A DNA stretch of 64,000 nt from Pseudomonas lurida (GTDB lineage Bacteria > Pseudomonadota > Gammaproteobacteria > Pseudomonadales > Pseudomonadaceae): NCBI RefSeq assembly GCF_002563895.1, contig NZ_PDJB01000001.1:1285501-1349500 (forward strand), in the 5' to 3' direction. Below the pieces are notes generated by a model. It searched no databases. It saw only the letters and a list, made by a program, of their open reading frames with translations, and was not told where the DNA came from. Each line of letters begins with the position of its first letter. Positions within the stretch are counted from its first letter, which is position 1. Shown here piece by piece: positions 1 to 64,000 of this stretch. The position numbers and the translations under genes are program-made.

Positions 1-192
1 GTGCTTGGCACCCGCGAGCTTGCGGAAGGCATGGTGCTGGCGCGCAATCTCAATGCCGACAACGGCATGCTGCTGCTCAATGCGGGCAAGGTGTTGAACC
101 TGCCGTTGGTGGACAAATTGATTGCGTTTGAGACCATGGAAGGCGCGCGGTACAGCGTGTTCATCAAGGACCACACGGTGATCCCGGGCTGA
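1..192 (+). CDS. C-terminal fragment of a response-regulator/HD-type signalling protein
   Basis: Only the last 63 codons are in the window; the reading frame is open from base 1, so the gene begins upstream. The segment carries the pattern LAEGMVLARNLNADNGMLLL followed by LNLPLVDKL, which resembles the C-terminal module of pseudomonad response regulators that carry HD or HDOD domains. No receiver or catalytic domain is visible here, so the function cannot be fixed. The assignment is from recall of the family tail and is tentative. Confidence 0.5.
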   Translation: MLGTRELAEGMVLARNLNADNGMLLLNAGKVLNLPLVDKLIAFETMEGARYSVFIKDHTVIPG

Positions 193-205
193 ACACCGTC
201 AACCG

Positions 206-296
206 TGTGGGAGCGGGCTTGCTCGCGAAGGCGGTGGGGCAATCACCACAGCGTTGCCTGACACTGCGCTTTCGCGAGCAAGCCCGCTCCCACATT
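206..296. repeat. REP doublet (REPIN-like)
   Basis: Head GTGTGGGAGCGGGCTTGC at the left is mirrored by GCAAGCCCGCTCCCACA at the right, separated by about 55 bases, so the whole element can fold into one long hairpin. It fills the gap between the fragment at 1-192 and the Nudix gene. Confidence 0.9.
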
Positions 297-358
297 GGAT
301 TGCGGGGGGGCTTTCGGCATGTGATCCTTACGCTCTTTGCAACCAAGGAAGACCGTTC

Positions 359-766
359 ATGCCCTCCACCATCCGCATCGCCGCCGCACTCCTGATCGGC
401 AGCGACGGCCAGACCCTGCTGGTGCGCAAGCGCGGCACCCAAGCCTTCATGCAACCAGGCGGCAAGATCGATGCGGGCGAGCAGCCCGCCGAGGCCCTGG
501 CCCGTGAGCTGCACGAAGAACTGAACCTGCGTATCGACCCCGGCGCCGCGGTCTACCTTGGCACGTTTTCCGCGCCGGCGGTCAACGAGCCAGGTTTCAC
601 GGTGGAAGCCGAGCTGTTCCAGGTCCAGATCGACGTCGCGGTCAACCCGGCCGCCGAGATCGAAGAGGTGCGCTGGATCGATCCGGCCGGTGATGGTGGC
701 CTGGTCCTGGCACCGTTGACGCGGGATCTGATCCTGCCGTTCTATCGCGCATCGTTGACGGCATGA
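359..766 (+). CDS. Nudix hydrolase
   Basis: A 135-residue Nudix (MutT-fold) pyrophosphohydrolase. The Nudix box runs from G35 to L57 (GGKIDAGEQ, then RELHEELNL), matching GX5EX7REUXEEXGU except that N56 replaces the usual glycine. The reaction would be hydrolysis of a nucleoside diphosphate linked to another moiety; the substrate cannot be told. I chose ATG 359 because it has a good Shine-Dalgarno (AAGGAAGA) and because the longer frame from 254 would start inside the REP element. The stop overlaps the start of the following acetyltransferase (ATGA), so the two are translationally coupled. Confidence 0.88.
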   Translation: MPSTIRIAAALLIGSDGQTLLVRKRGTQAFMQPGGKIDAGEQPAEALARELHEELNLRIDPGAAVYLGTFSAPAVNEPGFTVEAELFQVQIDVAVNPAAEIEEVRWIDPAGDGGLVLAPLTRDLILPFYRASLTA

Positions 767-1269
767 TCATCCGCACGCTGGGGGCCGACGACGCCGAGGC
801 CTACCGGGCGTTGATGCTGGAGGCCTATGAGGCGTATCCCCAGGCGTTCACCTCCAGCGTGGCCGAGCGCGCCGCGATGCCATTGAGCTGGTGGCAGAAG
901 CGCCTCGACAACCCGCTTGATCGGTTGCTGGGCGGGTTCCATGGGGATGAACTGGCGGGCATTGTCGGCCTGGCGTTCGAGCCACGGGAGAAGGCGCGGC
1001 ACAAGGTGACCTTGTTCGGTATGTACGTGACGAAGGCTTGCCAACTCAAAGGCCTGGGCCGTCGACTGGTCGAGGCGGCGCTCGATGAAGCCCGCCAGCA
1101 CCCGCGCCTGAAAGTGATCCAACTGACCGTCACCGCCGGCAATGACGCCGCCTTTGCCTTGTACCAGCGCTGCGGCTTCATCCAGTACGGCCTGGAGCCG
1201 CTGGCGGTGCGGGTAGGCGTTGATTATTTCGACAAGATCCACATGTGGCGCGAATTGCACGACCGGTGA
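763..1269 (+). CDS. GNAT family N-acetyltransferase
   Basis: A 168-residue single-domain GNAT protein. The acetyl-CoA binding motif A is seen as QLKGLGRRLVEAAL (about residues 93-107), followed by the typical AFALYQRCGF segment near the C-terminus. The start overlaps the stop of the Nudix gene by four bases, indicating one transcript. The acceptor substrate is unknown. It converges on metR, with only about 30 bases between the stops. Confidence 0.85.
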   Translation: MIIRTLGADDAEAYRALMLEAYEAYPQAFTSSVAERAAMPLSWWQKRLDNPLDRLLGGFHGDELAGIVGLAFEPREKARHKVTLFGMYVTKACQLKGLGRRLVEAALDEARQHPRLKVIQLTVTAGNDAAFALYQRCGFIQYGLEPLAVRVGVDYFDKIHMWRELHDR

Positions 1270-1301
1270 TAGCGACCACAATTGATCTCATCGGCTGTGC
1301 G

Positions 1302-2219
1302 CTAGCGCACCGCGCTGACCCCATCCAAGGTGGAAAACGAGGTGTCCTTGGCAGTCAGCAAGAAGTCGCGCATATACGGCGCGTCCAGCATGTCCGCACG
1401 GATCCCTGCATACAGCGTCGCAAACAAGCCTTTCTCGCCCAGGCGCTTGGCCTTCACGTAGCCGCGCGAGCTGTATTCATGCAGCGCCCAATGGGGCATG
1501 CCGCATACGCCGCGGCCGCTGGCTACCAGCTGCATCATCATCACCGTCAGTTCCGAGGTGCGCACCTGGGCCGGTTCGACGTCGGCCGGTTCCAGGAAGC
1601 GGGTGAAGATGTCCAGGCGGTCGCGCTCCACCGGGTAAGTGATCAGGGTTTCGGTCAGCAGGTCCTCCGGCACGATGTACGCCTTGTGCGCCAGCGGGTG
1701 CTGGTTGGCGACCGCGAGCATGGCTTCGTAAGTGAACAACGGCACGTAGGTGATGCCGGGCAACTCAAGTGGGTCAGATGTCACCACCAGGTCCAGATCG
1801 CCCCGGGCCAAAGCAGGCAAGGGCGCAAAGGCGAAGCCTGAGGCCAGGTCCAGCTCGACTTCCGGCCACGCGTCGCGGAACTGGTCGATGGTTGGCATCA
1901 GCCACTGGAAGCAACTGTGGCACTCGATGGCCATGTGCAAACGCCCGGCAGTGCCGCCGGCCAACCGTGCGATATCGCGTTCGGCACCGCGCAGCAACGG
2001 CAGGGTGGCATCGGCCAGTTGCAGCAGGCGCAGGCCGGCGCTGGTGAAGCGCAGGGGCTTGGTCTTGCGCACGAACAAGGGCATGCCCAGGCGCTCCTCC
2101 AGCTCCTTGAACTGGTGGGACAGCGCCGACTGCGTCAGGTGCAGGCGCTCGGCGGCTTCGACCAGACTGTCGGCTTCGCGCAGGGCGTGCAGGGTCTTGA
2201 GATGACGGATTTCGAGCAC
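1302..2219 (-). CDS. metR: LysR-type regulator of methionine genes, MetR
   Basis: A 305-residue LysR family protein. It has an N-terminal winged helix-turn-helix (residues about 1-60, SLVEAAERLHLTQSALSHQ) and a C-terminal two-lobed effector domain. Sequence features such as MAIECHSCFQWLMP and ELTVMMMQLVASGRGVCGMPHWA agree with MetR, which senses homocysteine and activates methionine synthase genes. It is divergent from the alpha/beta hydrolase gene at 2414, and a MetR-type box lies between them. MetR identity is from recall of the family, not a search. Confidence 0.82.
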   Translation of the reverse strand: MLEIRHLKTLHALREADSLVEAAERLHLTQSALSHQFKELEERLGMPLFVRKTKPLRFTSAGLRLLQLADATLPLLRGAERDIARLAGGTAGRLHMAIECHSCFQWLMPTIDQFRDAWPEVELDLASGFAFAPLPALARGDLDLVVTSDPLELPGITYVPLFTYEAMLAVANQHPLAHKAYIVPEDLLTETLITYPVERDRLDIFTRFLEPADVEPAQVRTSELTVMMMQLVASGRGVCGMPHWALHEYSSRGYVKAKRLGEKGLFATLYAGIRADMLDAPYMRDFLLTAKDTSFSTLDGVSAVR

Positions 2220-2357
2220 GGGCTCTCCATGAGTACAATTTGTGACGAATCGAAAGGCCGTGAGTTTGTCTCATGTTGGCAGGCCTGTCGACAAGCAGGT
2301 CCACCAGGACCGTTGAGCACTCTTCATCAAACTGTCACGTAACTGTGGCAGCGCGCT

Positions 2358-2370
2358 TGAACAAACTTCA
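2358..2370. promoter_or_regulatory. Candidate MetR operator
   Basis: TGAACAAACTTCA matches the enterobacterial MetR consensus TGAA-N5-TTCA with an A at the centre. It lies 44 bases upstream of the hydrolase ATG and about 140 bases upstream of metR, so it could serve either gene. One 13-bp match is weak evidence on its own. Confidence 0.4.
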
Positions 2371-2413
2371 TCAGACTCGCGCTCTACTGGGGTTCTGCGT
2401 TTCGGTGTTTTTC

Positions 2414-3433
2414 ATGCGCGTGTTGCTTTTACTGGCCGCTCTATTGTTCGGCCTGCCGTCTTTTGCGGCTTCTCGATGTGACGTCAATGTCCCGACCCAA
2501 ACGGTCGACCTGGCTCAGGTGAGCATCGCCTACCAGAGCATCGGCCGTGCGTCCGACCCGGCCTTGCTGCTGGTGATGGGGCTGGGTGGGCAGTTGATTC
2601 ATTGGCCCGACGAAGTCGTCGTTGCCCTGTGCCAGCAAGGGTTTCGGGTGATCCGTTATGACAACCGTGACGTCGGCTTGTCCACTTGGCGCCAGGCGCC
2701 CGCGAATGCCAACCTGACCTTCGAGGTGTTGCGCTACAAGCTCGGCCTGCCGGTGGCGGCGCCGTACACCTTGACCGACATGGCCGATGACGCCATCGGC
2801 CTGATGGACGCCTTGCAGATCGAGCAATTCCACGTGCTGGGGGCGAGCATGGGCGGGATGATCGCCCAGCACCTGGCCGCCATGGCGCCGCAGCGGGTCG
2901 AGAGCCTCACACTGATCATGACCAGTTCCGGCGCCGAAGGCCTGCCGGCACCGAATGCGGCGCTGGTGCAATTGCTGTCGCGGCGCAGCGCGCCGAACCG
3001 TGAAGTGGCCTTGGAGCAACAAGCCGATCTGCTCGCCGCGCTGGGCAGCCCGAACGTAAAGGATGATCGCCAGGCCTTGTTGCACCAGGCGGCGCTGTCC
3101 TATGACCGGGCCTTCAACCCGGACGGCGTGAAGCGCCAGATCATGGCGATCCTCGCCGAGCCGAGCCGTGTGCCGTTGCTCAACCAATTGCGCGTGCCGA
3201 CCCTGGTGGTGCACGGTACCGCCGACCCGTTGCTGCCGGTGATGCATGGCGTGCACCTGGCGGCGCATATCCAGGGCAGCCAATTGAAGCTGATCCCCGG
3301 CCTGGCCCATCGTTTCCAGGAAGCCTTCAAGGCGCCGTTGCTGGCGGCGGTGCTGCCGTACCTGCAAGCGCATCGCGAGGACGCCGCGCACTGGGCGCAG
3401 GTCGATCCGGTCGCCCCTTCGAAGCTGCTGTGA
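2414..3433 (+). CDS. Exported alpha/beta hydrolase
   Basis: A 339-residue alpha/beta-fold hydrolase beginning with a signal peptide ([20 protein letters not shown]). The nucleophile elbow is GASMGG with Ser145; the oxyanion-type segment LLVMGLGGQ precedes it, and HGTADPLLP plus a late His (GLAHRF) supply the acid and base. I chose ATG 2414 over the longer frame from 2273 because it gives a clean signal sequence. The likely activity is ester, lactone or haloperoxidase-type hydrolysis in the periplasm; the substrate is unknown. It is the first gene to the right of divergent metR. Confidence 0.85.
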
Positions 3434-3488
3434 CATTGGTGTATCGTGCAACCTTTGCGGCCCATTCAAGCCAGCGAGGTTGCCTGCC

Positions 3489-4142
3489 ATGAGTACTCCC
3501 CTGAAAATCGATTTCGTCAGCGACGTGTCCTGCCCCTGGTGCATCATCGGCCTGCGCGGCCTGACCGAAGCCCTCGACCAGCTTGGCGCCGAAGTGCAGG
3601 CCGAGATCCATTTCCAACCGTTCGAACTGAACCCGAACATGCCTGCCATCGGTCAGAACATCGTCGAGCACATCACCGAGAAATACGGCTCCACCGCCGA
3701 AGAATCCCAGGCCAACCGTGCGCGTATCCGCGACATGGGCGCCGAGTTGGGCTTTGCCTTTCGTACCGATGGCCAGAGCCGTATCTACAACACCTTCGAC
3801 GCACACCGCCTACTGCACTGGGCCGGGCTCGAAGGCTTGCAATACAACCTCAAGGAAGCGCTGTTCAAGGCCTACTTCACCGATGGGCAGGACCCGTCCG
3901 ACCACGCCACCCTGGCGATCATCGCCGAAAGCGTCGGCCTGGATATCAAGCGGGCGGCCGAGATTCTCGCCTCCGATGAATACGCCGCCGACGTGCGTGA
4001 GCAAGAGCAGCTGTGGATCTCCCGTGGCGTGAGCTCGGTGCCGACCATCGTGTTCAACGACCAGTACGCCGTGAGCGGTGGCCAGCCGGCAGAAGCCTTT
4101 GTGGGTGCGATTCGCCAGATCATCAACGACGCGAAAAACTAA
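3489..4142 (+). CDS. DsbA-family (FrnE-like) oxidoreductase
   Basis: A 217-residue cytoplasmic thioredoxin-fold protein of the DsbA/FrnE group. The active-site motif CPWC is near residue 18 and the conserved cis-Pro region (SSVPTIVF) is near residue 180. No signal peptide is present, which agrees with FrnE-like 2-hydroxychromene isomerase relatives rather than periplasmic DsbA. Start ATG 3489 was chosen over 3480 because homologues begin at [13 protein letters not shown] sequence. It probably handles thiol-disulfide exchange of an unknown partner. Confidence 0.85.
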
Positions 4143-4160
4143 AGCCGATCACGGTTCAAA

Positions 4161-4252
4161 ATGTGGGAGCGGGCTTGCTCGCGAATGCGGTGGGGCAGTC
4201 AACACTTCAGTGACTGATTTACCGCATTCGCGAGCAAGCCCGCTCCCACATT
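4161..4252. repeat. REP doublet (REPIN-like)
   Basis: ATGTGGGAGCGGGCTTGC at the left and its complement at the right, about 55 bases apart, forming a long potential hairpin between the DsbA-like gene and the arginase-like gene. Confidence 0.9.
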
Positions 4253-4300
4253 GGTCAGTCACCGTCTTCAAGAGTTGTGCTGGCCCGTCCCTTGCATTGA

Positions 4301-4321
4301 CCCCCTAAAGCCATTAGGGGG
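4301..4321 (+). promoter_or_regulatory. Hairpin that buries the ribosome binding site of the arginase-like gene
   Basis: A perfect CCCCCTAA-N5-TTAGGGGG stem-loop. Its 3' arm contains the only plausible Shine-Dalgarno (AGGGGG) for the TTG start at 4331, nine bases downstream. If the hairpin forms in the mRNA, translation would be blocked until it opens. Confidence 0.6.
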
Positions 4322-4330
4322 CACATTGCC

Positions 4331-5251
4331 TTGAACATTCTTGACCTCGACCACAGCCTCACGGGCCAGGCCCCGATTGCCCGGCGCCTGGCCAGTGGCC
4401 GCGCCACCCGTATCGACCTGCTGGACCTAGGGCCCAAGCTGCGCCTGTGGTCCACCGAAAAAACCTGGAAGCGTTTCACCGAACGCCTGGCCCAACGGCC
4501 CCGGCCCACGGATGCGCGGCCGGAAATCCTGTTTGTCGGCTCCGGTGATTATCACCACCTTACGCCGGCGTTTCTCGCCGATCTCAAAGAGCCCATCAGC
4601 CTGATCCATTTCGACAACCACCCCGACTGGGTACGCTTTGCGCCCAAGCGCCACTGTGGTTCATGGGTCAACCGCGCGCTGAAAATGCCGGCGATCAAAC
4701 GCATCGTCACCCTCGGCCCGTGCAGCGATGACCTGCATAACCCGCAACTGCGGGGTGGCAACCTTGGCGCCCTCAAGCGCGGGCATTTGCAGCTGTTTCC
4801 CTGGCAGCATGCGCCTTCCAAGGTCTGGGGGCGGGTAGGGGACGGCGCCGGCCATCGGCAGCAGGAAGACCACCTGCACTGGCGCAACCTGGCCGAGCTG
4901 GAGTGGACGGCTTTCCTGGAGCAGATGATCAGCAGCCTGCCCACCGAGGCGATCTGGATCACCGTCGACAAAGACGTGCTCGCCAGTGAAGACGCGGCGA
5001 CCAACTGGGACCAGGGCGGCATGCGCCTGACTCACCTGCTGCAAGCCCTGCGGGCCTTGGCGGCGCGCAAGCGCATCATCGGCATCGACGTGTGCGGCGA
5101 GTTTGCCCAGCCTGCCTTCAGCAATGCGTTCAAGCGCTGGGAGGCCAAGTCCGACCAGCCGCCGCCGGAGCGCTGGAGCGCGGCGGACCTGCAGCGCAAC
5201 GCCGCCACCAATGAAGCCCTGATCGACCTGTTTGAGGAGCTGTTCCCGTGA
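4331..5251 (+). CDS. Arginase/ureohydrolase-fold protein of unknown substrate
   Basis: A 306-residue protein with the metal-ligand pattern of the ureohydrolase superfamily: GSGDYHH (equivalent of GGDH), HFDNHPDW (D-x-H-x-D) and TVDKDVL (D-x-D). All six usual metal ligands therefore appear to be kept. Family members hydrolyse guanidinium or formimino compounds, but the surrounding sequence is far from classical SpeB or RocF, so the substrate is open. The start is TTG, since no ATG or GTG fits; its Shine-Dalgarno lies in a hairpin. The stop overlaps the GTG of the next gene, an SMR-like membrane protein, which suggests a hydrolase-plus-transporter unit. Confidence 0.75.
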   Translation: MNILDLDHSLTGQAPIARRLASGRATRIDLLDLGPKLRLWSTEKTWKRFTERLAQRPRPTDARPEILFVGSGDYHHLTPAFLADLKEPISLIHFDNHPDWVRFAPKRHCGSWVNRALKMPAIKRIVTLGPCSDDLHNPQLRGGNLGALKRGHLQLFPWQHAPSKVWGRVGDGAGHRQQEDHLHWRNLAELEWTAFLEQMISSLPTEAIWITVDKDVLASEDAATNWDQGGMRLTHLLQALRALAARKRIIGIDVCGEFAQPAFSNAFKRWEAKSDQPPPERWSAADLQRNAATNEALIDLFEELFP

Positions 5252-5628
5252 CCCTGACCGTCGTGTTGCTGGTGGCGTTTTCCATCGTGCTCGATGTGAT
5301 CGGCCAGCTGTGTTTCAAGATCGGCCTGGACCGGTTGCCCGAGCTGGAGGGCGGCTTTCGCCTGAACGCGTTCTGGGGCCAGGTGTTCAATGCGCCGCTG
5401 CTGTGGGCCGGGATCGGCGCCTATGCGATCGAATTCTTCGTGTGGCTCGAGGCCTTGTCCCGTGCACCGTTGAGCCTGCTGTTTCCAGCCGCCGCGCTGG
5501 CGTATTGCGGCGTGGTGCTGGCAGGCAAGGTGGTGCTGGGCGAGACCGTCAGCCGCCGCCGTTGGTTGGGTACGCTGGTGATTACCTTGGGTGTGATGTT
5601 GGTCGCGATTGCGGGGAGTCAGGCATGA
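5248..5628 (+). CDS. SMR/EamA-like four-helix membrane protein, subunit 1
   Basis: A 126-residue protein with four predicted membrane helices, the size of small multidrug resistance and ArnE/ArnF half-transporters. In helix 1 the motif LDVIGQLCFK places an aspartate where EmrE has Glu14 (AEVIGTTLMK), the coupling residue. It starts with GTG overlapping the stop of the arginase-like gene, and its stop overlaps the ATG of a second similar protein. That points to an obligate heterodimer. The substrate is not known. Confidence 0.75.
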   Translation: MTLTVVLLVAFSIVLDVIGQLCFKIGLDRLPELEGGFRLNAFWGQVFNAPLLWAGIGAYAIEFFVWLEALSRAPLSLLFPAAALAYCGVVLAGKVVLGETVSRRRWLGTLVITLGVMLVAIAGSQA

Positions 5629-6029
5629 GTACGCAGACGATGAATACGGGATGGCTGCACGGGCGCTTCGGCACGGTGGTGCTGTGGGCCTTGTTGATCG
5701 GCACCGAAAGCGCCGGCCAGCTGTTTACCAAAGTGGCTGGGGATCAATTGGGCCAGATGGATTTCAACTGGCAATGGCTGGGCGAGGTGGCCCGCAACCC
5801 TGGGATCCTGGCGGCGATTGCCAGTTACATCGGTGCGTTTTTCGTGTGGATGCTGATCCTGCGGCGCAGCAGCCTGTCCTTGGCGTTTCCGCTGAGCTCA
5901 CTGGTGTTTGTGGTGGTGCTGCTGGGGTCGTGGCTGGGGCTGGGAGAACATATCAGCCCGCTGCACTGGGTGGGGGTGGCGGTGATTATCGCCGGCATCG
6001 CCCTCCTGGCCGAAGGCGAAGAAAACTGA
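5625..6029 (+). CDS. SMR/EamA-like four-helix membrane protein, subunit 2
   Basis: A 134-residue partner of the preceding gene, coupled by an ATGA overlap. Four hydrophobic helices are clear. Helix 1 has GTESAGQLFTK, keeping a glutamate at the EmrE Glu14 position. The pair could have inverted topologies, as in other paired SMR proteins; charge counting would be needed to confirm this. Last gene of the three-gene unit; the hairpin at 6036-6067 follows immediately. Confidence 0.75.
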   Translation: MSTQTMNTGWLHGRFGTVVLWALLIGTESAGQLFTKVAGDQLGQMDFNWQWLGEVARNPGILAAIASYIGAFFVWMLILRRSSLSLAFPLSSLVFVVVLLGSWLGLGEHISPLHWVGVAVIIAGIALLAEGEEN

Positions 6030-6035
6030 CGGTCC

Positions 6036-6067
6036 CCTGCAGGAGTCGGCTTGCCGGCTCCTGCAGG
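6036..6067. terminator. Convergent hairpin between SMR-like gene and desaturase
   Basis: A perfect inverted repeat CCTGCAGGAG-N12-CTCCTGCAGG fills the 38-base gap between two convergent genes. There is no T-tract; the core TCGGCTTGCCGG resembles a decayed REP. It probably acts as a bidirectional transcript-end structure. Confidence 0.5.
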
Positions 6068-6934
6068 TCAGGGTTTGCGGTGCGCCACCAGGAAGCCCAA
6101 CCCGTGTGACACCGAAATCGCCTTGACCCCCGCCTCACGCTGCTGTTGGGCAATCTCCCGATGAAACGCCTTCACTTTGGTCCAGTGCATCTTCGGCCGG
6201 TAGTGGTGTTCGGCGTGGTAGCCGTTGTTCATCCAGATCAGGTTGTACAGCACGCTGTAGGAACTCACGCCCCAGGCAATCGGCAGGTCAGGGTTGCCAC
6301 CGAAGTGTTCGTAGTATCCGTTGAGCGATGACAGGCACTGGCCCAGGTACCAGAACGGCAATAGCCACAGCACCGCCTGCCAGTTGTAGAACGCCAGGGC
6401 GATATAGAACGCCACGGTCACGCCGATCTCGACCTTGACCCAGCGCGCATCGGCCGGGCGCTTGCGCTTCATTTCGTCATAGAACGGCTTGGGATCGTCG
6501 CGGAAAAAACTCAGGAAGGTATAGGCCCAGGGGTTCTCCGGCTCGCCATTGTGGCCGCGCTGGTAGATCGACAGCGGGTCGATGGTTTTGCCATCCGGGC
6601 CGGGCAGGTCGGCGTTGCCACGGTGATGGCGGTTGTGGATATCGCGGTAGAGCGTCTGGGAAAACCCGATGGTCACCGACAGCAGCAGGTCGAAGGCCCG
6701 GTTCATCGCACGGTGGGTGAAGTAGGCGTTGTGGATCTGGTTGTGGGAGATGCTGTTGATGCTCCACGACAGGCTCACTGCGTAGACCAGAGCCAGCGGA
6801 ACCAGGGCCCACCAGCTCAGGCTGTGGAAAGCGGTAACCAGCCAGATGACAAAGGCGAAATGCGCCAGGCCCAGGGCGATGGGCACCAGGTCCCAGAGTG
6901 AGTGATGCAGCAGGCGGTAAGCGGGGCGAGCCAT
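6068..6934 (-). CDS. Membrane fatty acid desaturase-type protein
   Basis: A 288-residue integral membrane di-iron protein. Three histidine boxes are visible: HNQIH (64-68), HNRHH (100-104) and HAEHH (240-244), with an extra His in YYEHF (210). Hydrophobic spans flank the boxes (residues about 17-58 and 170-200). These are the hallmarks of the fatty acid desaturase/hydroxylase superfamily, which oxidises acyl chains, carotenoids or alkanes. The box spacing is short, so it may act on something other than phospholipid acyl chains. No electron-donor gene is adjacent. Confidence 0.85.
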   Translation of the reverse strand: MARPAYRLLHHSLWDLVPIALGLAHFAFVIWLVTAFHSLSWWALVPLALVYAVSLSWSINSISHNQIHNAYFTHRAMNRAFDLLLSVTIGFSQTLYRDIHNRHHRGNADLPGPDGKTIDPLSIYQRGHNGEPENPWAYTFLSFFRDDPKPFYDEMKRKRPADARWVKVEIGVTVAFYIALAFYNWQAVLWLLPFWYLGQCLSSLNGYYEHFGGNPDLPIAWGVSSYSVLYNLIWMNNGYHAEHHYRPKMHWTKVKAFHREIAQQQREAGVKAISVSHGLGFLVAHRKP

Positions 6935-6990
6935 GAGGAATGTCCTGGAAAAATGGATTCCAGGACCTCATTGCAAACCCCAGACCAACC

Positions 6991-7761
6991 TCAATCGAAC
7001 GTATAGCTGATGGCCGTCTGCACTTGGCCCTGGTTCACGTCGCCGGTCTGCCGGACGATGCTGCTGTCCGCCGCCGAGCCCACCAGGTGTACCCAGCTGG
7101 CGCTGGTCAACAACGACCATTTGGCCGCCAGGGGAAACTCGAAACTCTGGGTCAGCGTCACGTTCTGGAAGCCACCGCTGGCGTTGTACGGGCGAATACC
7201 CGACGCGGCCGCCTCGTTGTCATCCACGCCGAAAAACGTCTGGGTCTGGCGTGCATCGGCGAAGTGCGCCACCAAGCCACTGCTACCGATAATCCCGTTG
7301 CCCAGCGGATAGCCAAGCTCGCCACCGACCTTGCCCAGTGCGCCGCTCTGCGAGTGGCCACCGCCGACGGCTTGGCCCAGCTGTGCATACACCCGCCAGA
7401 AATCAGCCGGCGCGTATTGGATGAAACCCCCTACCTCGGCCATGTCCGACACATTGCGCAGCCCCTGCAGCGCGCCGTTCGAGGTGCGTCCCTGCAGGTA
7501 GTTGATGTACGGGCCGGCGGTAAAGCCGTTGCTGTCCAGGGCGCTCCAGGTCAAGCCGTCATCGGTACTCAGGCTGAGAGTGCCCCAGTCCAGATCGAAA
7601 TAGGGAACGGGCCGCGTTTCGTAGCGGCTGCCGGTAGGGTCATGGGGTTGGTAGCTGACGCCTGCACCGACTTCGCCGGTGATACCGTCGGCCTGAGCCG
7701 CGTTTGAAACGCTCCAGAGGCCCAGTAAACCGGCCAGTGCAGCGCAAGTGATCCTCAACAT
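6991..7761 (-). CDS. MipA/OmpV-family outer membrane protein
   Basis: A 256-residue protein with a signal peptide (MLRITCAALAGLLGLWSVSNAAQA) and alternating beta-strand pattern ending in Phe-Asp (ISYTFD), typical of outer membrane barrels. The strand pattern and length fit the MipA/OmpV family. I chose ATG 7761, which has AAGGAAC at a good distance; the longer frame from 7878 runs through the regulatory palindrome. It is divergent from the sigma-54 operon starting at 7989, and the palindrome at 7834-7860 lies between them, so co-regulation is possible. Confidence 0.75.
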   Translation of the reverse strand: MLRITCAALAGLLGLWSVSNAAQADGITGEVGAGVSYQPHDPTGSRYETRPVPYFDLDWGTLSLSTDDGLTWSALDSNGFTAGPYINYLQGRTSNGALQGLRNVSDMAEVGGFIQYAPADFWRVYAQLGQAVGGGHSQSGALGKVGGELGYPLGNGIIGSSGLVAHFADARQTQTFFGVDDNEAAASGIRPYNASGGFQNVTLTQSFEFPLAAKWSLLTSASWVHLVGSAADSSIVRQTGDVNQGQVQTAISYTFD

Positions 7762-7833
7762 GGTCACTGTTCCTTGATTGATTACGTGCGCATGAACGCG
7801 CGAACGGCCGCCCTCGCGCAAGCACTCATCTTG

Positions 7834-7860
7834 TTTGTAGCAAGCTACAAAAATTGTAGC
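7834..7860. promoter_or_regulatory. Candidate upstream activating site for the sigma-54 operon
   Basis: TTTGTAGC-AA-GCTACAAA is a perfect 8-bp inverted repeat (7834-7851), followed by a third half-site TTGTAGC (7854-7860). It is centred about 100 bases upstream of the predicted start of the -24/-12 promoter, the usual distance for an enhancer-binding protein. The natural candidate ligand is the regulator encoded at 13942-15339. Confidence 0.6.
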
Positions 7861-7923
7861 TCCCACGACACAAATCACCCTTCATGCCGAGCAAAGCCCC
7901 AGCCCCGCTGGGCTTGCGCCAGT

Positions 7924-7939
7924 TGGCACAGTCCCTGCT
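7924..7939 (+). promoter_or_regulatory. Sigma-54 (-24/-12) promoter of the six-gene operon
   Basis: TGGCACAGTCCCTGCT: the GG and GC doublets are spaced exactly as in the consensus TGGCACG-N4-TTGCW. The predicted transcript start is near 7950, about 40 bases before the ATG at 7989. Confidence 0.75.
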
Positions 7940-7988
7940 CTACCCCTGTTGCAAGCGCACAGAGCGCGCTCCTCCTAAGGTAAACGCA

Positions 7989-8690
7989 ATGATCCACTGG
8001 CATATCGTGTGTGACTTCGACGGGACCATTACCCCCACCGATGTCATCGACAACGTCCTCCAACGCTTCGCCGGCCCCGAGTGGGAAACCATCGAACAGG
8101 AATGGCTGGATGGGCATATCGGTTCACGCGAATGCCTGAGCCGCCAACTGGCACTGATCAAGGCCACGCCTTCGCAGCTGCTGGCGTATTTCGACAGTGT
8201 CGAGATCGATCCGGACTTCCCGGACTTCGTCGATCACGTGATCGGCCTGGGCGCGTCCATCGAGGTGGTCAGCGACGGCATCGAGCAGGGCATCGCGCGG
8301 ATCCTGTCACGCAACTACGTGACCTTGCTGCCGATCCTCGCCAACCGCCTGCGCCAGGTCGACCAGAACAGCTGGCGCATCGACTTCCCGTATGCCAGCG
8401 ATGCCTGCCGCGCCGCCTCCGGCAACTGCAAGTGCAAGTCCACCCCGCGCAACAAGCGCGTGCTGGTGATCGGCGATGGCAAGTCCGACATGTGCGTGGC
8501 CTCCACCGCCGACTTCGTGTTTGCCAAGGGCAGCCTCGCCGACTACTGCGTGGCCAACAACCTCCCTCACGCGCGCTTCGACACGTTTGCCGAAGTGCCC
8601 GCATTGCTGGCGCTGCTGCCACAAGGCATTGCCGCCAACGCCACCTCCTTTACTGCTGCTGACAATCAGGAACTCTTCCATCATGTCTGA
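7989..8690 (+). CDS. HAD-superfamily phosphatase, MtnX-like
   Basis: A 233-residue haloacid dehalogenase-type phosphatase. Motif I is DFDGTIT (D9 and D11), motif II is EVVSDG and motif III/IV is VIGDGKSDM. The cap region and size fit the MtnX / phosphoserine phosphatase-like group; it contains a cysteine-bearing stretch GNCKCKS. MtnX works in methionine salvage, but no other salvage gene is near, so a different phosphate ester is likely. ATG 7989 follows AAGG. First gene of the sigma-54 operon; its end overlaps the aminotransferase start by eight bases. Confidence 0.8.
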   Translation: MIHWHIVCDFDGTITPTDVIDNVLQRFAGPEWETIEQEWLDGHIGSRECLSRQLALIKATPSQLLAYFDSVEIDPDFPDFVDHVIGLGASIEVVSDGIEQGIARILSRNYVTLLPILANRLRQVDQNSWRIDFPYASDACRAASGNCKCKSTPRNKRVLVIGDGKSDMCVASTADFVFAKGSLADYCVANNLPHARFDTFAEVPALLALLPQGIAANATSFTAADNQELFHHV

Positions 8691-10077
8691 TATCCGTATC
8701 GCTACCGCCGAAGACCAGGTGCTTCTGGATAAAGAAGCCAAGTACTGCTCCTACGGCGACACCGTCCACTACATCGAGCCGCCACGTATTTTCAGCCGCT
8801 GCGAAGGCTCCTACGTGTGGGACACCGAAGACCAGGCCTACCTTGACCTGCAAATGTGGTACTCGGCGGTCAACTTCGGCTACGCCAACCCGCGCCTGAA
8901 CAACGCGCTGAAACAGCAGATCGACACCCTGCCGCAAATCGCCAGCCAGTACCTGCACAAGGGCAAGATCGAGCTGTCGGAAATGATCGCGGTCGACGCC
9001 AAGAAGAAGTTTGGCCTCGACGGTCGCGTGCACTTCAACGTCGGCGGTTCGCAGTCCATCGAAGACTCCCTGAAAGTGGTGCGTAACGCCACGAACGGCA
9101 AGAGCCTGATGTTTGCCTTCGAGGGCGGCTACCACGGACGTACCCTCGGCGCGTCGTCGATCACCTCCAGCTACCGCTACCGTCGCCGCTACGGCCACTT
9201 CGGCGAGCGCGCGCAGTTCATCCCGTTTCCGTATCACTTCCGTGGCCCGAAAGGCATGACCAAGGAAGAATACGGCAGCCACTGCGTGCAGCAATTTGCG
9301 CGCCTGTTCGAGACCGAATACAACGGTGTATGGGACCCGAAAGTCGGCCAGAGCGAATACGCCGCGTTTTACGTCGAACCGATCCAGGGCACCGGTGGCT
9401 ACGTGATCCCGCCGATGAACTTCTACCGCGAACTCAAGCACGTGCTGGACCAGCACGGCATCCTGATGGTGTCCGATGAAATCCAGATGGGCTTCTACCG
9501 CACCGGCAAGTTGTGGTCGATCGAGCACTTCGACGTGCAGCCGGACGTGATCGTGTTCGGCAAGGCACTGACCAACGGCCTCAACCCACTGGGTGGCATC
9601 TGGGCCCGTGAAGAGTTGATCAACCCGAAAGTCTTCCCGCCAGGTTCGACTCACTCCACCTTTGCCTCCAACCCGTTGGGCACGGCGGTAGGCCTGGAAA
9701 TGTTCAAGATGACCAACGAAGTCGACTACGGCGCGATGGTCATGGCCAAGGGCAAGTTCTTCCTCGAAGGCCTGCAAGACCTGCAGAAACGTTTCCCGAT
9801 CATCGGCGATGTCGACGGCCTGGGCCTGGCGCTGCGCTGCGAAATCTGCGGCCCGGATGGTTTCACGCCGGACAAGGCGACCCTGGACTACATGGTCGAA
9901 GAAGGCATGAAGGGCGACATGGTGGTAGACGGCCAGAAACTCGGCCTGATCCTCGATGTGGGCGGTTACTACAAAAACGTGATCACCCTGGCACCGTCCC
10001 TGGAAATCAGCTATCCGGAAATCGAGCTGGGCCTGAAGCTGCTCGAACAACTGCTGGTGCGGGCGACTCGCCGGTGA
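8683..10077 (+). CDS. Class III PLP-dependent aminotransferase
   Basis: A 464-residue fold-type I aminotransferase of class III. The PLP-phosphate loop segment GGSQS, the pyridine-nitrogen aspartate in SDEIQMG and the Schiff-base lysine K294 (VIFGKALTNG) are present. Class III enzymes act on amino groups away from the alpha carbon, using omega-amino acids, diamines or semialdehydes. Within the operon it could aminate the carbonyl product of the phosphatase step; that is inference. The start at ATG 8683 overlaps the preceding gene, and the end overlaps the next start by four bases. Confidence 0.88.
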   Translation: MSDIRIATAEDQVLLDKEAKYCSYGDTVHYIEPPRIFSRCEGSYVWDTEDQAYLDLQMWYSAVNFGYANPRLNNALKQQIDTLPQIASQYLHKGKIELSEMIAVDAKKKFGLDGRVHFNVGGSQSIEDSLKVVRNATNGKSLMFAFEGGYHGRTLGASSITSSYRYRRRYGHFGERAQFIPFPYHFRGPKGMTKEEYGSHCVQQFARLFETEYNGVWDPKVGQSEYAAFYVEPIQGTGGYVIPPMNFYRELKHVLDQHGILMVSDEIQMGFYRTGKLWSIEHFDVQPDVIVFGKALTNGLNPLGGIWAREELINPKVFPPGSTHSTFASNPLGTAVGLEMFKMTNEVDYGAMVMAKGKFFLEGLQDLQKRFPIIGDVDGLGLALRCEICGPDGFTPDKATLDYMVEEGMKGDMVVDGQKLGLILDVGGYYKNVITLAPSLEISYPEIELGLKLLEQLLVRATRR

Positions 10078-11027
10078 GCCAGGCAGAGATCGACCTCGGT
10101 GAAGGTGATGCCGGCTTCGTTCTCGGTGAAGGTCCGGTCGGGATCCTGTTGATCCACGGCCTGACCGGCACCCCGACGGAATTGCGCCAGGTCGCCAAGG
10201 GCCTGGCCAAGGCGGGTAACTGCACGGTGTACGTGCCCACCCTGGCCGGGCATTGCGGCGACAACAGCGACCTGCAAGCCACCGGCTGGCGCGACTGGTA
10301 CGAAGGCGTGCGCAAGACCTTCGTGGGTGTCAAACAGCGACACCCGCAGGTGTTTGTCGGTGGCTTGTCCATGGGCGCGGTCATGTCGATGTACCTGGCG
10401 TCGGAGCATCCGGGCGAAGTGGCCGGGTTGCTGATGTACTCCACAACGCTCAAGTACGACGGCTGGAGCATCAACAAAATGGCATTCATCACGCCGTTGT
10501 TGATCCGTATCCCGTTTGGTGTGCGTCTGTTCCGCTTTACCGAAAAGCCACCCTACGGCATCAAGAACGAACGTTTGCGTGCCATCGTTGAACGGCAGAT
10601 GAAAGAAGGCGAAAGCAGCGAAGCGGGCTTGTTGACGATGGAAGGGGTGACTGTCCGGGAATTGCACTGGATGAACGCCGTGGTCAAGAAACGCATGCCG
10701 CAGATCAAGGTGCCGGCACTGGTGCTGCACTCCATCGAGGATGACATCACCAGCCGCTGGAACGCGGACTACGTGGAGCGCCATCTCGGCGGGCCGGTGA
10801 CCAAGATCCTGTTGGACAACTGTTACCACATGATCACGGTCGACCTGCAATACCGGCGGGTGATCGAGTTGAGTGCCGACTTCGTCGAGCAGCACGCGGG
10901 CTTAAAACCAACGCGGGTCGATGTGGGAGCTGGTTTGCCCGCGATGCGGACACCTCGGTCTATCAATGAAACCGAGGCGATGCCATCGCAGGCAAGCCAG
11001 CTGCCACACACGCACGTGCACATCTGA
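10074..11027 (+). CDS. Carboxylesterase-type alpha/beta hydrolase with REP-encoded tail
   Basis: A 317-codon frame encoding an Est30-like esterase. It has HGLTGTP (oxyanion loop) near residue 29, nucleophile S99 in GGLSMGA, HSIEDD and NCYHMIT for the acid and base. GTG 10074 overlaps the stop of the aminotransferase. The normal family end is near residue 280; the last 35 residues are translated from the REP doublet at 10921-11010. Either the protein gained a repeat-encoded tail or an original stop was lost. Third gene of the sigma-54 operon. Confidence 0.82.
   Translation: MSQAEIDLGEGDAGFVLGEGPVGILLIHGLTGTPTELRQVAKGLAKAGNCTVYVPTLAGHCGDNSDLQATGWRDWYEGVRKTFVGVKQRHPQVFVGGLSMGAVMSMYLASEHPGEVAGLLMYSTTLKYDGWSINKMAFITPLLIRIPFGVRLFRFTEKPPYGIKNERLRAIVERQMKEGESSEAGLLTMEGVTVRELHWMNAVVKKRMPQIKVPALVLHSIEDDITSRWNADYVERHLGGPVTKILLDNCYHMITVDLQYRRVIELSADFVEQHAGLKPTRVDVGAGLPAMRTPRSINETEAMPSQASQLPHTHVHI
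10921..11010. repeat. REP doublet inside the 3' end of the esterase gene
   Basis: ATGTGGGAGCTGGTTTGCCC at the left and GGCAAGCCAGCTGCCACA at the right, variant head with CTGG in place of CGGG. An inner inverted repeat (CCTCGGT...ACCGAGG) fills the loop. The element is read through in frame by the esterase gene. Confidence 0.85.
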
Positions 11028-11058
11028 TCGGTGCTGGCCCAAGAAATAAGGGAAACCT

Positions 11059-12183
11059 GTGATTACCACCCAAGCGTTCCCGACCATCCGGGCCCTCCAG
11101 CGCAGCGCCTGGAACGACTGTTTTCCGGGTGCCTTGGAGGACTGGGACTATTACGTCGCCGTGGAAAACGCCGCCATTGCTGATTTCCAGTGGCGGTACC
11201 TGGCGGTTTACCAGGATGGAACGCTGGTGGCGGTGGCTGCCGCGTTCATCACTCATTATCGCCTCGACACCACGGTGTCGGGTGCCGGCAAGCGCTTGGC
11301 CGAGCGTGTGGAGCGCCTGTGGCCGGGGCTTTTGCAACTGGGGCTATACGCCCTTGGTTCGCCGGTGGCCGAACGTTGCGACGCCGGTTTCGCCAGCGGC
11401 GTGCCGCACGCGAGTCGTCCGCTGTTGCTCAAGCACCTGCTGCAGGCTGCGCGCCGGGATGCCGATGAGTTTGGCGTCGGCCTGGTGGCGGTCAAGGACG
11501 CGCCGAGCAAAGACCCGCATTGGCTCGAGAGTTGCCGGGCGGCAGGCTTCCAAAGCATGCCGAGCTTGCCCTCGGGCGTATTGCCGCTGCCGTACGGTTC
11601 GGTGGACGCCTACCTGGGCTCGCTGGGTAAATCCACCCGCAAGGACCTGCGCCGCAAACTGCGCGCGCCGGGGCCGCGGGTGGAGTGGCGGCGCAACATC
11701 GACGACGTGCTTCCCGAGGTCATGCGCCTGTACGAGGCCACGCTCACGCGCGCCGAATTGCAATTCGAGCGGCTGCCCGCCGGCTACTTCACTGGCGTGC
11801 TCGAACGGCTTGATGAACGCGCGGTCTGTGTTCTTTACTGGGTGGACGAGCACCTGGTGGCGTTCAACCTGGTCCTGGTGGATGAACACCGGTTGGTGGA
11901 TAAATTCTTCGGGCATGACGTCGAATTCACCCGCGACTACAACCTGTACTTTCGCAGTTGGTTGACCAATGTCGACTACTGTATTGAGCACAATATTGCG
12001 TTGTATGAGTGCGGGCAGGCCGGGTATGCCAGTAAGCTGCGCCTGGGCTGCGAGTTCCAGGGCAACAGTGTGTTTTTCCGCCACCGCAACCGGCTGGTCA
12101 ACGGCCTGCTCATGTTTGTAAAACTGTTTATTCGACCGGATCGTTCCGACCCTGCCATGGCTGCTGCGATAAGCGAAACCTGA
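11059..12183 (+). CDS. FemAB/GNAT-like acyltransferase (peptidogalycan-type)
   Basis: A 374-residue protein of the large GNAT/FemAB-like class sometimes labelled peptidogalycan biosynthesis protein. The C-terminal half has the transferase core: YLGSLGKSTRKDLRRKLR, a substrate segment with LVDKFFGHD, and YECGQAGYASKLRLG. GTG 11059 was chosen because AAGGGAA precedes it. It probably transfers an acyl or aminoacyl group to an amine; the acceptor is unknown. Fourth gene of the sigma-54 operon; its TGA overlaps the ATG of the sensor kinase. Confidence 0.75.
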   Translation: MITTQAFPTIRALQRSAWNDCFPGALEDWDYYVAVENAAIADFQWRYLAVYQDGTLVAVAAAFITHYRLDTTVSGAGKRLAERVERLWPGLLQLGLYALGSPVAERCDAGFASGVPHASRPLLLKHLLQAARRDADEFGVGLVAVKDAPSKDPHWLESCRAAGFQSMPSLPSGVLPLPYGSVDAYLGSLGKSTRKDLRRKLRAPGPRVEWRRNIDDVLPEVMRLYEATLTRAELQFERLPAGYFTGVLERLDERAVCVLYWVDEHLVAFNLVLVDEHRLVDKFFGHDVEFTRDYNLYFRSWLTNVDYCIEHNIALYECGQAGYASKLRLGCEFQGNSVFFRHRNRLVNGLLMFVKLFIRPDRSDPAMAAAISET

Positions 12184-13952
12184 TGATCACCAAGACCCGC
12201 CAGAAAGCCCGCCCCTTTGCCATTTCGCGTTGGAGCGTCCAGCGCAAGCTGGTGCTGGCGTTCTGGTTGGTCAGCGTGATTCCCACCATGATCGCGGCCG
12301 AGTTGGCCGCTACCACGTTGTCGCAGATCTTCGACAGCAACGTGCGCATCTGGCTGCAGGAGTCGACCAAGATCGTCAAGGACGAGATCGGCGACATCCT
12401 TCATGACAACGCACGCATGGCCAAGCTGTTCCTGCGCTATACCAGCCCACCCTCCAACCGGCAGGCGGCCAAGCATGACCGGCTGACCGCCGACATTGCC
12501 GATGCGACGGATATCGACGTGGTCGCACTGATCCGCGTCAGTGACCACAAACTGGTGTTCAGCACCGCCTCCGACGACATCGTCAAGCAGATCAGCCTGA
12601 CCAGCAATGCGGTGTTGCAGACGGTGCAGGTGGCCGGGGTGAGCACCGGCATCGTGGTGTCCACCTTCGAGACCACGCAGGACGGCGTCGATTACCTGCT
12701 GCTGGTGGCTACGTACCTGGACAGCAGTTTCCTCACCAGCGTGGCCGATGTGCATTCCCTCGACCTGCGCCTGTACCTGGCGAACCCCGAGGGTTTCTCC
12801 GAAATCTTTTCGACCCAGCGCTTCGAGGATCACCCCTCGCGCATTCCCAAGAATGTCGAAACCGCGATGCGCAGCACCAAGCAGCCCAGCGAACAGTTCA
12901 CCAATAACTACAGCGGTCTCTACTGGCCAATCTTCAACGACGCCGGCGACTTGCAGGGCGTTATCTTCAGTGGCCTGCTGCGCCACACCAGCCTGGTGGG
13001 GCTGGTGAACCAGAGCAATCTGTTCGTGCTGATCTTCCTGCTCAGCTCGGCACTGTCGTTGGCGGCGGGGGTGTTGGTGTCACGGCGCCTGACCAAGCCG
13101 TTGCGCGACCTGTCCCAAGGCGTGAGCGCGGTGATCTCCGGCAATTACGCGCACCGTGTGGTGGTCAGCGGCGGTGACGAACTGGCGCAGTTGAGCAGCA
13201 CCTTCAACCATATGACCGAGCGCCTGGGAGAGTTGCATCACCTCGAAGCCCAGTTGCGCCGGCGTGATCGCCTGCACGCCCTGGGTGAAGTCGCCATGGG
13301 CCTGGCCCACGAGATCCGTAACCCGCTGGGCATCATCAAGACGGCCACGCAACTGCTGCACCGCCGCGCCGACCTGCCGGACACCGACAAGCGTCATCTG
13401 GAATACGTGATCAGTGAAGTCAGCCGCATCAACGACCTGATCACCGAGTTCCTCGACTTCGCCAAGCCCAACCCGCCGTTGCGCGTGTTGCAGCCCGTGC
13501 GCCCGCTGGTGGAGGAAATACTCGGCTTCTGTGCCCCGGAACTGGCCACCCACAACATCGACGCGCACATCGATGACCAGGCGCCGGGGGCGACGATCTA
13601 CGCGGACGCCAAGCAGCTCAAGCAGGCATGCCTCAACCTGATTATCAACGCCATCGATGCAATGCCCGAAGGCGGGCGCCTGACCCTGGGCATTCGCACG
13701 CACGACGACAACACCGTGATCAGCATCGCCGACACTGGCCAGGGCATTCCGGCGGACATGATCGAGCGTATCTTCACGCCATTCGTCACCACCAAGGCGT
13801 CAGGCACCGGGCTGGGCCTGGCCAAAGTCTATTCGATCATGGAAAGTCACGACGGCAGCATCGAATGTGCCAGCGAGAAAGATGCCGGCGCCACCTTCAG
13901 CCTGTACATTCCGGCGATTGGCGAAGACGACGAGGACAGTCATGACGCATAA
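12183..13952 (+). CDS. Membrane sensor histidine kinase
   Basis: A 589-residue kinase. TM1 is about residues 24-48 (LVLAFWLVSVIPTMIAAE), then a ~230-residue periplasmic sensor region, TM2 about 280-301, a HAMP domain, the phospho-acceptor H376 in LAHEIRNPLG, and an HATPase domain with NLIINAID (N box), DTGQGIP (G1) and GTGLGL (G2). It overlaps the sigma-54 response regulator that follows by 11 bases, so they form a cognate pair. Its ligand may relate to the substrate or product of the four upstream enzymes. Confidence 0.9.
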   Translation: MITKTRQKARPFAISRWSVQRKLVLAFWLVSVIPTMIAAELAATTLSQIFDSNVRIWLQESTKIVKDEIGDILHDNARMAKLFLRYTSPPSNRQAAKHDRLTADIADATDIDVVALIRVSDHKLVFSTASDDIVKQISLTSNAVLQTVQVAGVSTGIVVSTFETTQDGVDYLLLVATYLDSSFLTSVADVHSLDLRLYLANPEGFSEIFSTQRFEDHPSRIPKNVETAMRSTKQPSEQFTNNYSGLYWPIFNDAGDLQGVIFSGLLRHTSLVGLVNQSNLFVLIFLLSSALSLAAGVLVSRRLTKPLRDLSQGVSAVISGNYAHRVVVSGGDELAQLSSTFNHMTERLGELHHLEAQLRRRDRLHALGEVAMGLAHEIRNPLGIIKTATQLLHRRADLPDTDKRHLEYVISEVSRINDLITEFLDFAKPNPPLRVLQPVRPLVEEILGFCAPELATHNIDAHIDDQAPGATIYADAKQLKQACLNLIINAIDAMPEGGRLTLGIRTHDDNTVISIADTGQGIPADMIERIFTPFVTTKASGTGLGLAKVYSIMESHDGSIECASEKDAGATFSLYIPAIGEDDEDSHDA

Positions 13953-15339
13953 CATTCTGGTAGTCGACGACGAACCCAAGCTCTGCGACCTGCTGGCGTC
14001 GGCCCTGGGCCAGAACAACGTGCAGGTGTTTATCGCCGGCAACGGCCTGCACGCGCTCAAGGTGCTGGAGCAGGAAGACATCGACCTGGTGATCAGCGAC
14101 TGGCGCATGCCGGGCATGGACGGGCCGGCGCTGCTGGCCGAGATCAAGGTGCGCTACCCCCACGTACCCGTGATCGTGATGACCGCCTACAGCACCGTGA
14201 AAAACGCCGTGCAGTCGATGCGCAACGGCGCCTACGACTACATCGCCAAGCCGTTTGACATCGACGAGCTGGACATCACCGTGGCCAAGGCCCTGCAGTT
14301 TCGCGACATCATGCGCGACAATGCGCGCTTGCGTGCCGAGTTGGACGAGCATGCGCAGTTCGACAGCCTGGTGGGCGACAGCCCGGCATTTCGCAAAGTG
14401 CTGCAAGCAGTGGACTCGGTGCGCGACAGCAGCGCTACCATCCTGCTGACCGGCGAAAGCGGTACTGGCAAGGAAATGGTCGCCCGCGCCATCCACAAGC
14501 ACGGCAGCCGTGCTGACAAACCGTTCGTGGCGGTCAACTGCGCGGCCATCCCGGAGGGCCTGCTGGAAAGCGAGATGTTCGGTCACCGCAAAGGCGCGTT
14601 CACCGGTGCCGTGGCTGATCGGGTAGGGCGCTTCCAGCAAGCCGACAAGGGCACGCTGTTTCTCGACGAAGTGGGCGATATGCCCCTGGCGTTGCAAGCC
14701 AAGATTTTGCGTGCATTGCAGGAGCGCGTGATCGAACCGGTAGGCGATCCCCGCGAGCGCAAGGTGGATGTGCGGGTGATCGCCGCCACCAACAAGAACC
14801 TGCTGGACGCGGTGGCCAACAAGGAGTTTCGCGAAGACCTGTATTACCGCCTCAACGTGTTCCCGATCCCGTTGCCCGCGCTGCGCGAGCGGGTGGAAGA
14901 CATTGCGCCACTGGCCCGTCACTTCGCCCAGACCCTGAGCGCCACCGCCGGCAAACGCATTACCGGTTTCAGTGCCGAAGCGTTGCAGGCCATGGCGGCG
15001 TATCACTGGCCGGGCAATATCCGCGAGCTGCAGAACTGCGTGGAGCGCGCGACCATCGTTGCGGCGTCGCCAGTGATCGAAGACATCGACCTGCCGGGTT
15101 ACCTGTTTGCGTCGAAGCCGAGCGAGGGCGGCGTAACGGCCATCCTCAGCGACGGGCCGGGCATTCCCCAGGATTTGGACGCGGCGCTGGCGGAGGTGGA
15201 GAAGGCCTATATTCTGGCGGCGTTGCAGGAGAGCAATGGGGTGCAGGCTGCTGCGGCGGCGAAGATCGGGATTTCCGAGCGCAGCTTCTGGTATCGCCTG
15301 AAGAAGTTGGGCATCCAGGTCGACAAAATCGTGCGCTGA
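13942..15339 (+). CDS. Sigma-54-dependent response regulator (NtrC family)
   Basis: A 465-residue enhancer-binding protein. Receiver domain with D9, D10 and phospho-acceptor D53 (ISDWRMPG); AAA+ domain with Walker A GESGTGKE, the sigma-54 contact motif GAFTGA intact, Walker B GTLFLDEVGD; C-terminal Fis-type helix-turn-helix (AAAAAKIGISERSFWYRLKKL). ATG 13942 was chosen because it starts the receiver domain cleanly. The presence of a -24/-12 promoter and palindrome in front of the same operon suggests that it activates its own operon. Confidence 0.92.
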   Translation: MTHNILVVDDEPKLCDLLASALGQNNVQVFIAGNGLHALKVLEQEDIDLVISDWRMPGMDGPALLAEIKVRYPHVPVIVMTAYSTVKNAVQSMRNGAYDYIAKPFDIDELDITVAKALQFRDIMRDNARLRAELDEHAQFDSLVGDSPAFRKVLQAVDSVRDSSATILLTGESGTGKEMVARAIHKHGSRADKPFVAVNCAAIPEGLLESEMFGHRKGAFTGAVADRVGRFQQADKGTLFLDEVGDMPLALQAKILRALQERVIEPVGDPRERKVDVRVIAATNKNLLDAVANKEFREDLYYRLNVFPIPLPALRERVEDIAPLARHFAQTLSATAGKRITGFSAEALQAMAAYHWPGNIRELQNCVERATIVAASPVIEDIDLPGYLFASKPSEGGVTAILSDGPGIPQDLDAALAEVEKAYILAALQESNGVQAAAAAKIGISERSFWYRLKKLGIQVDKIVR

Positions 15340-15360
15340 TCGCTGGGTCAGCCACCGATG

Positions 15361-15547
15361 CAACTGTGGGATCTGGCTCGCCCGCGAAGGCGGCCTGACA
15401 GCCGACCGCAATCTACCGGTAAGGCCACGATCCAACTGTGGGAGCGGGCTTGCCTGCGAAGGGGGCCTGACAGCCGACCGCAATCTACCGGTAAGGCCAC
15501 GATCCAAATGTGGGAGCGGGCTTGCCCGCGAAGGCGGCCTGACAGAC
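15361..15547. repeat. 72-bp tandem repeat with REP heads (2.6 copies)
   Basis: Copies begin at 15361, 15433 and 15505, an exact 72-base period. Each holds a GTGGGAKCKGGCTYGC REP head plus the shared spacer CGGCCTGACAGCCGACCG...CTACCGGTAAGGCCACGATCC; the third copy is cut short. All heads have the same orientation. Confidence 0.9.
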
Positions 15548-15586
15548 GACCAGGAGATTGGATCAGACCGGGTACATATCCGTTAT

Positions 15587-15890
15587 CTAGGTAACGGCTG
15601 CTATGGGTTCCGCTCTTACAGCGGGTCACTTTGGAAAAGCCCCAAAGTAACCAAAAGGCTCTTGCCCCAACACTCGGCACCTCGCCTAGGCTCGGTGTGC
15701 CCGTAATCCGACAGTGATTTGGGGGGCCGCCGCCACGCGCCCTCCATGGCGCGGGGCAGCTAAACCGGCATCCCTGCCGGTTTACCCCCCAAATCCCTGT
15801 CGAATTCCGGCCAGCGTGTTTGACGGGGCGCCTAAGATCAAGATCAACAGCAAGAGCAAGGCGGCCTGGCAGCCGGCCTGAGTGGGTGGA
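15587..15890. repeat. Long intergenic repeat typical of P. fluorescens genomes
   Basis: The stretch with CTCTTACAGCGGGTCACTTT, CAAAGTAACCAAAAGG, CTCGGCACCTCGCCTAGG and CATGGCGCGGGGCAGC is, from memory, a family found many times between genes in fluorescent pseudomonads. It holds several short inverted repeats (for example AAACCGGCATCCCTGCCGGTTT). It has no supported coding frame, though related copies are sometimes mis-annotated as small proteins. Confidence 0.6.
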
Positions 15891-15902
15891 TCAAAAGCAG
15901 CT

Positions 15903-15995
15903 AGGTGTATGAGCTGGCTTGCCGGCGATGCAGGCGACTCGGTATAGGAGGCACACCCAGGCGGTGCCATCGCCGGCAAACCAGCGCCCATATTG
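15903..15995. repeat. REP doublet, divergent type
   Basis: GAGCTGGCTTGCCGGCGATG at the left is mirrored by CATCGCCGGCAAACCAGC at the right. It closes the 670-base repeat-filled stretch between the response regulator gene and glpM. Confidence 0.8.
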
Positions 15996-16010
15996 TTTGA
16001 CCGAGCGGGG

Positions 16011-16348
16011 TCAGGAATGGATGCGGACCCAGACGCTGACCAATATCGTCGCGGCCATCAACCAGGCGACCGCCGCTACCGCGAGTGACGCCTCCAAGCG
16101 CATCCGGTCCACCATCACATACAACGTGGCCAGGTACACAAAGTACGGAATGATCGACCACATCCCGAACAGGATCGTGGTCTTCAAATCGTCCACCGAA
16201 CGGCCCTTGCCGACGATGTAGTGGGCAATCAGCGCAAAGGTCGGAAACAGTGGCACCAAACCGGCGATGTAATAGTTTTTGGTCTTGGCCAGCGCGGCCA
16301 GAATCAACACCACTGCCGCGCCGAGGGCGGCCTTCAATACCAGATCCA

Positions 16349-16349
<1 letters not shown>
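16011..16349 (-). CDS. glpM: GlpM family inner membrane protein
   Basis: A 112-residue protein with four hydrophobic segments. The run KTKNYYIAGLVPLFPTFALIAHYIVG is the signature of GlpM, first described in P. aeruginosa in connection with glycerol metabolism and alginate. Its biochemical role is unknown. The ATG shares its first base position with the stop of aauR (16349), so it may be co-transcribed as the last gene of the aau operon. Confidence 0.82.
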
Positions 16350-17694
<1,345 letters not shown>

Positions 17695-17698
<4 letters not shown>

Positions 17699-19599
17699 GT
17701 CGACTCAGCTTTTTGAGCGCCCGCCAGAGGCAGGCACAAGACAAAGGCCGTTCCACCACTGGCCGGGTGTTCCACGGCGAGGGTGCCGCCGGTGGCCGCC
17801 GCCAGGCTGGCGGACAGCGTCAGGCCCAGGCCCAGGCCTTGCTCGCCGGGTTTGGTGGTGAAGAACGGTTCGAACAAATGCTTGCGTGCCTCGGGGTCGA
17901 TACCGTGGCCATTGTCGCGCACTTGCAGGCGGTATTTGCCCTCGCTGCTGCTGCCTTCCAGCCAGAGTTCGGGGGCCGGTTGCGCTTGCATGGCGTCGAG
18001 GGCATTGCCAATCAGGTTGACCAGGATCTGTTCCAGGCGCGTCTGGTCGATTTGCAGTTGGGCGTTGGAAAAGTCACGGTGCAGGGTCAGTGGCTGGCTG
18101 TCCAGGCGTGCGCCGAGTACTTGGAACGTGGCGTCCACCGCCTTGGCGAGGCTGGCTTCGCCCTGGTCGTCACCACGCCGGGCGAAGGAGCGCAGGCTGG
18201 CGGTGATGCGGCCCATGCGGTCGATCAGTTCGTTGATGGTCTTGAGGTTGGCGCTGGCCGTGTCCAAGGCGCCGCGCTCAAGGAAGCGCACGGTGTTGCC
18301 GGACAGGGTACGCAGCGCTGCCAGCGGCTGGTTCAATTCGTGGGCAATGCTGGTCGACATCTGGCCGATGGCTGCCAGCTTGCCGGCCTGCACCAGCTCA
18401 TCCTGGGCGCGGCGCAGGGTTTCCTCGGCCTGGCGCCGTTCACGAATCTGGCCCTTGAGCCGTTCGTTGCTGGCGCGCAGGTCGGCGGTGCGTTCGGCAA
18501 TCCGCCTCTCCAGTTGGCTGTTGGCTTCCTGCAGGGCTTCACGCGCGGCGAGGCGGGTGGCGATAACTTTGCGACGCTCGTTCCAGGCAATCAGCAAAAA
18601 CGCCACCAGGCCAAACGCAACCGCCACCAGGATGCCCTGGTTGATCGCTGCGCGGCGCAGGTCGTTGAGCGGGGTGAGCAGGGTGAAATTCCACGGTGTG
18701 TCGTTGAGCGGGCGGGTTTGGGCCAGGTAACTGACCTCATGCTCGTCGTTGACCACTTCGCTGTTGGCCGGAAAGGTCAACTTCTCGGTGCCTTCGTTCA
18801 GGCGTTCGCGGGCCAGGGGTTCGAGCTCGTTGAGCGTCGCCCAGTAATATTGGAGGCTGTGGGCCAGGCGGTCCTTGGTGTCATCGCTTAGCGGGCGCAC
18901 GGCCTTGAGGCGGCGGGCCGGGTCGCTGGAGAGAATAATGATGCCGTTCTCATCACTCACGAAGGCTTCGAGACGTGCGCGTTGCCAGCGTTCTTCCAAC
19001 GCTTCGAGGCGTACCTTGACCACGGCGACGCCGATGATCTTGCCGTGCTCTTCCAGGCCGTGGGCCAGGTAGTAGCCGGGTTCGCCGTTGGTGCTGCCGA
19101 TGCCATAGAAACGCCCAGGCTGGCCACGCACGGCGTTCTGGAAATACGCGCGGAACGACAGGTCTTCACCCTGGTAACTGTCGGCATCGCGCCAGTTGCT
19201 GGTGGCCAGCACGCGGCCGGTGGTGTCCATCACGTAGATGGCCCGACTGCGACTGCGTCGGTTCAGGCCTTCGAGGTAGTCGTTGACGGTCTTGCGGGTT
19301 TCCTGGTTCGGGTCGGCCAGCAGCGTGGAGACGCTGGACTCCAGTTCCAGCAGGCTGGGCAGGTAGGTGTATTTGCTCAGTTCGCTTTCGACAGTGCGGG
19401 CGTGCAGCTCCAGTTGGCGTTCGCCGGTGTCGCTGAGGGTGCGGATGCCATAGTACTCGCTGATCCAGAAGCCGATATAACCCAGGCCGATCATCAGGGC
19501 GATGATCAACGGTGGCAGGAACAGTTGGCGGATCAGGCGTGGTTTCACGGCAAGTGATGGCGGTGCGGCGCGAAATTGGTTGGGGTCGCATTTCATCAC
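17695..19599 (-). CDS. aauS: Sensor histidine kinase AauS
   Basis: A 634-residue DctB-type kinase. TM1 is about residues 28-48, then a ~280-residue double-Cache periplasmic region (YVMDTTGRVLATSNW), TM2 near 330, a coiled-coil with AERTADLRASNERLKGQ, phospho-acceptor H420 (SIAHELNQPL), and HATPase boxes NLIGNALDAM, DNGHGID and GLGLGL. It senses glutamate or aspartate in P. putida homologues. ATG 19599 is the first start in the frame; an internal start 1 codon later is equally possible. Confidence 0.88.
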
Positions 19600-19642
19600 A
19601 GATGCCTTGGGTCAACCAGAGCTTGCCGGCCTGCGCAGTCCA

Positions 19643-19733
19643 ATGTGGGAGCGGGCTTGCTCGCGAAGGCGGTGGGTCAATGAAAAATGTACCGACTGAC
19701 ACTACGCCTTCGCGAGCAAGCCCGCTCCCACAC
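19643..19733. repeat. REP doublet (REPIN-like)
   Basis: ATGTGGGAGCGGGCTTGCTC and its complement flank about 50 bases in the gap between aatP and aauS; it may shield aauSR from aatJQMP read-through. Confidence 0.9.
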
Positions 19734-19783
19734 AAGCCCACTGTTACATGGGCCCGGTTTCTGCAGTGGAAGCTCTGTGGGGC

Positions 19784-20518
19784 TTAGTGCTGCAGGATTT
19801 TCTCAAGGAAGTGCTGCGCGCGCTCGGAGCGGGCGTTGATGTCGCCGAAAAATTCTTCTTTCGGGCAGTCTTCGATGATCTTGCCGGCGTCCATGAAGAT
19901 CACGCGGTCGGCCACTTTACGGGCGAAGCCCATTTCGTGGGTCACGCACATCATGGTCATCCCTTCGTGGGCCAGTTGCACCATCACGTCGAGTACTTCG
20001 TTGACCATTTCCGGGTCCAGCGCCGACGTCGGTTCGTCGAACAGCATGACGATCGGGTCCATGGCGAGGGCGCGGGCAATGGCCACACGTTGCTGCTGGC
20101 CACCGGAGAGTTGGCCCGGGTGCTTGTGGGCGTGCGCCGACAGGCCCACGCGCTCCAGCAGTTGCAGGCCCTTCTTGGTGGCTTCTTCCTTGCTGCGGCC
20201 AAGTACCTTGATCTGCGCGATGGTCAGGTTTTCGGTGATGGTCAGGTGCGGGAACAGCTCGAAGTGCTGGAACACCATGCCCACGCGTGAACGCAATTTC
20301 GGCAGGTCTGTCTTCGGGTCGGCAATCGAGGTGCCGTCCACGACAACGTCGCCTTTCTGGAACGGTTCCAGCGCGTTGACGCACTTGATCAGGGTGGACT
20401 TACCCGAGCCAGACGGCCCGCACACCACGATCACTTCGCCTTTCTTAACCTCGGTGCTGCAATCGGTCAGCACCTGGAAGTCGCCATACCACTTGTTGAT
20501 GTTCTTGATAGAGATCAT
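19784..20518 (-). CDS. aatP: Glutamate/aspartate ABC transporter ATPase AatP
   Basis: A 244-residue polar amino acid importer ATPase. Walker [11 protein letters not shown]-loop [10 protein letters not shown], signature [12 protein letters not shown], Walker [13 protein letters not shown] and the switch His (VTHEMGF) are all present. It powers uptake of acidic amino acids through AatQM with AatJ. The start overlaps the stop of aatM by four bases. Confidence 0.92.
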
Positions 20519-21186
20519 ACGGCAAACCTTTTTTGCAGACGCTTGACCAGCAGCGAGGCGGAAAAGCTGATGATGAAGTAGACGACACCGGCAAAGATCA
20601 GGAACTCATTGGAGCGGCCGATGATGTCGCCGTTCGAGCGGGCGGAGTTGAGGAAGTCCACCAGACCCACGGTGTAGACCAGCGAGGTGTCCTGGAACAG
20701 GATGATCGACTGTTGCAGCAGCAACGGGGTCATCTTGCGGAACGCCTGGGGCAGGATGATCAGGCGCATGGTCTGGCTGTAGGTCATGCCCATTGCCTGT
20801 GCCGCCGCCATCTGGCCCTTGGGGATCGACTGCACGCCGGCCCGCACGATTTCACAGAAGTACGCGGCTTCGAACATCATGAAGGCCACGACGCAGGAAG
20901 TGAACGCGCCGATCGGGGTGTCTTCGCCGGTGATCCAGCGCAATACGAACGGCACCGCCAGGTAGAACCAGGTGATCACCAGCAGCAGCGGGATCGAGCG
21001 GAAGTAGTTCACATAGGCGCCAGCCACACGTGACAGCAGTTTGCTGGAGGACAGGCGCATCAGCGCCAGGATCGTACCCAGCACGATACCGCCGACCACG
21101 CCCATGACCATCAACTGCAGGGTCATGACCATGCCGTTCCACAGGCCCGGGATGGCGGGGATGATGCCGCTGAAATCGAATTCCAT
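20515..21186 (-). CDS. aatM: Glutamate/aspartate ABC transporter permease AatM
   Basis: A 223-residue inner membrane permease of the HisM/GltK type with about five membrane helices. The EAA loop that docks to the ATPase is seen as [21 protein letters not shown]. It shares base 21186 with the stop of aatQ, so the genes are translationally coupled. Confidence 0.92.
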
Positions 21187-21932
21187 TATTTACCCCCCAC
21201 GGAGATCAGGCCGGGCACCGCGACTTTCTTCTCGACCACGCGCATCAGCAGCATCAGGCTCATGTTCAGGGTGAAGTAGATCAGCGTGGCCAGGGTGAAG
21301 GCTTCAAACAGGTTGGCCGAGAACTCGGCGGTCTGTTTGGTTTGCGCCAGCAGTTCCATCAGGCCGATCAAGGACGCCACGGAGGAGTTCTTGAAGACGT
21401 TGAGGAATTCCGAGGTGAGCGGCGGAATGATGATCCGGTAGGCCTGGGGCAGCAGCACGTTCCAGTAGATCTGCGGCAGCTTGAAGCCCATGGCGCGCGC
21501 GGCGGATTCCTGGCCACGTGGCAGCGCCTGGATGCCGGTACGCACTTGCTCACAGACACGGGCGGCGGTGAACAGGCCGAGGCACACCACAACGCTCAGG
21601 TAGGCCGAGGTGGTCGGGTTGAGGTCTTGTTTGTACCAGTCCTGCAGGTTCTGCGGCAGCATATCGGGTACCAGGAAGTACCAGATAAACAGCTGAACCA
21701 GCAGCGGCACGTTACGAAACAGTTCCACGTAGCAGGTCGCGATGCCCGATACGATGCGGTTTGGCACGGTGCGCATGACGCCCAGAATGGACCCCAGCAG
21801 CAAGGCGATAATCCATGCCACGACAGCGATGGCGATGGTCCAGCCCAAGCCAGCGATGTACCAGTCGAGATAAGTCTCGCTGCCCACGCCAGTGGACTTG
21901 AAGAACACGCTCCAGTCCCAGTTGTAATTCAT
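21186..21932 (-). CDS. aatQ: Glutamate/aspartate ABC transporter permease AatQ
   Basis: A 248-residue permease, partner of AatM. The EAA loop is SAARAMGFKLPQIYWNVLLPQA; five helices are predicted. ATG 21932 was chosen over the longer frame because it follows GGGGAGA and gives the usual MNYNWDWSVFF start. Confidence 0.92.
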   Translation of the reverse strand: MNYNWDWSVFFKSTGVGSETYLDWYIAGLGWTIAIAVVAWIIALLLGSILGVMRTVPNRIVSGIATCYVELFRNVPLLVQLFIWYFLVPDMLPQNLQDWYKQDLNPTTSAYLSVVVCLGLFTAARVCEQVRTGIQALPRGQESAARAMGFKLPQIYWNVLLPQAYRIIIPPLTSEFLNVFKNSSVASLIGLMELLAQTKQTAEFSANLFEAFTLATLIYFTLNMSLMLLMRVVEKKVAVPGLISVGGK

Positions 21933-22081
21933 TAGGGTCTCCCCTCGAGATCGATCGATGTACAAGCACCCGCTTGGGGAAAATCCATTCCCGCCTGGCG
22001 ATGAACGCCAGGCACACGCGATCGGCTCGAAAACCGCCCGGTCGAGTGTTCCAAAGTAAAGCCAGCAGGTAGTAACAGACG

Positions 22082-22107
22082 CCTGAGGGAGGGTTGGCTC
22101 CCTCAGG
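22082..22107 (-). terminator. Intercistronic hairpin between aatJ and aatQ
   Basis: CCTGAGGGAG-N6-CTCCCTCAGG, a 10-bp perfect stem without a T-tract just after the aatJ stop. Such structures commonly protect or attenuate transcripts so that the binding protein is made in excess of the membrane subunits. Confidence 0.6.
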
Positions 22108-22126
22108 AGATAAGCTTAGTCAGGTA

Positions 22127-23053
22127 TCAGATTTTTACGTCAGGTGCTGGTTTGTCGCTTGGGTTAGCGATCAGCTCCTTAACCTTGTCGCTCATCGGGA
22201 AGTTCAGGTTCAGGCCTTTTGGTGGGATCGGGCTCTCGAACCACTTGCTGTAGATCTTGTTGATTTCGCCGGATTTGTACAGGGCAACAATGGCGTCATC
22301 GACCGCTTTCTTGAAGGCTGGATCGTCTTTACGAACCATGCAAGCGTAGGCTTCGAAGGATTGCGGGGTACCGGTGATGACCCAGTCGTCCGGCTTCTTG
22401 GCCTTGGCTTCTTCGCCGGCCAACAAGGCGTCGTCCATCATGAAGGCAACGGCGCGGCCGCTTTCCAGCATCTGGAAGGATTCGCCGTGGTCTTTGGCGG
22501 AGATCACGTTCATGCTCATCTGCTTGTCGGCGTTCATCGCTTTGATGATGCGCTCGGACGTGGTGCCGGCGGTGGTCACGACGTTCTTGCCTTTCAGGTC
22601 GGCGAAGTCGGCGTAGCTCGGCTTGCCATCCTTGTCTTTCTTGACCAGCAGGCGGGTGCCGATTTCGAAGATGTTGACGGTGAAATCAACTTGCTGGGCG
22701 CGTTCGGCGTTGTTGGTGGTGGAGCCGCACTCGAGGTCCGCGGTGCCGTTCTGGATCAGCGGAATACGGGTTTGCGAAGTGACCAGGTTGTACTTGGCCT
22801 TCAGGTCGGGTTTGTTCAGGTCTTTTTTCAGTTGCTCGACAACGGCCAACTGAATGTCGTGGGAATAGCCCACTGGCTTGCCCGAACCATCCGCGATGTA
22901 GGAGAACGGAATGGAGCTGTCGCGGTGAGCGAGAGTGATGGTGCCGGAGTCGTTGATCTTCTTCAGCGTGCCGGTGAGTTCAGCGGCGAACACTGGAGTG
23001 CTGATCAGAGCAGCAGCGATAGCTGCGCCCAGAATATGGGGAACGATGCGCAT
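22127..23053 (-). CDS. aatJ: Glutamate/aspartate periplasmic binding protein AatJ
   Basis: A 308-residue family 3 solute-binding protein with a signal peptide (MRIVPHILGAAIAAALISTPVFAAE). The conserved segments DSSIPFSYIADG, GTADLECGSTTNN and VVTTAGTTSERII match glutamate/aspartate-binding proteins. ATG 23053 follows GAGGAAG; the longer frame from 23170 lies over the promoter. It is the promoter-proximal gene of aatJQMP and is driven by the sigma-54 promoter at 23166-23181. Confidence 0.92.
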   Translation of the reverse strand: MRIVPHILGAAIAAALISTPVFAAELTGTLKKINDSGTITLAHRDSSIPFSYIADGSGKPVGYSHDIQLAVVEQLKKDLNKPDLKAKYNLVTSQTRIPLIQNGTADLECGSTTNNAERAQQVDFTVNIFEIGTRLLVKKDKDGKPSYADFADLKGKNVVTTAGTTSERIIKAMNADKQMSMNVISAKDHGESFQMLESGRAVAFMMDDALLAGEEAKAKKPDDWVITGTPQSFEAYACMVRKDDPAFKKAVDDAIVALYKSGEINKIYSKWFESPIPPKGLNLNFPMSDKVKELIANPSDKPAPDVKI

Positions 23054-23165
23054 CAATACTTCCTCGACATTTGTTTTTTTTATGAAGCCGGCTAAACGGC
23101 TCTCTTGTACAGCGAATGCCCGTGACGGCTCCTGAGGCGTCCCAGGCAATCGTCCAAGAGTGTAG

Positions 23166-23181
23166 AGCATGAGTCGTGCCA
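23166..23181 (-). promoter_or_regulatory. Sigma-54 promoter of aatJQMP
   Basis: On the minus strand TGGCACGACTCATGCT, with the GG and GC doublets in consensus spacing (one mismatch, A for T, before TGC). The transcript would start near 23155, giving an untranslated leader of about 100 bases. Confidence 0.85.
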
Positions 23182-23257
23182 GGCCAGCAGTAAAAGGCTA
23201 ACTCTATGATTTATAGGGTGATTAACTTTGTGTGACGAATAATGGCTAGCCTTTGGG

Positions 23258-23302
23258 TCCGGCAAACCGAATACGTCGAGGCGCCTCGTTCGGAAAACCG
23301 AA
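23258..23302. promoter_or_regulatory. Two AauR operators
   Basis: TTCGGAAAACCGAA (23289-23302) is a perfect match to TTCGG-N4-CCGAA, the AauR site I recall from P. putida. TCCGGCAAACCGAA (23258-23271) matches with one change. The centres are 31 bases apart (about three helical turns), and 80-120 bases upstream of the -24 element. Confidence 0.8.
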
Positions 23303-23306
23303 CGCC

Positions 23307-23343
23307 AAAAAAAGCCCCTGGGCCTTTCGGCGCAGGGGCTTTT
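23307..23343 (-). terminator. Intrinsic terminator of glpD
   Basis: Stem AGCCCCTG/CAGGGGCT with seven T residues on the minus strand and four on the plus strand, 15 bases after the glpD stop. Confidence 0.85.
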
Positions 23344-23357
23344 GTCGTATCGGGCTG

Positions 23358-24896
23358 TCAGGCCGCTTCAATCTTGCTGCGATGCTGCTCGACCTTGGAC
23401 AAGTAACGCTGCACGTTATCCTGCTCTTCGGGGGTAGTGAACAGGCCAAGCTTGGTACGGCGCCACAGGACGTCCTGGGGTTGGGTCGCCCATTCTTCGG
23501 CACACAGGTAATCGACTTCGCGGGTGTACAAGCCGCCACCCAGATGCTCACCGAGGTCGGCCTGGGACTGCACGCCTTCCAGCAGGCGCCAGGTACGGCT
23601 GCCGTAGGTGGTGGACCAACGACGTGCGATTTCACTCGGTACCCAGTCGAACTTGTTGCGAATGGCTTCGGCCAGGGCTTCTGGCGTGGTCATGTCTTCG
23701 CCACCGGGCAAACTTGCCGTGGCCGTCCAGCTTGGGCGCATCTGGGTAAAGTAGGGGGCCAGTTGCGCCATCGCCGACTCTGCGAGCTTGCGATAGGTGG
23801 TCAACTTGCCGCCGAATACCGACAGGATTGGCGCCTCGCCCGTGCCGCCGGACAGCGACAGGGTGTAGTCGCGGGTAATGGCCGATGGGTTGTCCGACTC
23901 GTCGTTGCACAGCGGGCGCACACCGGAATAAGTGTGGACGATATCATCGCGGCTCAGCTGTTTCTTGAAGTGAGCGTTGACCACCTTGAGCATGTAGTCG
24001 GTTTCGCCTTCGGTAATCGCGACTTTCGCCGGGTCGCCGGTGTATTCGCGGTCCGTGGTGCCGATGATGGTCAGGTGATTCAGATACGGAATAGTGAAGA
24101 CGATCCGCTGGTCTTCGTTCTGCAGGATATGCGCGTGGGCGCCTTCGTACAGTTTCGGCACGATCAAGTGGCTGCCCTGGATCAGGCGGATGCCGTAAGG
24201 CGAGTCCAGCTTCAGGTCGTCCTTGATGAACTTGGCCACCCACGGGCCGGCGGCGTTCACCAACGCTCGGGCACGGATCGAGAACAGGCTGCCATCGGCG
24301 CGCTCCATGTTCATTTCCCACAGGCCTTTGCTGCGATGAGCACTGACGCAGCGGGTCTGGGTGTGGATGTGCGCGCCTTTTTCGCGGGCGGCCATGGCGT
24401 TCAACACCACCAGGCGAGCGTCATCGACCCAGCAGTCGGAGTATTCGAAGCCTTTGGTGATTTCGCTTTTGAGCGGGCTGTCGGGGCCGAACTTCAAGCT
24501 TTTCGAGCCGGCCAGTGTTTCGCGCTTGCCCAGGTGGTCGTACAGGAACAGGCCGGCGCGGATCATCCATGCGGGACGCAGGTGAGGACGGTGCGGCAAT
24601 ACGAAGCGCATCTGCTTGACGATGTGTGGGGCCTTCGCCAGCAATACTTCACGCTCGGCCAATGCTTCGCGCACCAAGCGGAATTCGTAATGTTCGAGGT
24701 AGCGCAGGCCGCCGTGGATCAATTTGCTGCTGGCAGAAGACGTGTGGCTGGCCAGGTCGTCCTTTTCGCAAAGGAATACCGACAAACCGCGCCCGGCTGC
24801 GTCTGCTGCGATGCCGACGCCGTTGATCCCGCCACCGATAACGGCAACGTCATACACTTCGGCAAGCGGTGGAGCAGGCAAGGTAGAAGGGTTCAT
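23358..24896 (-). CDS. glpD: Aerobic glycerol-3-phosphate dehydrogenase
   Basis: A 512-residue FAD-dependent, membrane-associated enzyme that oxidises sn-glycerol 3-phosphate to dihydroxyacetone phosphate and passes electrons to ubiquinone. The dinucleotide-binding motif GGGINGVG is near the N-terminus, with SSKLIHGGLRYLE and SVFGGKLTTYR typical of GlpD. ATG 24896 gives the usual family length and has GAGG upstream; the longer frame would cover the operator. It lies downstream of glpR with its own promoter region. Confidence 0.93.
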   Translation of the reverse strand: MNPSTLPAPPLAEVYDVAVIGGGINGVGIAADAAGRGLSVFLCEKDDLASHTSSASSKLIHGGLRYLEHYEFRLVREALAEREVLLAKAPHIVKQMRFVLPHRPHLRPAWMIRAGLFLYDHLGKRETLAGSKSLKFGPDSPLKSEITKGFEYSDCWVDDARLVVLNAMAAREKGAHIHTQTRCVSAHRSKGLWEMNMERADGSLFSIRARALVNAAGPWVAKFIKDDLKLDSPYGIRLIQGSHLIVPKLYEGAHAHILQNEDQRIVFTIPYLNHLTIIGTTDREYTGDPAKVAITEGETDYMLKVVNAHFKKQLSRDDIVHTYSGVRPLCNDESDNPSAITRDYTLSLSGGTGEAPILSVFGGKLTTYRKLAESAMAQLAPYFTQMRPSWTATASLPGGEDMTTPEALAEAIRNKFDWVPSEIARRWSTTYGSRTWRLLEGVQSQADLGEHLGGGLYTREVDYLCAEEWATQPQDVLWRRTKLGLFTTPEEQDNVQRYLSKVEQHRSKIEAA

Positions 24897-24930
24897 CGGC
24901 TGGCCTCGCGATCTTTTTCGTATTGGAATT

Positions 24931-24958
24931 CGAACATTAATGTTCATTTGCGAAAATG
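24931..24958. promoter_or_regulatory. GlpR-type operator of glpD
   Basis: A perfect palindrome GAACATTAATGTTC (24932-24945) overlaps AATGTTCATTTGCGAAAATG (24939-24958), which agrees at 15 of 20 positions with the E. coli GlpR consensus. It sits about 40-60 bases upstream of the glpD start. Confidence 0.6.
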
Positions 24959-25080
24959 GTAGCTGATAAACGCGCGCGCAGCCAGCCAACTTCGATTGAA
25001 AAAACTCATCGAAGGGCGGGAAAAGGAAAATTTGTGAACATAAGCCTGGGGAAGGCTCGAGCGTAAGAGGAGTGTTGAAT

Positions 25081-25173
25081 AGCCTTCGCGGGCAGGCCCG
25101 CCCCCACAAGGGACCGCGTTCCGCCAGGGCCATGCGGTCAAGTGTGGGAGCGGGCTTGCCCGCGAGGGCGGTG
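25081..25173. repeat. REP pair in tail-to-tail order
   Basis: Reverse-orientation head (TTCGCGGGCAGGCCCGCCCCCAC) followed by a forward head (GTGTGGGAGCGGGCTTGCCC); order is opposite to the other doublets in the window. Fills the gap between glpD and glpR. Confidence 0.8.
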
Positions 25174-25198
25174 GCACAGTTGCCAGGGATAGGGGGAG

Positions 25199-25954
25199 TT
25201 ACACGACTTCCAACCGAACCTTATGCTGGTTCAGCAACTGCACCAATGCCGGCACCGGTTGCTGGTCAGTCACCAGGCAATCCACCAGGCTGATCGGCCC
25301 CAGGCGAATCATGGCGTTGCGGCCAAACTTGCTCGAGTCCGCTGCCAGGATCACCTGGCGAGCATTGGCAATGATCGCTTGCGACACCCGTACTTCCTGG
25401 TAGTCAAAGTCCAGCAGGCTGCCGTCTTCATCGATGCCGCTGATGCCCACCAGCGCAAAGTCGACCTTGAACTGGTTGATGAAGTCGACACTCGCCTGGC
25501 CCACCACGCCGCCATCACGGCGCACGTTACCGCCGGTCAACAGCACATCGAAGTCGTCCTTGGCGCTGAGCATGGTGGCGACGTTGAGGTTGTTGGTGAT
25601 GATCTTCAGGTGGTTGTGGTTGAGCAACGCACGGGCGATGGATTCGGTGGTGGTGCCGATATTGATGAACAGGGAGGCGTGATCGGGGATCTGCGCGGCG
25701 ATGGCTTCGCCGATGCGCTGTTTCTCGTCACGCATCTGGTCGGCACGCATGGCGTACGCCGTGTTCTCGACACTGGAGTCATAGGCCGCGCCGCCGTGGT
25801 AGCGGCGCAGCAGATTGGCGTCCGCCAACTGGTTGATATCGCGGCGGATGGTTTGCGGGGTGACAACGAACAGCTGCGCCATTTCCTCGATACTGACGTA
25901 GCCGCGTTCGCGGACCAGTTCGAGAATGTGTTGCTGGCGGGGAGGCAGATTCAT
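25199..25954 (-). CDS. glpR: Glycerol-3-phosphate regulon repressor
   Basis: A 251-residue DeoR-family repressor. N-terminal helix-turn-helix ([22 protein letters not shown]) and C-terminal sugar-phosphate sensor domain ([30 protein letters not shown]). It represses glp genes until glycerol 3-phosphate binds. It sits between glpK and glpD, the usual pseudomonad order. Confidence 0.93.
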
Positions 25955-26049
25955 GGGGCGTCCTTTGGGCTGCCATACAAAAGTGGCCCATGATGACGCA
26001 GGAATCTGCTCCCTGCCAGTTACAACCCTATATGGGTCCGGCGCTTGGC

Positions 26050-28492
<2,443 letters not shown>

Positions 28493-28618
28493 GGAAAACC
28501 TCAGTTGTTGTTCTTGTCTGGCGCACGACCTCAACGGGTTGTTGCGCGATTTTCACCGTGACAAGGATCCCCATCCCGGTCACGGCTTACTGCTCGAATG
28601 CTGCGGCACTATTCCTAC

Positions 28619-28638
28619 AGTATTCGGAAACGAAAAAA
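28619..28638. promoter_or_regulatory. Possible GlpR operator of glpFK
   Basis: AGTATTCGGAAACGAAAAAA keeps the TTCG-N4-CGAA core of GlpR operators and agrees at about 14 of 20 consensus positions. It lies about 130 bases upstream of glpF. Confidence 0.35.
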
Positions 28639-28668
28639 TATAGACAAGAATGACTGCTGTCAAAGGTC

Positions 28669-28692
28669 GAAAGTGAACTGTCGGTCACTTTC
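28669..28692. repeat. Inverted repeat between glpF and ybaK
   Basis: GAAAGTGA-N8-TCACTTTC, a perfect 8-bp dyad in the 328-base gap between divergent genes. It has no T-tract. It could be an operator for an unknown regulator. Confidence 0.5.
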
Positions 28693-28820
28693 CAACTATT
28701 GGTCTGGTGAATGATCACGCTTGTCACATTGAGCACGTACCGCGACAGAGGGCGCACTAGAGCGTTTTGTGTGGGGTTGGCCTAGAATTGGCCATCTGCT
28801 TGCCACGCTCCGGAGACTCC

Positions 28821-29291
28821 ATGACCCCCGCATTGGATCTGTTGAAAAAAGTTCGCGCCGAACATCGAATCCACAGTTACGAACATGACCCCAAGGCTGC
28901 TTCCTATGGGCTGGAGGCCGCGGAAAAATTGGGCCTCGACCCCGCGCAGGTATTCAAGACCCTGCTGGCGAGCAGTGAAAAAGGCGAATTACTGGTGGCA
29001 GTGGTGCCGGTCGTCGGAAGTCTGGATTTGAAGGCGCTGGCACACGCAGCAGGCGTCAAGAAAGTCGAAATGGCCGACCCGGCAGCGGCTCAGCGTTCCA
29101 CCGGTTACCTGTTGGGTGGCATCAGCCCGTTGGGGCAGAAGAAGCGACTGCGCACGTTTATCGATGTAACGGCGCAGCCTTTTACGACGATTTTTGTGAG
29201 TGCGGGGAGGAGAGGGTTGGAGGTCGAATTGCCAGCGGCGGTACTGGCTGAGCACACCCAGGCCACGTTCGCGCCGATTGGTCGCGCCTGA
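28821..29291 (+). CDS. ybaK: Cys-tRNA(Pro)/Cys-tRNA(Cys) deacylase YbaK
   Basis: A 156-residue YbaK/EbsC editing protein that hydrolyses mischarged Cys-tRNA(Pro). It has the conserved [18 protein letters not shown] (with the key lysine) and [14 protein letters not shown] segments. ATG 28821 was chosen because GGAGA precedes it and homologues start with MTPA-type sequence. Monocistronic, followed by a REP doublet. Confidence 0.9.
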
Positions 29292-29318
29292 CATTGATCT
29301 CAACGTGCGTGCGACCAA

Positions 29319-29409
29319 ATGTGGGAGCGGGCTTGCCCGCGAAGGCGGTGTATCAGCTAATAACAAGTCGACTGACACTTCGCCTTCGCGAGCAAGCCCG
29401 CTCTCACAG
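29319..29409. repeat. REP doublet (REPIN-like)
   Basis: ATGTGGGAGCGGGCTTGCCC at the left, GCAAGCCCGCTCTCACA at the right (one mismatch), between convergent ybaK and the ABC ATPase gene. Confidence 0.9.
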
Positions 29410-29424
29410 GTTGCCCCGGTTTCT

Positions 29425-30534
29425 TCAGTTAGCGGGGCTGTGGCGGCGCACGCCTGATTCGCCTTGGGGGATTTGGGCGGCAGTGCTGCCGGACGCCTGG
29501 AACAACACCAGGTGTTCAGCGGCGACCCGAATCCCGACATCCGCACCCACCTGATGGTCTGCATGGCTGGGGAAAATCGACTCCAGCTGCGCGCCGGTCG
29601 GCAGTTGCAGGCGGTACAAGGTCGACGCGCCGAGGAAGGTCTTGCCGACGATCCGCGCGTTCAATGCGCTGTCCGGTGCGTAGACGATGTCATCCGGGCG
29701 CAGTAGCACGTCCACCGCACCGCCGGTAGGCCATGTGTAGGCGCGGTTGCCGCGCAACTCACCCAGTTCGGTGCTGACCGATTCCGGCGAGCTCAATTGG
29801 CCACGAATGAAGTAACCCTGGCCGATAAAGCTGGCGACGTAAGGCGTCTGCGGTTCGTGATAAAGGTTGTACGGCGTGTCCCACTGCTCAAGCCGGCCCT
29901 CTTTGAATACGCCGACCTGATCGCTGACAGCGAAGGCTTCCTCCTGATCGTGGGTGACCAGGATCGCACTGGTGCCGCGTGCCTTGAGGATGTCGCGCAC
30001 CTCGTGGCTCAGCTTGCGTCGCAACTCGCCATCGAGGTTGGAGAACGGCTCATCCAGCAGCAACAGCGCCGGTTCTGGCGCCAAGGCGCGGGCCAGGGCG
30101 ACGCGTTGTTGCTGGCCGCCCGAGAGCTCGTGGGGGAAGCGCTTGCCCAGGTTCTTCAGGTTCACCAGTTCCAGCAGTTCAGCCACCACGCGGTCTTTTT
30201 GCGGGTGCTTGCGAATGCCGAAGGCGATGTTGTCGGCCACGCTCAGGTGGGGAAACAGCGCGTAGTCCTGGAACACCATGCCGATGCGACGTTTCTCCGG
30301 TGCCAGGGTGAACCCGGCACTGGAGATCACTTCGCCGGCCAGGCTGATTTCACCTTCGTGCACCGGCTCAAACCCTGCGATCGCCCGCAGCGTAGTGGTC
30401 TTGCCGCAACCCGATGAGCCCAGCAGGCAACCGATGTCGCCAGCATTGAGGTGCAGGTTGAGGTTCTGCACCACCCGTTGATCTTGGTAGCCGCATGCCA
30501 GATTGCGCAGGTTCAGCAGTAATGGATGGCTCAT
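29425..30534 (-). CDS. Ferric iron/polyamine-type ABC transporter ATPase (FbpC-like)
   Basis: A 369-residue CUT1-type importer ATPase. Walker [10 protein letters not shown], signature [13 protein letters not shown], Walker [12 protein letters not shown], switch VTHDQEEAF, and a C-terminal TOBE-like regulatory domain ([12 protein letters not shown]). This architecture fits FbpC (Fe3+) or PotA (polyamine). No permease or binding protein is adjacent, so partners must be encoded elsewhere. Its start overlaps the argF stop by four bases, so the two share a transcript. Confidence 0.82.
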
Positions 30535-31451
30535 GCGTGTTGGTACGACGGCGGAACGAGGAACTCGAGCAGCGCTTTTTGCGCGTGCAAGCGGTTTTCT
30601 GCCTGGTCCCAGGCGACCGAGCGTGGGTCGTCGAGCAGGTCGAGGCTGATTTCTTCGCCACGGTGGGCTGGCAGGCAGTGCATGAACAGTACATCCGGCG
30701 CAGCCAGGTCGAGCAGGGCACGGTTTACCTGGTACGGGGCGAACAAGGCAAGGCGCTGGGTGGTTTCGTCTTCCTGGCCCATGGAGGTCCAGACGTCGGT
30801 ACTCACCAGGTGCGCGCCGATCACGGCGTCGCGTGGGTCGCGTACGAGGGTCACGCGGTCACCGGCTTGTGCCAGGAAGCGTGCGTCCGGCTCGTAGCCT
30901 TCAGGGCAGGCAACGCGCAGGTGGAAGTCGAATTGGATAGCGGCTTCTATATAGCTGTTGCACATGTTGTTGCCGTCGCCGATCCAGGCCACGGTCTTGC
31001 CCTGGATCGAGCCACGGTGTTCGAGGAAGGTTTGCATGTCGGCCAGCAGCTGGCACGGGTGCAGGTCATCGGACAGGCCGTTGATCACCGGTACGCGGGA
31101 GTTGGCGGAAAATTCGGTCACCGTGCTGTGGGCAAAGGTACGGATCATCACCGCATCGAGCATGCTCGACAGGACAATGGCGCTGTCGGCGATAGGCTCG
31201 CCACGGCCCAGTTGGGTGTCGCGCGAGGACAAAAAGATGGCTTGGCCACCCAGTTGGATCATGCCGGCTTCGAAAGACACGCGAGTGCGGGTCGACGACT
31301 TCTCGAAAATCATCCCAAGCACACGGTTTTTCAAAGGCTCGAACAGTACGCCGCGGTTACGCAGGTCTTTGAGCTCAATGCCTCGACGGATCACGCTGAC
31401 CAGCTCTTCGGGCGTGCAATCCATCAGGGAGAGAAAGTGCCTTGCGCTCAT
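30531..31451 (-). CDS. argF: Ornithine carbamoyltransferase (anabolic)
   Basis: A 306-residue enzyme making citrulline from ornithine and carbamoyl phosphate in arginine biosynthesis. The carbamoyl-phosphate motif SSTRTR, the HPCQ-equivalent HPCQLLADM and the ornithine loop [12 protein letters not shown] are present. I prefer the second of two adjacent ATGs (31451) because P. aeruginosa ArgF starts MSARHFL; 31454 is also possible. It is followed by an FbpC-like gene with overlap. Confidence 0.94.
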
Positions 31452-31565
31452 CATTAACTACCTTTTTGCAACAGACCGCAGATACTCAAAGCCTTGTTTA
31501 TTGTGACAACGGGCGAGACCTGCGGCGAAAGCCGCACGGGGCGACGAAATAGGGGAAGGCGCGAT

Positions 31566-31593
31566 CTTATAATTAAATGTCGCGTCTTACCAA
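31566..31593 (-). promoter_or_regulatory. Sigma-70 promoter of argF
   Basis: On the minus strand TTGGTA, 16 bases, TATAAG, with the transcript start near 31559. GC-rich repeats containing TCGTCGC and TCGCCGC lie just downstream (31500-31555) and could be ArgR half-sites; that part is weak. Nothing else is seen in the 430-base argF/oxidoreductase gap. Confidence 0.5.
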
Positions 31594-31885
31594 TAGGGCT
31601 ACGGTTTTTAGGGGCGTTCAAGGAGGGCGCGGGAGCGCTTTTGAAGACGAATTCCAGACAGCAGCAGGTCATTTGTACACTGGCGTCACGACCTTTTGCA
31701 ATGCGCGGGGACGGCTGCAGGCCAGGCTGCGTCGGTTTCAGGGCGCATGTGCGAAGTTTTTGAAACATTTGCTCATGCTTGGCCATGGCTTGGCCTGATG
31801 CTCATCGATTCACGGCACTGACGTTGGTGGTGCCTTGGCCGTTCGCAGCCCATAGTGGGATCAAAGCCCTGATAAGAGACTGGCC

Positions 31886-33994
31886 ATGACCAAGACTCTC
31901 CACCACCGTGCCTGCCATCTGTGTGAAGCCATATGCGGCCTGACGCTGGAAACGACTCAAGCCGACGATGGCAGCCTGGCGATCACGTCGATCAAGGGCG
32001 ACGCCCAGGACAGTTTCAGTCGTGGGCATATCTGTCCCAAGGCCGTCGCGCTGCAGGATATCCAGAATGACCCCGACCGCCTGCACCAGCCCATGTTGCG
32101 GGTGGGCAGCGAGTGGCAGCCGATTGCCTGGGACGAGGCCTTTGCGCTCGTCGCCGAACGGCTGGTGGGGATCCAGGCGCGGCATGGGCAGAATGCCGTG
32201 GCGGTGTATCAGGGCAACCCCAGCGTGCATAACTATGGGCTGATGACCCACAGCAACTACTTTCTTGGCCTGTTGAAGACGCGCAACCGGTTTTCCGCCA
32301 CGTCGGTAGACCAGTTGCCTCATCACCTCACCAGCTACCTCATGTACGGCCATGGCCTGTTGTTGCCCATCCCGGACATCGACCACACCGACTTCATGCT
32401 GATCCTGGGCGGCAACCCATTGGCGTCCAACGGCAGCATCATGACCGTGCCGGATGTCGAGAAGCGTCTCAAGGCCATCCAGGCCAGGGGCGGCAAAGTG
32501 GTGGTGGTCGACCCACGGCGCAGCGAGACGGCGGCGATGGCCGATCAGCATCTGTTCGTGCGCCCAGGCGGTGATGCGGCCTTGTTGTTTGGTGTGCTCA
32601 ACACCTTGTTTACCGAGCACCTGACGCGCGACAGCCATCTGCCGGTTGAAGGTCTGGAAGATGTCCGCCGTGCCATCGCCGGCTTTACTGCCGAAGCCAT
32701 GAGCCGCCAGTGCGCGGTGCCTGCCGAGCAGATCCGCCAACTGGCGCGAGACTTTGCCGCCGCGGACAAGGCGGTGTGTTACGGGCGCATGGGGGTCTCG
32801 ACGCAGGCGTTCGGCACCCTGTGTCATTGGCTGGTGCAATTGATCAACCTGGTCACGGGCAACCTGGACCGTGTCGGTGGCGCGTTGTGCACCACACCGG
32901 CGGTGGACCTGGTGGCATCGACCGGAGGCGGGCATTTCAACCGTTGGCAGAGCCGGGTTTCCGGGCGGCCGGAGTACGGCGGAGAGTTACCGGTGTCCGC
33001 CTTGGCTGAAGAAATGCTGACTGAGGGCGAAGGGCAGATCCGTGCACTGGTGACGGTAGCGGGTAATCCTGTGTTGTCGACGCCTAATGGTCGTCAGTTG
33101 GAACAAGCCCTCGATGGCCTGGAGTTCATGGTCAGCATCGACCTCTATATCAACGAAACCACCCGGTATGCCGACCTGATCCTGCCGTCCACGTCAGCGC
33201 TGGAAAACGATCACTACGACACGACCTTCAACCTGTTCGCGGTGCGTAACGTCACCCGGTTCAATCGGGCGATCCTGCCCAAACCGGTGGGCGCGTTGCA
33301 TGACTGGGAGATCTTTATCGGCCTGGCCCAGGCGTTCGCGGCCCACACCGGCGCAACGCTCAAGCCAACGATGCCGCCCGCGCAGATGATCGATTTCGGC
33401 CTGCGTGCCGGGGTATACGGTGATGCGTCCAGTCACAAGGTGTCCGTGGCAATGCTGGCGGATCATCCCCATGGTCTGGACCTGGGGCCGCTCCATCCCA
33501 ATCTTGCTGCTCGGTTGAAAACCGCTGACGGCAAAGTGCAGGCGGCACCGCCGGTGATCCTCGCCGACCTGGCACGGTTTGCCGCGCAGCCGATGCCGGT
33601 GGCCGACGAACTGCTCCTGATCGGCCGACGTCATGTGCGCAGCAATAATTCCTGGATGCATAACTACCACCGGTTGGTGAAGGGCAAGCCGCGCCATCAG
33701 TTGCTGATGCATCCGGATGACCTCGCCAGTCGGCAGTTGAGCGATGGCCAGCGTGTGCGCGTCAGTTCGCGCATCGGCATGATCGAAGTGGAAGTGCTGG
33801 CCAGCCTGGACATGATGCCCGGCGTGGTCAGCCTGCCCCATGGTTGGGGCCATGGGCGACCCGGCGTACAAATGACGATCGCCAGCGGGCAACCAGGGGC
33901 GAGTGCCAATGACTTGACCGACGAGCGGCAGTTGGATGAGTTGTCGGGCAATGCTGCATTGAACGGCGTTCCAGTGCAGGTAGCAGCGGCCTGA
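31886..33994 (+). CDS. Molybdopterin oxidoreductase, DMSO reductase family
   Basis: A 702-residue molybdenum/bis-MGD enzyme. The N-terminal [4Fe-4S] site is C10-x2-C13-x3-C17-x32-C50 followed by P-K52, as in formate dehydrogenase and nitrate reductase-like enzymes. The middle holds the MGD-binding segments (ILGGNPLASN, VVDPRRSETA), and the C-terminal dinucleotide-binding barrel ends the protein. No Tat signal, so it is cytoplasmic. No small subunit or membrane partner is nearby, and the natural substrate is unknown. Confidence 0.85.
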   Translation: MTKTLHHRACHLCEAICGLTLETTQADDGSLAITSIKGDAQDSFSRGHICPKAVALQDIQNDPDRLHQPMLRVGSEWQPIAWDEAFALVAERLVGIQARHGQNAVAVYQGNPSVHNYGLMTHSNYFLGLLKTRNRFSATSVDQLPHHLTSYLMYGHGLLLPIPDIDHTDFMLILGGNPLASNGSIMTVPDVEKRLKAIQARGGKVVVVDPRRSETAAMADQHLFVRPGGDAALLFGVLNTLFTEHLTRDSHLPVEGLEDVRRAIAGFTAEAMSRQCAVPAEQIRQLARDFAAADKAVCYGRMGVSTQAFGTLCHWLVQLINLVTGNLDRVGGALCTTPAVDLVASTGGGHFNRWQSRVSGRPEYGGELPVSALAEEMLTEGEGQIRALVTVAGNPVLSTPNGRQLEQALDGLEFMVSIDLYINETTRYADLILPSTSALENDHYDTTFNLFAVRNVTRFNRAILPKPVGALHDWEIFIGLAQAFAAHTGATLKPTMPPAQMIDFGLRAGVYGDASSHKVSVAMLADHPHGLDLGPLHPNLAARLKTADGKVQAAPPVILADLARFAAQPMPVADELLLIGRRHVRSNNSWMHNYHRLVKGKPRHQLLMHPDDLASRQLSDGQRVRVSSRIGMIEVEVLASLDMMPGVVSLPHGWGHGRPGVQMTIASGQPGASANDLTDERQLDELSGNAALNGVPVQVAAA

Positions 33995-34071
33995 GCACCA
34001 CGCTGGAATTTTGCGTTACAATGCGCCACCGTGCCGACCTGTGAGTCGCAAAGTTCCAGCCGAGGTGTTCC

Positions 34072-34410
34072 ATGGATATCATCGAAACGATCAAAGAGCA
34101 GATTGCCAACAACACCATTCTGCTTTACATGAAGGGCGCGCCAAACGCTCCTCAGTGCGGTTTCTCCGCGAAGGCTTCCCAGGCCATCATGGCGTGTGGC
34201 GAAAAGTTCGCTTACGTGGATATCCTGCAAAACCCTGAAATCCGTGCCAACCTGCCGAAGTACGCCAACTGGCCTACCTTCCCACAACTGTGGGTAGCCG
34301 GTGAGTTGGTCGGCGGTAGCGACATTATCGTTGAGATGGCGGCTGATGGTTCGCTGCAAACGTTGATCAAAGAAGCAGCCGCCAACGCTGCCGCAAAGAC
34401 CGACGCTTGA
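34072..34410 (+). CDS. grxD: Monothiol glutaredoxin, Grx4 type
   Basis: A 112-residue CGFS glutaredoxin. The active site PQCGFSAKA, the glutathione site WPTFPQLWV and GGSDI are standard. Grx4 proteins bind a glutathione-coordinated [2Fe-2S] cluster and deliver it to client proteins. It neighbours bfr-bfd, in keeping with iron handling. Confidence 0.93.
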   Translation: MDIIETIKEQIANNTILLYMKGAPNAPQCGFSAKASQAIMACGEKFAYVDILQNPEIRANLPKYANWPTFPQLWVAGELVGGSDIIVEMAADGSLQTLIKEAAANAAAKTDA

Positions 34411-34451
34411 TTGTTGCAGGGGCCGGCGAGCCGGCTCCTCTCGCGGTCAAT

Positions 34452-34489
34452 AAAAAGCCCCGCTTCTCGTGAGAGAGCGGGGCTTTTTT
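34452..34489. terminator. Bidirectional terminator between grxD and bfr
   Basis: AAAAAGCCCCGCT...AGCGGGGCTTTTTT serves both convergent genes. A small REP-like hairpin (GGGGCCGGCGAGCCGGCTCC) lies just upstream at 34420-34438. Confidence 0.88.
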
Positions 34490-34508
34490 GTACCTGCGCG
34501 CTGAGGGC

Positions 34509-34979
34509 TTATTCGCCCATCTGCGATTGCAGGTAGTTTTCCAGGCTGACTTTGTCGATCAGGCCCAGTTGGGTTTCCAGCCAGTCGATATGTTCCTCCT
34601 GGTCTTCCAGGATGTCCTCCAGCAGTTCACGGCTGCCGAAGTCGCCCTTGGTTTCGCAGTGAGCGATGGCGGCCTTGAGGTCGCTGTGGCTCTTGCGCTC
34701 GAAACCCAGGTCGCTGCCGAGCATTTCCTGGGTGTGCTCGCCGATGTTCAGCTTGCCCAGGTCCTGCACATTCGGCAGGCCTTCCAGGAACAGGATGCGC
34801 TTGATCAGCGCGTCAGCGTCCTTCATGGCCTTGATGGATTCTTTGTATTCACGCTTGCCCAGCTTTTCCAGGCCCCAATCGTCATACATGCGTGCATGCA
34901 GGAAGTACTGATTGATCGCGACCAGTTCATTGGCAAGGATTTTGTTGAGTTGCTGGATGACTGAGATGTCGCCTTTCAT
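34509..34979 (-). CDS. bfr: Bacterioferritin with altered ferroxidase centre
   Basis: A 156-residue ferritin-fold subunit. The haem ligand M52 is kept. Aligned by eye with P. aeruginosa BfrB, the ferroxidase ligands E18, E94 and H130 are present, but E51 is Ala, H54 is Asp and E127 is Gln. The subunit should bind haem yet be poor at oxidising iron by itself, as in paired alpha/beta bacterioferritins. bfd lies just upstream on the same strand, so Bfd-driven iron release through haem remains plausible. Confidence 0.9.
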
Positions 34980-35137
34980 GACTGGGGTCCTGCCCTGTAA
35001 TAGCTGTGTATAGGGCGGAGTTTGAGCGGCGAACTCCTTAGTGTCAAACCTAAGTTATTGAATAATAAATGAAAATTAATCGGAATAAGAATGTTTGTGT
35101 TCCGCGTCTTGACGCTAACTAATTGAATTACGGGCAT

Positions 35138-35166
35138 AAAAAAACCGGACACTAAGTCCGGTTCTT
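35138..35166 (-). terminator. Terminator downstream of bfd
   Basis: AACCGGAC-ACTAA-GTCCGGTT with a run of A residues on the plus side (T-tract on the minus strand), 14 bases after the bfd stop. It would separate bfd from bfr transcription. Confidence 0.8.
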
Positions 35167-35180
35167 TAAAACACGCCCAA

Positions 35181-35399
35181 TCAGGCGTGTGTAAATTCTG
35201 CTGAATAGGGGAGCGCGGCCTGGGCTGTCTGCAGCTGCGTCAGGGTTTCCCGTACCACTTGCTTGGCGAGGCAAGCACATTTACCGCACTGGCTGGCAAC
35301 GCCGGTGGTTTCACGTACTTCCTTGTAGCTGCAGCAACCTTCATAGATTGCTTCGCGGATTTGTCCGTCGGTGACGCCAGTACAGAGGCACACATACAT
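35181..35399 (-). CDS. bfd: Bacterioferritin-associated ferredoxin
   Basis: A 72-residue BFD-type [2Fe-2S] protein. The ligands are C4, C6, C38 and C41 (MYVCLC...CGKC). Bfd reduces the haem of bacterioferritin so that stored iron can leave. It precedes bfr on the same strand, and a Fur-like box lies in front, in line with induction under iron limitation. Confidence 0.93.
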   Translation of the reverse strand: MYVCLCTGVTDGQIREAIYEGCCSYKEVRETTGVASQCGKCACLAKQVVRETLTQLQTAQAALPYSAEFTHA

Positions 35400-35447
35400 A
35401 AGGGAGAACCGTCGCGGGTTTAAGGCTTAAGTGCGATGGATCTTAAT

Positions 35448-35466
35448 GTTAACGAGAATGATTGTC
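35448..35466. promoter_or_regulatory. Fur box upstream of bfd
   Basis: The minus strand reads GACAATCATTCTCGTTAAC, agreeing at 13 of 19 positions with the Fur consensus GATAATGATAATCATTATC. It lies about 50 bases before the bfd ATG. Confidence 0.6.
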
Positions 35467-35643
35467 AAAGTAGATTCGCAGGGTATCTGCTGGTGCCGCG
35501 CCCGCACTGACGAACGGTTTTTTCAGTGTATGATGGTTGGTCTTCACGAAGCGTGACCGCGTCACAGGGCTGTCGCTTGAATGCGGCAGACTCAAGGCCG
35601 GTCCTTTTACTTCAATCGTCACCCTCACATCAGGAGATATCCA

Positions 35644-36246
35644 ATGAGCGTACTCGTCGGCAAACAAGCCCCGGATTTCGACGTCCCAGCCGTCCTCGGC
35701 AATGGCGAAATCGTTGACAGCTTCAAACTGTCTGAAGCCATCAAAGGCAAATACGGCCTGGTATTCTTCTACCCGCTGGACTTCACCTTCGTCTGCCCGT
35801 CCGAGCTGATTGCCCTGGACCACCGCATGGACGATTTCAAGGCGCGCAACGTTGAAGTGGTCGCTGTTTCCATCGACTCCCATTTCACCCACAACGCCTG
35901 GCGCAACACTGCCATCAACGATGGCGGCATCGGCAAAGTCAAATACACCATGGCTGCCGACATGAAGCACGACATCGCCAAGGCCTACGACGTTGAATCC
36001 GAAGGCGGCGTGGCTTTCCGTGGCGCATTCCTGATCGACGACAAAGGCGTGGTTCGCTCGCAGATCATCAACGACCTGCCACTGGGTCGTAACATGGAAG
36101 AGCTGATCCGCCTGGTTGACGCCCTGCAATTCCACGAAGAGCACGGCGAAGTCTGCCCTGCCAACTGGAAAAAAGGCGACAAAGGCATGAACGCTTCGCC
36201 AGAAGGCGTTGCGGCTTACCTGACCGAGAACGCTGGCAAGCTGTAA
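35644..36246 (+). CDS. Typical 2-Cys peroxiredoxin (AhpC/Prx1 type)
   Basis: A 200-residue thiol peroxidase that reduces hydrogen peroxide and organic peroxides. The peroxidatic cysteine is in DFTFVCPSE and the resolving cysteine in GEVCPANW near the C-terminus. ATG 35644 follows AGGAGA; the frame from 35581 lacks a ribosome binding site. Monocistronic with its own terminator. Divergent from bfd. Confidence 0.92.
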   Translation: MSVLVGKQAPDFDVPAVLGNGEIVDSFKLSEAIKGKYGLVFFYPLDFTFVCPSELIALDHRMDDFKARNVEVVAVSIDSHFTHNAWRNTAINDGGIGKVKYTMAADMKHDIAKAYDVESEGGVAFRGAFLIDDKGVVRSQIINDLPLGRNMEELIRLVDALQFHEEHGEVCPANWKKGDKGMNASPEGVAAYLTENAGKL

Positions 36247-36260
36247 GCCAGAATCGAGGT

Positions 36261-36293
36261 AAAAAAAACCGGCCTGTGAAGGCCGGTTTTTTT
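36261..36293. terminator. Terminator between peroxiredoxin gene and rnt
   Basis: AACCGGCC-N6-GGCCGGTT with A-run before and T-run after; serves both convergent units. Confidence 0.88.
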
Positions 36294-36310
36294 ATGCGCG
36301 GGATTCAACG

Positions 36311-36982
36311 TCAGTCGTTGAAGTCTTCCCAGCCGCCCATCTGCTTCCAGCGGTTGACGATGCCGCAGAACAGCTCGGCAGTCTTCTCGGTGTCATAGCG
36401 GGCCGAGTGGGCCTCACGCCCGTCAAAGTCGATGCCGGCTGCCTGGCAGGCTTTCGCCAGCACGGTCTGACCGTAAGCAAGGCCAGCGAGGGTCGCGGTG
36501 TCGAAGCTGGAGAACGGGTGAAACGGGTTGCGCTTCATGTCCAGGCGCGCCACGGCAGCATTCAGGAAGCCCAGGTCGAAGCTGCTGTTATGGCCGACCA
36601 GGATCGCGCGCTTGCAGCCATTGGCCTTCAGCGCCTTGCGCACGCCACGGAAGATATCGGTCAGCGCCGCTTCTTCACTCACCGCCATGCGCAGTGGGTG
36701 ATCGAGCTTGATCCCGGTGAACTCCAGGGCTGCGGCTTCGATGTTGGCGCCTTCGAACGGCTCGACGCGGAAGAAGTGGGTGTGTTCCGGGAACACGAAA
36801 CCCTGTTCGTCCATGCCGATGGTGGTCGCGGCGATTTCCAGCAGCGCGTCGGTGGCGCAGTTGAAACCACCGGTTTCTACGTCGATGACAACCGGCAGAT
36901 AGCCGCGGAACCGCTCGGCCATCGGGTGACGGGAACCGCCACCACTGTGCTCGTGTTCGTCATCGTAATGGTCTTCACTCAC
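36311..36982 (-). CDS. rnt: Ribonuclease T
   Basis: A 223-residue DEDD-type 3'-5' exoribonuclease that trims tRNA and other stable RNAs. Exo I is seen as [11 protein letters not shown], Exo II as [12 protein letters not shown], Exo III as [10 protein letters not shown]. The start overlaps the pyrC stop by four bases. Confidence 0.94.
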
Positions 36983-38025
36983 TTGCTTTCCTCCAGCAGG
37001 CGCCAGCGCAGTGTTTCACCGGCGCGCAGCGGGATAACAGTCAGCTCGCCAAACGGCAGGCTGGCAGGGGCGGTCCAGTCTTCACGGACCAGGGTGATGC
37101 GGTCGGTATTCGCCGGCAGGCCGTAGAATCGCGGACCATTGAGGCTGGCGAACCCTTCGAGCTTGTCCAGGGCGTTGCGCTGTTCGAACGCTTCGGCGTA
37201 CAGCTCGATCGCGGCATAGGCGGTGTAGCAACCGGCACAACCGCACGCGGCTTCTTTTGCATGCTGGGCGTGTGGGGCGGAGTCGGTGCCGAGGAAGAAC
37301 TTTGGATTGCCGCTGGTGGCGGCATCCAGCAAGGCCACCTGGTGGGTATTGCGCTTGAGGATCGGCAAGCAATAGAAGTGCGGCCGAATCCCGCCCACCA
37401 GCATGTGATTGCGGTTGTACAGCAGGTGATGTGCCGTGATGGTTGCGCCGACGTTGGCCGAGGCCTCGGTGACGAATTGCACGGCATCGGCGGTAGTGAT
37501 GTGCTCGAACACGACCTTGAGGGTCGGGAACAGCTCGACTACACGGCGCATATGCTCGTCGATGAAGATCTTCTCGCGATCGAACACGTCCACATCGCCA
37601 CGGGTGACTTCACCGTGGATCAGCAGCGGCATGCCGACTTCCGCCATGGCTTCGATGGCTGGCAGGATCTTGTCGATACTGGTCACGCCGGAATCGGAGT
37701 TGGTGGTCGCGCCGGCCGGGTACAGCTTGGCGGCGTGCACGAAACCGCTGGCCTTGGCCTCACGAATTTCTTCGGGCTGGGTGCGGTCAGTGAGGTACAG
37801 CACCATCAGCGGTTCGAAGCGGCTGCCGGCCGGCCGTGCAGCGAGGATACGCTGGCGGTAGGCGTCGGCTTGCTCGGCGTTACGCACCGGAGGTACCAGG
37901 TTAGGCATGATGATGGCGCGGCCAAACGTGCGCGCTACATCGGCCACGGTGTGGGGTAACGCAGCACCATCGCGAAGATGAATATGCCAGTCGTCGGGAC
38001 GCAGCAGGGTCAGGCGGTCGGACAT
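36979..38025 (-). CDS. pyrC: Dihydroorotase
   Basis: A 348-residue class II (E. coli-type) dihydroorotase, third step of pyrimidine synthesis. Metal ligands are in [12 protein letters not shown] (HxH), HGEVT and the late GTDSAPH; the carboxylated lysine is in the HAAKLYPAG segment. ATG 38025 was chosen because homologues start [14 protein letters not shown]. Coupled to rnt. Confidence 0.94.
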
Positions 38026-38181
38026 TGGGGATTCCAGGCGGGTCAATCTGGTGGGAATGCTACCGGAAAAGACTCTTGCAGGCACTCGCTATCAAGTTTT
38101 GCAGGATGCAACCGATAGCCTTTCGTATGCCTTATCGATGTATGACGCCTTGAAGTGTTGTAGAAACCAGTGGAGCCTCCC

Positions 38182-39090
38182 GTGCGCCAGCATTATCTAG
38201 CCCTGCTCAGTGTGTTTGCCAGCCTGCCTGCGATGGCCCTCACGTTCCAGACACGTCTGGAGAATATTGAGTGGAAGGTAGAGGGCGACCAGTTCGAGTG
38301 CCGCTTGACCCAACCGATCACCGACTTCGGTTCGGGTGAGTTCGTGCGCCGGGCTGGTGAGCAGGCGACGTTTCGCCTCAAAGCCTATAACGGCTCGCTG
38401 GGCGCGGGCTCGGCCACGTTGCTGGCCGCCGCGGCCCCTTGGCAGCCTGGGCGCGGTGATATCAACCTCGGCGCGGTGCGTGCCGGCAGTGGCGACGTCT
38501 TGTTCAACAGCTCCCAGGCCCAGGCCGGGCGCCTCTTCACCGGGCTGCTGGAAGGGCGTAGCCCGACGGTCCGCCACTACGGGCGTGAGGGCGGCTACTC
38601 GGAAATCCGCTTGTTGCCGGTGAAATTCAACAAGGCCTATAACGACTACCAACTCTGCACCACCAAGCTGTTGCCGATGAATTACGACCAGGTCAAGCAG
38701 ACCGAAGTCGGGTTCCCCGGTGGCGGAATCGAGCTGGATGCGGCGGCCAAGAAGAAACTCGACGTAATCCTCGCGTTCATGAAAGCCGACCCCACCGTCA
38801 ACCATATCGAGTTGAACGGCCATTCGGACAACAGTGGCAACCGCCTGACCAACCGCGACGTCTCGCGCCGTCGTGGCTTGGCAGTCATGGACTATTTGAA
38901 GGCCAATGGCATCCAGGAATCGCAGATCACCCTGCGTTTCCATGGCGAAAGTTACCCACTGGCGCCCAACACCAATGCGGCCAACCGGGCACGCAATCGG
39001 CGCGTGAATATCCAGCTTGAACGCGTGGCAGCCCCCGAGAAACCAGCGCCCACAGCCACTGGCCCGAGTAACCCAGCACATACTTCATAA
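38182..39090 (+). CDS. motY: Sodium/proton flagellar motor protein MotY
   Basis: A 302-residue exported protein with signal peptide MRQHYLALLSVFASLPAMA, an N-terminal MotY domain (TFQTRLENIEWKVEG) and a C-terminal OmpA-like peptidoglycan-binding domain (HIELNGHSDNSGN, NRARNRRVNIQLER). MotY forms the periplasmic T-ring that holds stators around the flagellar motor. I chose GTG 38182 because GGAG precedes it and it gives the signal peptide; an ATG at 38170 is also in frame. Same position next to argG as in P. aeruginosa. Confidence 0.85.
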   Translation: MRQHYLALLSVFASLPAMALTFQTRLENIEWKVEGDQFECRLTQPITDFGSGEFVRRAGEQATFRLKAYNGSLGAGSATLLAAAAPWQPGRGDINLGAVRAGSGDVLFNSSQAQAGRLFTGLLEGRSPTVRHYGREGGYSEIRLLPVKFNKAYNDYQLCTTKLLPMNYDQVKQTEVGFPGGGIELDAAAKKKLDVILAFMKADPTVNHIELNGHSDNSGNRLTNRDVSRRRGLAVMDYLKANGIQESQITLRFHGESYPLAPNTNAANRARNRRVNIQLERVAAPEKPAPTATGPSNPAHTS

Positions 39091-39232
39091 ATTGCTGCCC
39101 TGAGGTGCGGCTATCGGTCGCCCGTTCGACATAATCTGTCGCTTTATCTTCATTTGCTGTCGCGCCCCTGTAAATTCGCGGTTTTGGTCGGTAGAATCGA
39201 CGCCTTTCCGTACAACCCCGTGGAGTGATGGC

Positions 39233-40450
39233 ATGGCCGACGTAAACAAGGTCGTTCTCGCGTATTCCGGCGGCCTGGACACTTCGGTGATCCTCAAGTG
39301 GCTGCAGGATACTTATAACTGTGAAGTGGTGACCTTCACCGCTGACCTGGGTCAGGGCGAAGAGGTCGAACCTGCACGTGCCAAGGCGCAAGCCATGGGC
39401 GTGAAAGAGATCTACATTGACGACCTGCGCGAAGAGTTCGTCCGCGATTTCGTTTTCCCGATGTTTCGCGCCAACACCGTCTACGAAGGCGAGTACCTGC
39501 TGGGTACCTCCATCGCACGCCCGCTGATCGCCAAGCGCCTGATCGAAATCGCCAACGAAACCGGCGCCGACGCCATTTCCCATGGCGCTACCGGCAAGGG
39601 CAATGATCAGGTGCGTTTCGAACTGGGCGCCTACGCGCTCAAGCCAGGCGTGAAAGTGATCGCTCCTTGGCGTGAGTGGGACCTGCTGTCCCGTGAGAAG
39701 CTGATGGATTACGCTGAAAAGCACGCCATCCCGATCGAGCGTCACGGCAAGAAAAAGTCCCCGTACTCGATGGACGCCAACCTGCTGCACATCTCCTATG
39801 AAGGCGGCGTGCTGGAAGACACCTGGACCGAGCACGAAGAGGACATGTGGCGCTGGACCGTCTCCCCGGAGAACGCCCCAGACAAGCCGCAATACCTGGA
39901 GCTGACCTACCGCAACGGCGACATCGTCGCGCTGGACGGCGTCGAAATGACCCCGGCCACCGTACTGGCGACCCTCAACCGTATCGGTGGCGAGCACGGT
40001 ATCGGCCGTCTCGATATCGTCGAGAACCGTTACGTGGGCATGAAGTCCCGTGGCTGCTACGAAACCCCAGGTGGCACCATCATGCTGCGCGCTCACCGCG
40101 CGATCGAGTCCATCACCCTGGACCGCGAAGTGGCTCACCTCAAAGACGAGCTGATGCCCAAGTACGCCAGCCTGATCTACACCGGCTACTGGTGGAGCCC
40201 TGAGCGTCTGATGCTGCAACAGATGATCGACGCTTCCCAAGCCCACGTGAACGGTGTTGTGCGCCTGAAGCTGTACAAGGGCAATGTGATCGTTACCGGT
40301 CGCAAGTCCGATGATTCGCTGTTCGACGCAAACATCGCCACCTTCGAAGAAGACGGCGGCGCCTACAACCAGGCAGACGCAGCGGGCTTCATCAAGTTGA
40401 ACGCATTGCGCATGCGCATTGCGGCCAACAAAGGTCGTTCGTTGTTCTAA
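39233..40450 (+). CDS. argG: Argininosuccinate synthase
   Basis: A 405-residue enzyme joining citrulline and aspartate with ATP. The ATP pyrophosphatase loop AYSGGLDTS is at the N-terminus; [15 protein letters not shown] and [11 protein letters not shown] are family signatures. It works with ArgF encoded elsewhere in this window. Confidence 0.95.
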
Positions 40451-40472
40451 GTCTCAACCTGTTACGAAGAGT

Positions 40473-40501
40473 GGCCCCTTGTACAAGGGGCCATTTTTTT
40501 T
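40473..40501 (+). terminator. Terminator of argG
   Basis: Perfect GGCCCCTTGTACAAGGGGCC stem followed by A and seven T residues. Confidence 0.92.
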
Positions 40502-41071
40502 GCCTGTGGTTTTACAAAGCGCTGCGATGTTTATAGCGGTTAAACATGAATTGATGCTTTTCACCGCAACAGTTTCTCAAGCGACGGCTTTGATTGAATG
40601 GTTGGAAGTTTGGAGAGGAATGAATTTTTTACACCTGTGTAGGAACTAGTCTTACAGATAATTCACTCATGGAAGTACAGCGGGGATATAAAACGCTGAA
40701 CGGTCTGTAGGAATTAAGGATGTAAATGAATATGTTGAATGGAACTAAAACAGCCGGACTCTTCTCGTCGTGTTTCTTGTTCGCCGGCAAGAGGCAAGGG
40801 GCGTTTCCTGACAGTTGCGTCAGGCACGTTTACCCAGCCCCTCTTGGCGCACGGATATTTCACTCAAAATATGTAAGTCCCCGGAAAGGTCTGAAAGGCT
40901 CCATAAAATCGGATGCGACCGAGATAGCGTTTTTTTGTAGGGAAATTCTTTTATCGCTGTGGGGTGGGTCTCTGCTTGCTGTTGCTTGGGGGGGAACGCT
41001 ATGCCAACTATGAAACGACTAGGCTATTGTGCTTGCTCTAAATAATTCGAACAGCGAAATTGGACTTTCTC
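40502..41071. other. AT-rich stretch without a supported gene
   Basis: About 570 bases of base composition unlike the neighbours. A dyad TGTAGGAACTAGTCTTACA lies at 40638-40656. One 95-codon frame (40726-41013) has AAGGA five bases before its ATG, but its product has no recognisable domain or sensible hydrophobic pattern. The last part must hold the promoter of the response regulator gene. Confidence 0.4.
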
Positions 41072-41704
41072 ATGAATAAAGTGCTGATCGTGGATGATCA
41101 TCCCGTCATTCGTCTTGCTGTGCGTATGCTAATGGAACGTCATGGTTATGAGGTCGTTGCCGAGACCGATAACGGTGTCGATGCGTTGCAACTTGCACGG
41201 GAGCATATGCCGGACATTGTCATACTGGATATTGGGATTCCCAAACTTGATGGGCTGGAAGTTATTTGCCGGCTGTCTTCTACCAAACAGCTCGCGCCGT
41301 TCAAGGTGCTGGTGCTGACGTCCCAGGCGCCGGGTCATTTTTCCATGCGCTGCATGCAGGCGGGCGCTGCCGGCTACGTGTGCAAGCAACAGGACCTGAC
41401 CGAGTTGCTGAGCGCGATCAAGGCGGTCTTGTCGGGCTACAGCTATTTCCCGAACCAGGCGCTCAACTCGGTGCGCTCCACCATGGGCAATGCCAGTGAG
41501 GCCGACATGGTCGAGCGTCTGTCAGGCCGGGAAATGATGGTGTTGCAGCAGTTGGCCCGGGGCAGGACCAACAAGGAGATTGCCGACGGCATGTTCCTCA
41601 GCAACAAGACCGTCAGTACTTACAAGACGCGTTTGCTGCTCAAGCTCAATGCCCGCTCGCTCGTAGACCTGATTGAACTGGCCCAGCGCAACGGCCTGGT
41701 GTAG
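41072..41704 (+). CDS. Orphan NarL/BvgA-type response regulator
   Basis: A 210-residue two-domain regulator. Receiver with D8, D9 and phospho-acceptor D53 (IVILDIGIP), then a LuxR-type helix-turn-helix (LSGREMMVLQQLARGRTNKEIADGMFLSNKTVSTYKTR split across residues 150-190). No sensor kinase is adjacent. ATG 41072 starts the receiver domain cleanly. The AT-rich upstream region is its likely promoter. Targets are unknown. Confidence 0.85.
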   Translation: MNKVLIVDDHPVIRLAVRMLMERHGYEVVAETDNGVDALQLAREHMPDIVILDIGIPKLDGLEVICRLSSTKQLAPFKVLVLTSQAPGHFSMRCMQAGAAGYVCKQQDLTELLSAIKAVLSGYSYFPNQALNSVRSTMGNASEADMVERLSGREMMVLQQLARGRTNKEIADGMFLSNKTVSTYKTRLLLKLNARSLVDLIELAQRNGLV

Positions 41705-41748
41705 AGGAGGGCCCCGCACCGCGCATTGCCCCGGCAACCGGCAGAAAA

Positions 41749-41769
41749 AAGCCTCCGTGAGGGAGGCTT
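41749..41769. terminator. Terminator between response regulator and small protein genes
   Basis: AAGCCTCC-GTGA-GGGAGGCTT with six A residues on the left side, giving a T-tract for the minus-strand unit. Confidence 0.75.
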
Positions 41770-41788
41770 CCGGCCGTCGAGTCTTCGA

Positions 41789-41971
41789 TCAGAGATCGAA
41801 GTCGTAATCGGCCAGTTGTTTTTGCAAGCGTCGTTCTTCCAGAAGATTGTCGATAGTGCGGCGTTTGCTCAAATTGGTCTTCGCAACCTCTGCCACGGGT
41901 GCCTCAATCCCATCGTCATCCGACTCAACGAGGTCGTCTTCCACTTCCAGTTGTTCTTTGCCAGTGCTCAT
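41789..41971 (-). CDS. Small conserved acidic pseudomonad protein (PA3496-like)
   Basis: A 60-residue, highly charged protein with an acidic first half (EVEDDLVESDDDG) and a basic helical second half (RRTIDNLLEERRLQKQLADY). It matches in size and position the small hypothetical next to nth in P. aeruginosa. No function is known. The start at 41971 (MSTGKEQ) was chosen over 41980. Confidence 0.65.
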   Translation of the reverse strand: MSTGKEQLEVEDDLVESDDDGIEAPVAEVAKTNLSKRRTIDNLLEERRLQKQLADYDFDL

Positions 41972-42078
41972 AAGGTTCACTCCGGGCTAAGACTGCCGTT
42001 GGCGCTCCTTATAACGATAATCCATGATCGGGTAAAAAAGATTTTTTCAATCGGCTGATCAAAAAAACCAATGATTCC

Positions 42079-42717
42079 TCAATCGTCCGACGTTTTGTCC
42101 TTGTATTCGCACAGGTCTTCGATGCGACAGCTGCCGCAGCGTGGCTTGCGGGCCTGGCAAACGTAGCGTCCGTGCAGAATCAGCCAGTGGTGGGAATCCA
42201 GCAAATAGGGCTTGGGCACGAACTTCATCAGCTGCTTTTCTACCTCCACCACGTTCTTGCCACGGGCAATGCCGGTGCGATTACTCACTCGGAATATGTG
42301 GGTGTCGACGGCCATGGTCAGTTGACGGAATGCGGTGTTGAGCACCACGTTGGCGGTCTTGCGGCCAACGCCTGGTAGGGCTTCCAGGGCTTCGCGGGTT
42401 TGTGGCACTTCACTGCCGTGCAGTTCCACCAGTAGGCGGCAAGTCTCGATAACGTTCTTGGCCTTGCTGTTGTACAGGCCGATGGTCTTGATGTACTCCG
42501 ACAAACCCTCGACACCCAGCGCATAGATCGCCTCCGGTGTGTTCGCCACCGGATACAGCTTGGCGGTAGCCTTGTTGACGCCGACATCCGTGGATTGGGC
42601 CGACAGGATCACCGCAATCAGCAACTCGAACGGCGTGGTGTAGGCCAGTTCGGTCTTGGGTTCCGGATTGTCTTCGTGAAGCCTGCGGAAAATTTCCAGG
42701 CGTTTTGCGGCGTTCAT
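42079..42717 (-). CDS. nth: Endonuclease III
   Basis: A 212-residue DNA glycosylase/AP lyase removing oxidised pyrimidines. The helix-hairpin-helix LPGVGRKTANVVLNTAF carries the catalytic lysine; VDTHIFRV carries the aspartate; the C-terminal [4Fe-4S] motif is C-x6-C-x2-C-x5-C. ATG 42717 gives the usual family length; the longer frame to 42837 lacks a ribosome binding site. Lies downstream of the solitary rnfB. Confidence 0.94.
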   Translation of the reverse strand: MNAAKRLEIFRRLHEDNPEPKTELAYTTPFELLIAVILSAQSTDVGVNKATAKLYPVANTPEAIYALGVEGLSEYIKTIGLYNSKAKNVIETCRLLVELHGSEVPQTREALEALPGVGRKTANVVLNTAFRQLTMAVDTHIFRVSNRTGIARGKNVVEVEKQLMKFVPKPYLLDSHHWLILHGRYVCQARKPRCGSCRIEDLCEYKDKTSDD

Positions 42718-42868
42718 GGGGCGGAGGGTTCCTTGCAAGCGGTCGACGTAAGGGTGAGCAGTGAATCCAGGCTTGGGATTCGGCGAGCAATAATCCGGGC
42801 AGGATAAACCATCGCCTCGGTGGTCGGCAGCGTGCACCTGCAGTCCAGGTGGCGGCGGCTGCGGTGGG

Positions 42869-44032
42869 TCAAGCGCCGGTGTAGACGTCCACCTGGCGCT
42901 GCGCCTCCTCCTGCTTATGTTGTGCGGCTTTCAATTGGTCCGTACTGGCGTCCGTTTGGCGTTGTAATTTGCTGACCTCGGCCCGGGCGTAGGCCAATGC
43001 AGTTTTCAGCTGACGCAGTCCGGCGTCGATGGGGCGTTTTTCTACGCGCTGCAGATCTGGCCTGGGCTGCTCGCTGTCAGCCTCGGCATCATGCAAGGCT
43101 TGCTCCGCGCTGGACAGCGCAGCGCTCAAGGCGGCCAGTTGCTGCTCGTCAGCCTGCAGGTCCTGAGCTTTTTTCAAGTCGGCGCGCCGCATGGCCAACT
43201 GGATTTTCGCGCGCTTGAGTGCGGGGTCTTTTTGCGTGGGCACGTCGGCTGGAGCGGTGGCTTCCAGGGCCGTGAGTGCCTGCTCCGCTGCTTCGAACTG
43301 CTGCTGCAGGACGATCAACTGCGACTGCTGCTCGAAGGTCGGCGGGTGGCCGAACGCCTTCAGAGACTTGTGCAATTGGGCACGACTCATGGCAACCGTG
43401 ATTTTGGCCTTCTTGACCGCTGCATCTCGGGCCGCCTGAGCGGCGTTGTTCTGCATGGGCAACGCGGGCGTCGAGCGCTTGGCCCGTGCCAGGCGTTCGG
43501 CGAGTTTGTCTGCTTCTTCCCGTTGCAGGCGCGCATTGCGTTGCTCAAAACGCCGCCGCGCCCGGTCGCGTTTCAAGCTGCGTTCATGGCGCTGTTGATC
43601 ATTGGTCGCCAGGCCGCCCACGATCGGCAGCACGTTGGTCGTTGGGCGCATCTCGATGCAATCGACAGGGCAGGGCGCGACGCACAGGTCGCAACCGGTG
43701 CACTCATCAATAATGACGGTGTGCATCAGCTTGGCGGCGCCGACAATGGCGTCGACCGGGCAGGCCTGGATGCACTTGGTGCAGCCAATGCACTCGGCCT
43801 CGCGAATATACGCAACCTGGGCTGGCGCCTCCCCGCGGCGGGTGTCCAGGTCCAGCACGGGCACGCTCAGCAACTGCGCAAGGCCAGCGATGGTTTCCTG
43901 CCCTCCGGGCGGGCACTTGTTGATCGCCTCGCCACGTGCGATGCCCTCGGCGTAAGGCTTGCAGCCCGGGTGCCCGCACTTGCCGCATTGGGTCTGCGGC
44001 AGCAGCGCGTCGATGCGTTGAATCAAATTCAT
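42869..44032 (-). CDS. rnfB: Solitary RnfB/RsxB-like iron-sulfur protein with coiled-coil tail
   Basis: A 387-residue protein. Residues 1-60 have the 4Fe-4S motif C16-x2-C19-x4-C24-x16-C41 of RnfB, followed by two ferredoxin-type [4Fe-4S] motifs ([24 protein letters not shown]). Unlike E. coli RsxB there is no N-terminal membrane anchor, and about 230 residues of Ala/Lys/Gln-rich helical repeats ([30 protein letters not shown]) follow. None of RnfA, C, D, G or E is encoded nearby. It may act as a soluble electron carrier. Confidence 0.8.
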
Positions 44033-44072
44033 GGGGTGATCATTGGCATGCCGGTTGAACAAACAGGGTTCG

Positions 44073-44143
44073 TTGTGGTGAGCCCGCCCGCGGTGGCGAG
44101 TGGGCTCGCCACGACAAGCCCGCTCACCACAGCGGGCGGGCTT
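44073..44143. repeat. Compound inverted repeat, REP-related
   Basis: Nested dyads: GTGGTGAG...CTCACCAC outside and GTGGCGAG...CTCGCCAC inside, with GCCCGCCCGC/GCGGGCGGGC arms. Fills the rnfB-metG gap. Confidence 0.7.
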
Positions 44144-44169
44144 ACCGCAAGCATAGACCTCGCAGGGGC

Positions 44170-46221
44170 TTACTTGATGCGTTGACCCGGCTTGGCGCCG
44201 CTGTCAGGGCTCAGCAGGTAGATCTCTTCGCCACCAGGGCCGGCCGCCATCACCATGCCTTCGGATATACCGAATTTCATTTTCCGTGGCTTGAGGTTGG
44301 CGATCATCATGGTCAGGCGGCCATCGAGCTTGGACGGGTCCGGATACGCGCTCTTGATCCCGGAGAACACGTTGCGTTGCTCGCCCCCGAGGTCCAGGGT
44401 CAGTCGCAGCAACTTGTCTGCGCCCTCAACGGCTTCGGCCTTGACGATCAGCGCGACACGCAGGTCCACGGCAGCAAAGGCGTCAAACTCGATTTCCGGG
44501 GAAATCGGGTCCTTGGCCAGCTCGCCGTTACCGGCCGGTGCCGATTCGCCGGTGTCGGTCTGGCTGGCGACCAGGTCTTCTTTCGAAGCGTCGGTCATGG
44601 CCTGGACTTTCACTGGATCGATTCGGGTCATCAGCGGCTTGAACTCGTTCAACTGATGGTTGCTGAGCAGGGTGGCGTGGTCGTTCCAGGTCAGTGGTGC
44701 CACGTTAAGGAACGCCTCGGCATCGGCGGCCAGCAGCGGCAGCACCGGCTTGAGGAAGATCACCAGTTGGCGGAACAGGTTGATGCCCGTGGCGCAGATC
44801 GCCTGGACTTCCGCCTGCTTGCCTTCCTGCTTGTTCAGCGACCACGGTGCCTTGTCGGCGATCCAGGCGTTGGCGCGATCGGCCAGGCCCATGATCTCGC
44901 GCATGGCGCGGGCGAAGTCACGGGCTTCGTAGGCGTCGGCGATGCTTGGCGCGGCGGCCAGGAAAGCGTCGGTCAGTTCTGGCGCGGCGTTCTCGGCCAC
45001 CAGCAGGCCGGCGTTACCTTTGTGGATAAACCCGGCGCAACGGCTGGCGATGTTGACGACTTTACCGACCAGGTCCGAGTTGACCTTCTGCACGAAGTCT
45101 TCCAAGTTCAGGTCCAGGTCATCGACGCCACGGCCCAGCTTGGAGGCGTAGTAGTAGCGCAGGTATTCCGGCGACAGGTGGTCTAGGTAGGTGCGCGCCT
45201 TGATGAAGGTGCCACGGGACTTGGACATCTTCTGGCCGTTGACCGTCAGGTAGCCGTGCACGGCGATGCCGGTTGGCTTGCGGTAGCCCGAACCTTCGAG
45301 CATCGCCGGCCAGAACAGGGCGTGGAAATTGACGATGTCCTTGCCGATGAAGTGGTACAGCTCGGCGGTGGAATCCTTGCCCCAGAACGCATCGAAGTCC
45401 AGCGCCGGCGTGCGGTCGCACAGGTTCTTGAAGCTGGCCATGTAACCGATCGGCGCATCCAGCCATACATAGAAGTACTTGCCTGGCTCGCCCGGGATCT
45501 CGAAGCCGAAGTACGGCGCATCGCGGGAGATGTCCCACTGCTGCAGGCCGCTGTCGAGCCATTCGGACAGTTTGTTGGCCACGGCGTCCTGCAGGGTGCC
45601 GCTGCGCGTCCAGGTTTGCAGCATCTGCTGGAAATCCGGGAGCTTGAAGAAGAAGTGTTGGGAATCCTTGAGCACCGGGGTAGCGCCAGAGATCGCCGAC
45701 TTCGGATCCTTCAGGTCAGTTGGCGCATAGGTCGCACCGCATTTCTCGCAGTTGTCGCCGTACTGGTCTTCGGTGCCGCATTTCGGGCAGGTGCCTTTGA
45801 TGAAGCGGTCGGCCAGGAACATTTTCTTTTCCGGGTCGAAATACTGGGTGACCGAACGCTGGTCGATGTGCCCGGCATCCTTCAACCGCAGGTAGATCTG
45901 GCTCGACAGCTCGCGGTTTTCGTCGGAGTGCGTCGAGTGGAAATTGTCGAAATCCACCAGGAACTCGGCAAAGTCGGCGCTGTGTTCAGCCTGCACGTTG
46001 GCGATCAGTTGTTCCGGGGTGATGCCTTCCTTTTCGGCGCGCAACATGATGGCCGAACCGTGGGCGTCGTCCGCGCAGACATAAATGCATTGATTGCCGC
46101 GATGCTTCTGGAAGCGCACCCACATATCGGTCTGGATGTACTCAAGCATATGGCCAAGATGGATGGAACCATTGGCATAGGGCAGGGCGCTGGTGACGAG
46201 GATCTTGCGTGGCTCGGACAT
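44170..46221 (-). CDS. metG: Methionyl-tRNA synthetase
   Basis: A 683-residue class I synthetase. HIGH-type motif HLGHM near residue 22, a zinc knuckle ([17 protein letters not shown]), KMSKS motif (KMSKSRG) and a C-terminal EMAP-II-like tRNA-binding domain ([18 protein letters not shown] onward). It charges tRNA-Met. Divergent from mrp. Confidence 0.95.
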
Positions 46222-46393
46222 GGGGCTCGGCTACTTGATGAAACGGAGGTCGGCCACTATAAAGCGCCGGGAAATATATTTCACCCCGTGGCGCTGTTTC
46301 AGAATCCTGCGAACCTGCGAAAGCATGCCGCAACGCCGCTGGAACGGTTAGGATAGCCGCCTGTTTCAGTCAGTCTTTTTTCGGGAGTAGCCC

Positions 46394-47488
46394 ATGAGCG
46401 CCGTCAATCGCGCAGCGGTGGAAGCCGTTCTTCGCCAGTACACCGACCCTTATTTGAACCAGGACCCGGTCAGTGCCGGCTGTGTGCGCGCCATCGAGGT
46501 CCAGGGCGACCAGGTCTCGGTCCAGATGCAGTTGGGCTATGCCGCCGGTTTGTTCAAGAGCGGCTGGGCCCAGATGCTGCAAATGGCCATCGAAGGCTTG
46601 GACGGCGTGGGTTCCGCCAAGGTCGACATTCAGTGCGTGATCGCGCCGCACAAGGCCCAGGCGCAGATCCCAGGCCTGGCCAACGTCAAGAACGTGGTCG
46701 CCGTGGCGTCTGGCAAGGGCGGCGTGGGTAAATCCACCACGGCGGCCAACCTGGCGCTGGCCCTGGCCCGCGAGGGCGCGCGCGTGGGTATTCTCGACGC
46801 GGATATCTACGGGCCGAGCCAAGGCGTGATGTTCGGCATCGCCGAAGGTACACGGCCGAAGGTCAAGGACCAGAAGTGGTTTGTGCCGATCGAATCCCTG
46901 GGCGTGGAAGTGATGTCCATGGCCTTTCTCACCGATGACAACACGCCGATGGTCTGGCGCGGGCCGATGGTGTCCGGTGCCTTGCTGCAACTGGTCACTC
47001 AGACCGCCTGGGGCGACCTGGACTACCTGGTGATCGACATGCCGCCAGGCACCGGTGATATCCAGCTGACTCTGGCGCAAAAGGTCCCGGTGGCCGGCTC
47101 GGTCATTGTCACCACGCCTCAGGACCTGGCGCTGCTCGATGCGAAGAAAGGCGTGGAGATGTTCCGCAAGGTCAACATCCCGGTGCTTGGCGTCGTGGAG
47201 AACATGGCGGTGCACATCTGTTCCAACTGCGGCCATGCCGAGCATTTGTTTGGCGAAGGGGGGGGCGAGAAGCTGGCGACCCAATACGGCGTCGAACTGC
47301 TGGCCTCGTTGCCGCTGTCGAGGGGGATTCGTGAGCAAGCCGATGGCGGCAAGCCCACGGTGGCGGCAGAGCCCGATGGCCAGATCGCCATGATCTATCA
47401 GGAACTGGCACGCCACGTAGGCGCGCGAATCGTGTTGCAGGAAGCGGCAAGCCCGGCGATGCCGACCATTTCCGTCAGCGACGACTGA
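46394..47488 (+). CDS. apbC: Mrp/ApbC iron-sulfur cluster carrier ATPase
   Basis: A 364-residue P-loop NTPase. N-terminal DUF59/MIP18-like domain (about residues 1-90), deviant Walker A GKGGVGKSTTA, and the cluster-binding CSNC near residue 276. It transfers [4Fe-4S] clusters to apo-proteins. ATG 46394 follows GGGAG. Divergent from metG, as in most gammaproteobacteria. Confidence 0.93.
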   Translation: MSAVNRAAVEAVLRQYTDPYLNQDPVSAGCVRAIEVQGDQVSVQMQLGYAAGLFKSGWAQMLQMAIEGLDGVGSAKVDIQCVIAPHKAQAQIPGLANVKNVVAVASGKGGVGKSTTAANLALALAREGARVGILDADIYGPSQGVMFGIAEGTRPKVKDQKWFVPIESLGVEVMSMAFLTDDNTPMVWRGPMVSGALLQLVTQTAWGDLDYLVIDMPPGTGDIQLTLAQKVPVAGSVIVTTPQDLALLDAKKGVEMFRKVNIPVLGVVENMAVHICSNCGHAEHLFGEGGGEKLATQYGVELLASLPLSRGIREQADGGKPTVAAEPDGQIAMIYQELARHVGARIVLQEAASPAMPTISVSDD

Positions 47489-47506
47489 GACGGTTGCGGG
47501 TAAAGG

Positions 47507-47533
47507 AGCCTCGACAGTGTCGGGGCTTTTTCT
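47507..47533 (+). terminator. Terminator of apbC
   Basis: AGCCTCGACAGTGTCGGGGCT stem (one G-T/bulge pair) followed by TTTTTCTT. Confidence 0.75.
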
Positions 47534-47583
47534 TGCCTGCTGATTGAGAAAGGGTGCCTGTTACGCTTTTACGCAATTGCTCG

Positions 47584-47601
47584 TGTAAGCATTCACTTAC
47601 T
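47584..47601. promoter_or_regulatory. GacA-binding upstream activating site of rsmZ
   Basis: TGTAAGCATTCACTTACT matches TGTAAG-N6-CTTACA with one mismatch. It ends 170 bases before the rsmZ start, the distance known for GacA-controlled sRNA genes. A strongly AT-rich linker (47640-47700), suited to bending or IHF binding, lies between. Confidence 0.88.
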
Positions 47602-47737
47602 TTCTCGTAAGTGTTTGGTTTTTTCTCCGTCCCATAGCGCCTAAAATTTCCTGGGTGATTTTCTATATTATTGAAAAATAACACTTATTTATAGATTCTT
47701 TGGCGCTGAAAGCTGGCAGTTGCCGGGTTAGATCCTG

Positions 47738-47765
47738 TTGAACTTACTTTGGAACTCTCTAAGAT
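47738..47765 (+). promoter_or_regulatory. rsmZ core promoter
   Basis: TTGAAC, 16 bases, TAAGAT, with the predicted start seven bases downstream at 47772. Confidence 0.8.
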
Positions 47766-47771
47766 CAGCCC

Positions 47772-47907
47772 TGTGTCCACGGATTGACACAGCCATCAAG
47801 GAACGATGGTTAGAAGGAACGTCGCAGGATGCGATTCATCAGGATGATGAAAAGGAATACAGGGACTAGGGAAAAAATGTGGGCGGGTCATACCGCCCCT
47901 TTTTTTT
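47772..47907 (+). ncRNA. rsmZ: Regulatory RNA RsmZ
   Basis: About 136 nt. Seven GGA motifs are visible, several in hairpin loops: TGTGTC-CACGGATT-GACACA, CCATC-AAGGAAC-GATGG, and repeats near 47827, 47842 and 47854. The RNA ends in GGGCGG-N6-CCGCCC and eight T residues. The sequence closely resembles P. fluorescens RsmZ as I recall it. RsmZ titrates the RsmA/RsmE translational repressors and links the GacS/GacA system to secondary metabolism. It reads toward fdxA, tail to tail. Confidence 0.93.
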
Positions 47908-47943
47908 GCCTGTAGAAAAGTGAAACCCTTCATCCAGAAACGC

Positions 47944-47967
47944 AAAAAGGCCCGCGAGGGGCCTTTT
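47944..47967 (-). terminator. Terminator of fdxA
   Basis: AAAAAGGCCCGCGAGGGGCCTTTT, with T-tracts usable on the minus strand, 16 bases after the fdxA stop. Confidence 0.8.
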
Positions 47968-47982
47968 AGGGGGGCGACGCTA

Positions 47983-48306
47983 TCAGCGTTCGAGGTCTGC
48001 AATCTTACCTTTCTTGCCATCCCACTCCGCTGCATCCGGCATCGGGTCTTTGCGCTCAGTGATATTCGGCCAGATTTCCGCCAGCTCGACGTTCAACTGA
48101 ATAAATTCCTGCATCTCTGCCGGGACTTCGTCCTCGGAGAAAATAGCAACGGCCGGGCATTCAGGTTCACACAGGGCGCAATCGATGCACTCATCCGGGT
48201 GGATAACCAGGAAGTTCGGGCCTTCGTAGAAGCAGTCCACCGGACAGACTTCTACGCAGTCGGTGTACTTGCACTTGATGCAGTTGTCGGTGACGACGAA
48301 GGTCAT
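47983..48306 (-). CDS. fdxA: Seven-iron ferredoxin FdxA
   Basis: A 107-residue ferredoxin with one [3Fe-4S] and one [4Fe-4S] cluster. Ligands are in [17 protein letters not shown] and [13 protein letters not shown] cytoplasmic electron carrier. It stands between mutS and rsmZ, an arrangement conserved in Pseudomonas. Confidence 0.94.
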
Positions 48307-48449
48307 TTCTAATTTTCTCCTCAGGCGGCGGCAGCGAAACCCTTTGTGGCAGGGCTCGCGAGGTTTGGGAGCGATAGTCTGCAGGCCAGGCTAAAAAGCC
48401 CGCAGCATCCCAAACCGCGCGAGAGTCTACCAGCTTGCAAGCGTCTGCG

Positions 48450-51041
48450 TTATATCCGAGTCTTAAGTGCATATAACATTTCGAGCGCTTTTCGAGGCGT
48501 CAAGTCGTCCAGGTCAAGTTTAGCCAACTCGTCCAGCACGGGGTGGGGCAGGCTGGCGAACAGGTCACTCTGATGTGGGGCACTGGCTTTGCTGCTGGTT
48601 TTCTTCGGGCTGGCCACCACGGTTTCGTGAGGCAAGGCCGTGGTTTCCAGGCGGCTGAGGTGTTCGCGGGCGCGCGTGATCACATCGTTCGGCACACCGG
48701 CCAACTGGGCCACGGCCAAGCCGTAACTCTGGCTGGCCGGCCCTGGCAGCACGTGGTGCAGGAACACGATGCGCTCGTTGTGCTCGGTGGCGTTCAGGTG
48801 CACGTTGGCGACCAGCGGCTCGCTTTCCGGCAGCACGGTGAGCTCGAAGTAGTGCGTGGCAAACAGCGTATAGGCGCGCAAATGCGCCAGTCGCTCCGCC
48901 GCCGCCCACGCCAGCGACAGGCCGTCGAAGGTGCTGGTGCCGCGGCCCACTTCGTCCATCAGCACCAGGCTGCGTTCAGTGGCGTTGTGCAGAATGTTGG
49001 CGGTCTCGCTCATTTCCACCATAAAGGTCGAACGGCCACCGGCCAGGTCATCGCTGGAACCGATCCGGGTGAAAATGCGGTCCACCAGTGACAGCTCGCA
49101 ACTGGCTGCCGGCACAAAGCTGCCGATATGCGCCAGTAACACGATCAACGCGGTCTGGCGCATGTAGGTGGATTTACCGCCCATGTTCGGACCGGTGATG
49201 ACCAGCATGCGGGTATCGTCGTCCAGCGACAGGTCGTTGGCGACGAACGGCGTGGTCAACACCTGCTCTACCACCGGGTGGCGACCTTGCACGATGCGCA
49301 TGCACGGCTCGCTGACAAAGCGCGGGCAGTTCAGGTCAAGGTTCAGTGCGCGTTCGGCCAGGTTGCTCAGCACATCCAGTTCGGCCAGGGCGGCGGCGGT
49401 GTCCTGCAGCGGCGCCAACTGGCTGATCAGGTCTTCAAGCAGGTTTTCATAGAGCATCTTTTCCCGAGCCAGGGCGCGGCTCTTGGCCGACAGTGCCTTG
49501 TCTTCGAACGCTTTGAGTTCCGGGGTGATAAAGCGCTCGGCACCTTTGAGGGTTTGACGACGCTGATAATCGATCGGCGCCGACTCCGCCTGTTTGCTCG
49601 GCAACTCAATGAAGTAGCCATGCACGCGGTTGTAACCGACCTTCAAGTTGGCCAGGCCGGTTCGGGCTTTTTCGCGGGCTTCCAGATCGATCAGGAACTG
49701 CCCGGCGTTTTCGCTCAGGGATTGCAGTTCATCCAGCTCACTGTCGTAACCGGTCTTGAGTACGCCCCCATCACGAATGATTGCGGGTGGGTTGTCGATG
49801 ATGGCTTTTTCCAGCAGTGCCGCCAGTTCCGGGTAGGTGCCAGCCGTGACCGCAAGTTGCTGCAGGTGCGGGGTATCCAACTCGGTCATCGCCGCTTGCA
49901 ACTGCGGCAGGGCGCCAAGAGCATCGCGCAGGCGCGCCAGGTCACGAGGCCGTGCGTTACGCAGGCCGATCCGCGCCAGGATGCGCTCGATATCGCCGAT
50001 TTCCTTCAGCTGTGGCTGAAGCTTTTCAAAGCGGTAGCCGTCCAGCAGACAGGTAATAGAAGACTGGCGCGCTTGCAGCACCGCCAGGTCACGCAGCGGA
50101 CGGTTCAGCCATCGGGTCAGCAAGCGACTGCCCATGGCGGTCTGGCAACGGTCCACCACCGATTGCAGGGTGTTGTCGCGACCACCGGCCAGGTTGGTAT
50201 CCAGCTCCAGGTTGCGACGGCTGGCGCCATCGAGCACCACGGTATCGTCCAGACGCTCATGACGCAGGCTGCGCAAGTGCGGCAGGGCAGTGCGCTGGGT
50301 TTCCTTGGCGTAGCCCAGCAGGCAGCCGGCGGCGCCGATGGCCAGGGTCAGGGTTTCGCAACCGAAGCCTTTAAGATCCTGCACGGAGAACTGTTGGCAA
50401 AGACTTTTCAGCGCCGAGTCACGCTCGAAATCCCACGGCGCACGGCGCTTGGCCCCACGGCGTTTTTCCGCTGGCAGATCTTTCGGCCAATCATCCGGAA
50501 TCAGCAACTCCACCGGATTGATGCGCTCCAGCTCCGCCAGCAGATTCTCCCAGCCCTTGATCTCCAGCACAGTGAAGTTGCCACTGGTGATATCGAGTAC
50601 CGAAAGCCCGAACAGACGCTCATCGCCCAGCACGGCGGCGATCAGGTTGTCGCGACGCTCATCCAGCAGCGCCTCGTCACTCACCGTCCCCGGGGTAATA
50701 ATGCGCACTACCTGACGTTCGACCGGCCCTTTGCTCGTGGCCGGATCGCCGATCTGCTCGCAGATCACCACCGACTCGCCCAGCTTCACCAGCTTGACCA
50801 GGTAACCTTCCAGCGAGTGGTAAGGAATCCCACACATAGGAATCGACTGTCCTGCCGACTGCCCGCGTGCGGTCAGGGTGATGTCCAGCAACTTGGCGGC
50901 CTTCTTCGCGTCTTCGTAGAAGATCTCGTAGAAGTCGCCCATGCGATAGAACATCAACTGATCAGGGTGCTGGTTTTTCAGGCGCCAGTACTGCTGCATC
51001 ATCGGCGTATGGGAGGACAGATCGGACGTATTTTTACTCAT
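48450..51041 (-). CDS. mutS: DNA mismatch repair protein MutS
   Basis: An 863-residue mismatch-recognition ATPase. The mismatch-binding F-x-E element is in [12 protein letters not shown]; Walker A is [11 protein letters not shown]; the ABC-type signature [10 protein letters not shown] and the switch FATHYFELT follow; the C-terminal tetramerisation tail ([13 protein letters not shown]) is intact. Its upstream flank is the usual insertion locus of tailocin clusters in this genus. Confidence 0.95.
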
Positions 51042-51172
51042 TGGGTAGTAGGCAAATTCGTTGAAAGTGATGGGGCAAAGGGGGCGCTTGGCCCAGCATT
51101 TTTTGCGATGGCGGCAAGGTTAACACGCGAGGTCGGGGGTTCGCAGGTTGCGAACGGGGAGGTAGGCAGGCA

Positions 51173-51209
51173 TGGCAAATGCATTAAATATGCAAATTAG
51201 CATTTGCCA
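51173..51209. promoter_or_regulatory. Operator in front of the tailocin repressor gene
   Basis: TGGCAAATGC (51173-51182) and GCATTTGCCA (51200-51209) form a 10-bp inverted repeat. Inside it is a further ATGCAAATTAGCAT dyad and ATGCAT half-sites like those of the array at 52062-52129, so one protein probably binds both. Likely autoregulatory site. Confidence 0.7.
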
Positions 51210-51239
51210 ACCCCAAAAACTCCCGTCACTATCCGCGTT

Positions 51240-51974
51240 ATGCAAAAACGCAACGTTTCTATCGTCTTAAGAGAATTGCTGGACCGCGACCGGATCTCCC
51301 CCACGGAGCTTCACCGGCGTACCGGCGTGCCTCAATCCACACTGTCCCGGATCCTCAGCGGCAAGATCGTCGATCCGTCGGACAAGCACATCTCGCGCAT
51401 CGCCGAGTACTTCCGCGTCAGCACCGACCATTTGCGCGGGCGCGCGGCAGTAGGGGCTTTGCGCGATGACGGGCGCGACCCGATGCATTCGGAACTCAAG
51501 GACATAAGCCTGTGGGACGACGACACCCCCGTGAATGACGACGAGGTGTCGATCCCTTTTCTGCGCGAGGTTGAATTGGCTGCTGGATCAGGAAGATTCG
51601 TCATCGAGGAAAGCGAGAAGGCCAGCCTGCGGTTCGGCAAGCGCAGCCTGCGGCATAACGGGGTGCAGTTTGACCAGGCCAAATGCGTGACGGTGCGCGG
51701 CAACAGTATGTTGCCGGTGCTGCGCGATGGCGCGACGGTCGGTGTGAATGCGGGTAAAAGCGCCATTGGTGATATCGTCGATGGCGACTTGTACGCCATC
51801 AATCACAATGGCCAGTTGCGCGTCAAACAGCTCTACCGCCTGCCTTCCGGGATTCGCCTGCGCAGCTTCAACCGCGATGAGCACCCGGATGAGGACTACA
51901 GCTTCCAGGATATCCAGGATGAACAGATCAGCATCCTCGGTCATGTGTTCTGGTGGGGCATGTACGCTCGTTAA
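51240..51974 (+). CDS. CI/LexA-like self-cleaving repressor (PrtR type)
   Basis: A 244-residue repressor. An N-terminal helix-turn-helix (ISPTELHRRTGVPQSTLSRIL) is joined to an S24 peptidase domain: cleavage site LAAGSGR, nucleophile serine in VRGNSMLPVL, general-base lysine in LRVKQLY. This architecture gives RecA-dependent self-cleavage and SOS induction. ATG 51240 was chosen; a TTG at 51204 would start inside the operator. It probably represses the tailocin operon. No prtN-like activator gene is seen. Confidence 0.85.
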   Translation: MQKRNVSIVLRELLDRDRISPTELHRRTGVPQSTLSRILSGKIVDPSDKHISRIAEYFRVSTDHLRGRAAVGALRDDGRDPMHSELKDISLWDDDTPVNDDEVSIPFLREVELAAGSGRFVIEESEKASLRFGKRSLRHNGVQFDQAKCVTVRGNSMLPVLRDGATVGVNAGKSAIGDIVDGDLYAINHNGQLRVKQLYRLPSGIRLRSFNRDEHPDEDYSFQDIQDEQISILGHVFWWGMYAR

Positions 51975-51989
51975 CCTTCTTCAGTAAGA

Positions 51990-52018
51990 CAAAGCCCGCC
52001 AACGTGCGGGCTTTTTTT
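51990..52018 (+). terminator. Terminator of the repressor gene
   Basis: AAAGCCCGC-N5-GCGGGCTTT followed by T residues, 16 bases after the stop. Confidence 0.88.
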
Positions 52019-52061
52019 CGCCTATCGAAAATCATCAAACCCACAGCCCATAAGGCCGAAA

Positions 52062-52134
52062 ATGCATGCATGCATTTCAATCGGCAAAATAAATGCATTC
52101 ATGCATTGACTGTATATGCATACATGCATATTCT
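52062..52134 (+). promoter_or_regulatory. Tailocin leader promoter with three operator copies
   Basis: ATGCATGCATGCAT (52062-52075), ATGCATTCATGCAT (52093-52106) and ATGCATACATGCAT (52116-52129) share the form ATGCAT-N2-ATGCAT. A promoter TTGACT (52106-52111), 17 bases, TATTCT (52129-52134) is interleaved with the second and third copies. A repressor bound here would block RNA polymerase. Predicted start near 52141. Confidence 0.75.
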
Positions 52135-52140
52135 TCATCT

Positions 52141-52495
52141 CAAGCCAGCCAACAAGGCCTGGTGGAGGCGGCAAGGATGCTGCCAAGGAAGACAAGGAAG
52201 GCACGCAACATCGGCAAGGACGCCATCAGAGCGATGGCAGGGAGGCCAGGCAACACCGGCAAGGATGCCGACGCTCTTTAGTTATATCGCTTCAAGAACA
52301 GGCAGCGATGAACCGGCCTTAACGGTTCAGAGGGTTGGCAACTGACCCGGGTGCGCAGCGTAAAGCACCAGAAGCAGTTATCCGGCAGACAGGGATCGTG
52401 GTCGGAAAAACATTGAGGAAAGGTCCGTACCGCGCCAGTAGCGCCGAAAGACCGAGGACATCATTACTGAAAAGCCCGGGCAACCGGGCTTTTTG
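52141..52495 (+). ncRNA. Candidate GGA-hairpin leader RNA or sRNA of the tailocin locus
   Basis: The stretch from the predicted start to the terminator at 52470-52495 has no confident gene. It repeats GGCAAGGAYGC three times (52170, 52213, 52258). Two copies form GGC-AAGGAC-GCC and CGGC-AAGGAT-GCCG hairpins with a hexaloop presenting AGGA; the first forms GGCA-AGGATGC-TGCC. Extra GGA motifs lie between (52187, 52196). The repeats fall in different reading frames, favouring RNA over protein. A 34-codon basic frame from ATG 52177 is the main alternative. Confidence 0.4.
52470..52495 (+). terminator. Intrinsic terminator inside the tailocin leader
   Basis: AAAAGCCCGG-GCAA-CCGGGCTTTTT between the leader promoter and the holin gene. 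Read-through or a second promoter is needed for structural gene expression. Confidence 0.85.
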
Positions 52496-52526
52496 GAATG
52501 CCGACCTATAAATGGATTTACCCAAG

Positions 52527-52545
52527 TGCCGGCCTTTTGCCGGCA
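52527..52545 (+). promoter_or_regulatory. Hairpin just upstream of the holin ribosome binding site
   Basis: TGCCGGC-CTTTT-GCCGGCA, a perfect 7-bp stem ending nine bases before the AGGAG of the holin gene. It may stabilise or tune the mRNA. Confidence 0.5.
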
Positions 52546-52567
52546 GTGCTCAGCCAGGAGGCGTGAC

Positions 52568-52912
52568 ATGACAAACGAGCAGCAAGCGTTAGCGGAAATG
52601 CCTGTCTGGCTGGTGATCGTACTGGCCCTGATCGGCGGGGTGTCCGGCGAAATGTGGCGCGCCGACAAGGAGGGCGCTCGTGGTTGGTCCCTGGTACGGC
52701 GCCTGGCGCTGCGGTCCGGGGCATGCATGGTCTGCGGCGTGTCGGCGTTGATGCTGTGCTACGCCGCCGGCATGTCGATCTGGACCGCCGGCGCCATCGG
52801 TTGCCTGACCGCCATGGCCGGCGCGGACGTGGCCATCGGCCTTTATGAACGCTGGGCGGCCAAGCGCATCGGGGTCAACGAGGCCCCGACCTCTCGCCCG
52901 GATCAGCAGTAA
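52568..52912 (+). CDS. Phage-type holin
   Basis: A 114-residue membrane protein with about three hydrophobic helices (VWLVIVLALIGGVSGEMW, GACMVCGVSALMLCYAAGM, IGCLTAMAGADVAIGLY) and a charged C-terminus, as expected for a holin that releases tailocin particles by membrane permeabilisation. First structural-operon gene, as in R-pyocin clusters. ATG 52568 follows AGGAGGCG. Confidence 0.75.
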   Translation: MTNEQQALAEMPVWLVIVLALIGGVSGEMWRADKEGARGWSLVRRLALRSGACMVCGVSALMLCYAAGMSIWTAGAIGCLTAMAGADVAIGLYERWAAKRIGVNEAPTSRPDQQ

Positions 52913-52933
52913 CCGCTGCAAGGATGCAAGCAG

Positions 52934-53449
52934 ATGACATTTCTCGAAAAACCTTCCCAGTTGCCCATGGCGATCGGGGACGCACTCAAGCGCGCGTTCC
53001 CCCACCTGCGCGTAGGCAATCACCTGGACTTTCCCGACACGGGCGATAAAACCGGGATCTTGATCAGCGTGGAGCGCAACGGTCCAGGTGTTCGCTCCCT
53101 CGCAGGGCGCAAGGCGCATGCCTTGTCGGTTTCACTCAAGGCCATGGTCGCGAGCGGCGCAGCACCTTTTGATGCGTGCGACCTGGCCAGCCAACTGATG
53201 GACCTGGCCCTGGACAATCGTTGGGGGCTGCCGCCGGACCAGTGCGACCTGCCCACCGCGATTGTCGCGGCGCCTTCGGTGCTGACCGGGGCGCAAACGG
53301 ACTACGACACCTGGACCGTGTCCTTCAGCCAAAACCTCTACCTCGGCCCATCGCTGCTCGAAGATCCCACCGGCAAACCGCTGTTTGCCCGCACCTGGGA
53401 AGTGTCGAACATCGACGACCCCGACCAATATCGCCCATTGCAGGAGTAG
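52934..53449 (+). CDS. Tailocin collar/tail-terminator-like protein
   Basis: A 171-residue protein with no recognised motif. Between holin and spike it holds the position of PA0615 in the P. aeruginosa R-pyocin cluster, which I recall as the collar that caps the tail. The composition is that of a soluble alpha/beta protein. Function is inferred from position only. Confidence 0.55.
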   Translation: MTFLEKPSQLPMAIGDALKRAFPHLRVGNHLDFPDTGDKTGILISVERNGPGVRSLAGRKAHALSVSLKAMVASGAAPFDACDLASQLMDLALDNRWGLPPDQCDLPTAIVAAPSVLTGAQTDYDTWTVSFSQNLYLGPSLLEDPTGKPLFARTWEVSNIDDPDQYRPLQE

Positions 53450-53452
53450 TCC

Positions 53453-54064
53453 ATGTTCGATGCACTGCTACGCATGCAATTGGGACCGATCGTCGAGCGC
53501 CTGGCGGAAATGGAGGCCCAGCTCGAAGACTTGTACCGACGCGCAGAAAGCTTCTGTCGGATTGGCGTGTGCCAGGAGGTCGATGCTGCCAGCAATACCT
53601 GCAAGGTCAGCCACGGTGAGTTGCTCAGCCCGGCGATCAAGTTTTTCAACCCCAGCGCTGGGGCGCAAACCGAAACCCGCATTCCTTCAGTGGGCGAGCA
53701 GTGCCTGCTGCTCAACTACGGCGGCGGGGAAGGGGGCACGCAGTCTGTGGCGTTGTTCGGCCTCAACAGTAGTCTCTTTCCGCCTGTTTCCGGTGTTGCG
53801 TCGCTGACGAGGCGTCGTCATCAGGACGGCACCCAGAGCGACTACGACGACACCACCCATACGTTCAACTGGGTTAACGGCCCAACCACGTTCAGCGGCT
53901 CCCGCGAGCAAGTCGAGGTCAACGTCGGTGCCGCCAGCCTCACTATGAGTGCCCAGCGCATCACCCTGCAACTCGGCCCCACCGGCTTGTTGCTGGATGC
54001 TGCCGGCGTGCATTTGAGCGGCCCGCTGGTGGATCACCAGGGCCGCGTGATCAGTCGCGCATAA
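53453..54064 (+). CDS. Baseplate spike protein, gpV-like
   Basis: A 203-residue P2 gpV-type protein. It has an OB-fold-like N-terminal part (CRIGVCQEVDAASNTCKVSHGEL) and glycine/threonine-rich repeats toward the end (LTMSAQRITLQLGPTGLLLDAAGVHLSG) that form the trimeric beta-helix needle. The spike punctures the target outer membrane. ATG is four bases after the preceding stop. Confidence 0.85.
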   Translation: MFDALLRMQLGPIVERLAEMEAQLEDLYRRAESFCRIGVCQEVDAASNTCKVSHGELLSPAIKFFNPSAGAQTETRIPSVGEQCLLLNYGGGEGGTQSVALFGLNSSLFPPVSGVASLTRRRHQDGTQSDYDDTTHTFNWVNGPTTFSGSREQVEVNVGAASLTMSAQRITLQLGPTGLLLDAAGVHLSGPLVDHQGRVISRA

Positions 54065-54073
54065 GGATTTGCC

Positions 54074-54406
54074 ATGATTGGAATCGAGAGGAATACCGGG
54101 GCAGCCGTCGATGACTGGCTGCAATTCGTACAGCGTGCTACCCGAGCGCTGACCACCCCTGTAGGTACCCGCCAGAAGCGCCCGCTGTACGGCTCGTTGA
54201 TCCCGCAACTGCTCGGCCAGAACCTTGGCGACGATCTGCTGATCCTCGCCCAGAGCCACGCCGCCCAAGCGTTCTACAACGCCCAGAACGGCATCGCCGA
54301 CTTTCAACCCCAGGTCATCGTTGCCACCCTTCAGGGCGCGGGTTTGTTGCTGCGTTTTGCCGGCACCTGGAAAAACCGCCAACAATCCTTCGAGGTCGTG
54401 ACATGA
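54074..54406 (+). CDS. Baseplate protein, gpW/gp25 family
   Basis: A 110-residue baseplate wedge component of the gpW/T4 gp25 family (GIERNTGAAVDDW at the start, then RKRPLYGSLIPQLL-type segment). It nucleates sheath assembly on the baseplate. Its stop overlaps the ATG of the gpJ-like gene. Confidence 0.85.
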   Translation: MIGIERNTGAAVDDWLQFVQRATRALTTPVGTRQKRPLYGSLIPQLLGQNLGDDLLILAQSHAAQAFYNAQNGIADFQPQVIVATLQGAGLLLRFAGTWKNRQQSFEVVT

Positions 54407-55398
54407 GCATGTTGATCCCTGGCCAGAACCAACTGGCGGAACCGGCCATCATCGCGGTGGACGAGTTCGAACCGCTGTTGGCCGAGTTCAAGGCCTTCGT
54501 CGTTGACTATGTCGCCACCCGGGCACCGCAAAGCGCGGCCAAACTCAAGGTCAGCCTCGACAACGAAAGCGAACTGCTGACCCTGGCCCTGGAAGCGTTT
54601 TGCGTGCGCCTGCAAACCCACGAGCGCAAGTACAACGCCCGCATCAAACAGATGCTGGCGTGGTGGGCCACCGGCAGTAACCTGGATGCACGCCTGGCCG
54701 ACATGGGCCTGGAGCGCCAGGTGCTCGACCCCGGCGACCCGGCCGCTTTCCCGCCGGTGCCGCCGATTCTGGAAAGCGACGACGACGCCCGCCTGCGTTA
54801 CTACCTGGCCCCACACGCACCGGCTGCAGGCTCGCGCATGCACTATCGTCGCGAAGTGTTCACCCTCGGCGAGCGGCCGTCGGTCAAGGTGCAAAGCGCC
54901 ACGCCGGGTGTGGTGACTGTCAGCTATACCTTTGATACGGACGGGTATGCGGCCCAGGTAAAAGATGGCAATGGGCGTCGAACGGCGCCTGGCGAAGTGA
55001 TGGTCACTGTGCTGTCCCGCGACGGCGACGGTACGCCATCTGCGGATTTGCTTGACGGTGTTCGTCGCCATTTCGCACGGCCGGATGTACGGCCCGAGAC
55101 GGATTCGGTCACTGTGCAAGCTGCGCAAATCCTGCGCTATAAAATTCGCGTGGTCGCGAAGATCAACGCAGGTCCCGATTCGGGCCTTACTCAAGTCGCC
55201 GCGCAGAAACTGCTGCAAGACTACGCAGGGTCGTGTCATCGCCTGGAAGGCCGAGTAGATCCGAGCTGGATCGATTACGCGATCCACAGTGCCGGCGCCG
55301 CCCAACTGCAAATCCTTGAACCGCTGGTACCGATTGTCAGCACTGCGTTCCAGGCCCCGTACTGTACGGGCGTCGAGGTGGAGGTGCGCACGCTATGA
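54403..55398 (+). CDS. Baseplate wedge protein, gpJ-like
   Basis: A 331-residue P2 gpJ homologue (T4 gp6 class). LLAEFKAFVVDYVATRAPQ and VQSATPGVVTVSYTFDTDG segments are typical. It forms the baseplate ring with gpW and gpI. Four-base overlaps on both sides show tight translational coupling. Confidence 0.87.
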   Translation: MSMLIPGQNQLAEPAIIAVDEFEPLLAEFKAFVVDYVATRAPQSAAKLKVSLDNESELLTLALEAFCVRLQTHERKYNARIKQMLAWWATGSNLDARLADMGLERQVLDPGDPAAFPPVPPILESDDDARLRYYLAPHAPAAGSRMHYRREVFTLGERPSVKVQSATPGVVTVSYTFDTDGYAAQVKDGNGRRTAPGEVMVTVLSRDGDGTPSADLLDGVRRHFARPDVRPETDSVTVQAAQILRYKIRVVAKINAGPDSGLTQVAAQKLLQDYAGSCHRLEGRVDPSWIDYAIHSAGAAQLQILEPLVPIVSTAFQAPYCTGVEVEVRTL

Positions 55399-56123
55399 GT
55401 GAACCCAAAGCGAGCCTCTTGCCGGCTAACAGCTCACCGTTGGAGAAGTCGCTGGACCTGGGCTTCGGGCAGTTGCTGGAGCGGGTTGTACCGCCGTTTC
55501 CGGCCTTGATGAACCCGCTGCAGACGCCAGCCGAATTTCTTCCTTACCTAGCCGCCGACCGTGGTGTCAGTGAGTGGGATGCGGACGCCAGCGAGACCGA
55601 AAAGCGCCTCACCACAGCCTTGTCCTGGCAGATCCAGCGCCAGGCGGGTACGCCCAAGGCACTGAGCTACGCAGTGGAGTCGCTGGGGTTCACCCCCAAC
55701 ATCAGCGCCTGGTATCAGCAAAGGCCATTGGGTGCCCCCTACACCTTTGATGTGCAGGCGATTATCGGGCGCAGTTGGTCCAGCGGCGATCATAACCGGC
55801 TTATTCGCCGGATCAATGCTGCGCAGAGTGAGCGGGACCTGGCGACGATCACCATCGTGCATGAAACCTCCCAGGGGCTGCGGCTCACCAGTGCCGTTGA
55901 CCCCGGTTTGAGCATCGGCGAGGACAACCCTCCTGGCGCACTGCCCGAAGTGAAGCTTCACGGTGCCGTGTGCTTCAACAGCGCAGCCCATACCCCATTG
56001 AGCGATGGCGAGTTGCAGCTTGAAGGTACGCTACCGGAATTCGGGCTTGCCGCCCGGCTAACCAGTGCCGGGCTGGCCCGGCACTACACCATTAACGACT
56101 ACGACCTCAGGGCGCAGCCATGA
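55395..56123 (+). CDS. Tail protein I (gpI-like baseplate wedge)
   Basis: A 242-residue P2 gpI homologue: LLPANSSPLEKSLDLGFGQL at the start, then the conserved LPYLAADRGVSEWD and TPKALSYAVESLGF blocks. It links the baseplate to the fibres. Overlaps the fibre gene by four bases. Confidence 0.87.
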   Translation: MSEPKASLLPANSSPLEKSLDLGFGQLLERVVPPFPALMNPLQTPAEFLPYLAADRGVSEWDADASETEKRLTTALSWQIQRQAGTPKALSYAVESLGFTPNISAWYQQRPLGAPYTFDVQAIIGRSWSSGDHNRLIRRINAAQSERDLATITIVHETSQGLRLTSAVDPGLSIGEDNPPGALPEVKLHGAVCFNSAAHTPLSDGELQLEGTLPEFGLAARLTSAGLARHYTINDYDLRAQP

Positions 56124-56650
56124 CAGATGACATTACGCGCCTGGTGCGCTTCACCTCCAAGGGTTTGGATGAAGTGCTGCAGGCAAAGAACCAGGGCCTG
56201 AAAGGCGAAATCACGCACGTCGGCGCCGGCACCGGTCGCTACAACCCGGACGGCACGGAGGTGGCGCTGCGCGATGAGCGCCAACGGGTCGCGATTGTGG
56301 ATTACGAGGATCTGGGCGATCGGCAACTCAGGATGGCCGCGCTGTTTGATGGCGAGGCCGAATATGAAATTGGCGAGTTCGGGTTTTATCTCGCCAGCGG
56401 GACTTTGCTAGCGGTGTATTCCGTGGCAGGGAAGTTGTTGACGTACAAAGCGGCAGCGGCGCGAGTACTGCAAAAGTTTACGCTGGATATTTCGCCATTG
56501 CCGGCGGATAGCGTGACGATCGTGGTGGGGAGTGAAAACCTTAACGTGCTGTTGGCTGAGGAGATCGCAATCATGGGCGCCGCCTCCGTTGGCAATATGT
56601 CGCGGCATGTTGATTTGATGTTCAGGGTTATGAATCTCGAAGCGAAGTAG
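56120..56650 (+). CDS. Short tail fibre/tail-collar protein
   Basis: A 176-residue protein with a phage tail-collar fibre N-terminal domain (ITHVGAGTGRYNPDGTEVALRDERQRV, then GEFGFYLASGTLLAVYS). This domain anchors fibres to the baseplate. Unlike full-length R-tailocin fibres, which usually run to several hundred residues, it stops without a receptor-binding part. That part may lie on the next gene. Confidence 0.75.
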   Translation: MTDDITRLVRFTSKGLDEVLQAKNQGLKGEITHVGAGTGRYNPDGTEVALRDERQRVAIVDYEDLGDRQLRMAALFDGEAEYEIGEFGFYLASGTLLAVYSVAGKLLTYKAAAARVLQKFTLDISPLPADSVTIVVGSENLNVLLAEEIAIMGAASVGNMSRHVDLMFRVMNLEAK

Positions 56651-56697
56651 TTGCACTGAAAAAAGTGCAGGGAAGATTAATTAACAGGGAGTTGATG

Positions 56698-57480
56698 ATG
56701 GGAATTGAAACGACTATCACGAAAGTTGTAGATGCGTGTAATAAGCTAACGGAAACGGTTACTAACCAAATTGGGAAAATTGATGCGCGGGTAGACATGG
56801 CTTCGAGTCAATTTACTGCGTGGCGTAATAGTGTGCAGGCTAAGGATATTAATGGCCGTGCTTCTTATACGCAGACGATTGATCTTACGGGACTTTCTAC
56901 CAGTATTTTCTACCCGGTCTGGTGGCGTATGCCGGGTAATGAAAGAGGTATGTCGGAGGTCATTATTTCCAGAAATTATGGCTTGGATGCAGGCCTCAAT
57001 CCGTTCAACAATAATTTCGACGTACATGTTGCCGGTTTGAACTTGCAAATGGAGGGCTGCGGAATTCCATGGAACGGGGACGCAAATTTTTTGACGATTA
57101 AGCGCATCTCTCAGACTTACCGCGAGACCGTCCGTCGCGCTCAGTTCGGCATGTTGTCTATCGTTCGTCCTGTTACTGGCCTTAAACCCATTTGGCTGAA
57201 TCAGACGCCGGGTACGCTGGTCTCTTCCCCGCAGGAGTCGGGCTGTTACTTGCGAGGTGGACTGACGTATATCGTTACCAAGAGTTTTGAAGAACCTGTG
57301 AAGTTCAGTCGCTCAGACGCTGAAGTAGAACTTAGCCAATCGGTGGCACCGGAATATGAAATTTCTTGGAAGGTCAAACCGTTTGCGTTGACCGCCCCCG
57401 AGCTTGGAGAAACCTATCCGGAGAGCAGGTTGGCTTACACACTGGATAACGATCTGCGCTACGCGGTGAAAGGAGTATGA
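56698..57480 (+). CDS. Putative receptor-binding fibre tip, AT-rich
   Basis: A 260-residue protein I do not recognise. An N-terminal amphipathic segment (TKVVDACNKLTETVTNQIGKIDARV) could form a trimeric coiled coil; the rest is rich in aromatic and polar residues. The gene is clearly lower in GC than its neighbours and sits where tailocins carry the variable fibre, so it may be an exchanged receptor-binding module. Start 56698 is preferred over 56695 for spacing to GGGAG. Confidence 0.55.
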   Translation: MGIETTITKVVDACNKLTETVTNQIGKIDARVDMASSQFTAWRNSVQAKDINGRASYTQTIDLTGLSTSIFYPVWWRMPGNERGMSEVIISRNYGLDAGLNPFNNNFDVHVAGLNLQMEGCGIPWNGDANFLTIKRISQTYRETVRRAQFGMLSIVRPVTGLKPIWLNQTPGTLVSSPQESGCYLRGGLTYIVTKSFEEPVKFSRSDAEVELSQSVAPEYEISWKVKPFALTAPELGETYPESRLAYTLDNDLRYAVKGV

Positions 57481-57482
57481 AT

Positions 57483-57779
57483 ATGGTTGGGACTATTAAA
57501 AAATTGCTGCTGGCTTCAGGTGAGACGCTCATCAATGTTCCGGCGGATCGTTCGACCCTTGTAGCGCTGGGTTTTGACGAATCTAGCGCAGATGAACTCG
57601 TTATCGAGGCTGAAAAAAGCGCCAAGTTAGAAGGTGTCATTTCCGCGCGCCGAACGTTATATGTAACTGAAGCCGATCCTTTGTTTCTCGAGTGGCAATA
57701 CGACGAAACGCCGGAAAAAGAAAAAGCCTGGCGCGACAAAATTGCTGAAATCAAGGCGCTTTACCCCTTGCCTGACTGA
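57483..57779 (+). CDS. Probable tail fibre assembly chaperone
   Basis: A 98-residue protein ending in LEWQYDETPEKEKAWRDKIAEIKALYPLP, which resembles the C-terminal pattern of tail fibre assembly proteins. It directly follows the fibre-tip gene and shares its lower GC. ATG 57483 was chosen because AGGAG lies seven bases upstream; ATG 57477 overlaps the previous stop but has poor spacing. Confidence 0.6.
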   Translation: MVGTIKKLLLASGETLINVPADRSTLVALGFDESSADELVIEAEKSAKLEGVISARRTLYVTEADPLFLEWQYDETPEKEKAWRDKIAEIKALYPLPD

Positions 57780-57795
57780 GCGCTCCTGACCCCCC

Positions 57796-57848
57796 ACCGC
57801 GAAAGCGGTTTTTTTGCCCCCCAAAGCCCCTGCCCGCAGGGGCTTTGG
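57796..57848 (+). terminator. Double hairpin, first a good intrinsic terminator
   Basis: ACCGC-GAAA-GCGGT followed by T residues (57796-57815), then a perfect 12-bp stem CCAAAGCCCCTG-CCCG-CAGGGGCTTTGG (57821-57848). They split the tailocin operon between the fibre module and the sheath genes. Confidence 0.8.
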
Positions 57849-57874
57849 CGTTTTCCACCCTGAGAATCTCACTT

Positions 57875-58048
57875 ATGCACACCCGCCAAACCTACACCGT
57901 CCTCATCCCATTCCCCACCGGCGCTGGCCATTGGTCTGTCGCCGGCCAGGAGCTGGACCTCCTGGACGTCGAAGCATCCGTCCTGCGCACCGCTGGCCGC
58001 CTGGAACTGACCAGCGTCCTTAACCCCACCCCCAAGAAGGCTGACTAA
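57875..58048 (+). CDS. Small DUF2635-like tail protein
   Basis: A 57-residue protein (MHTRQTYTVLIPFPTGAGHW and on). Short proteins of this kind precede the sheath gene in many contractile tail clusters; their role is unknown. ATG 57875 was chosen because the upstream part of the frame overlaps the hairpin. Confidence 0.6.
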   Translation: MHTRQTYTVLIPFPTGAGHWSVAGQELDLLDVEASVLRTAGRLELTSVLNPTPKKAD

Positions 58049-58050
58049 CC

Positions 58051-59217
58051 ATGGCTGAGGTTCTGAACTTCGAGCACAACGGCATCACCGTGAATGCCAC
58101 TGAATCCCCCGAGGCCATGGGTGGCCTTGGCGACAACGTCATCGGCCTGGTCGGCACTGCGCCGAATGCCCATGCGTCGATCCCGAAAAACGCGCCGTTT
58201 CGTATCAACAGCTTCACCACCCAGGCGCTGCTGGACCCTACTGGTGCGGAGACTGGCACCCTGTTTCATGCCGTCTACCAGATACTGAAAGTGGTCAAGG
58301 TGCCGGTCTACGTGGTGATCGTGGAGGAGGGCGCCACTCCGGCTGACACGATCAACAACGTGATCGGCGGCGATGAGCCGGTCACTGGCCGCAAGTTGGG
58401 CCTGGCCGCGCTGGCCAGCGTGCCGGAAGACTTGACCATCATTGGCGCCCCTGGCTTTACCGGCACCAAGGCCGTGGCCGGTGAGTTCGCCTCCTTCGGC
58501 AAGCGCATCAAGGCCCGTGTGGTACTGGATGGCAAAGACGCAACCGTCGCCGATCAAGTGACCTACAGCGGCGAACTGGGCGGTGCCGACCTGGGCTTCG
58601 ACCGTTGCCTGCTGGTGCACAACATGCCGTCGGTGTACTCCAAGGCGGCGAAGAAAAACGTGTTCCTGGCGCCATCGTCCCTGGCCATCGCCGCCTTGGC
58701 CAAGGTCAAGCAGTGGGAGAGCCCGGGTAATCAGGTGACGTTCGCCGAGGACGTTTCCCGCGTGGTCGAGTACAACATCCTCGACACCTCCACCGAAGGC
58801 GACCTGCTCAACCGCTACGGCGTGAGCTACTACGCCCGCACCATTCTCGGCGGCTTCTCGCTGCTGGGTAACCGCTCTATCACCGGCAAGTTCATCAGCT
58901 ATGTCGGCCTTGAAGATGCGATCAGCCGCAAGCTGGTCAAGGCCGGCCAGAAAGCCATGGCCAAGAACCTCACCAAGTCCTTCATGGACCAGGAGGTCAA
59001 GCGCATCAACGACTGGCTGCAAACCCTGGTCGCCGACGAAACCATTCCCGGTGGCAGCGTGTACTTGCACCCGGAACTGAACAGTGTCGAGAAGTACAAG
59101 AACGGCACCTGGTACATCGTCATCGACTACGGCCGCTACGCGCCGAACGAACACATGATTTATCAACTCAATGCCCGCGATGAAATCATCGAGCAGTTCC
59201 TGGAGGACGTTCTCTAA
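58051..59217 (+). CDS. Contractile tail sheath protein (gpFI)
   Basis: A 388-residue P2 gpFI-type sheath subunit: FEHNGITVNATESP at the N-terminus, a central GAPGFTGTKAVAGEF block, and the conserved C-terminal arm domain (VAFAEDVSRVVEYNIL-like, ARTILGGFSLLGNRS). Contraction drives the tube through the target envelope. ATG is two bases after the previous stop. Confidence 0.93.
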   Translation: MAEVLNFEHNGITVNATESPEAMGGLGDNVIGLVGTAPNAHASIPKNAPFRINSFTTQALLDPTGAETGTLFHAVYQILKVVKVPVYVVIVEEGATPADTINNVIGGDEPVTGRKLGLAALASVPEDLTIIGAPGFTGTKAVAGEFASFGKRIKARVVLDGKDATVADQVTYSGELGGADLGFDRCLLVHNMPSVYSKAAKKNVFLAPSSLAIAALAKVKQWESPGNQVTFAEDVSRVVEYNILDTSTEGDLLNRYGVSYYARTILGGFSLLGNRSITGKFISYVGLEDAISRKLVKAGQKAMAKNLTKSFMDQEVKRINDWLQTLVADETIPGGSVYLHPELNSVEKYKNGTWYIVIDYGRYAPNEHMIYQLNARDEIIEQFLEDVL

Positions 59218-59723
59218 TGTTTACCAACCGTGTAAGACAGGCCATTGCGGCCACCCTCCAAGGCCTACCGTTGTCCGCGACCGTAGAGGAATTTACCCCG
59301 CCGAAGATTGAATTCGACATGGAGCCCATGTCCGGTGGGCGCTTTATCGCCGAAGAAATGGCCAAGAGCGGCAAGGTGCTCGGCGCCACGCTAGTGCTGC
59401 AAGGCGCCGGCCCGGAAATCATGCTGGCGCTGGGCGTGCGTCTGGGTGACGACATTCTGTTGAACGTGCGCGAAGCCGGCCAGGACCAGGACGGCAAGAC
59501 CTACTTCACCTACCACACCGTCGGCGGCAAGCTCAAATCCCTGGCCGAGGCGAAGCTGAAGATGGGCGACAAGGCCACCACCACCCTGGAATTGTCCTGC
59601 CGCACCTACAACCGCCTGGAAAACGGTATTTCGGTGATCGACATCGACGTGCGCACCCAGAAGTTCGTGCTCAACGGCGTCGACATTCTTGGCGATGCCC
59701 GCCGCGCCGTGCTGATGCCTTAA
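59217..59723 (+). CDS. Tail tube protein (gpFII)
   Basis: A 168-residue gpFII-type tube subunit (PKIEFDMEPMSGGRF, then DIDVRTQKFVLNGVDIL at the end). The start overlaps the sheath stop by one base, ensuring balanced synthesis. Confidence 0.92.
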   Translation: MFTNRVRQAIAATLQGLPLSATVEEFTPPKIEFDMEPMSGGRFIAEEMAKSGKVLGATLVLQGAGPEIMLALGVRLGDDILLNVREAGQDQDGKTYFTYHTVGGKLKSLAEAKLKMGDKATTTLELSCRTYNRLENGISVIDIDVRTQKFVLNGVDILGDARRAVLMP

Positions 59724-59754
59724 GTGAGACCGTGATCTGACGTGGGCACGGTCC

Positions 59755-59845
59755 AAGTGGGCGTCGGCCTTGCCCGCGATGCAGGCGACTCGATTTGTCA
59801 GTTGCACCGACCTGATGCCATCGCAGGCAAGCCAGCTCCCACATT
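59755..59845. repeat. REP doublet inside the tailocin operon
   Basis: AAGTGGGCGTCGGCCTTGCCC at the left and GGCAAGCCAGCTCCCACAT at the right. It lies between the abundant sheath/tube genes and the assembly genes. Confidence 0.8.
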
Positions 59846-59904
59846 GATCGTGCACGCTCTGAGATGTAGCGTTTTTCAACAACGTTTGACCAAGGAGTTA
59901 CCCC

Positions 59905-60477
59905 ATGGCCTGGATGCCACCGCTGCATGTCCTGCTGTCTCCGATCACCGCCGATACCGGCGCGTCGATCCAGCAGGTTCAACTCAAGCCGCTGTACTAC
60001 GCCGCGCAGAAAGACGCGCTGGCCCGGGCCGGTGATGATGAGGACGACCAGTTCTTCGAACTGGCGAAACTCGCCACCGGCCTGTCGGAAAAAGAGCTCG
60101 ACCAACTCAAACGCCCGGACTACGTGACCATCGCCCAATACGTACACGAGACGTCGACACGTCCCGCGTCGTTTTTCCTCGGTGAGACGGCGGAATCGAC
60201 CCACGAAGAGCCCGTCCAACTGTTGCTGCCCCTCGACGCGGCGGGCCGTACCTTCACCGAATTGTCCCTGGAAATGCCCGCCCTGCGCGCCACCAAGGCG
60301 ATGAAAAAACTTGCCACCAACAAAGAGCGCGCCGAGTTCATCACGGCTCACTGCACCGGTTTGATGATTCCCGATCTCGCTGGCCTGACTGTGCCCGACT
60401 GGACCGAATTGCAGGAGCGCATCGACGATTTTTTAAATCAACCGGCGGCCTTCTTTCGCAACGCGACATCGAAGTGA
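59905..60477 (+). CDS. Tail assembly protein (gpE/TAC-like)
   Basis: A 190-residue protein in the position of P2 gpE, the tape-measure chaperone. It has an acidic central part (ARAGDDEDDQFF) and no enzymatic motif. Near the end, codons GAT TTT TTA contain T-TTT-TTA, a classical -1 slippery heptamer in the right frame. A shift would extend the product to 60599. ATG 59905 follows AAGGAG. Confidence 0.78.
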   Translation: MAWMPPLHVLLSPITADTGASIQQVQLKPLYYAAQKDALARAGDDEDDQFFELAKLATGLSEKELDQLKRPDYVTIAQYVHETSTRPASFFLGETAESTHEEPVQLLLPLDAAGRTFTELSLEMPALRATKAMKKLATNKERAEFITAHCTGLMIPDLAGLTVPDWTELQERIDDFLNQPAAFFRNATSK

Positions 60478-60599
60478 TCCTCGATGTAGTGCCGCTGGTC
60501 TACTCGGTAAATGAAGCGGAGATCCTCGATTGGGATGCCGCCAAAGCTTTGCGCCGCTACGACATCGCGATGACTCGCCTTGGCGTTAAACAGGAGTAA
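60429..60599 (+). CDS. -1 frame extension of the tail assembly protein (gpE' equivalent)
   Basis: From the slippery site T-TTT-TTA (60429-60435) the -1 frame stays open for 54 codons to TAA at 60597-60599, through VILDVVPLVYSVNEAEIL and ending TRLGVKQE. P2-like tails use just such a fusion of two assembly chaperones. A GTG at 60474 could also start it as a separate 41-residue peptide. Confidence 0.65.
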   Translation, partial: FFKSTGGLLSQRDIEVILDVVPLVYSVNEAEILDWDAAKALRRYDIAMTRLGVKQE

Positions 60600-60604
60600 G
60601 CGGG

Positions 60605-62338
60605 ATGCAAGACAAGTATTCGCTCGCGTATGCCATGGCCAAGGATGGCCGTGACATTTTCGGTGGCGCAGACGGCGAAAGGGATGCCGATCTCGCCCAC
60701 CCGGGTGCCCTCGGGCCGAACGCCTCCGTCGATGCAGCAGCGCTGATGCCGCTTTCCGATACGACTCTGGCACTGGCCACCGCGGGCTTCAAACTTAACG
60801 AGCTCTCACAAGCGCTGGGCGTATTGCGCGAGAACGTGGATTCCCTTGTAACGTCTTTATCTTTGCTGAAGGCGGCTGATGCGCGTCCAGTGAAAACACA
60901 GGAACGTGCCGAAACGACGAAGGTCGCGGAATTTCGATCGACCTATTCTGAAGATCGGCGCCTTACGCGGGAGGCCATGACGGTCGGCGCCGGGCAATCT
61001 CTGGACCCGCTTGCAGCGCTGCGATATTCGAATGCCAATCTTTCGTTTGAGACAAAAGATACTTCGCAGAAGTCGATTACGGTGTTGCGGGAGGAGTCCA
61101 CAGAGAGTGAAAAGCGGCTCTCTAAGACACTTGAGCCTGTGCCGATACTGCTGGAAGAAACGTGGCTGAAAACCAAGGCCGGGGTGATGGACACGGCCAA
61201 CGATTTCGTCAGCGACTCGCCGACCGTCGCCAAAGCTGCCAAGACCGCTGAAGCTGTTATCTCACCCCTTGTATCCGGGCTTATGTCGGGGTTGGGGGAG
61301 ACGATCAAGACCCGGGTTGCAGGCAACGTGGTCGATGTGACGCTTGGAAAGTTGCCTTACGTTGGCAAGTTGTTCCAAGACGGTGGCTACGGTAAGGAAA
61401 AAGCCACGGGCAAGGAGTGCTGCTGCCCAGGTGCACTGTCTCTCGGTGCCGGTACCGGCGCAGTGCTTGATGCGTCGATGGCAAAGCTGCCAGACACCAT
61501 TGGCGACACGGTGCGGGACAATGACAAGGCACGCCCTGGGCGTCGACCCAAGCAGCAGCGGGGCAAGTCTCGCTCGCCTGGCAAAGCCGATTCACGTGCA
61601 GCCAAGGCGAGCGTCCCCGGCAAGTCGGTGGCGCTCAAATCGCAACCTGCTGCCCCACGGCTTAATGCGATGGGCCAACCGCTGGTACCGTTCGATGCAA
61701 AAAAGGCGAGCCAGGCTTCAGTCAAACTCCCAGGCAGTTCGTTTTCCTCCTACACGGCGGCACCTTCAGCAAGCCAGCGCCTGGCTCGACGTTCGGGCAA
61801 AGGCGTCGCGGCGAGCGTGTCGGGAGCGCTTGCCAAACTGGAGTCGGTCGGTGGCCGTCGCCTTGGCCCGATGAAATATGTCGACACCGCCATGGTCGTT
61901 GCCCAGGGCGTCAGCAATGGCGATGCAAAAGCCATCGGCAGCGGCCTGAGTACAGCCGGTGGCGCTTGGGCAGGAGCCTCTGCCGGCGCGGCGATCGGGA
62001 CAATGATTTTCCCCGGCGTCGGCACCGCTGTTGGTGGCGCGATTGGTGGCCTGCTTGGCAGTGAAGCCGGCACCTGGCTCGGTGACAAATTGTTCGGCCC
62101 AGGCGACCGCCTGCCGCAACCAAGCACGGTGAGCAAGGAACTCAACGCGGCGCGCACGGACAACGTGCAAGTCACCCTCGCCCCGAGCATCCAGATCACT
62201 GGCGTGAACCCCGCTGATGCCCAGCAGGTGGTCAATCAGGTCATCCAGGCCCTGCAATTCCAATGCATGCCAATGGTTACCGACACCTTGGGCGTTCGGC
62301 GCAATGCGGCACTGACCGATCCAGCAGGAGGTGACTGA
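60605..62338 (+). CDS. Tape measure protein (gpT-like)
   Basis: A 577-residue tape measure protein that sets tail length. The N-terminal half is helical and charged, followed by a basic, proline-rich stretch (GRRPKQQRGKSRSPGK), then a hydrophobic glycine-rich region (GGAWAGASAGAAIGTMIFPG and on) that can cross a membrane. The length suits an R-type tail. ATG 60605 is six bases after the end of the -1 extension. Confidence 0.87.
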   Translation: MQDKYSLAYAMAKDGRDIFGGADGERDADLAHPGALGPNASVDAAALMPLSDTTLALATAGFKLNELSQALGVLRENVDSLVTSLSLLKAADARPVKTQERAETTKVAEFRSTYSEDRRLTREAMTVGAGQSLDPLAALRYSNANLSFETKDTSQKSITVLREESTESEKRLSKTLEPVPILLEETWLKTKAGVMDTANDFVSDSPTVAKAAKTAEAVISPLVSGLMSGLGETIKTRVAGNVVDVTLGKLPYVGKLFQDGGYGKEKATGKECCCPGALSLGAGTGAVLDASMAKLPDTIGDTVRDNDKARPGRRPKQQRGKSRSPGKADSRAAKASVPGKSVALKSQPAAPRLNAMGQPLVPFDAKKASQASVKLPGSSFSSYTAAPSASQRLARRSGKGVAASVSGALAKLESVGGRRLGPMKYVDTAMVVAQGVSNGDAKAIGSGLSTAGGAWAGASAGAAIGTMIFPGVGTAVGGAIGGLLGSEAGTWLGDKLFGPGDRLPQPSTVSKELNAARTDNVQVTLAPSIQITGVNPADAQQVVNQVIQALQFQCMPMVTDTLGVRRNAALTDPAGGD

Positions 62339-62721
62339 TGAGACAGCAAATGGTACTCGGCGACTTTATTTTTGGTTTGTCCCGAGGGTTTGCCTATGCC
62401 TCGCTGGTGCGTACCAGCGATGGCGGCTGGAGTGACCTGTCGATTATTGCCAGCAAATCCCAGTCGCGACAAAGCGGGCAAAAGCTGGAAAAACTCACGT
62501 TCAGCGGCACCGCCATGTATGCCATCGGCATGCAGCGCCTGGACGAACTGCGTGCGCTGCAAAATACCCGGGCGCCGTTGACGCTGGTCGATGGCATCGG
62601 TCGCAACTGGGGCCTGTGGCGCATCAATACGATCACGGAAACCCAAAGTAATGTGATCGACGATGGCACCGCTATCGTCATGGCCTGGACCCTGGAGCTG
62701 GAGGAGTTCGTCAATGCGTAA
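62338..62721 (+). CDS. Tail protein gpU-like
   Basis: A 127-residue P2 gpU homologue (MVLGDFIFGLSRGFAYASLVRTSDGGW; WGLWRINTITETQSN). In P2 it is involved in tail completion. One-base overlap with the tape measure stop. Confidence 0.87.
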   Translation: MRQQMVLGDFIFGLSRGFAYASLVRTSDGGWSDLSIIASKSQSRQSGQKLEKLTFSGTAMYAIGMQRLDELRALQNTRAPLTLVDGIGRNWGLWRINTITETQSNVIDDGTAIVMAWTLELEEFVNA

Positions 62722-62926
62722 AGTACGAAGTATTGCCGGTGACTCGGTCAACCTGTTGCTCTATCGCGAGCTGGGACGTTGCGATGACGCGGCCGAAGAA
62801 ACCCTCTGGCGTGCGAACCCGGACCTGGCCGAATACGGCCCGGTACTGCCGGCCGGCGTATCGGTGACCGTGCCAGAAATGGCCTCGCGGTCAGCGCCAC
62901 TGCGGCCTGTTTCGGCCTGGGATTAA
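62714..62926 (+). CDS. Tail protein X (LysM-like)
   Basis: A 70-residue gpX homologue with a LysM-like fold (SIAGDSVNLLLYRELG...LWRANPDLAEYGPVLPAG). It joins the hub to the tube end. Overlaps the gpU-like gene by eight bases. Confidence 0.85.
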   Translation: MRKVRSIAGDSVNLLLYRELGRCDDAAEETLWRANPDLAEYGPVLPAGVSVTVPEMASRSAPLRPVSAWD

Positions 62927-62935
62927 GGAGGCGAT

Positions 62936-63946
62936 ATGGCACAGGGATTTACCCCGATCGTGGAGTTCTACGGCGCCAACGCGGCGCTGCTCAATCAACG
63001 CCTGATGCACTGGAGCCACACCGACGCCGCAGGGATCGAGGCTGACCGGCTCGAACTGACACTGAGTATCGAAGGGCTCGAAGGGCTGCCCAGCCTGAGT
63101 GGAAAGATCGGCCTGCGGGTTGGTTATCAGGAGTCGGGACTGGTGGAAAAGGGCGAATTTGTCGTCACCCAGCGAACCCCGGTGCTGTTCCCCATGCGGC
63201 TGATGATCGTAGCAACCGCTGCACCCTTCAGCGCTACGGATGCCAGTGGCTATCGCCAGCGTCGATCCGCCAGCTACGGGCCGACCACCCTCGGCGCGTT
63301 GTTTCGCCAATTGGTCAGCCGGCACGGCTTTTCACCGCGTGTGGCGCCGGCGCTGGAAGGTATTGCGATTCCTCACATCGACCAGTCCAACGAGAGCGAT
63401 ATGGCATTCATCACCCGCCTGGCTACGCGTTACGGCGCAGTGACCAAACCGATCAACGAGCTGTATGTGTTGGCCGAAGCCGGGCGGGCCAAGTCGCTTT
63501 CGGGCCAATTGCTACCGGAAGTGAGATTGTCCGTGACCGCCGACAACCGGCCCGGCGAACAGGCGTTCATCACCGCCAGGCTCGACGAAAAAAACCGCGC
63601 CAAATACCAGGGTTGCCGTGTCACTTGGTGGGATGCCGCCGCCGGCAAGCGGCGTGTGGTTCAAGTCGGCAATGCTCCTTTCAAAACCCTGCGCCAACCC
63701 TGCCAGAACGAAGATGAGGCCCGTGCCGTGGCCGAAGGCGAACTTCGAAGGGTAGGGCGCGAAGGTTTGAAGTTGCAGATCGATTGCCCGGGCAACCCGC
63801 TGCTTGCGGCTGAAGGGTTGCTGTTGCTGGATGAAACCTGGCCTTCGTATATGCAGGGGCAATGGTCGATAAAACAGGTGGTGCATGTCGGCGATCCGGC
63901 AACGGGTTATCGCAGTTCGATCACGGCATGTGGGCTGTCGGTGTAG
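62936..63946 (+). CDS. Baseplate hub protein gpD-like (late control D)
   Basis: A 336-residue P2 gpD homologue (T4 gp27 class). FTPIVEFYGANAALLNQRL at the start, then LGALFRQLVSRHGF and NESDMAFITRLATRYGA are family hallmarks. It connects spike and tube. Confidence 0.9.
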   Translation: MAQGFTPIVEFYGANAALLNQRLMHWSHTDAAGIEADRLELTLSIEGLEGLPSLSGKIGLRVGYQESGLVEKGEFVVTQRTPVLFPMRLMIVATAAPFSATDASGYRQRRSASYGPTTLGALFRQLVSRHGFSPRVAPALEGIAIPHIDQSNESDMAFITRLATRYGAVTKPINELYVLAEAGRAKSLSGQLLPEVRLSVTADNRPGEQAFITARLDEKNRAKYQGCRVTWWDAAAGKRRVVQVGNAPFKTLRQPCQNEDEARAVAEGELRRVGREGLKLQIDCPGNPLLAAEGLLLLDETWPSYMQGQWSIKQVVHVGDPATGYRSSITACGLSV

Positions 63947-63966
63947 TGACTTTCAAAGGTAAACCC

Positions 63967-64000
63967 ATGGTGATTTCTCTCCCTCAACTGCTTCAAGTGA
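63967..64000 (+). CDS. Start of a probable lysin gene (partial)
   Basis: Only MVISLPQLLQV is visible before the window ends. In R-pyocin clusters the next gene after gpD encodes a lysozyme/chitinase-type endolysin, so this is the likely product. AAAGGTAAACCC precedes the ATG. Confidence 0.4.
   Translation, partial: MVISLPQLLQV

Follow-up and report, generated by a model that had tools for sequence, protein, structure and literature searches.

A candidate operator and a proposed amine pathway for the PFLU1132-type sigma-54 activator of Pseudomonas lurida

What might the sensor kinase PFLU1131 and the activator PFLU1132 of strain SBW25, the latter a well-known case of transcription-factor rewiring, control when they are not driving flagella? 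The available text of the SBW25 papers states that the native targets of this flagellar-rewiring pair are unknown, presents the two proteins as a promiscuous path to rewiring, and describes no operator, no link to arginase or EamA genes and no pathway. From the P. lurida window (the whole 64,000-nucleotide stretch analysed), we propose for PFLU1132 an operator, a main target promoter and a pathway of some nine genes.

The two-component pair and the extent of the locus

The kinase and regulator of the window are orthologues of PFLU1131 and PFLU1132, because the length of the kinase reading frame (1,770 bp), the published residue numbers, and the neighbours, a GNAT gene before and an aauR-type gene after, all agree. 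The kinase residues GEVAM (368-372), A375, the HEIRNPL H-box (376-382) and A547, and regulator D111, coincide with those published. The regulator has the features of the NtrC-family class: a receiver domain, an AAA+ domain with GAFTGA at residue 218, a Fis helix-turn-helix and a paired kinase. In the parts of the papers available, the SBW25 GNAT gene is PFLU1130, aauR is PFLU1134 and an RpoN site is predicted 5' of PFLU1127/8/9, as here; PFLU1127/8/9 are equated with our HAD, aminotransferase and hydrolase genes by position only. A preliminary description had called the locus unrecognised, which is true of its native targets but not of the kinase and regulator.

That description also read six genes as one operon. 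All six are present (7989-15339), joined by overlaps of 8, 4, 1 and 11 bp and by a single 31-base gap, between the hydrolase and FemAB-like genes, that is not general among relatives. A single operon is not supported: the SBW25 authors, in the text available, treat PFLU1127/8/9 and PFLU1130/1/2 as separate operons divided by a predicted Rho terminator, and at that point in P. lurida, between the hydrolase and FemAB units, a REP hairpin occurs. For the region 10915-11020 the folding energy is -59.6 kcal/mol (z -6.1; 0/200 shuffles as good). Relatives share the hydrolase as far as about residue 275, their matches stopping mostly at 272-291 and a minority reaching 316, and the last ~40 residues of the protein here are read through the REP pair. 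An alternative HAD reading frame starts at 7884; by visual inspection, the start at 7989 has an AAGG motif ahead of it.

The boundaries of the neighbourhood were drawn too narrowly: the cluster starts before 7834 and has further members at 4331-6029 (Table 1), an arginase-like gene and an ArnF/ArnE-like pair with their own sigma-54 site. Because their homologues recur with the HAD, aminotransferase and hydrolase genes in distant genomes, the predicted pathway looks larger than six genes: some nine, forming a set that is conserved in soil Pseudomonas.

Table 1. Features of the locus, in window coordinates
Feature	Position	Strand	Evidence or remark
Sigma-54 (-24/-12) site CTGGCCCGTCCCTTGCA	4280..4296	+	5' of arginase-like gene
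Arginase-family hydrolase, PF00491	4331..5251	+	Pfam 37.5 bits, cut-off 22
eam1, half-size EamA transporter, ArnF-like	5248..5628	+	NCBIfam ArnF 53.7 bits, cut-off 99
eam2, half-size EamA transporter, ArnE-like	5628..6029	+	NCBIfam ArnE 39.3 bits, cut-off 92
Fatty acid desaturase, PF00487, occasional member	6068..6934	-	Pfam
Sigma-54-like site TTGGTCTGGGGTTTGCA	6972..6988	-	5' of desaturase
MipA/OmpV-type outer-membrane protein, divergent	6991..7761	-	PF06629 126 bits
Conserved upstream block with candidate operator	7816..7860		75-locus alignment
Predicted sigma-54 promoter TTGGCACAGTCCCTGCT of HAD-aminotransferase-hydrolase unit	7923..7939	+	Score, 76 loci
HAD-IB phosphatase, MtnX-like	7989..8690	+	TIGR01489 81.3 bits, cut-off 81.55; DFDGT, GDGKSD motifs
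Class III PLP aminotransferase-fold enzyme	8683..10077	+	PF00202 243 bits
Alpha/beta hydrolase, monoacylglycerol-lipase-like	10074..11027	+	PDB 4lhe/3rli
REP pair (REPIN-like) hairpin	10923..11007		Two REP matches; inside 3' end of hydrolase frame
FemAB-like double-GNAT transferase, accessory	11059..12183	+	PF04339/PF13480; place of PFLU1130
Sensor histidine kinase, PFLU1131 orthologue	12183..13952	+	Pfam; residues match published ones
NtrC-type sigma-54 activator, PFLU1132 orthologue	13942..15339	+	Pfam; GAFTGA

Promoters and the candidate operator

A sigma-54 site scoring at least 10 of 13 lies 5' of the HAD gene in 75 of 76 loci, and none of the 76 control sequences (one mononucleotide shuffle per locus) reached 10; the loci are related to each other, and neither these promoter counts nor the operator counts are independent events. 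The palindrome noticed in the preliminary description, TTTGTAGCAAGCTACAAA (7834-7851), recurs 5' of the HAD gene as an exact TTGTAGC-N0-6-GCTACAA in 48/76 loci, and both of these features, like the six genes, are confirmed. The form TTGTAGC-NN-GCTACAA occurs in this genome once exactly, never with one mismatch, and 11 more times with two mismatches, versus 7 for the reversed-pattern control. A better reading of the candidate operator is GCTACAA-N3-TTGTAGC (7844-7860), which overlaps the palindrome, is the best conserved core of the upstream block and ends 63 bp ahead of the -24/-12 site in this window.

This candidate operator is conserved as far as Nevskia and tracks the presence of the regulator. 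Among distant loci, the sigma-54 site stands 5' of HAD in 9/9 with a regulator versus 2/15 without (Fisher p=4.2e-5), the nine including three near-Pseudomonas loci (L110-L112), the list lacking five of the 27 distant loci (L144, L145, L153, L156, L163), and L149, which has both sites, being excluded because its contig stops before the regulator's place. The candidate operator is likewise upstream of HAD in regulator-bearing loci, with variants in L114, L115, L118, L148 and L149, and mostly absent from the others. Since the candidate operator and the sigma-54 site both accompany the regulator from genus to genus, control of the HAD-aminotransferase-hydrolase promoter by the encoded regulator through sigma-54 is a well supported prediction, in line with the self-encoded control first suggested. 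Published SBW25 data, as far as available, point the same way: where a second-step deletion has placed the PFLU1127/8/9 promoter in front of PFLU1131/2, rises of 4.26 and 3.79 log2 over the delta-fleQ strain are seen. PFLU1130/1/2 are raised in the first-step kinase mutant.

Further sigma-54 sites occur 5' of the arginase gene (11-12/13 in 41/41 loci), ahead of eam1 where arginase is missing (at least 10 in 12/14) and 5' of the desaturase (10-11/13 in 14/14 loci with a readable upstream region), and in the arginase and desaturase upstream alignments the sigma-54 core alone is well conserved. Exact TTGTAGC-N0-6-GCTACAA was found upstream of none of the arginase (0/41), eam1 (0/55), desaturase (0/14), FemAB (0/57) or kinase (0/71) genes. 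Sites of at least 10 are sporadic 5' of FemAB (5/57), the kinase (2/71), aauR (6/70) and dsbA (2/40), and some distant loci have them upstream of the aminotransferase, hydrolase, eam1 or arginase gene.

An arginase promoter lacking the operator, and a gene order that permutes between Pseudomonas groups, would suit a locus in which the regulated HAD-aminotransferase-hydrolase unit is the sole functional unit and the arginase, EamA and FemAB genes are unrelated neighbours. We consider this very unlikely: in other families of the phylum, homologues of these genes again lie close to the aminotransferase, in differing order and with arginase homologues adjoining the distant aminotransferase copies; all 46 arginase-bearing genomes among the 249 Pseudomonas genomes surveyed also carry FemAB; and in L157 and L159 the hydrolase and part of FemAB share one open frame.

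Enzymes and transporters of the locus

The HAD and PLP enzymes share folds and catalytic motifs with MtnX and with GabT/PH0138-type class III enzymes, respectively, but their scores fall short of the equivalog cut-offs for the families listed. The HAD protein was not classed as MtnX (NF007103, 107.6 versus 292; a second equivalog, 91.5 versus 303.2). In all 103 cluster members the PLP enzyme, placed against GabT by alignment, has threonine in place of the carboxylate-binding arginine (which we take to be Arg398), which argues against a GabT-type alpha-carboxylate-binding aminotransferase. Of the twelve class III matches in the genome, L169, L170 and L177 were not counted and L178 is the cluster enzyme itself, which is 89-100% conserved over its Pseudomonas matches.

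The predicted FemAB structure has the double-GNAT Fem fold and is nearest to FemA, FemX and Sbb17, with Fem-type aminoacyl transferases ranking first and acyltransferases after. Identity to Fem ligases and to the MprF/aPGS aminoacyl-phospholipid synthases is 9-19%, donor and acceptor here being putative, and the membrane domain of MprF is missing from the 374-residue protein. FemAB is found in 58/249 Pseudomonas genomes, and 14 of the 71 aminotransferase-bearing genomes have no FemAB match at E<=1e-40. Strict co-occurrence with arginase is rejected by 12 genomes that have FemAB without it; judged from gene distribution, FemAB and arginase are an accessory, dispensable tailoring step. Of the acylated-amine pathway first suggested, the amine part is retained, while the acylation assigned to FemAB is dispensable and its fold is closest to aminoacyl transferases.

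The arginase-like protein belongs to its family by its PF00491 match and intact metal-ligand motifs (GSGDYHH, DNHPD, DKD), and D73, H75, D95, H97, D99, D213 and D215, presumably the binuclear metal ligands, are invariant in 36 aligned sequences. The OspR peptide arginases of RiPP biosynthesis, in the published text available, offer a precedent for an arginase-like enzyme forming ornithine on a carried substrate. eam1 and eam2 account for two of the genome's four ArnF-family matches; elsewhere there is one ArnF above cut-off, with a weaker neighbour. The pair was not classed as the ArnE/ArnF flippase itself, both scores falling below cut-off (Table 1).

The product and what it may do

The aminotransferase is patchily spread (71/249 Pseudomonas genomes). 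A ketosynthase gene occurs in 7/27 distant neighbourhoods, with an ACP match beside it in 6/27, and ABC/HlyD/OEP-type exporter genes adjoin L114, L115 and L118. CstA, a UvrA-like protein, a DUF3683/FAD oxidase, G6PD, a helicase and an ETF-QO, large neighbours in distant loci, look generic and were not counted. The patchy spread, the ketosynthase and ACP neighbours, and the top Foldseek match of the Fem-type structure, Sbb17, a peptide synthase that depends on aminoacyl-tRNA and whose crystals contained streptothrisamine, would fit a specialised-metabolite cluster whose EamA pair exports a small diffusible, aminated and aminoacylated compound rather than an envelope lipid. We regard this as unlikely, the strong conservation of the PLP enzyme and the ArnEF similarity seeming more typical of the envelope.

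The periplasmic region of the kinase is modelled as dCACHE/PAS-like, and its fold matches include the amino-acid and amine chemoreceptor domains of PctD, TlpQ and PctA. Sigma-54 two-component systems often govern utilisation, and an aauR-type gene (aauR being the name given to PFLU1134) lies within most long Pseudomonas loci. The sensor might therefore detect an external amine, phospho-amine or amino acid that the HAD, PLP and hydrolase enzymes degrade while the EamA proteins move substrate or by-products, under the usual carbon/nitrogen scheme. This is conceivable but somewhat doubtful: the recurring genes include no uptake ABC transporter or dehydrogenase, and the ketosynthase/ACP genes, Fem-type transferase, ArnEF-like pair and exporters favour synthesis and export.

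The reading we favour, with middling confidence, is an inducible envelope pathway with an amine-bearing, probably lipid-linked product, governed by the dCACHE-like kinase and the sigma-54 activator. The kinase would phosphorylate the activator, which would bind GCTACAA-N3-TTGTAGC and switch on HAD-aminotransferase-hydrolase transcription, and the second sigma-54 promoter would drive the arginase-like gene and the ArnF/ArnE-like pair. As we infer the chemistry, HAD would dephosphorylate, and the PLP enzyme aminate, a precursor other than a standard alpha-amino or keto acid; acyl chains are probably involved, because ketosynthase and ACP genes accompany some of the distant copies. The Fem-type transferase would attach an aminoacyl or acyl group that the arginase-like enzyme might optionally trim, for example from arginyl to ornithinyl, the EamA pair would flip the product, and the lipase-like hydrolase would turn it over or release it. 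The ketosynthase/ACP genes, ArnEF-like pair, Fem fold, exporter neighbours and a desaturase with its own sigma-54 site suggest the lipid or envelope character. Serinol-type and N-acyl headgroups were speculative alternatives that were considered and dropped.

In limited literature searches, no published pathway turned up that combines these genes. The Arn system shares two half-size EamA proteins with the locus, although the matches are distant, and its amine-bearing envelope product is the end proposed here; no other Arn family was found among the window genes scanned. DegT-family genes, which we take to be of the family of ArnB, occur in 9/27 distant clusters. A second, Arn-like route to a positively charged envelope molecule, in which a PLP-installed amine on a new aminolipid is extended in an aminoacyl-tRNA-dependent manner, trimmed from arginyl to ornithinyl in loci that have the arginase, and the product flipped by a dedicated ArnEF paralogue, under a sigma-54 switch recruitable for flagella, is an improbable but more specific proposal. 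If the product is an aminolipid, the locus would add an inducible modification of the envelope in which the PLP enzyme is unusual and the tailoring is of arginase type.

In P. aeruginosa polymyxin sensing by MipA/MipB-ParRS, as far as the published text available goes, a MipA-type outer-membrane protein is linked with both a two-component system and stress on the envelope; the activator type differs here and no mipB was noted by the locus mipA. Co-sensing by the MipA-type protein with the two-component system is only a suggestion. Sigma-54 control of mipA is not supported (0/75 upstream regions with a site of at least 10). The divergent mipA gene lies within 600 bp of HAD in 63/64 long Pseudomonas loci, and the desaturase gene is present in 12/64.

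Extent and distribution of the gene set

What does comparison across genomes make of the six genes at 7834..15339, which a preliminary description took for an unrecognised operon? HAD phosphatase, class III aminotransferase, alpha/beta hydrolase, FemAB-like GNAT, histidine kinase (HK) and NtrC-type regulator (RR) genes are all present as claimed, by sequence and domain checks, and they represent a real, conserved pathway with an already well-studied regulator. Comparison among loci shows the gene set, its extent, its conserved sites and a predicted regulator-operator link. The proposed boundaries were too narrow, as arginase-like and half-size ArnF-/ArnE-like EamA transporter genes (eam1, eam2) lie upstream and recur near distant aminotransferase copies. 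At E<=1e-100, 71 of 249 Pseudomonas genomes have the aminotransferase. At E<=1e-130 it occurs in 6 of 369 genomes sampled from the class, its own included, and in 25 of 398 sampled from the phylum, five being Pseudomonas. Thirteen window genes were mapped on 103 loci carrying the aminotransferase (L-numbers): the window's own, 27 distant ones and 75 Pseudomonas-type loci. Among 64 long Pseudomonas loci, 63 have kinase and regulator alongside the aminotransferase, 63 have a divergent mipA (MipA/OmpV-type outer-membrane protein) gene within 600 bp of HAD (exception L051), 39 combine arginase, FemAB and eam1, and 12 have a desaturase gene. L051, from Pseudomonas libanensis, holds at 8310-11225 a second HAD-aminotransferase-hydrolase copy that has neither regulator nor mipA nor FemAB in its vicinity, and its strain also carries the full locus L059. 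Distant genomes, with differing gene order, likewise have arginase, FemAB and EamA homologues in the neighbourhood of the aminotransferase: arginase and FemAB are both there in 10/27 loci and at least one EamA gene in 13/27.

At E<=1e-40, arginase occurs in 46/249 Pseudomonas genomes and FemAB in 58/249, and the first set is nested within the second: FemAB accompanies arginase in all 46, leaving 12 genomes with FemAB but no arginase. Except for genome G236, every FemAB genome carries the aminotransferase (57/58), and FemAB is missing from 14 of the 71 genomes with the aminotransferase. Among those 71, the association (45 with both, 0 with arginase only, 12 with FemAB only, 14 with neither) gives a Fisher p=4e-8 that is inflated by shared ancestry.

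The window contains 18 REP matches; one REP pair separates dsbA from the arginase promoter. In other Pseudomonas groups the cluster has its aauR-type gene on the opposite side.

Coordinates of features in the window
Feature	Position	Remark
REP/REPIN-like elements	4163-4249, 10923-11007, 15366-15531, 19645-19731	
Sigma-54 sites	4280-4296, 6972-6988	both without operator
Arginase-like gene	4331-5251	upstream of six genes
Two half-size EamA genes	5248-6029	upstream of six genes
Palindrome	7834-7851	
Sigma-54 site of HAD	7923-7939	
HAD gene start	7989	best choice
REP pair in hydrolase frame	10923-10944 + 10986-11007	
Second sigma-54 two-component pair	16349-19599	aauRS-like; opposite orientation

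Sigma-54 promoters and the candidate operator

The sigma-54 site and palindrome previously proposed before HAD were both located. Sigma-54 scores of at least 10 of 13 occur upstream of HAD in 75/76 loci, of arginase in 41/41, of desaturase in 14/14 and of eam1 in 12/14 loci without arginase, and are near background for mipA (0/75), FemAB (5/57), HK (2/71), aauR (6/70) and dsbA (2/40); there are therefore probably three sigma-54 units, and the FemAB-HK-RR part lacks such a conserved site.

The block GCGCAAGCACTCATnTTGTTTGTAGCaAgCTACAAAAaTTGTAGC upstream of HAD is conserved in a 75-locus alignment and holds two overlapping inverted repeats. The repeat that persists in other genera is GCTACAA-N3-TTGTAGC, with variants GCTACAAAATTTGTAGC in L115, GCTACAGAATTTGTAGC in L114 and GCTACGCAATTTGTAGC in L118. 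It is weaker in L148 and L149 (0-1/500 shuffles as good), degenerate in L160 (10/500) and unconvincing in L141 (16/500), and in fifteen loci without regulator at least 183/500 mononucleotide shuffles were equally good. Sigma-54 sites split likewise, being found in 9/9 regulator-bearing loci versus 2/15 without regulator (p=4.2e-5); of these two, L157 is a contig of 4 kb, and near L159 there is a further EBP-like gene. That both sites track the regulator is the strongest evidence for the encoded regulator controlling the HAD promoter, and the idea of a dedicated sigma-54 activator holds well, as judged by this co-occurrence. The palindrome pattern occurs once in the genome, which suggests a small regulon; pattern searches and upstream alignments found no operator in the arginase and desaturase promoters.

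The kinase-regulator pair and its SBW25 orthologues

The 1,770-bp kinase ORF encodes GEVAM at 368-372, Ala 375, the H-box HEIRNPL at 376-382 and Ala 547; the regulator carries Asp at residue 111. PMC10621929 reports the same numbers for PFLU1131/PFLU1132, a kinase/regulator pair of P. fluorescens SBW25 studied for flagellar rewiring; judged against these published residue numbers, the window pair are their orthologues. PFLU1130 is a GNAT gene and PFLU1134 is aauR (PMC10482368, PMC10621929). According to PMC10621929, the PFLU1127/8/9 operon is preceded by a predicted RpoN site and separated from PFLU1130/1/2 by a predicted Rho-dependent terminator; a second-step 1.59-kbp deletion joins the two, with PFLU1131 and PFLU1132 then raised by 4.26 and 3.79 log2 versus the delta-fleQ strain. 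PFLU1130/1/2 are also raised in the first-step kinase mutant, and native targets are stated there as unknown. These data fit a promoter before the HAD gene that is active once the pair is activated.

The predicted terminator and fusion deletion argue against the simple six-gene operon first envisaged, and here a structured REP element separates its two halves: the REP pair in the hydrolase 3' end forms a predicted hairpin (-59.6 kcal/mol, z -6.1; 0/200 shuffles as good). Alignments of the hydrolase to relatives stop mostly at about residues 272-291, a minority reaching 316; in the window the frame continues through the REP pair, which lengthens it and makes the 31-base spacing before FemAB a local feature.

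Hypothetical product and neighbours of distant copies

The pathway chemistry is hypothetical: the product would carry an amine, be lipid-linked and flipped, and FemAB and arginase may tailor it. By analogy with the system of PMC10936184, MipA might serve as co-sensor.

A FabF-like ketosynthase lies close to the aminotransferase in 7/27 distant loci (one confirmed by Pfam/NCBIfam), six of which have an ACP match beside it (two confirmed by Pfam); neither was found in the 76 Pseudomonas-type loci (E<=1e-5) or in the window (1e-3). DegT/DnrJ/EryC1-type aminotransferases occur in 9/27 distant loci (L117, L143, L147, L150, L151, L152, L153, L154, L156), all within the ten having arginase and FemAB homologues. 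ABC/HlyD/OEP-type exporter genes adjoin L114, L115 and L118 (Nevskia/Hydrocarboniphaga) and are not shown by L116. In L157 and L159, a single open frame comprises the hydrolase and part of a FemAB. At 9412-11732 of L163, a distant aminotransferase relative (54%) is directly followed by a sulfotransferase gene.
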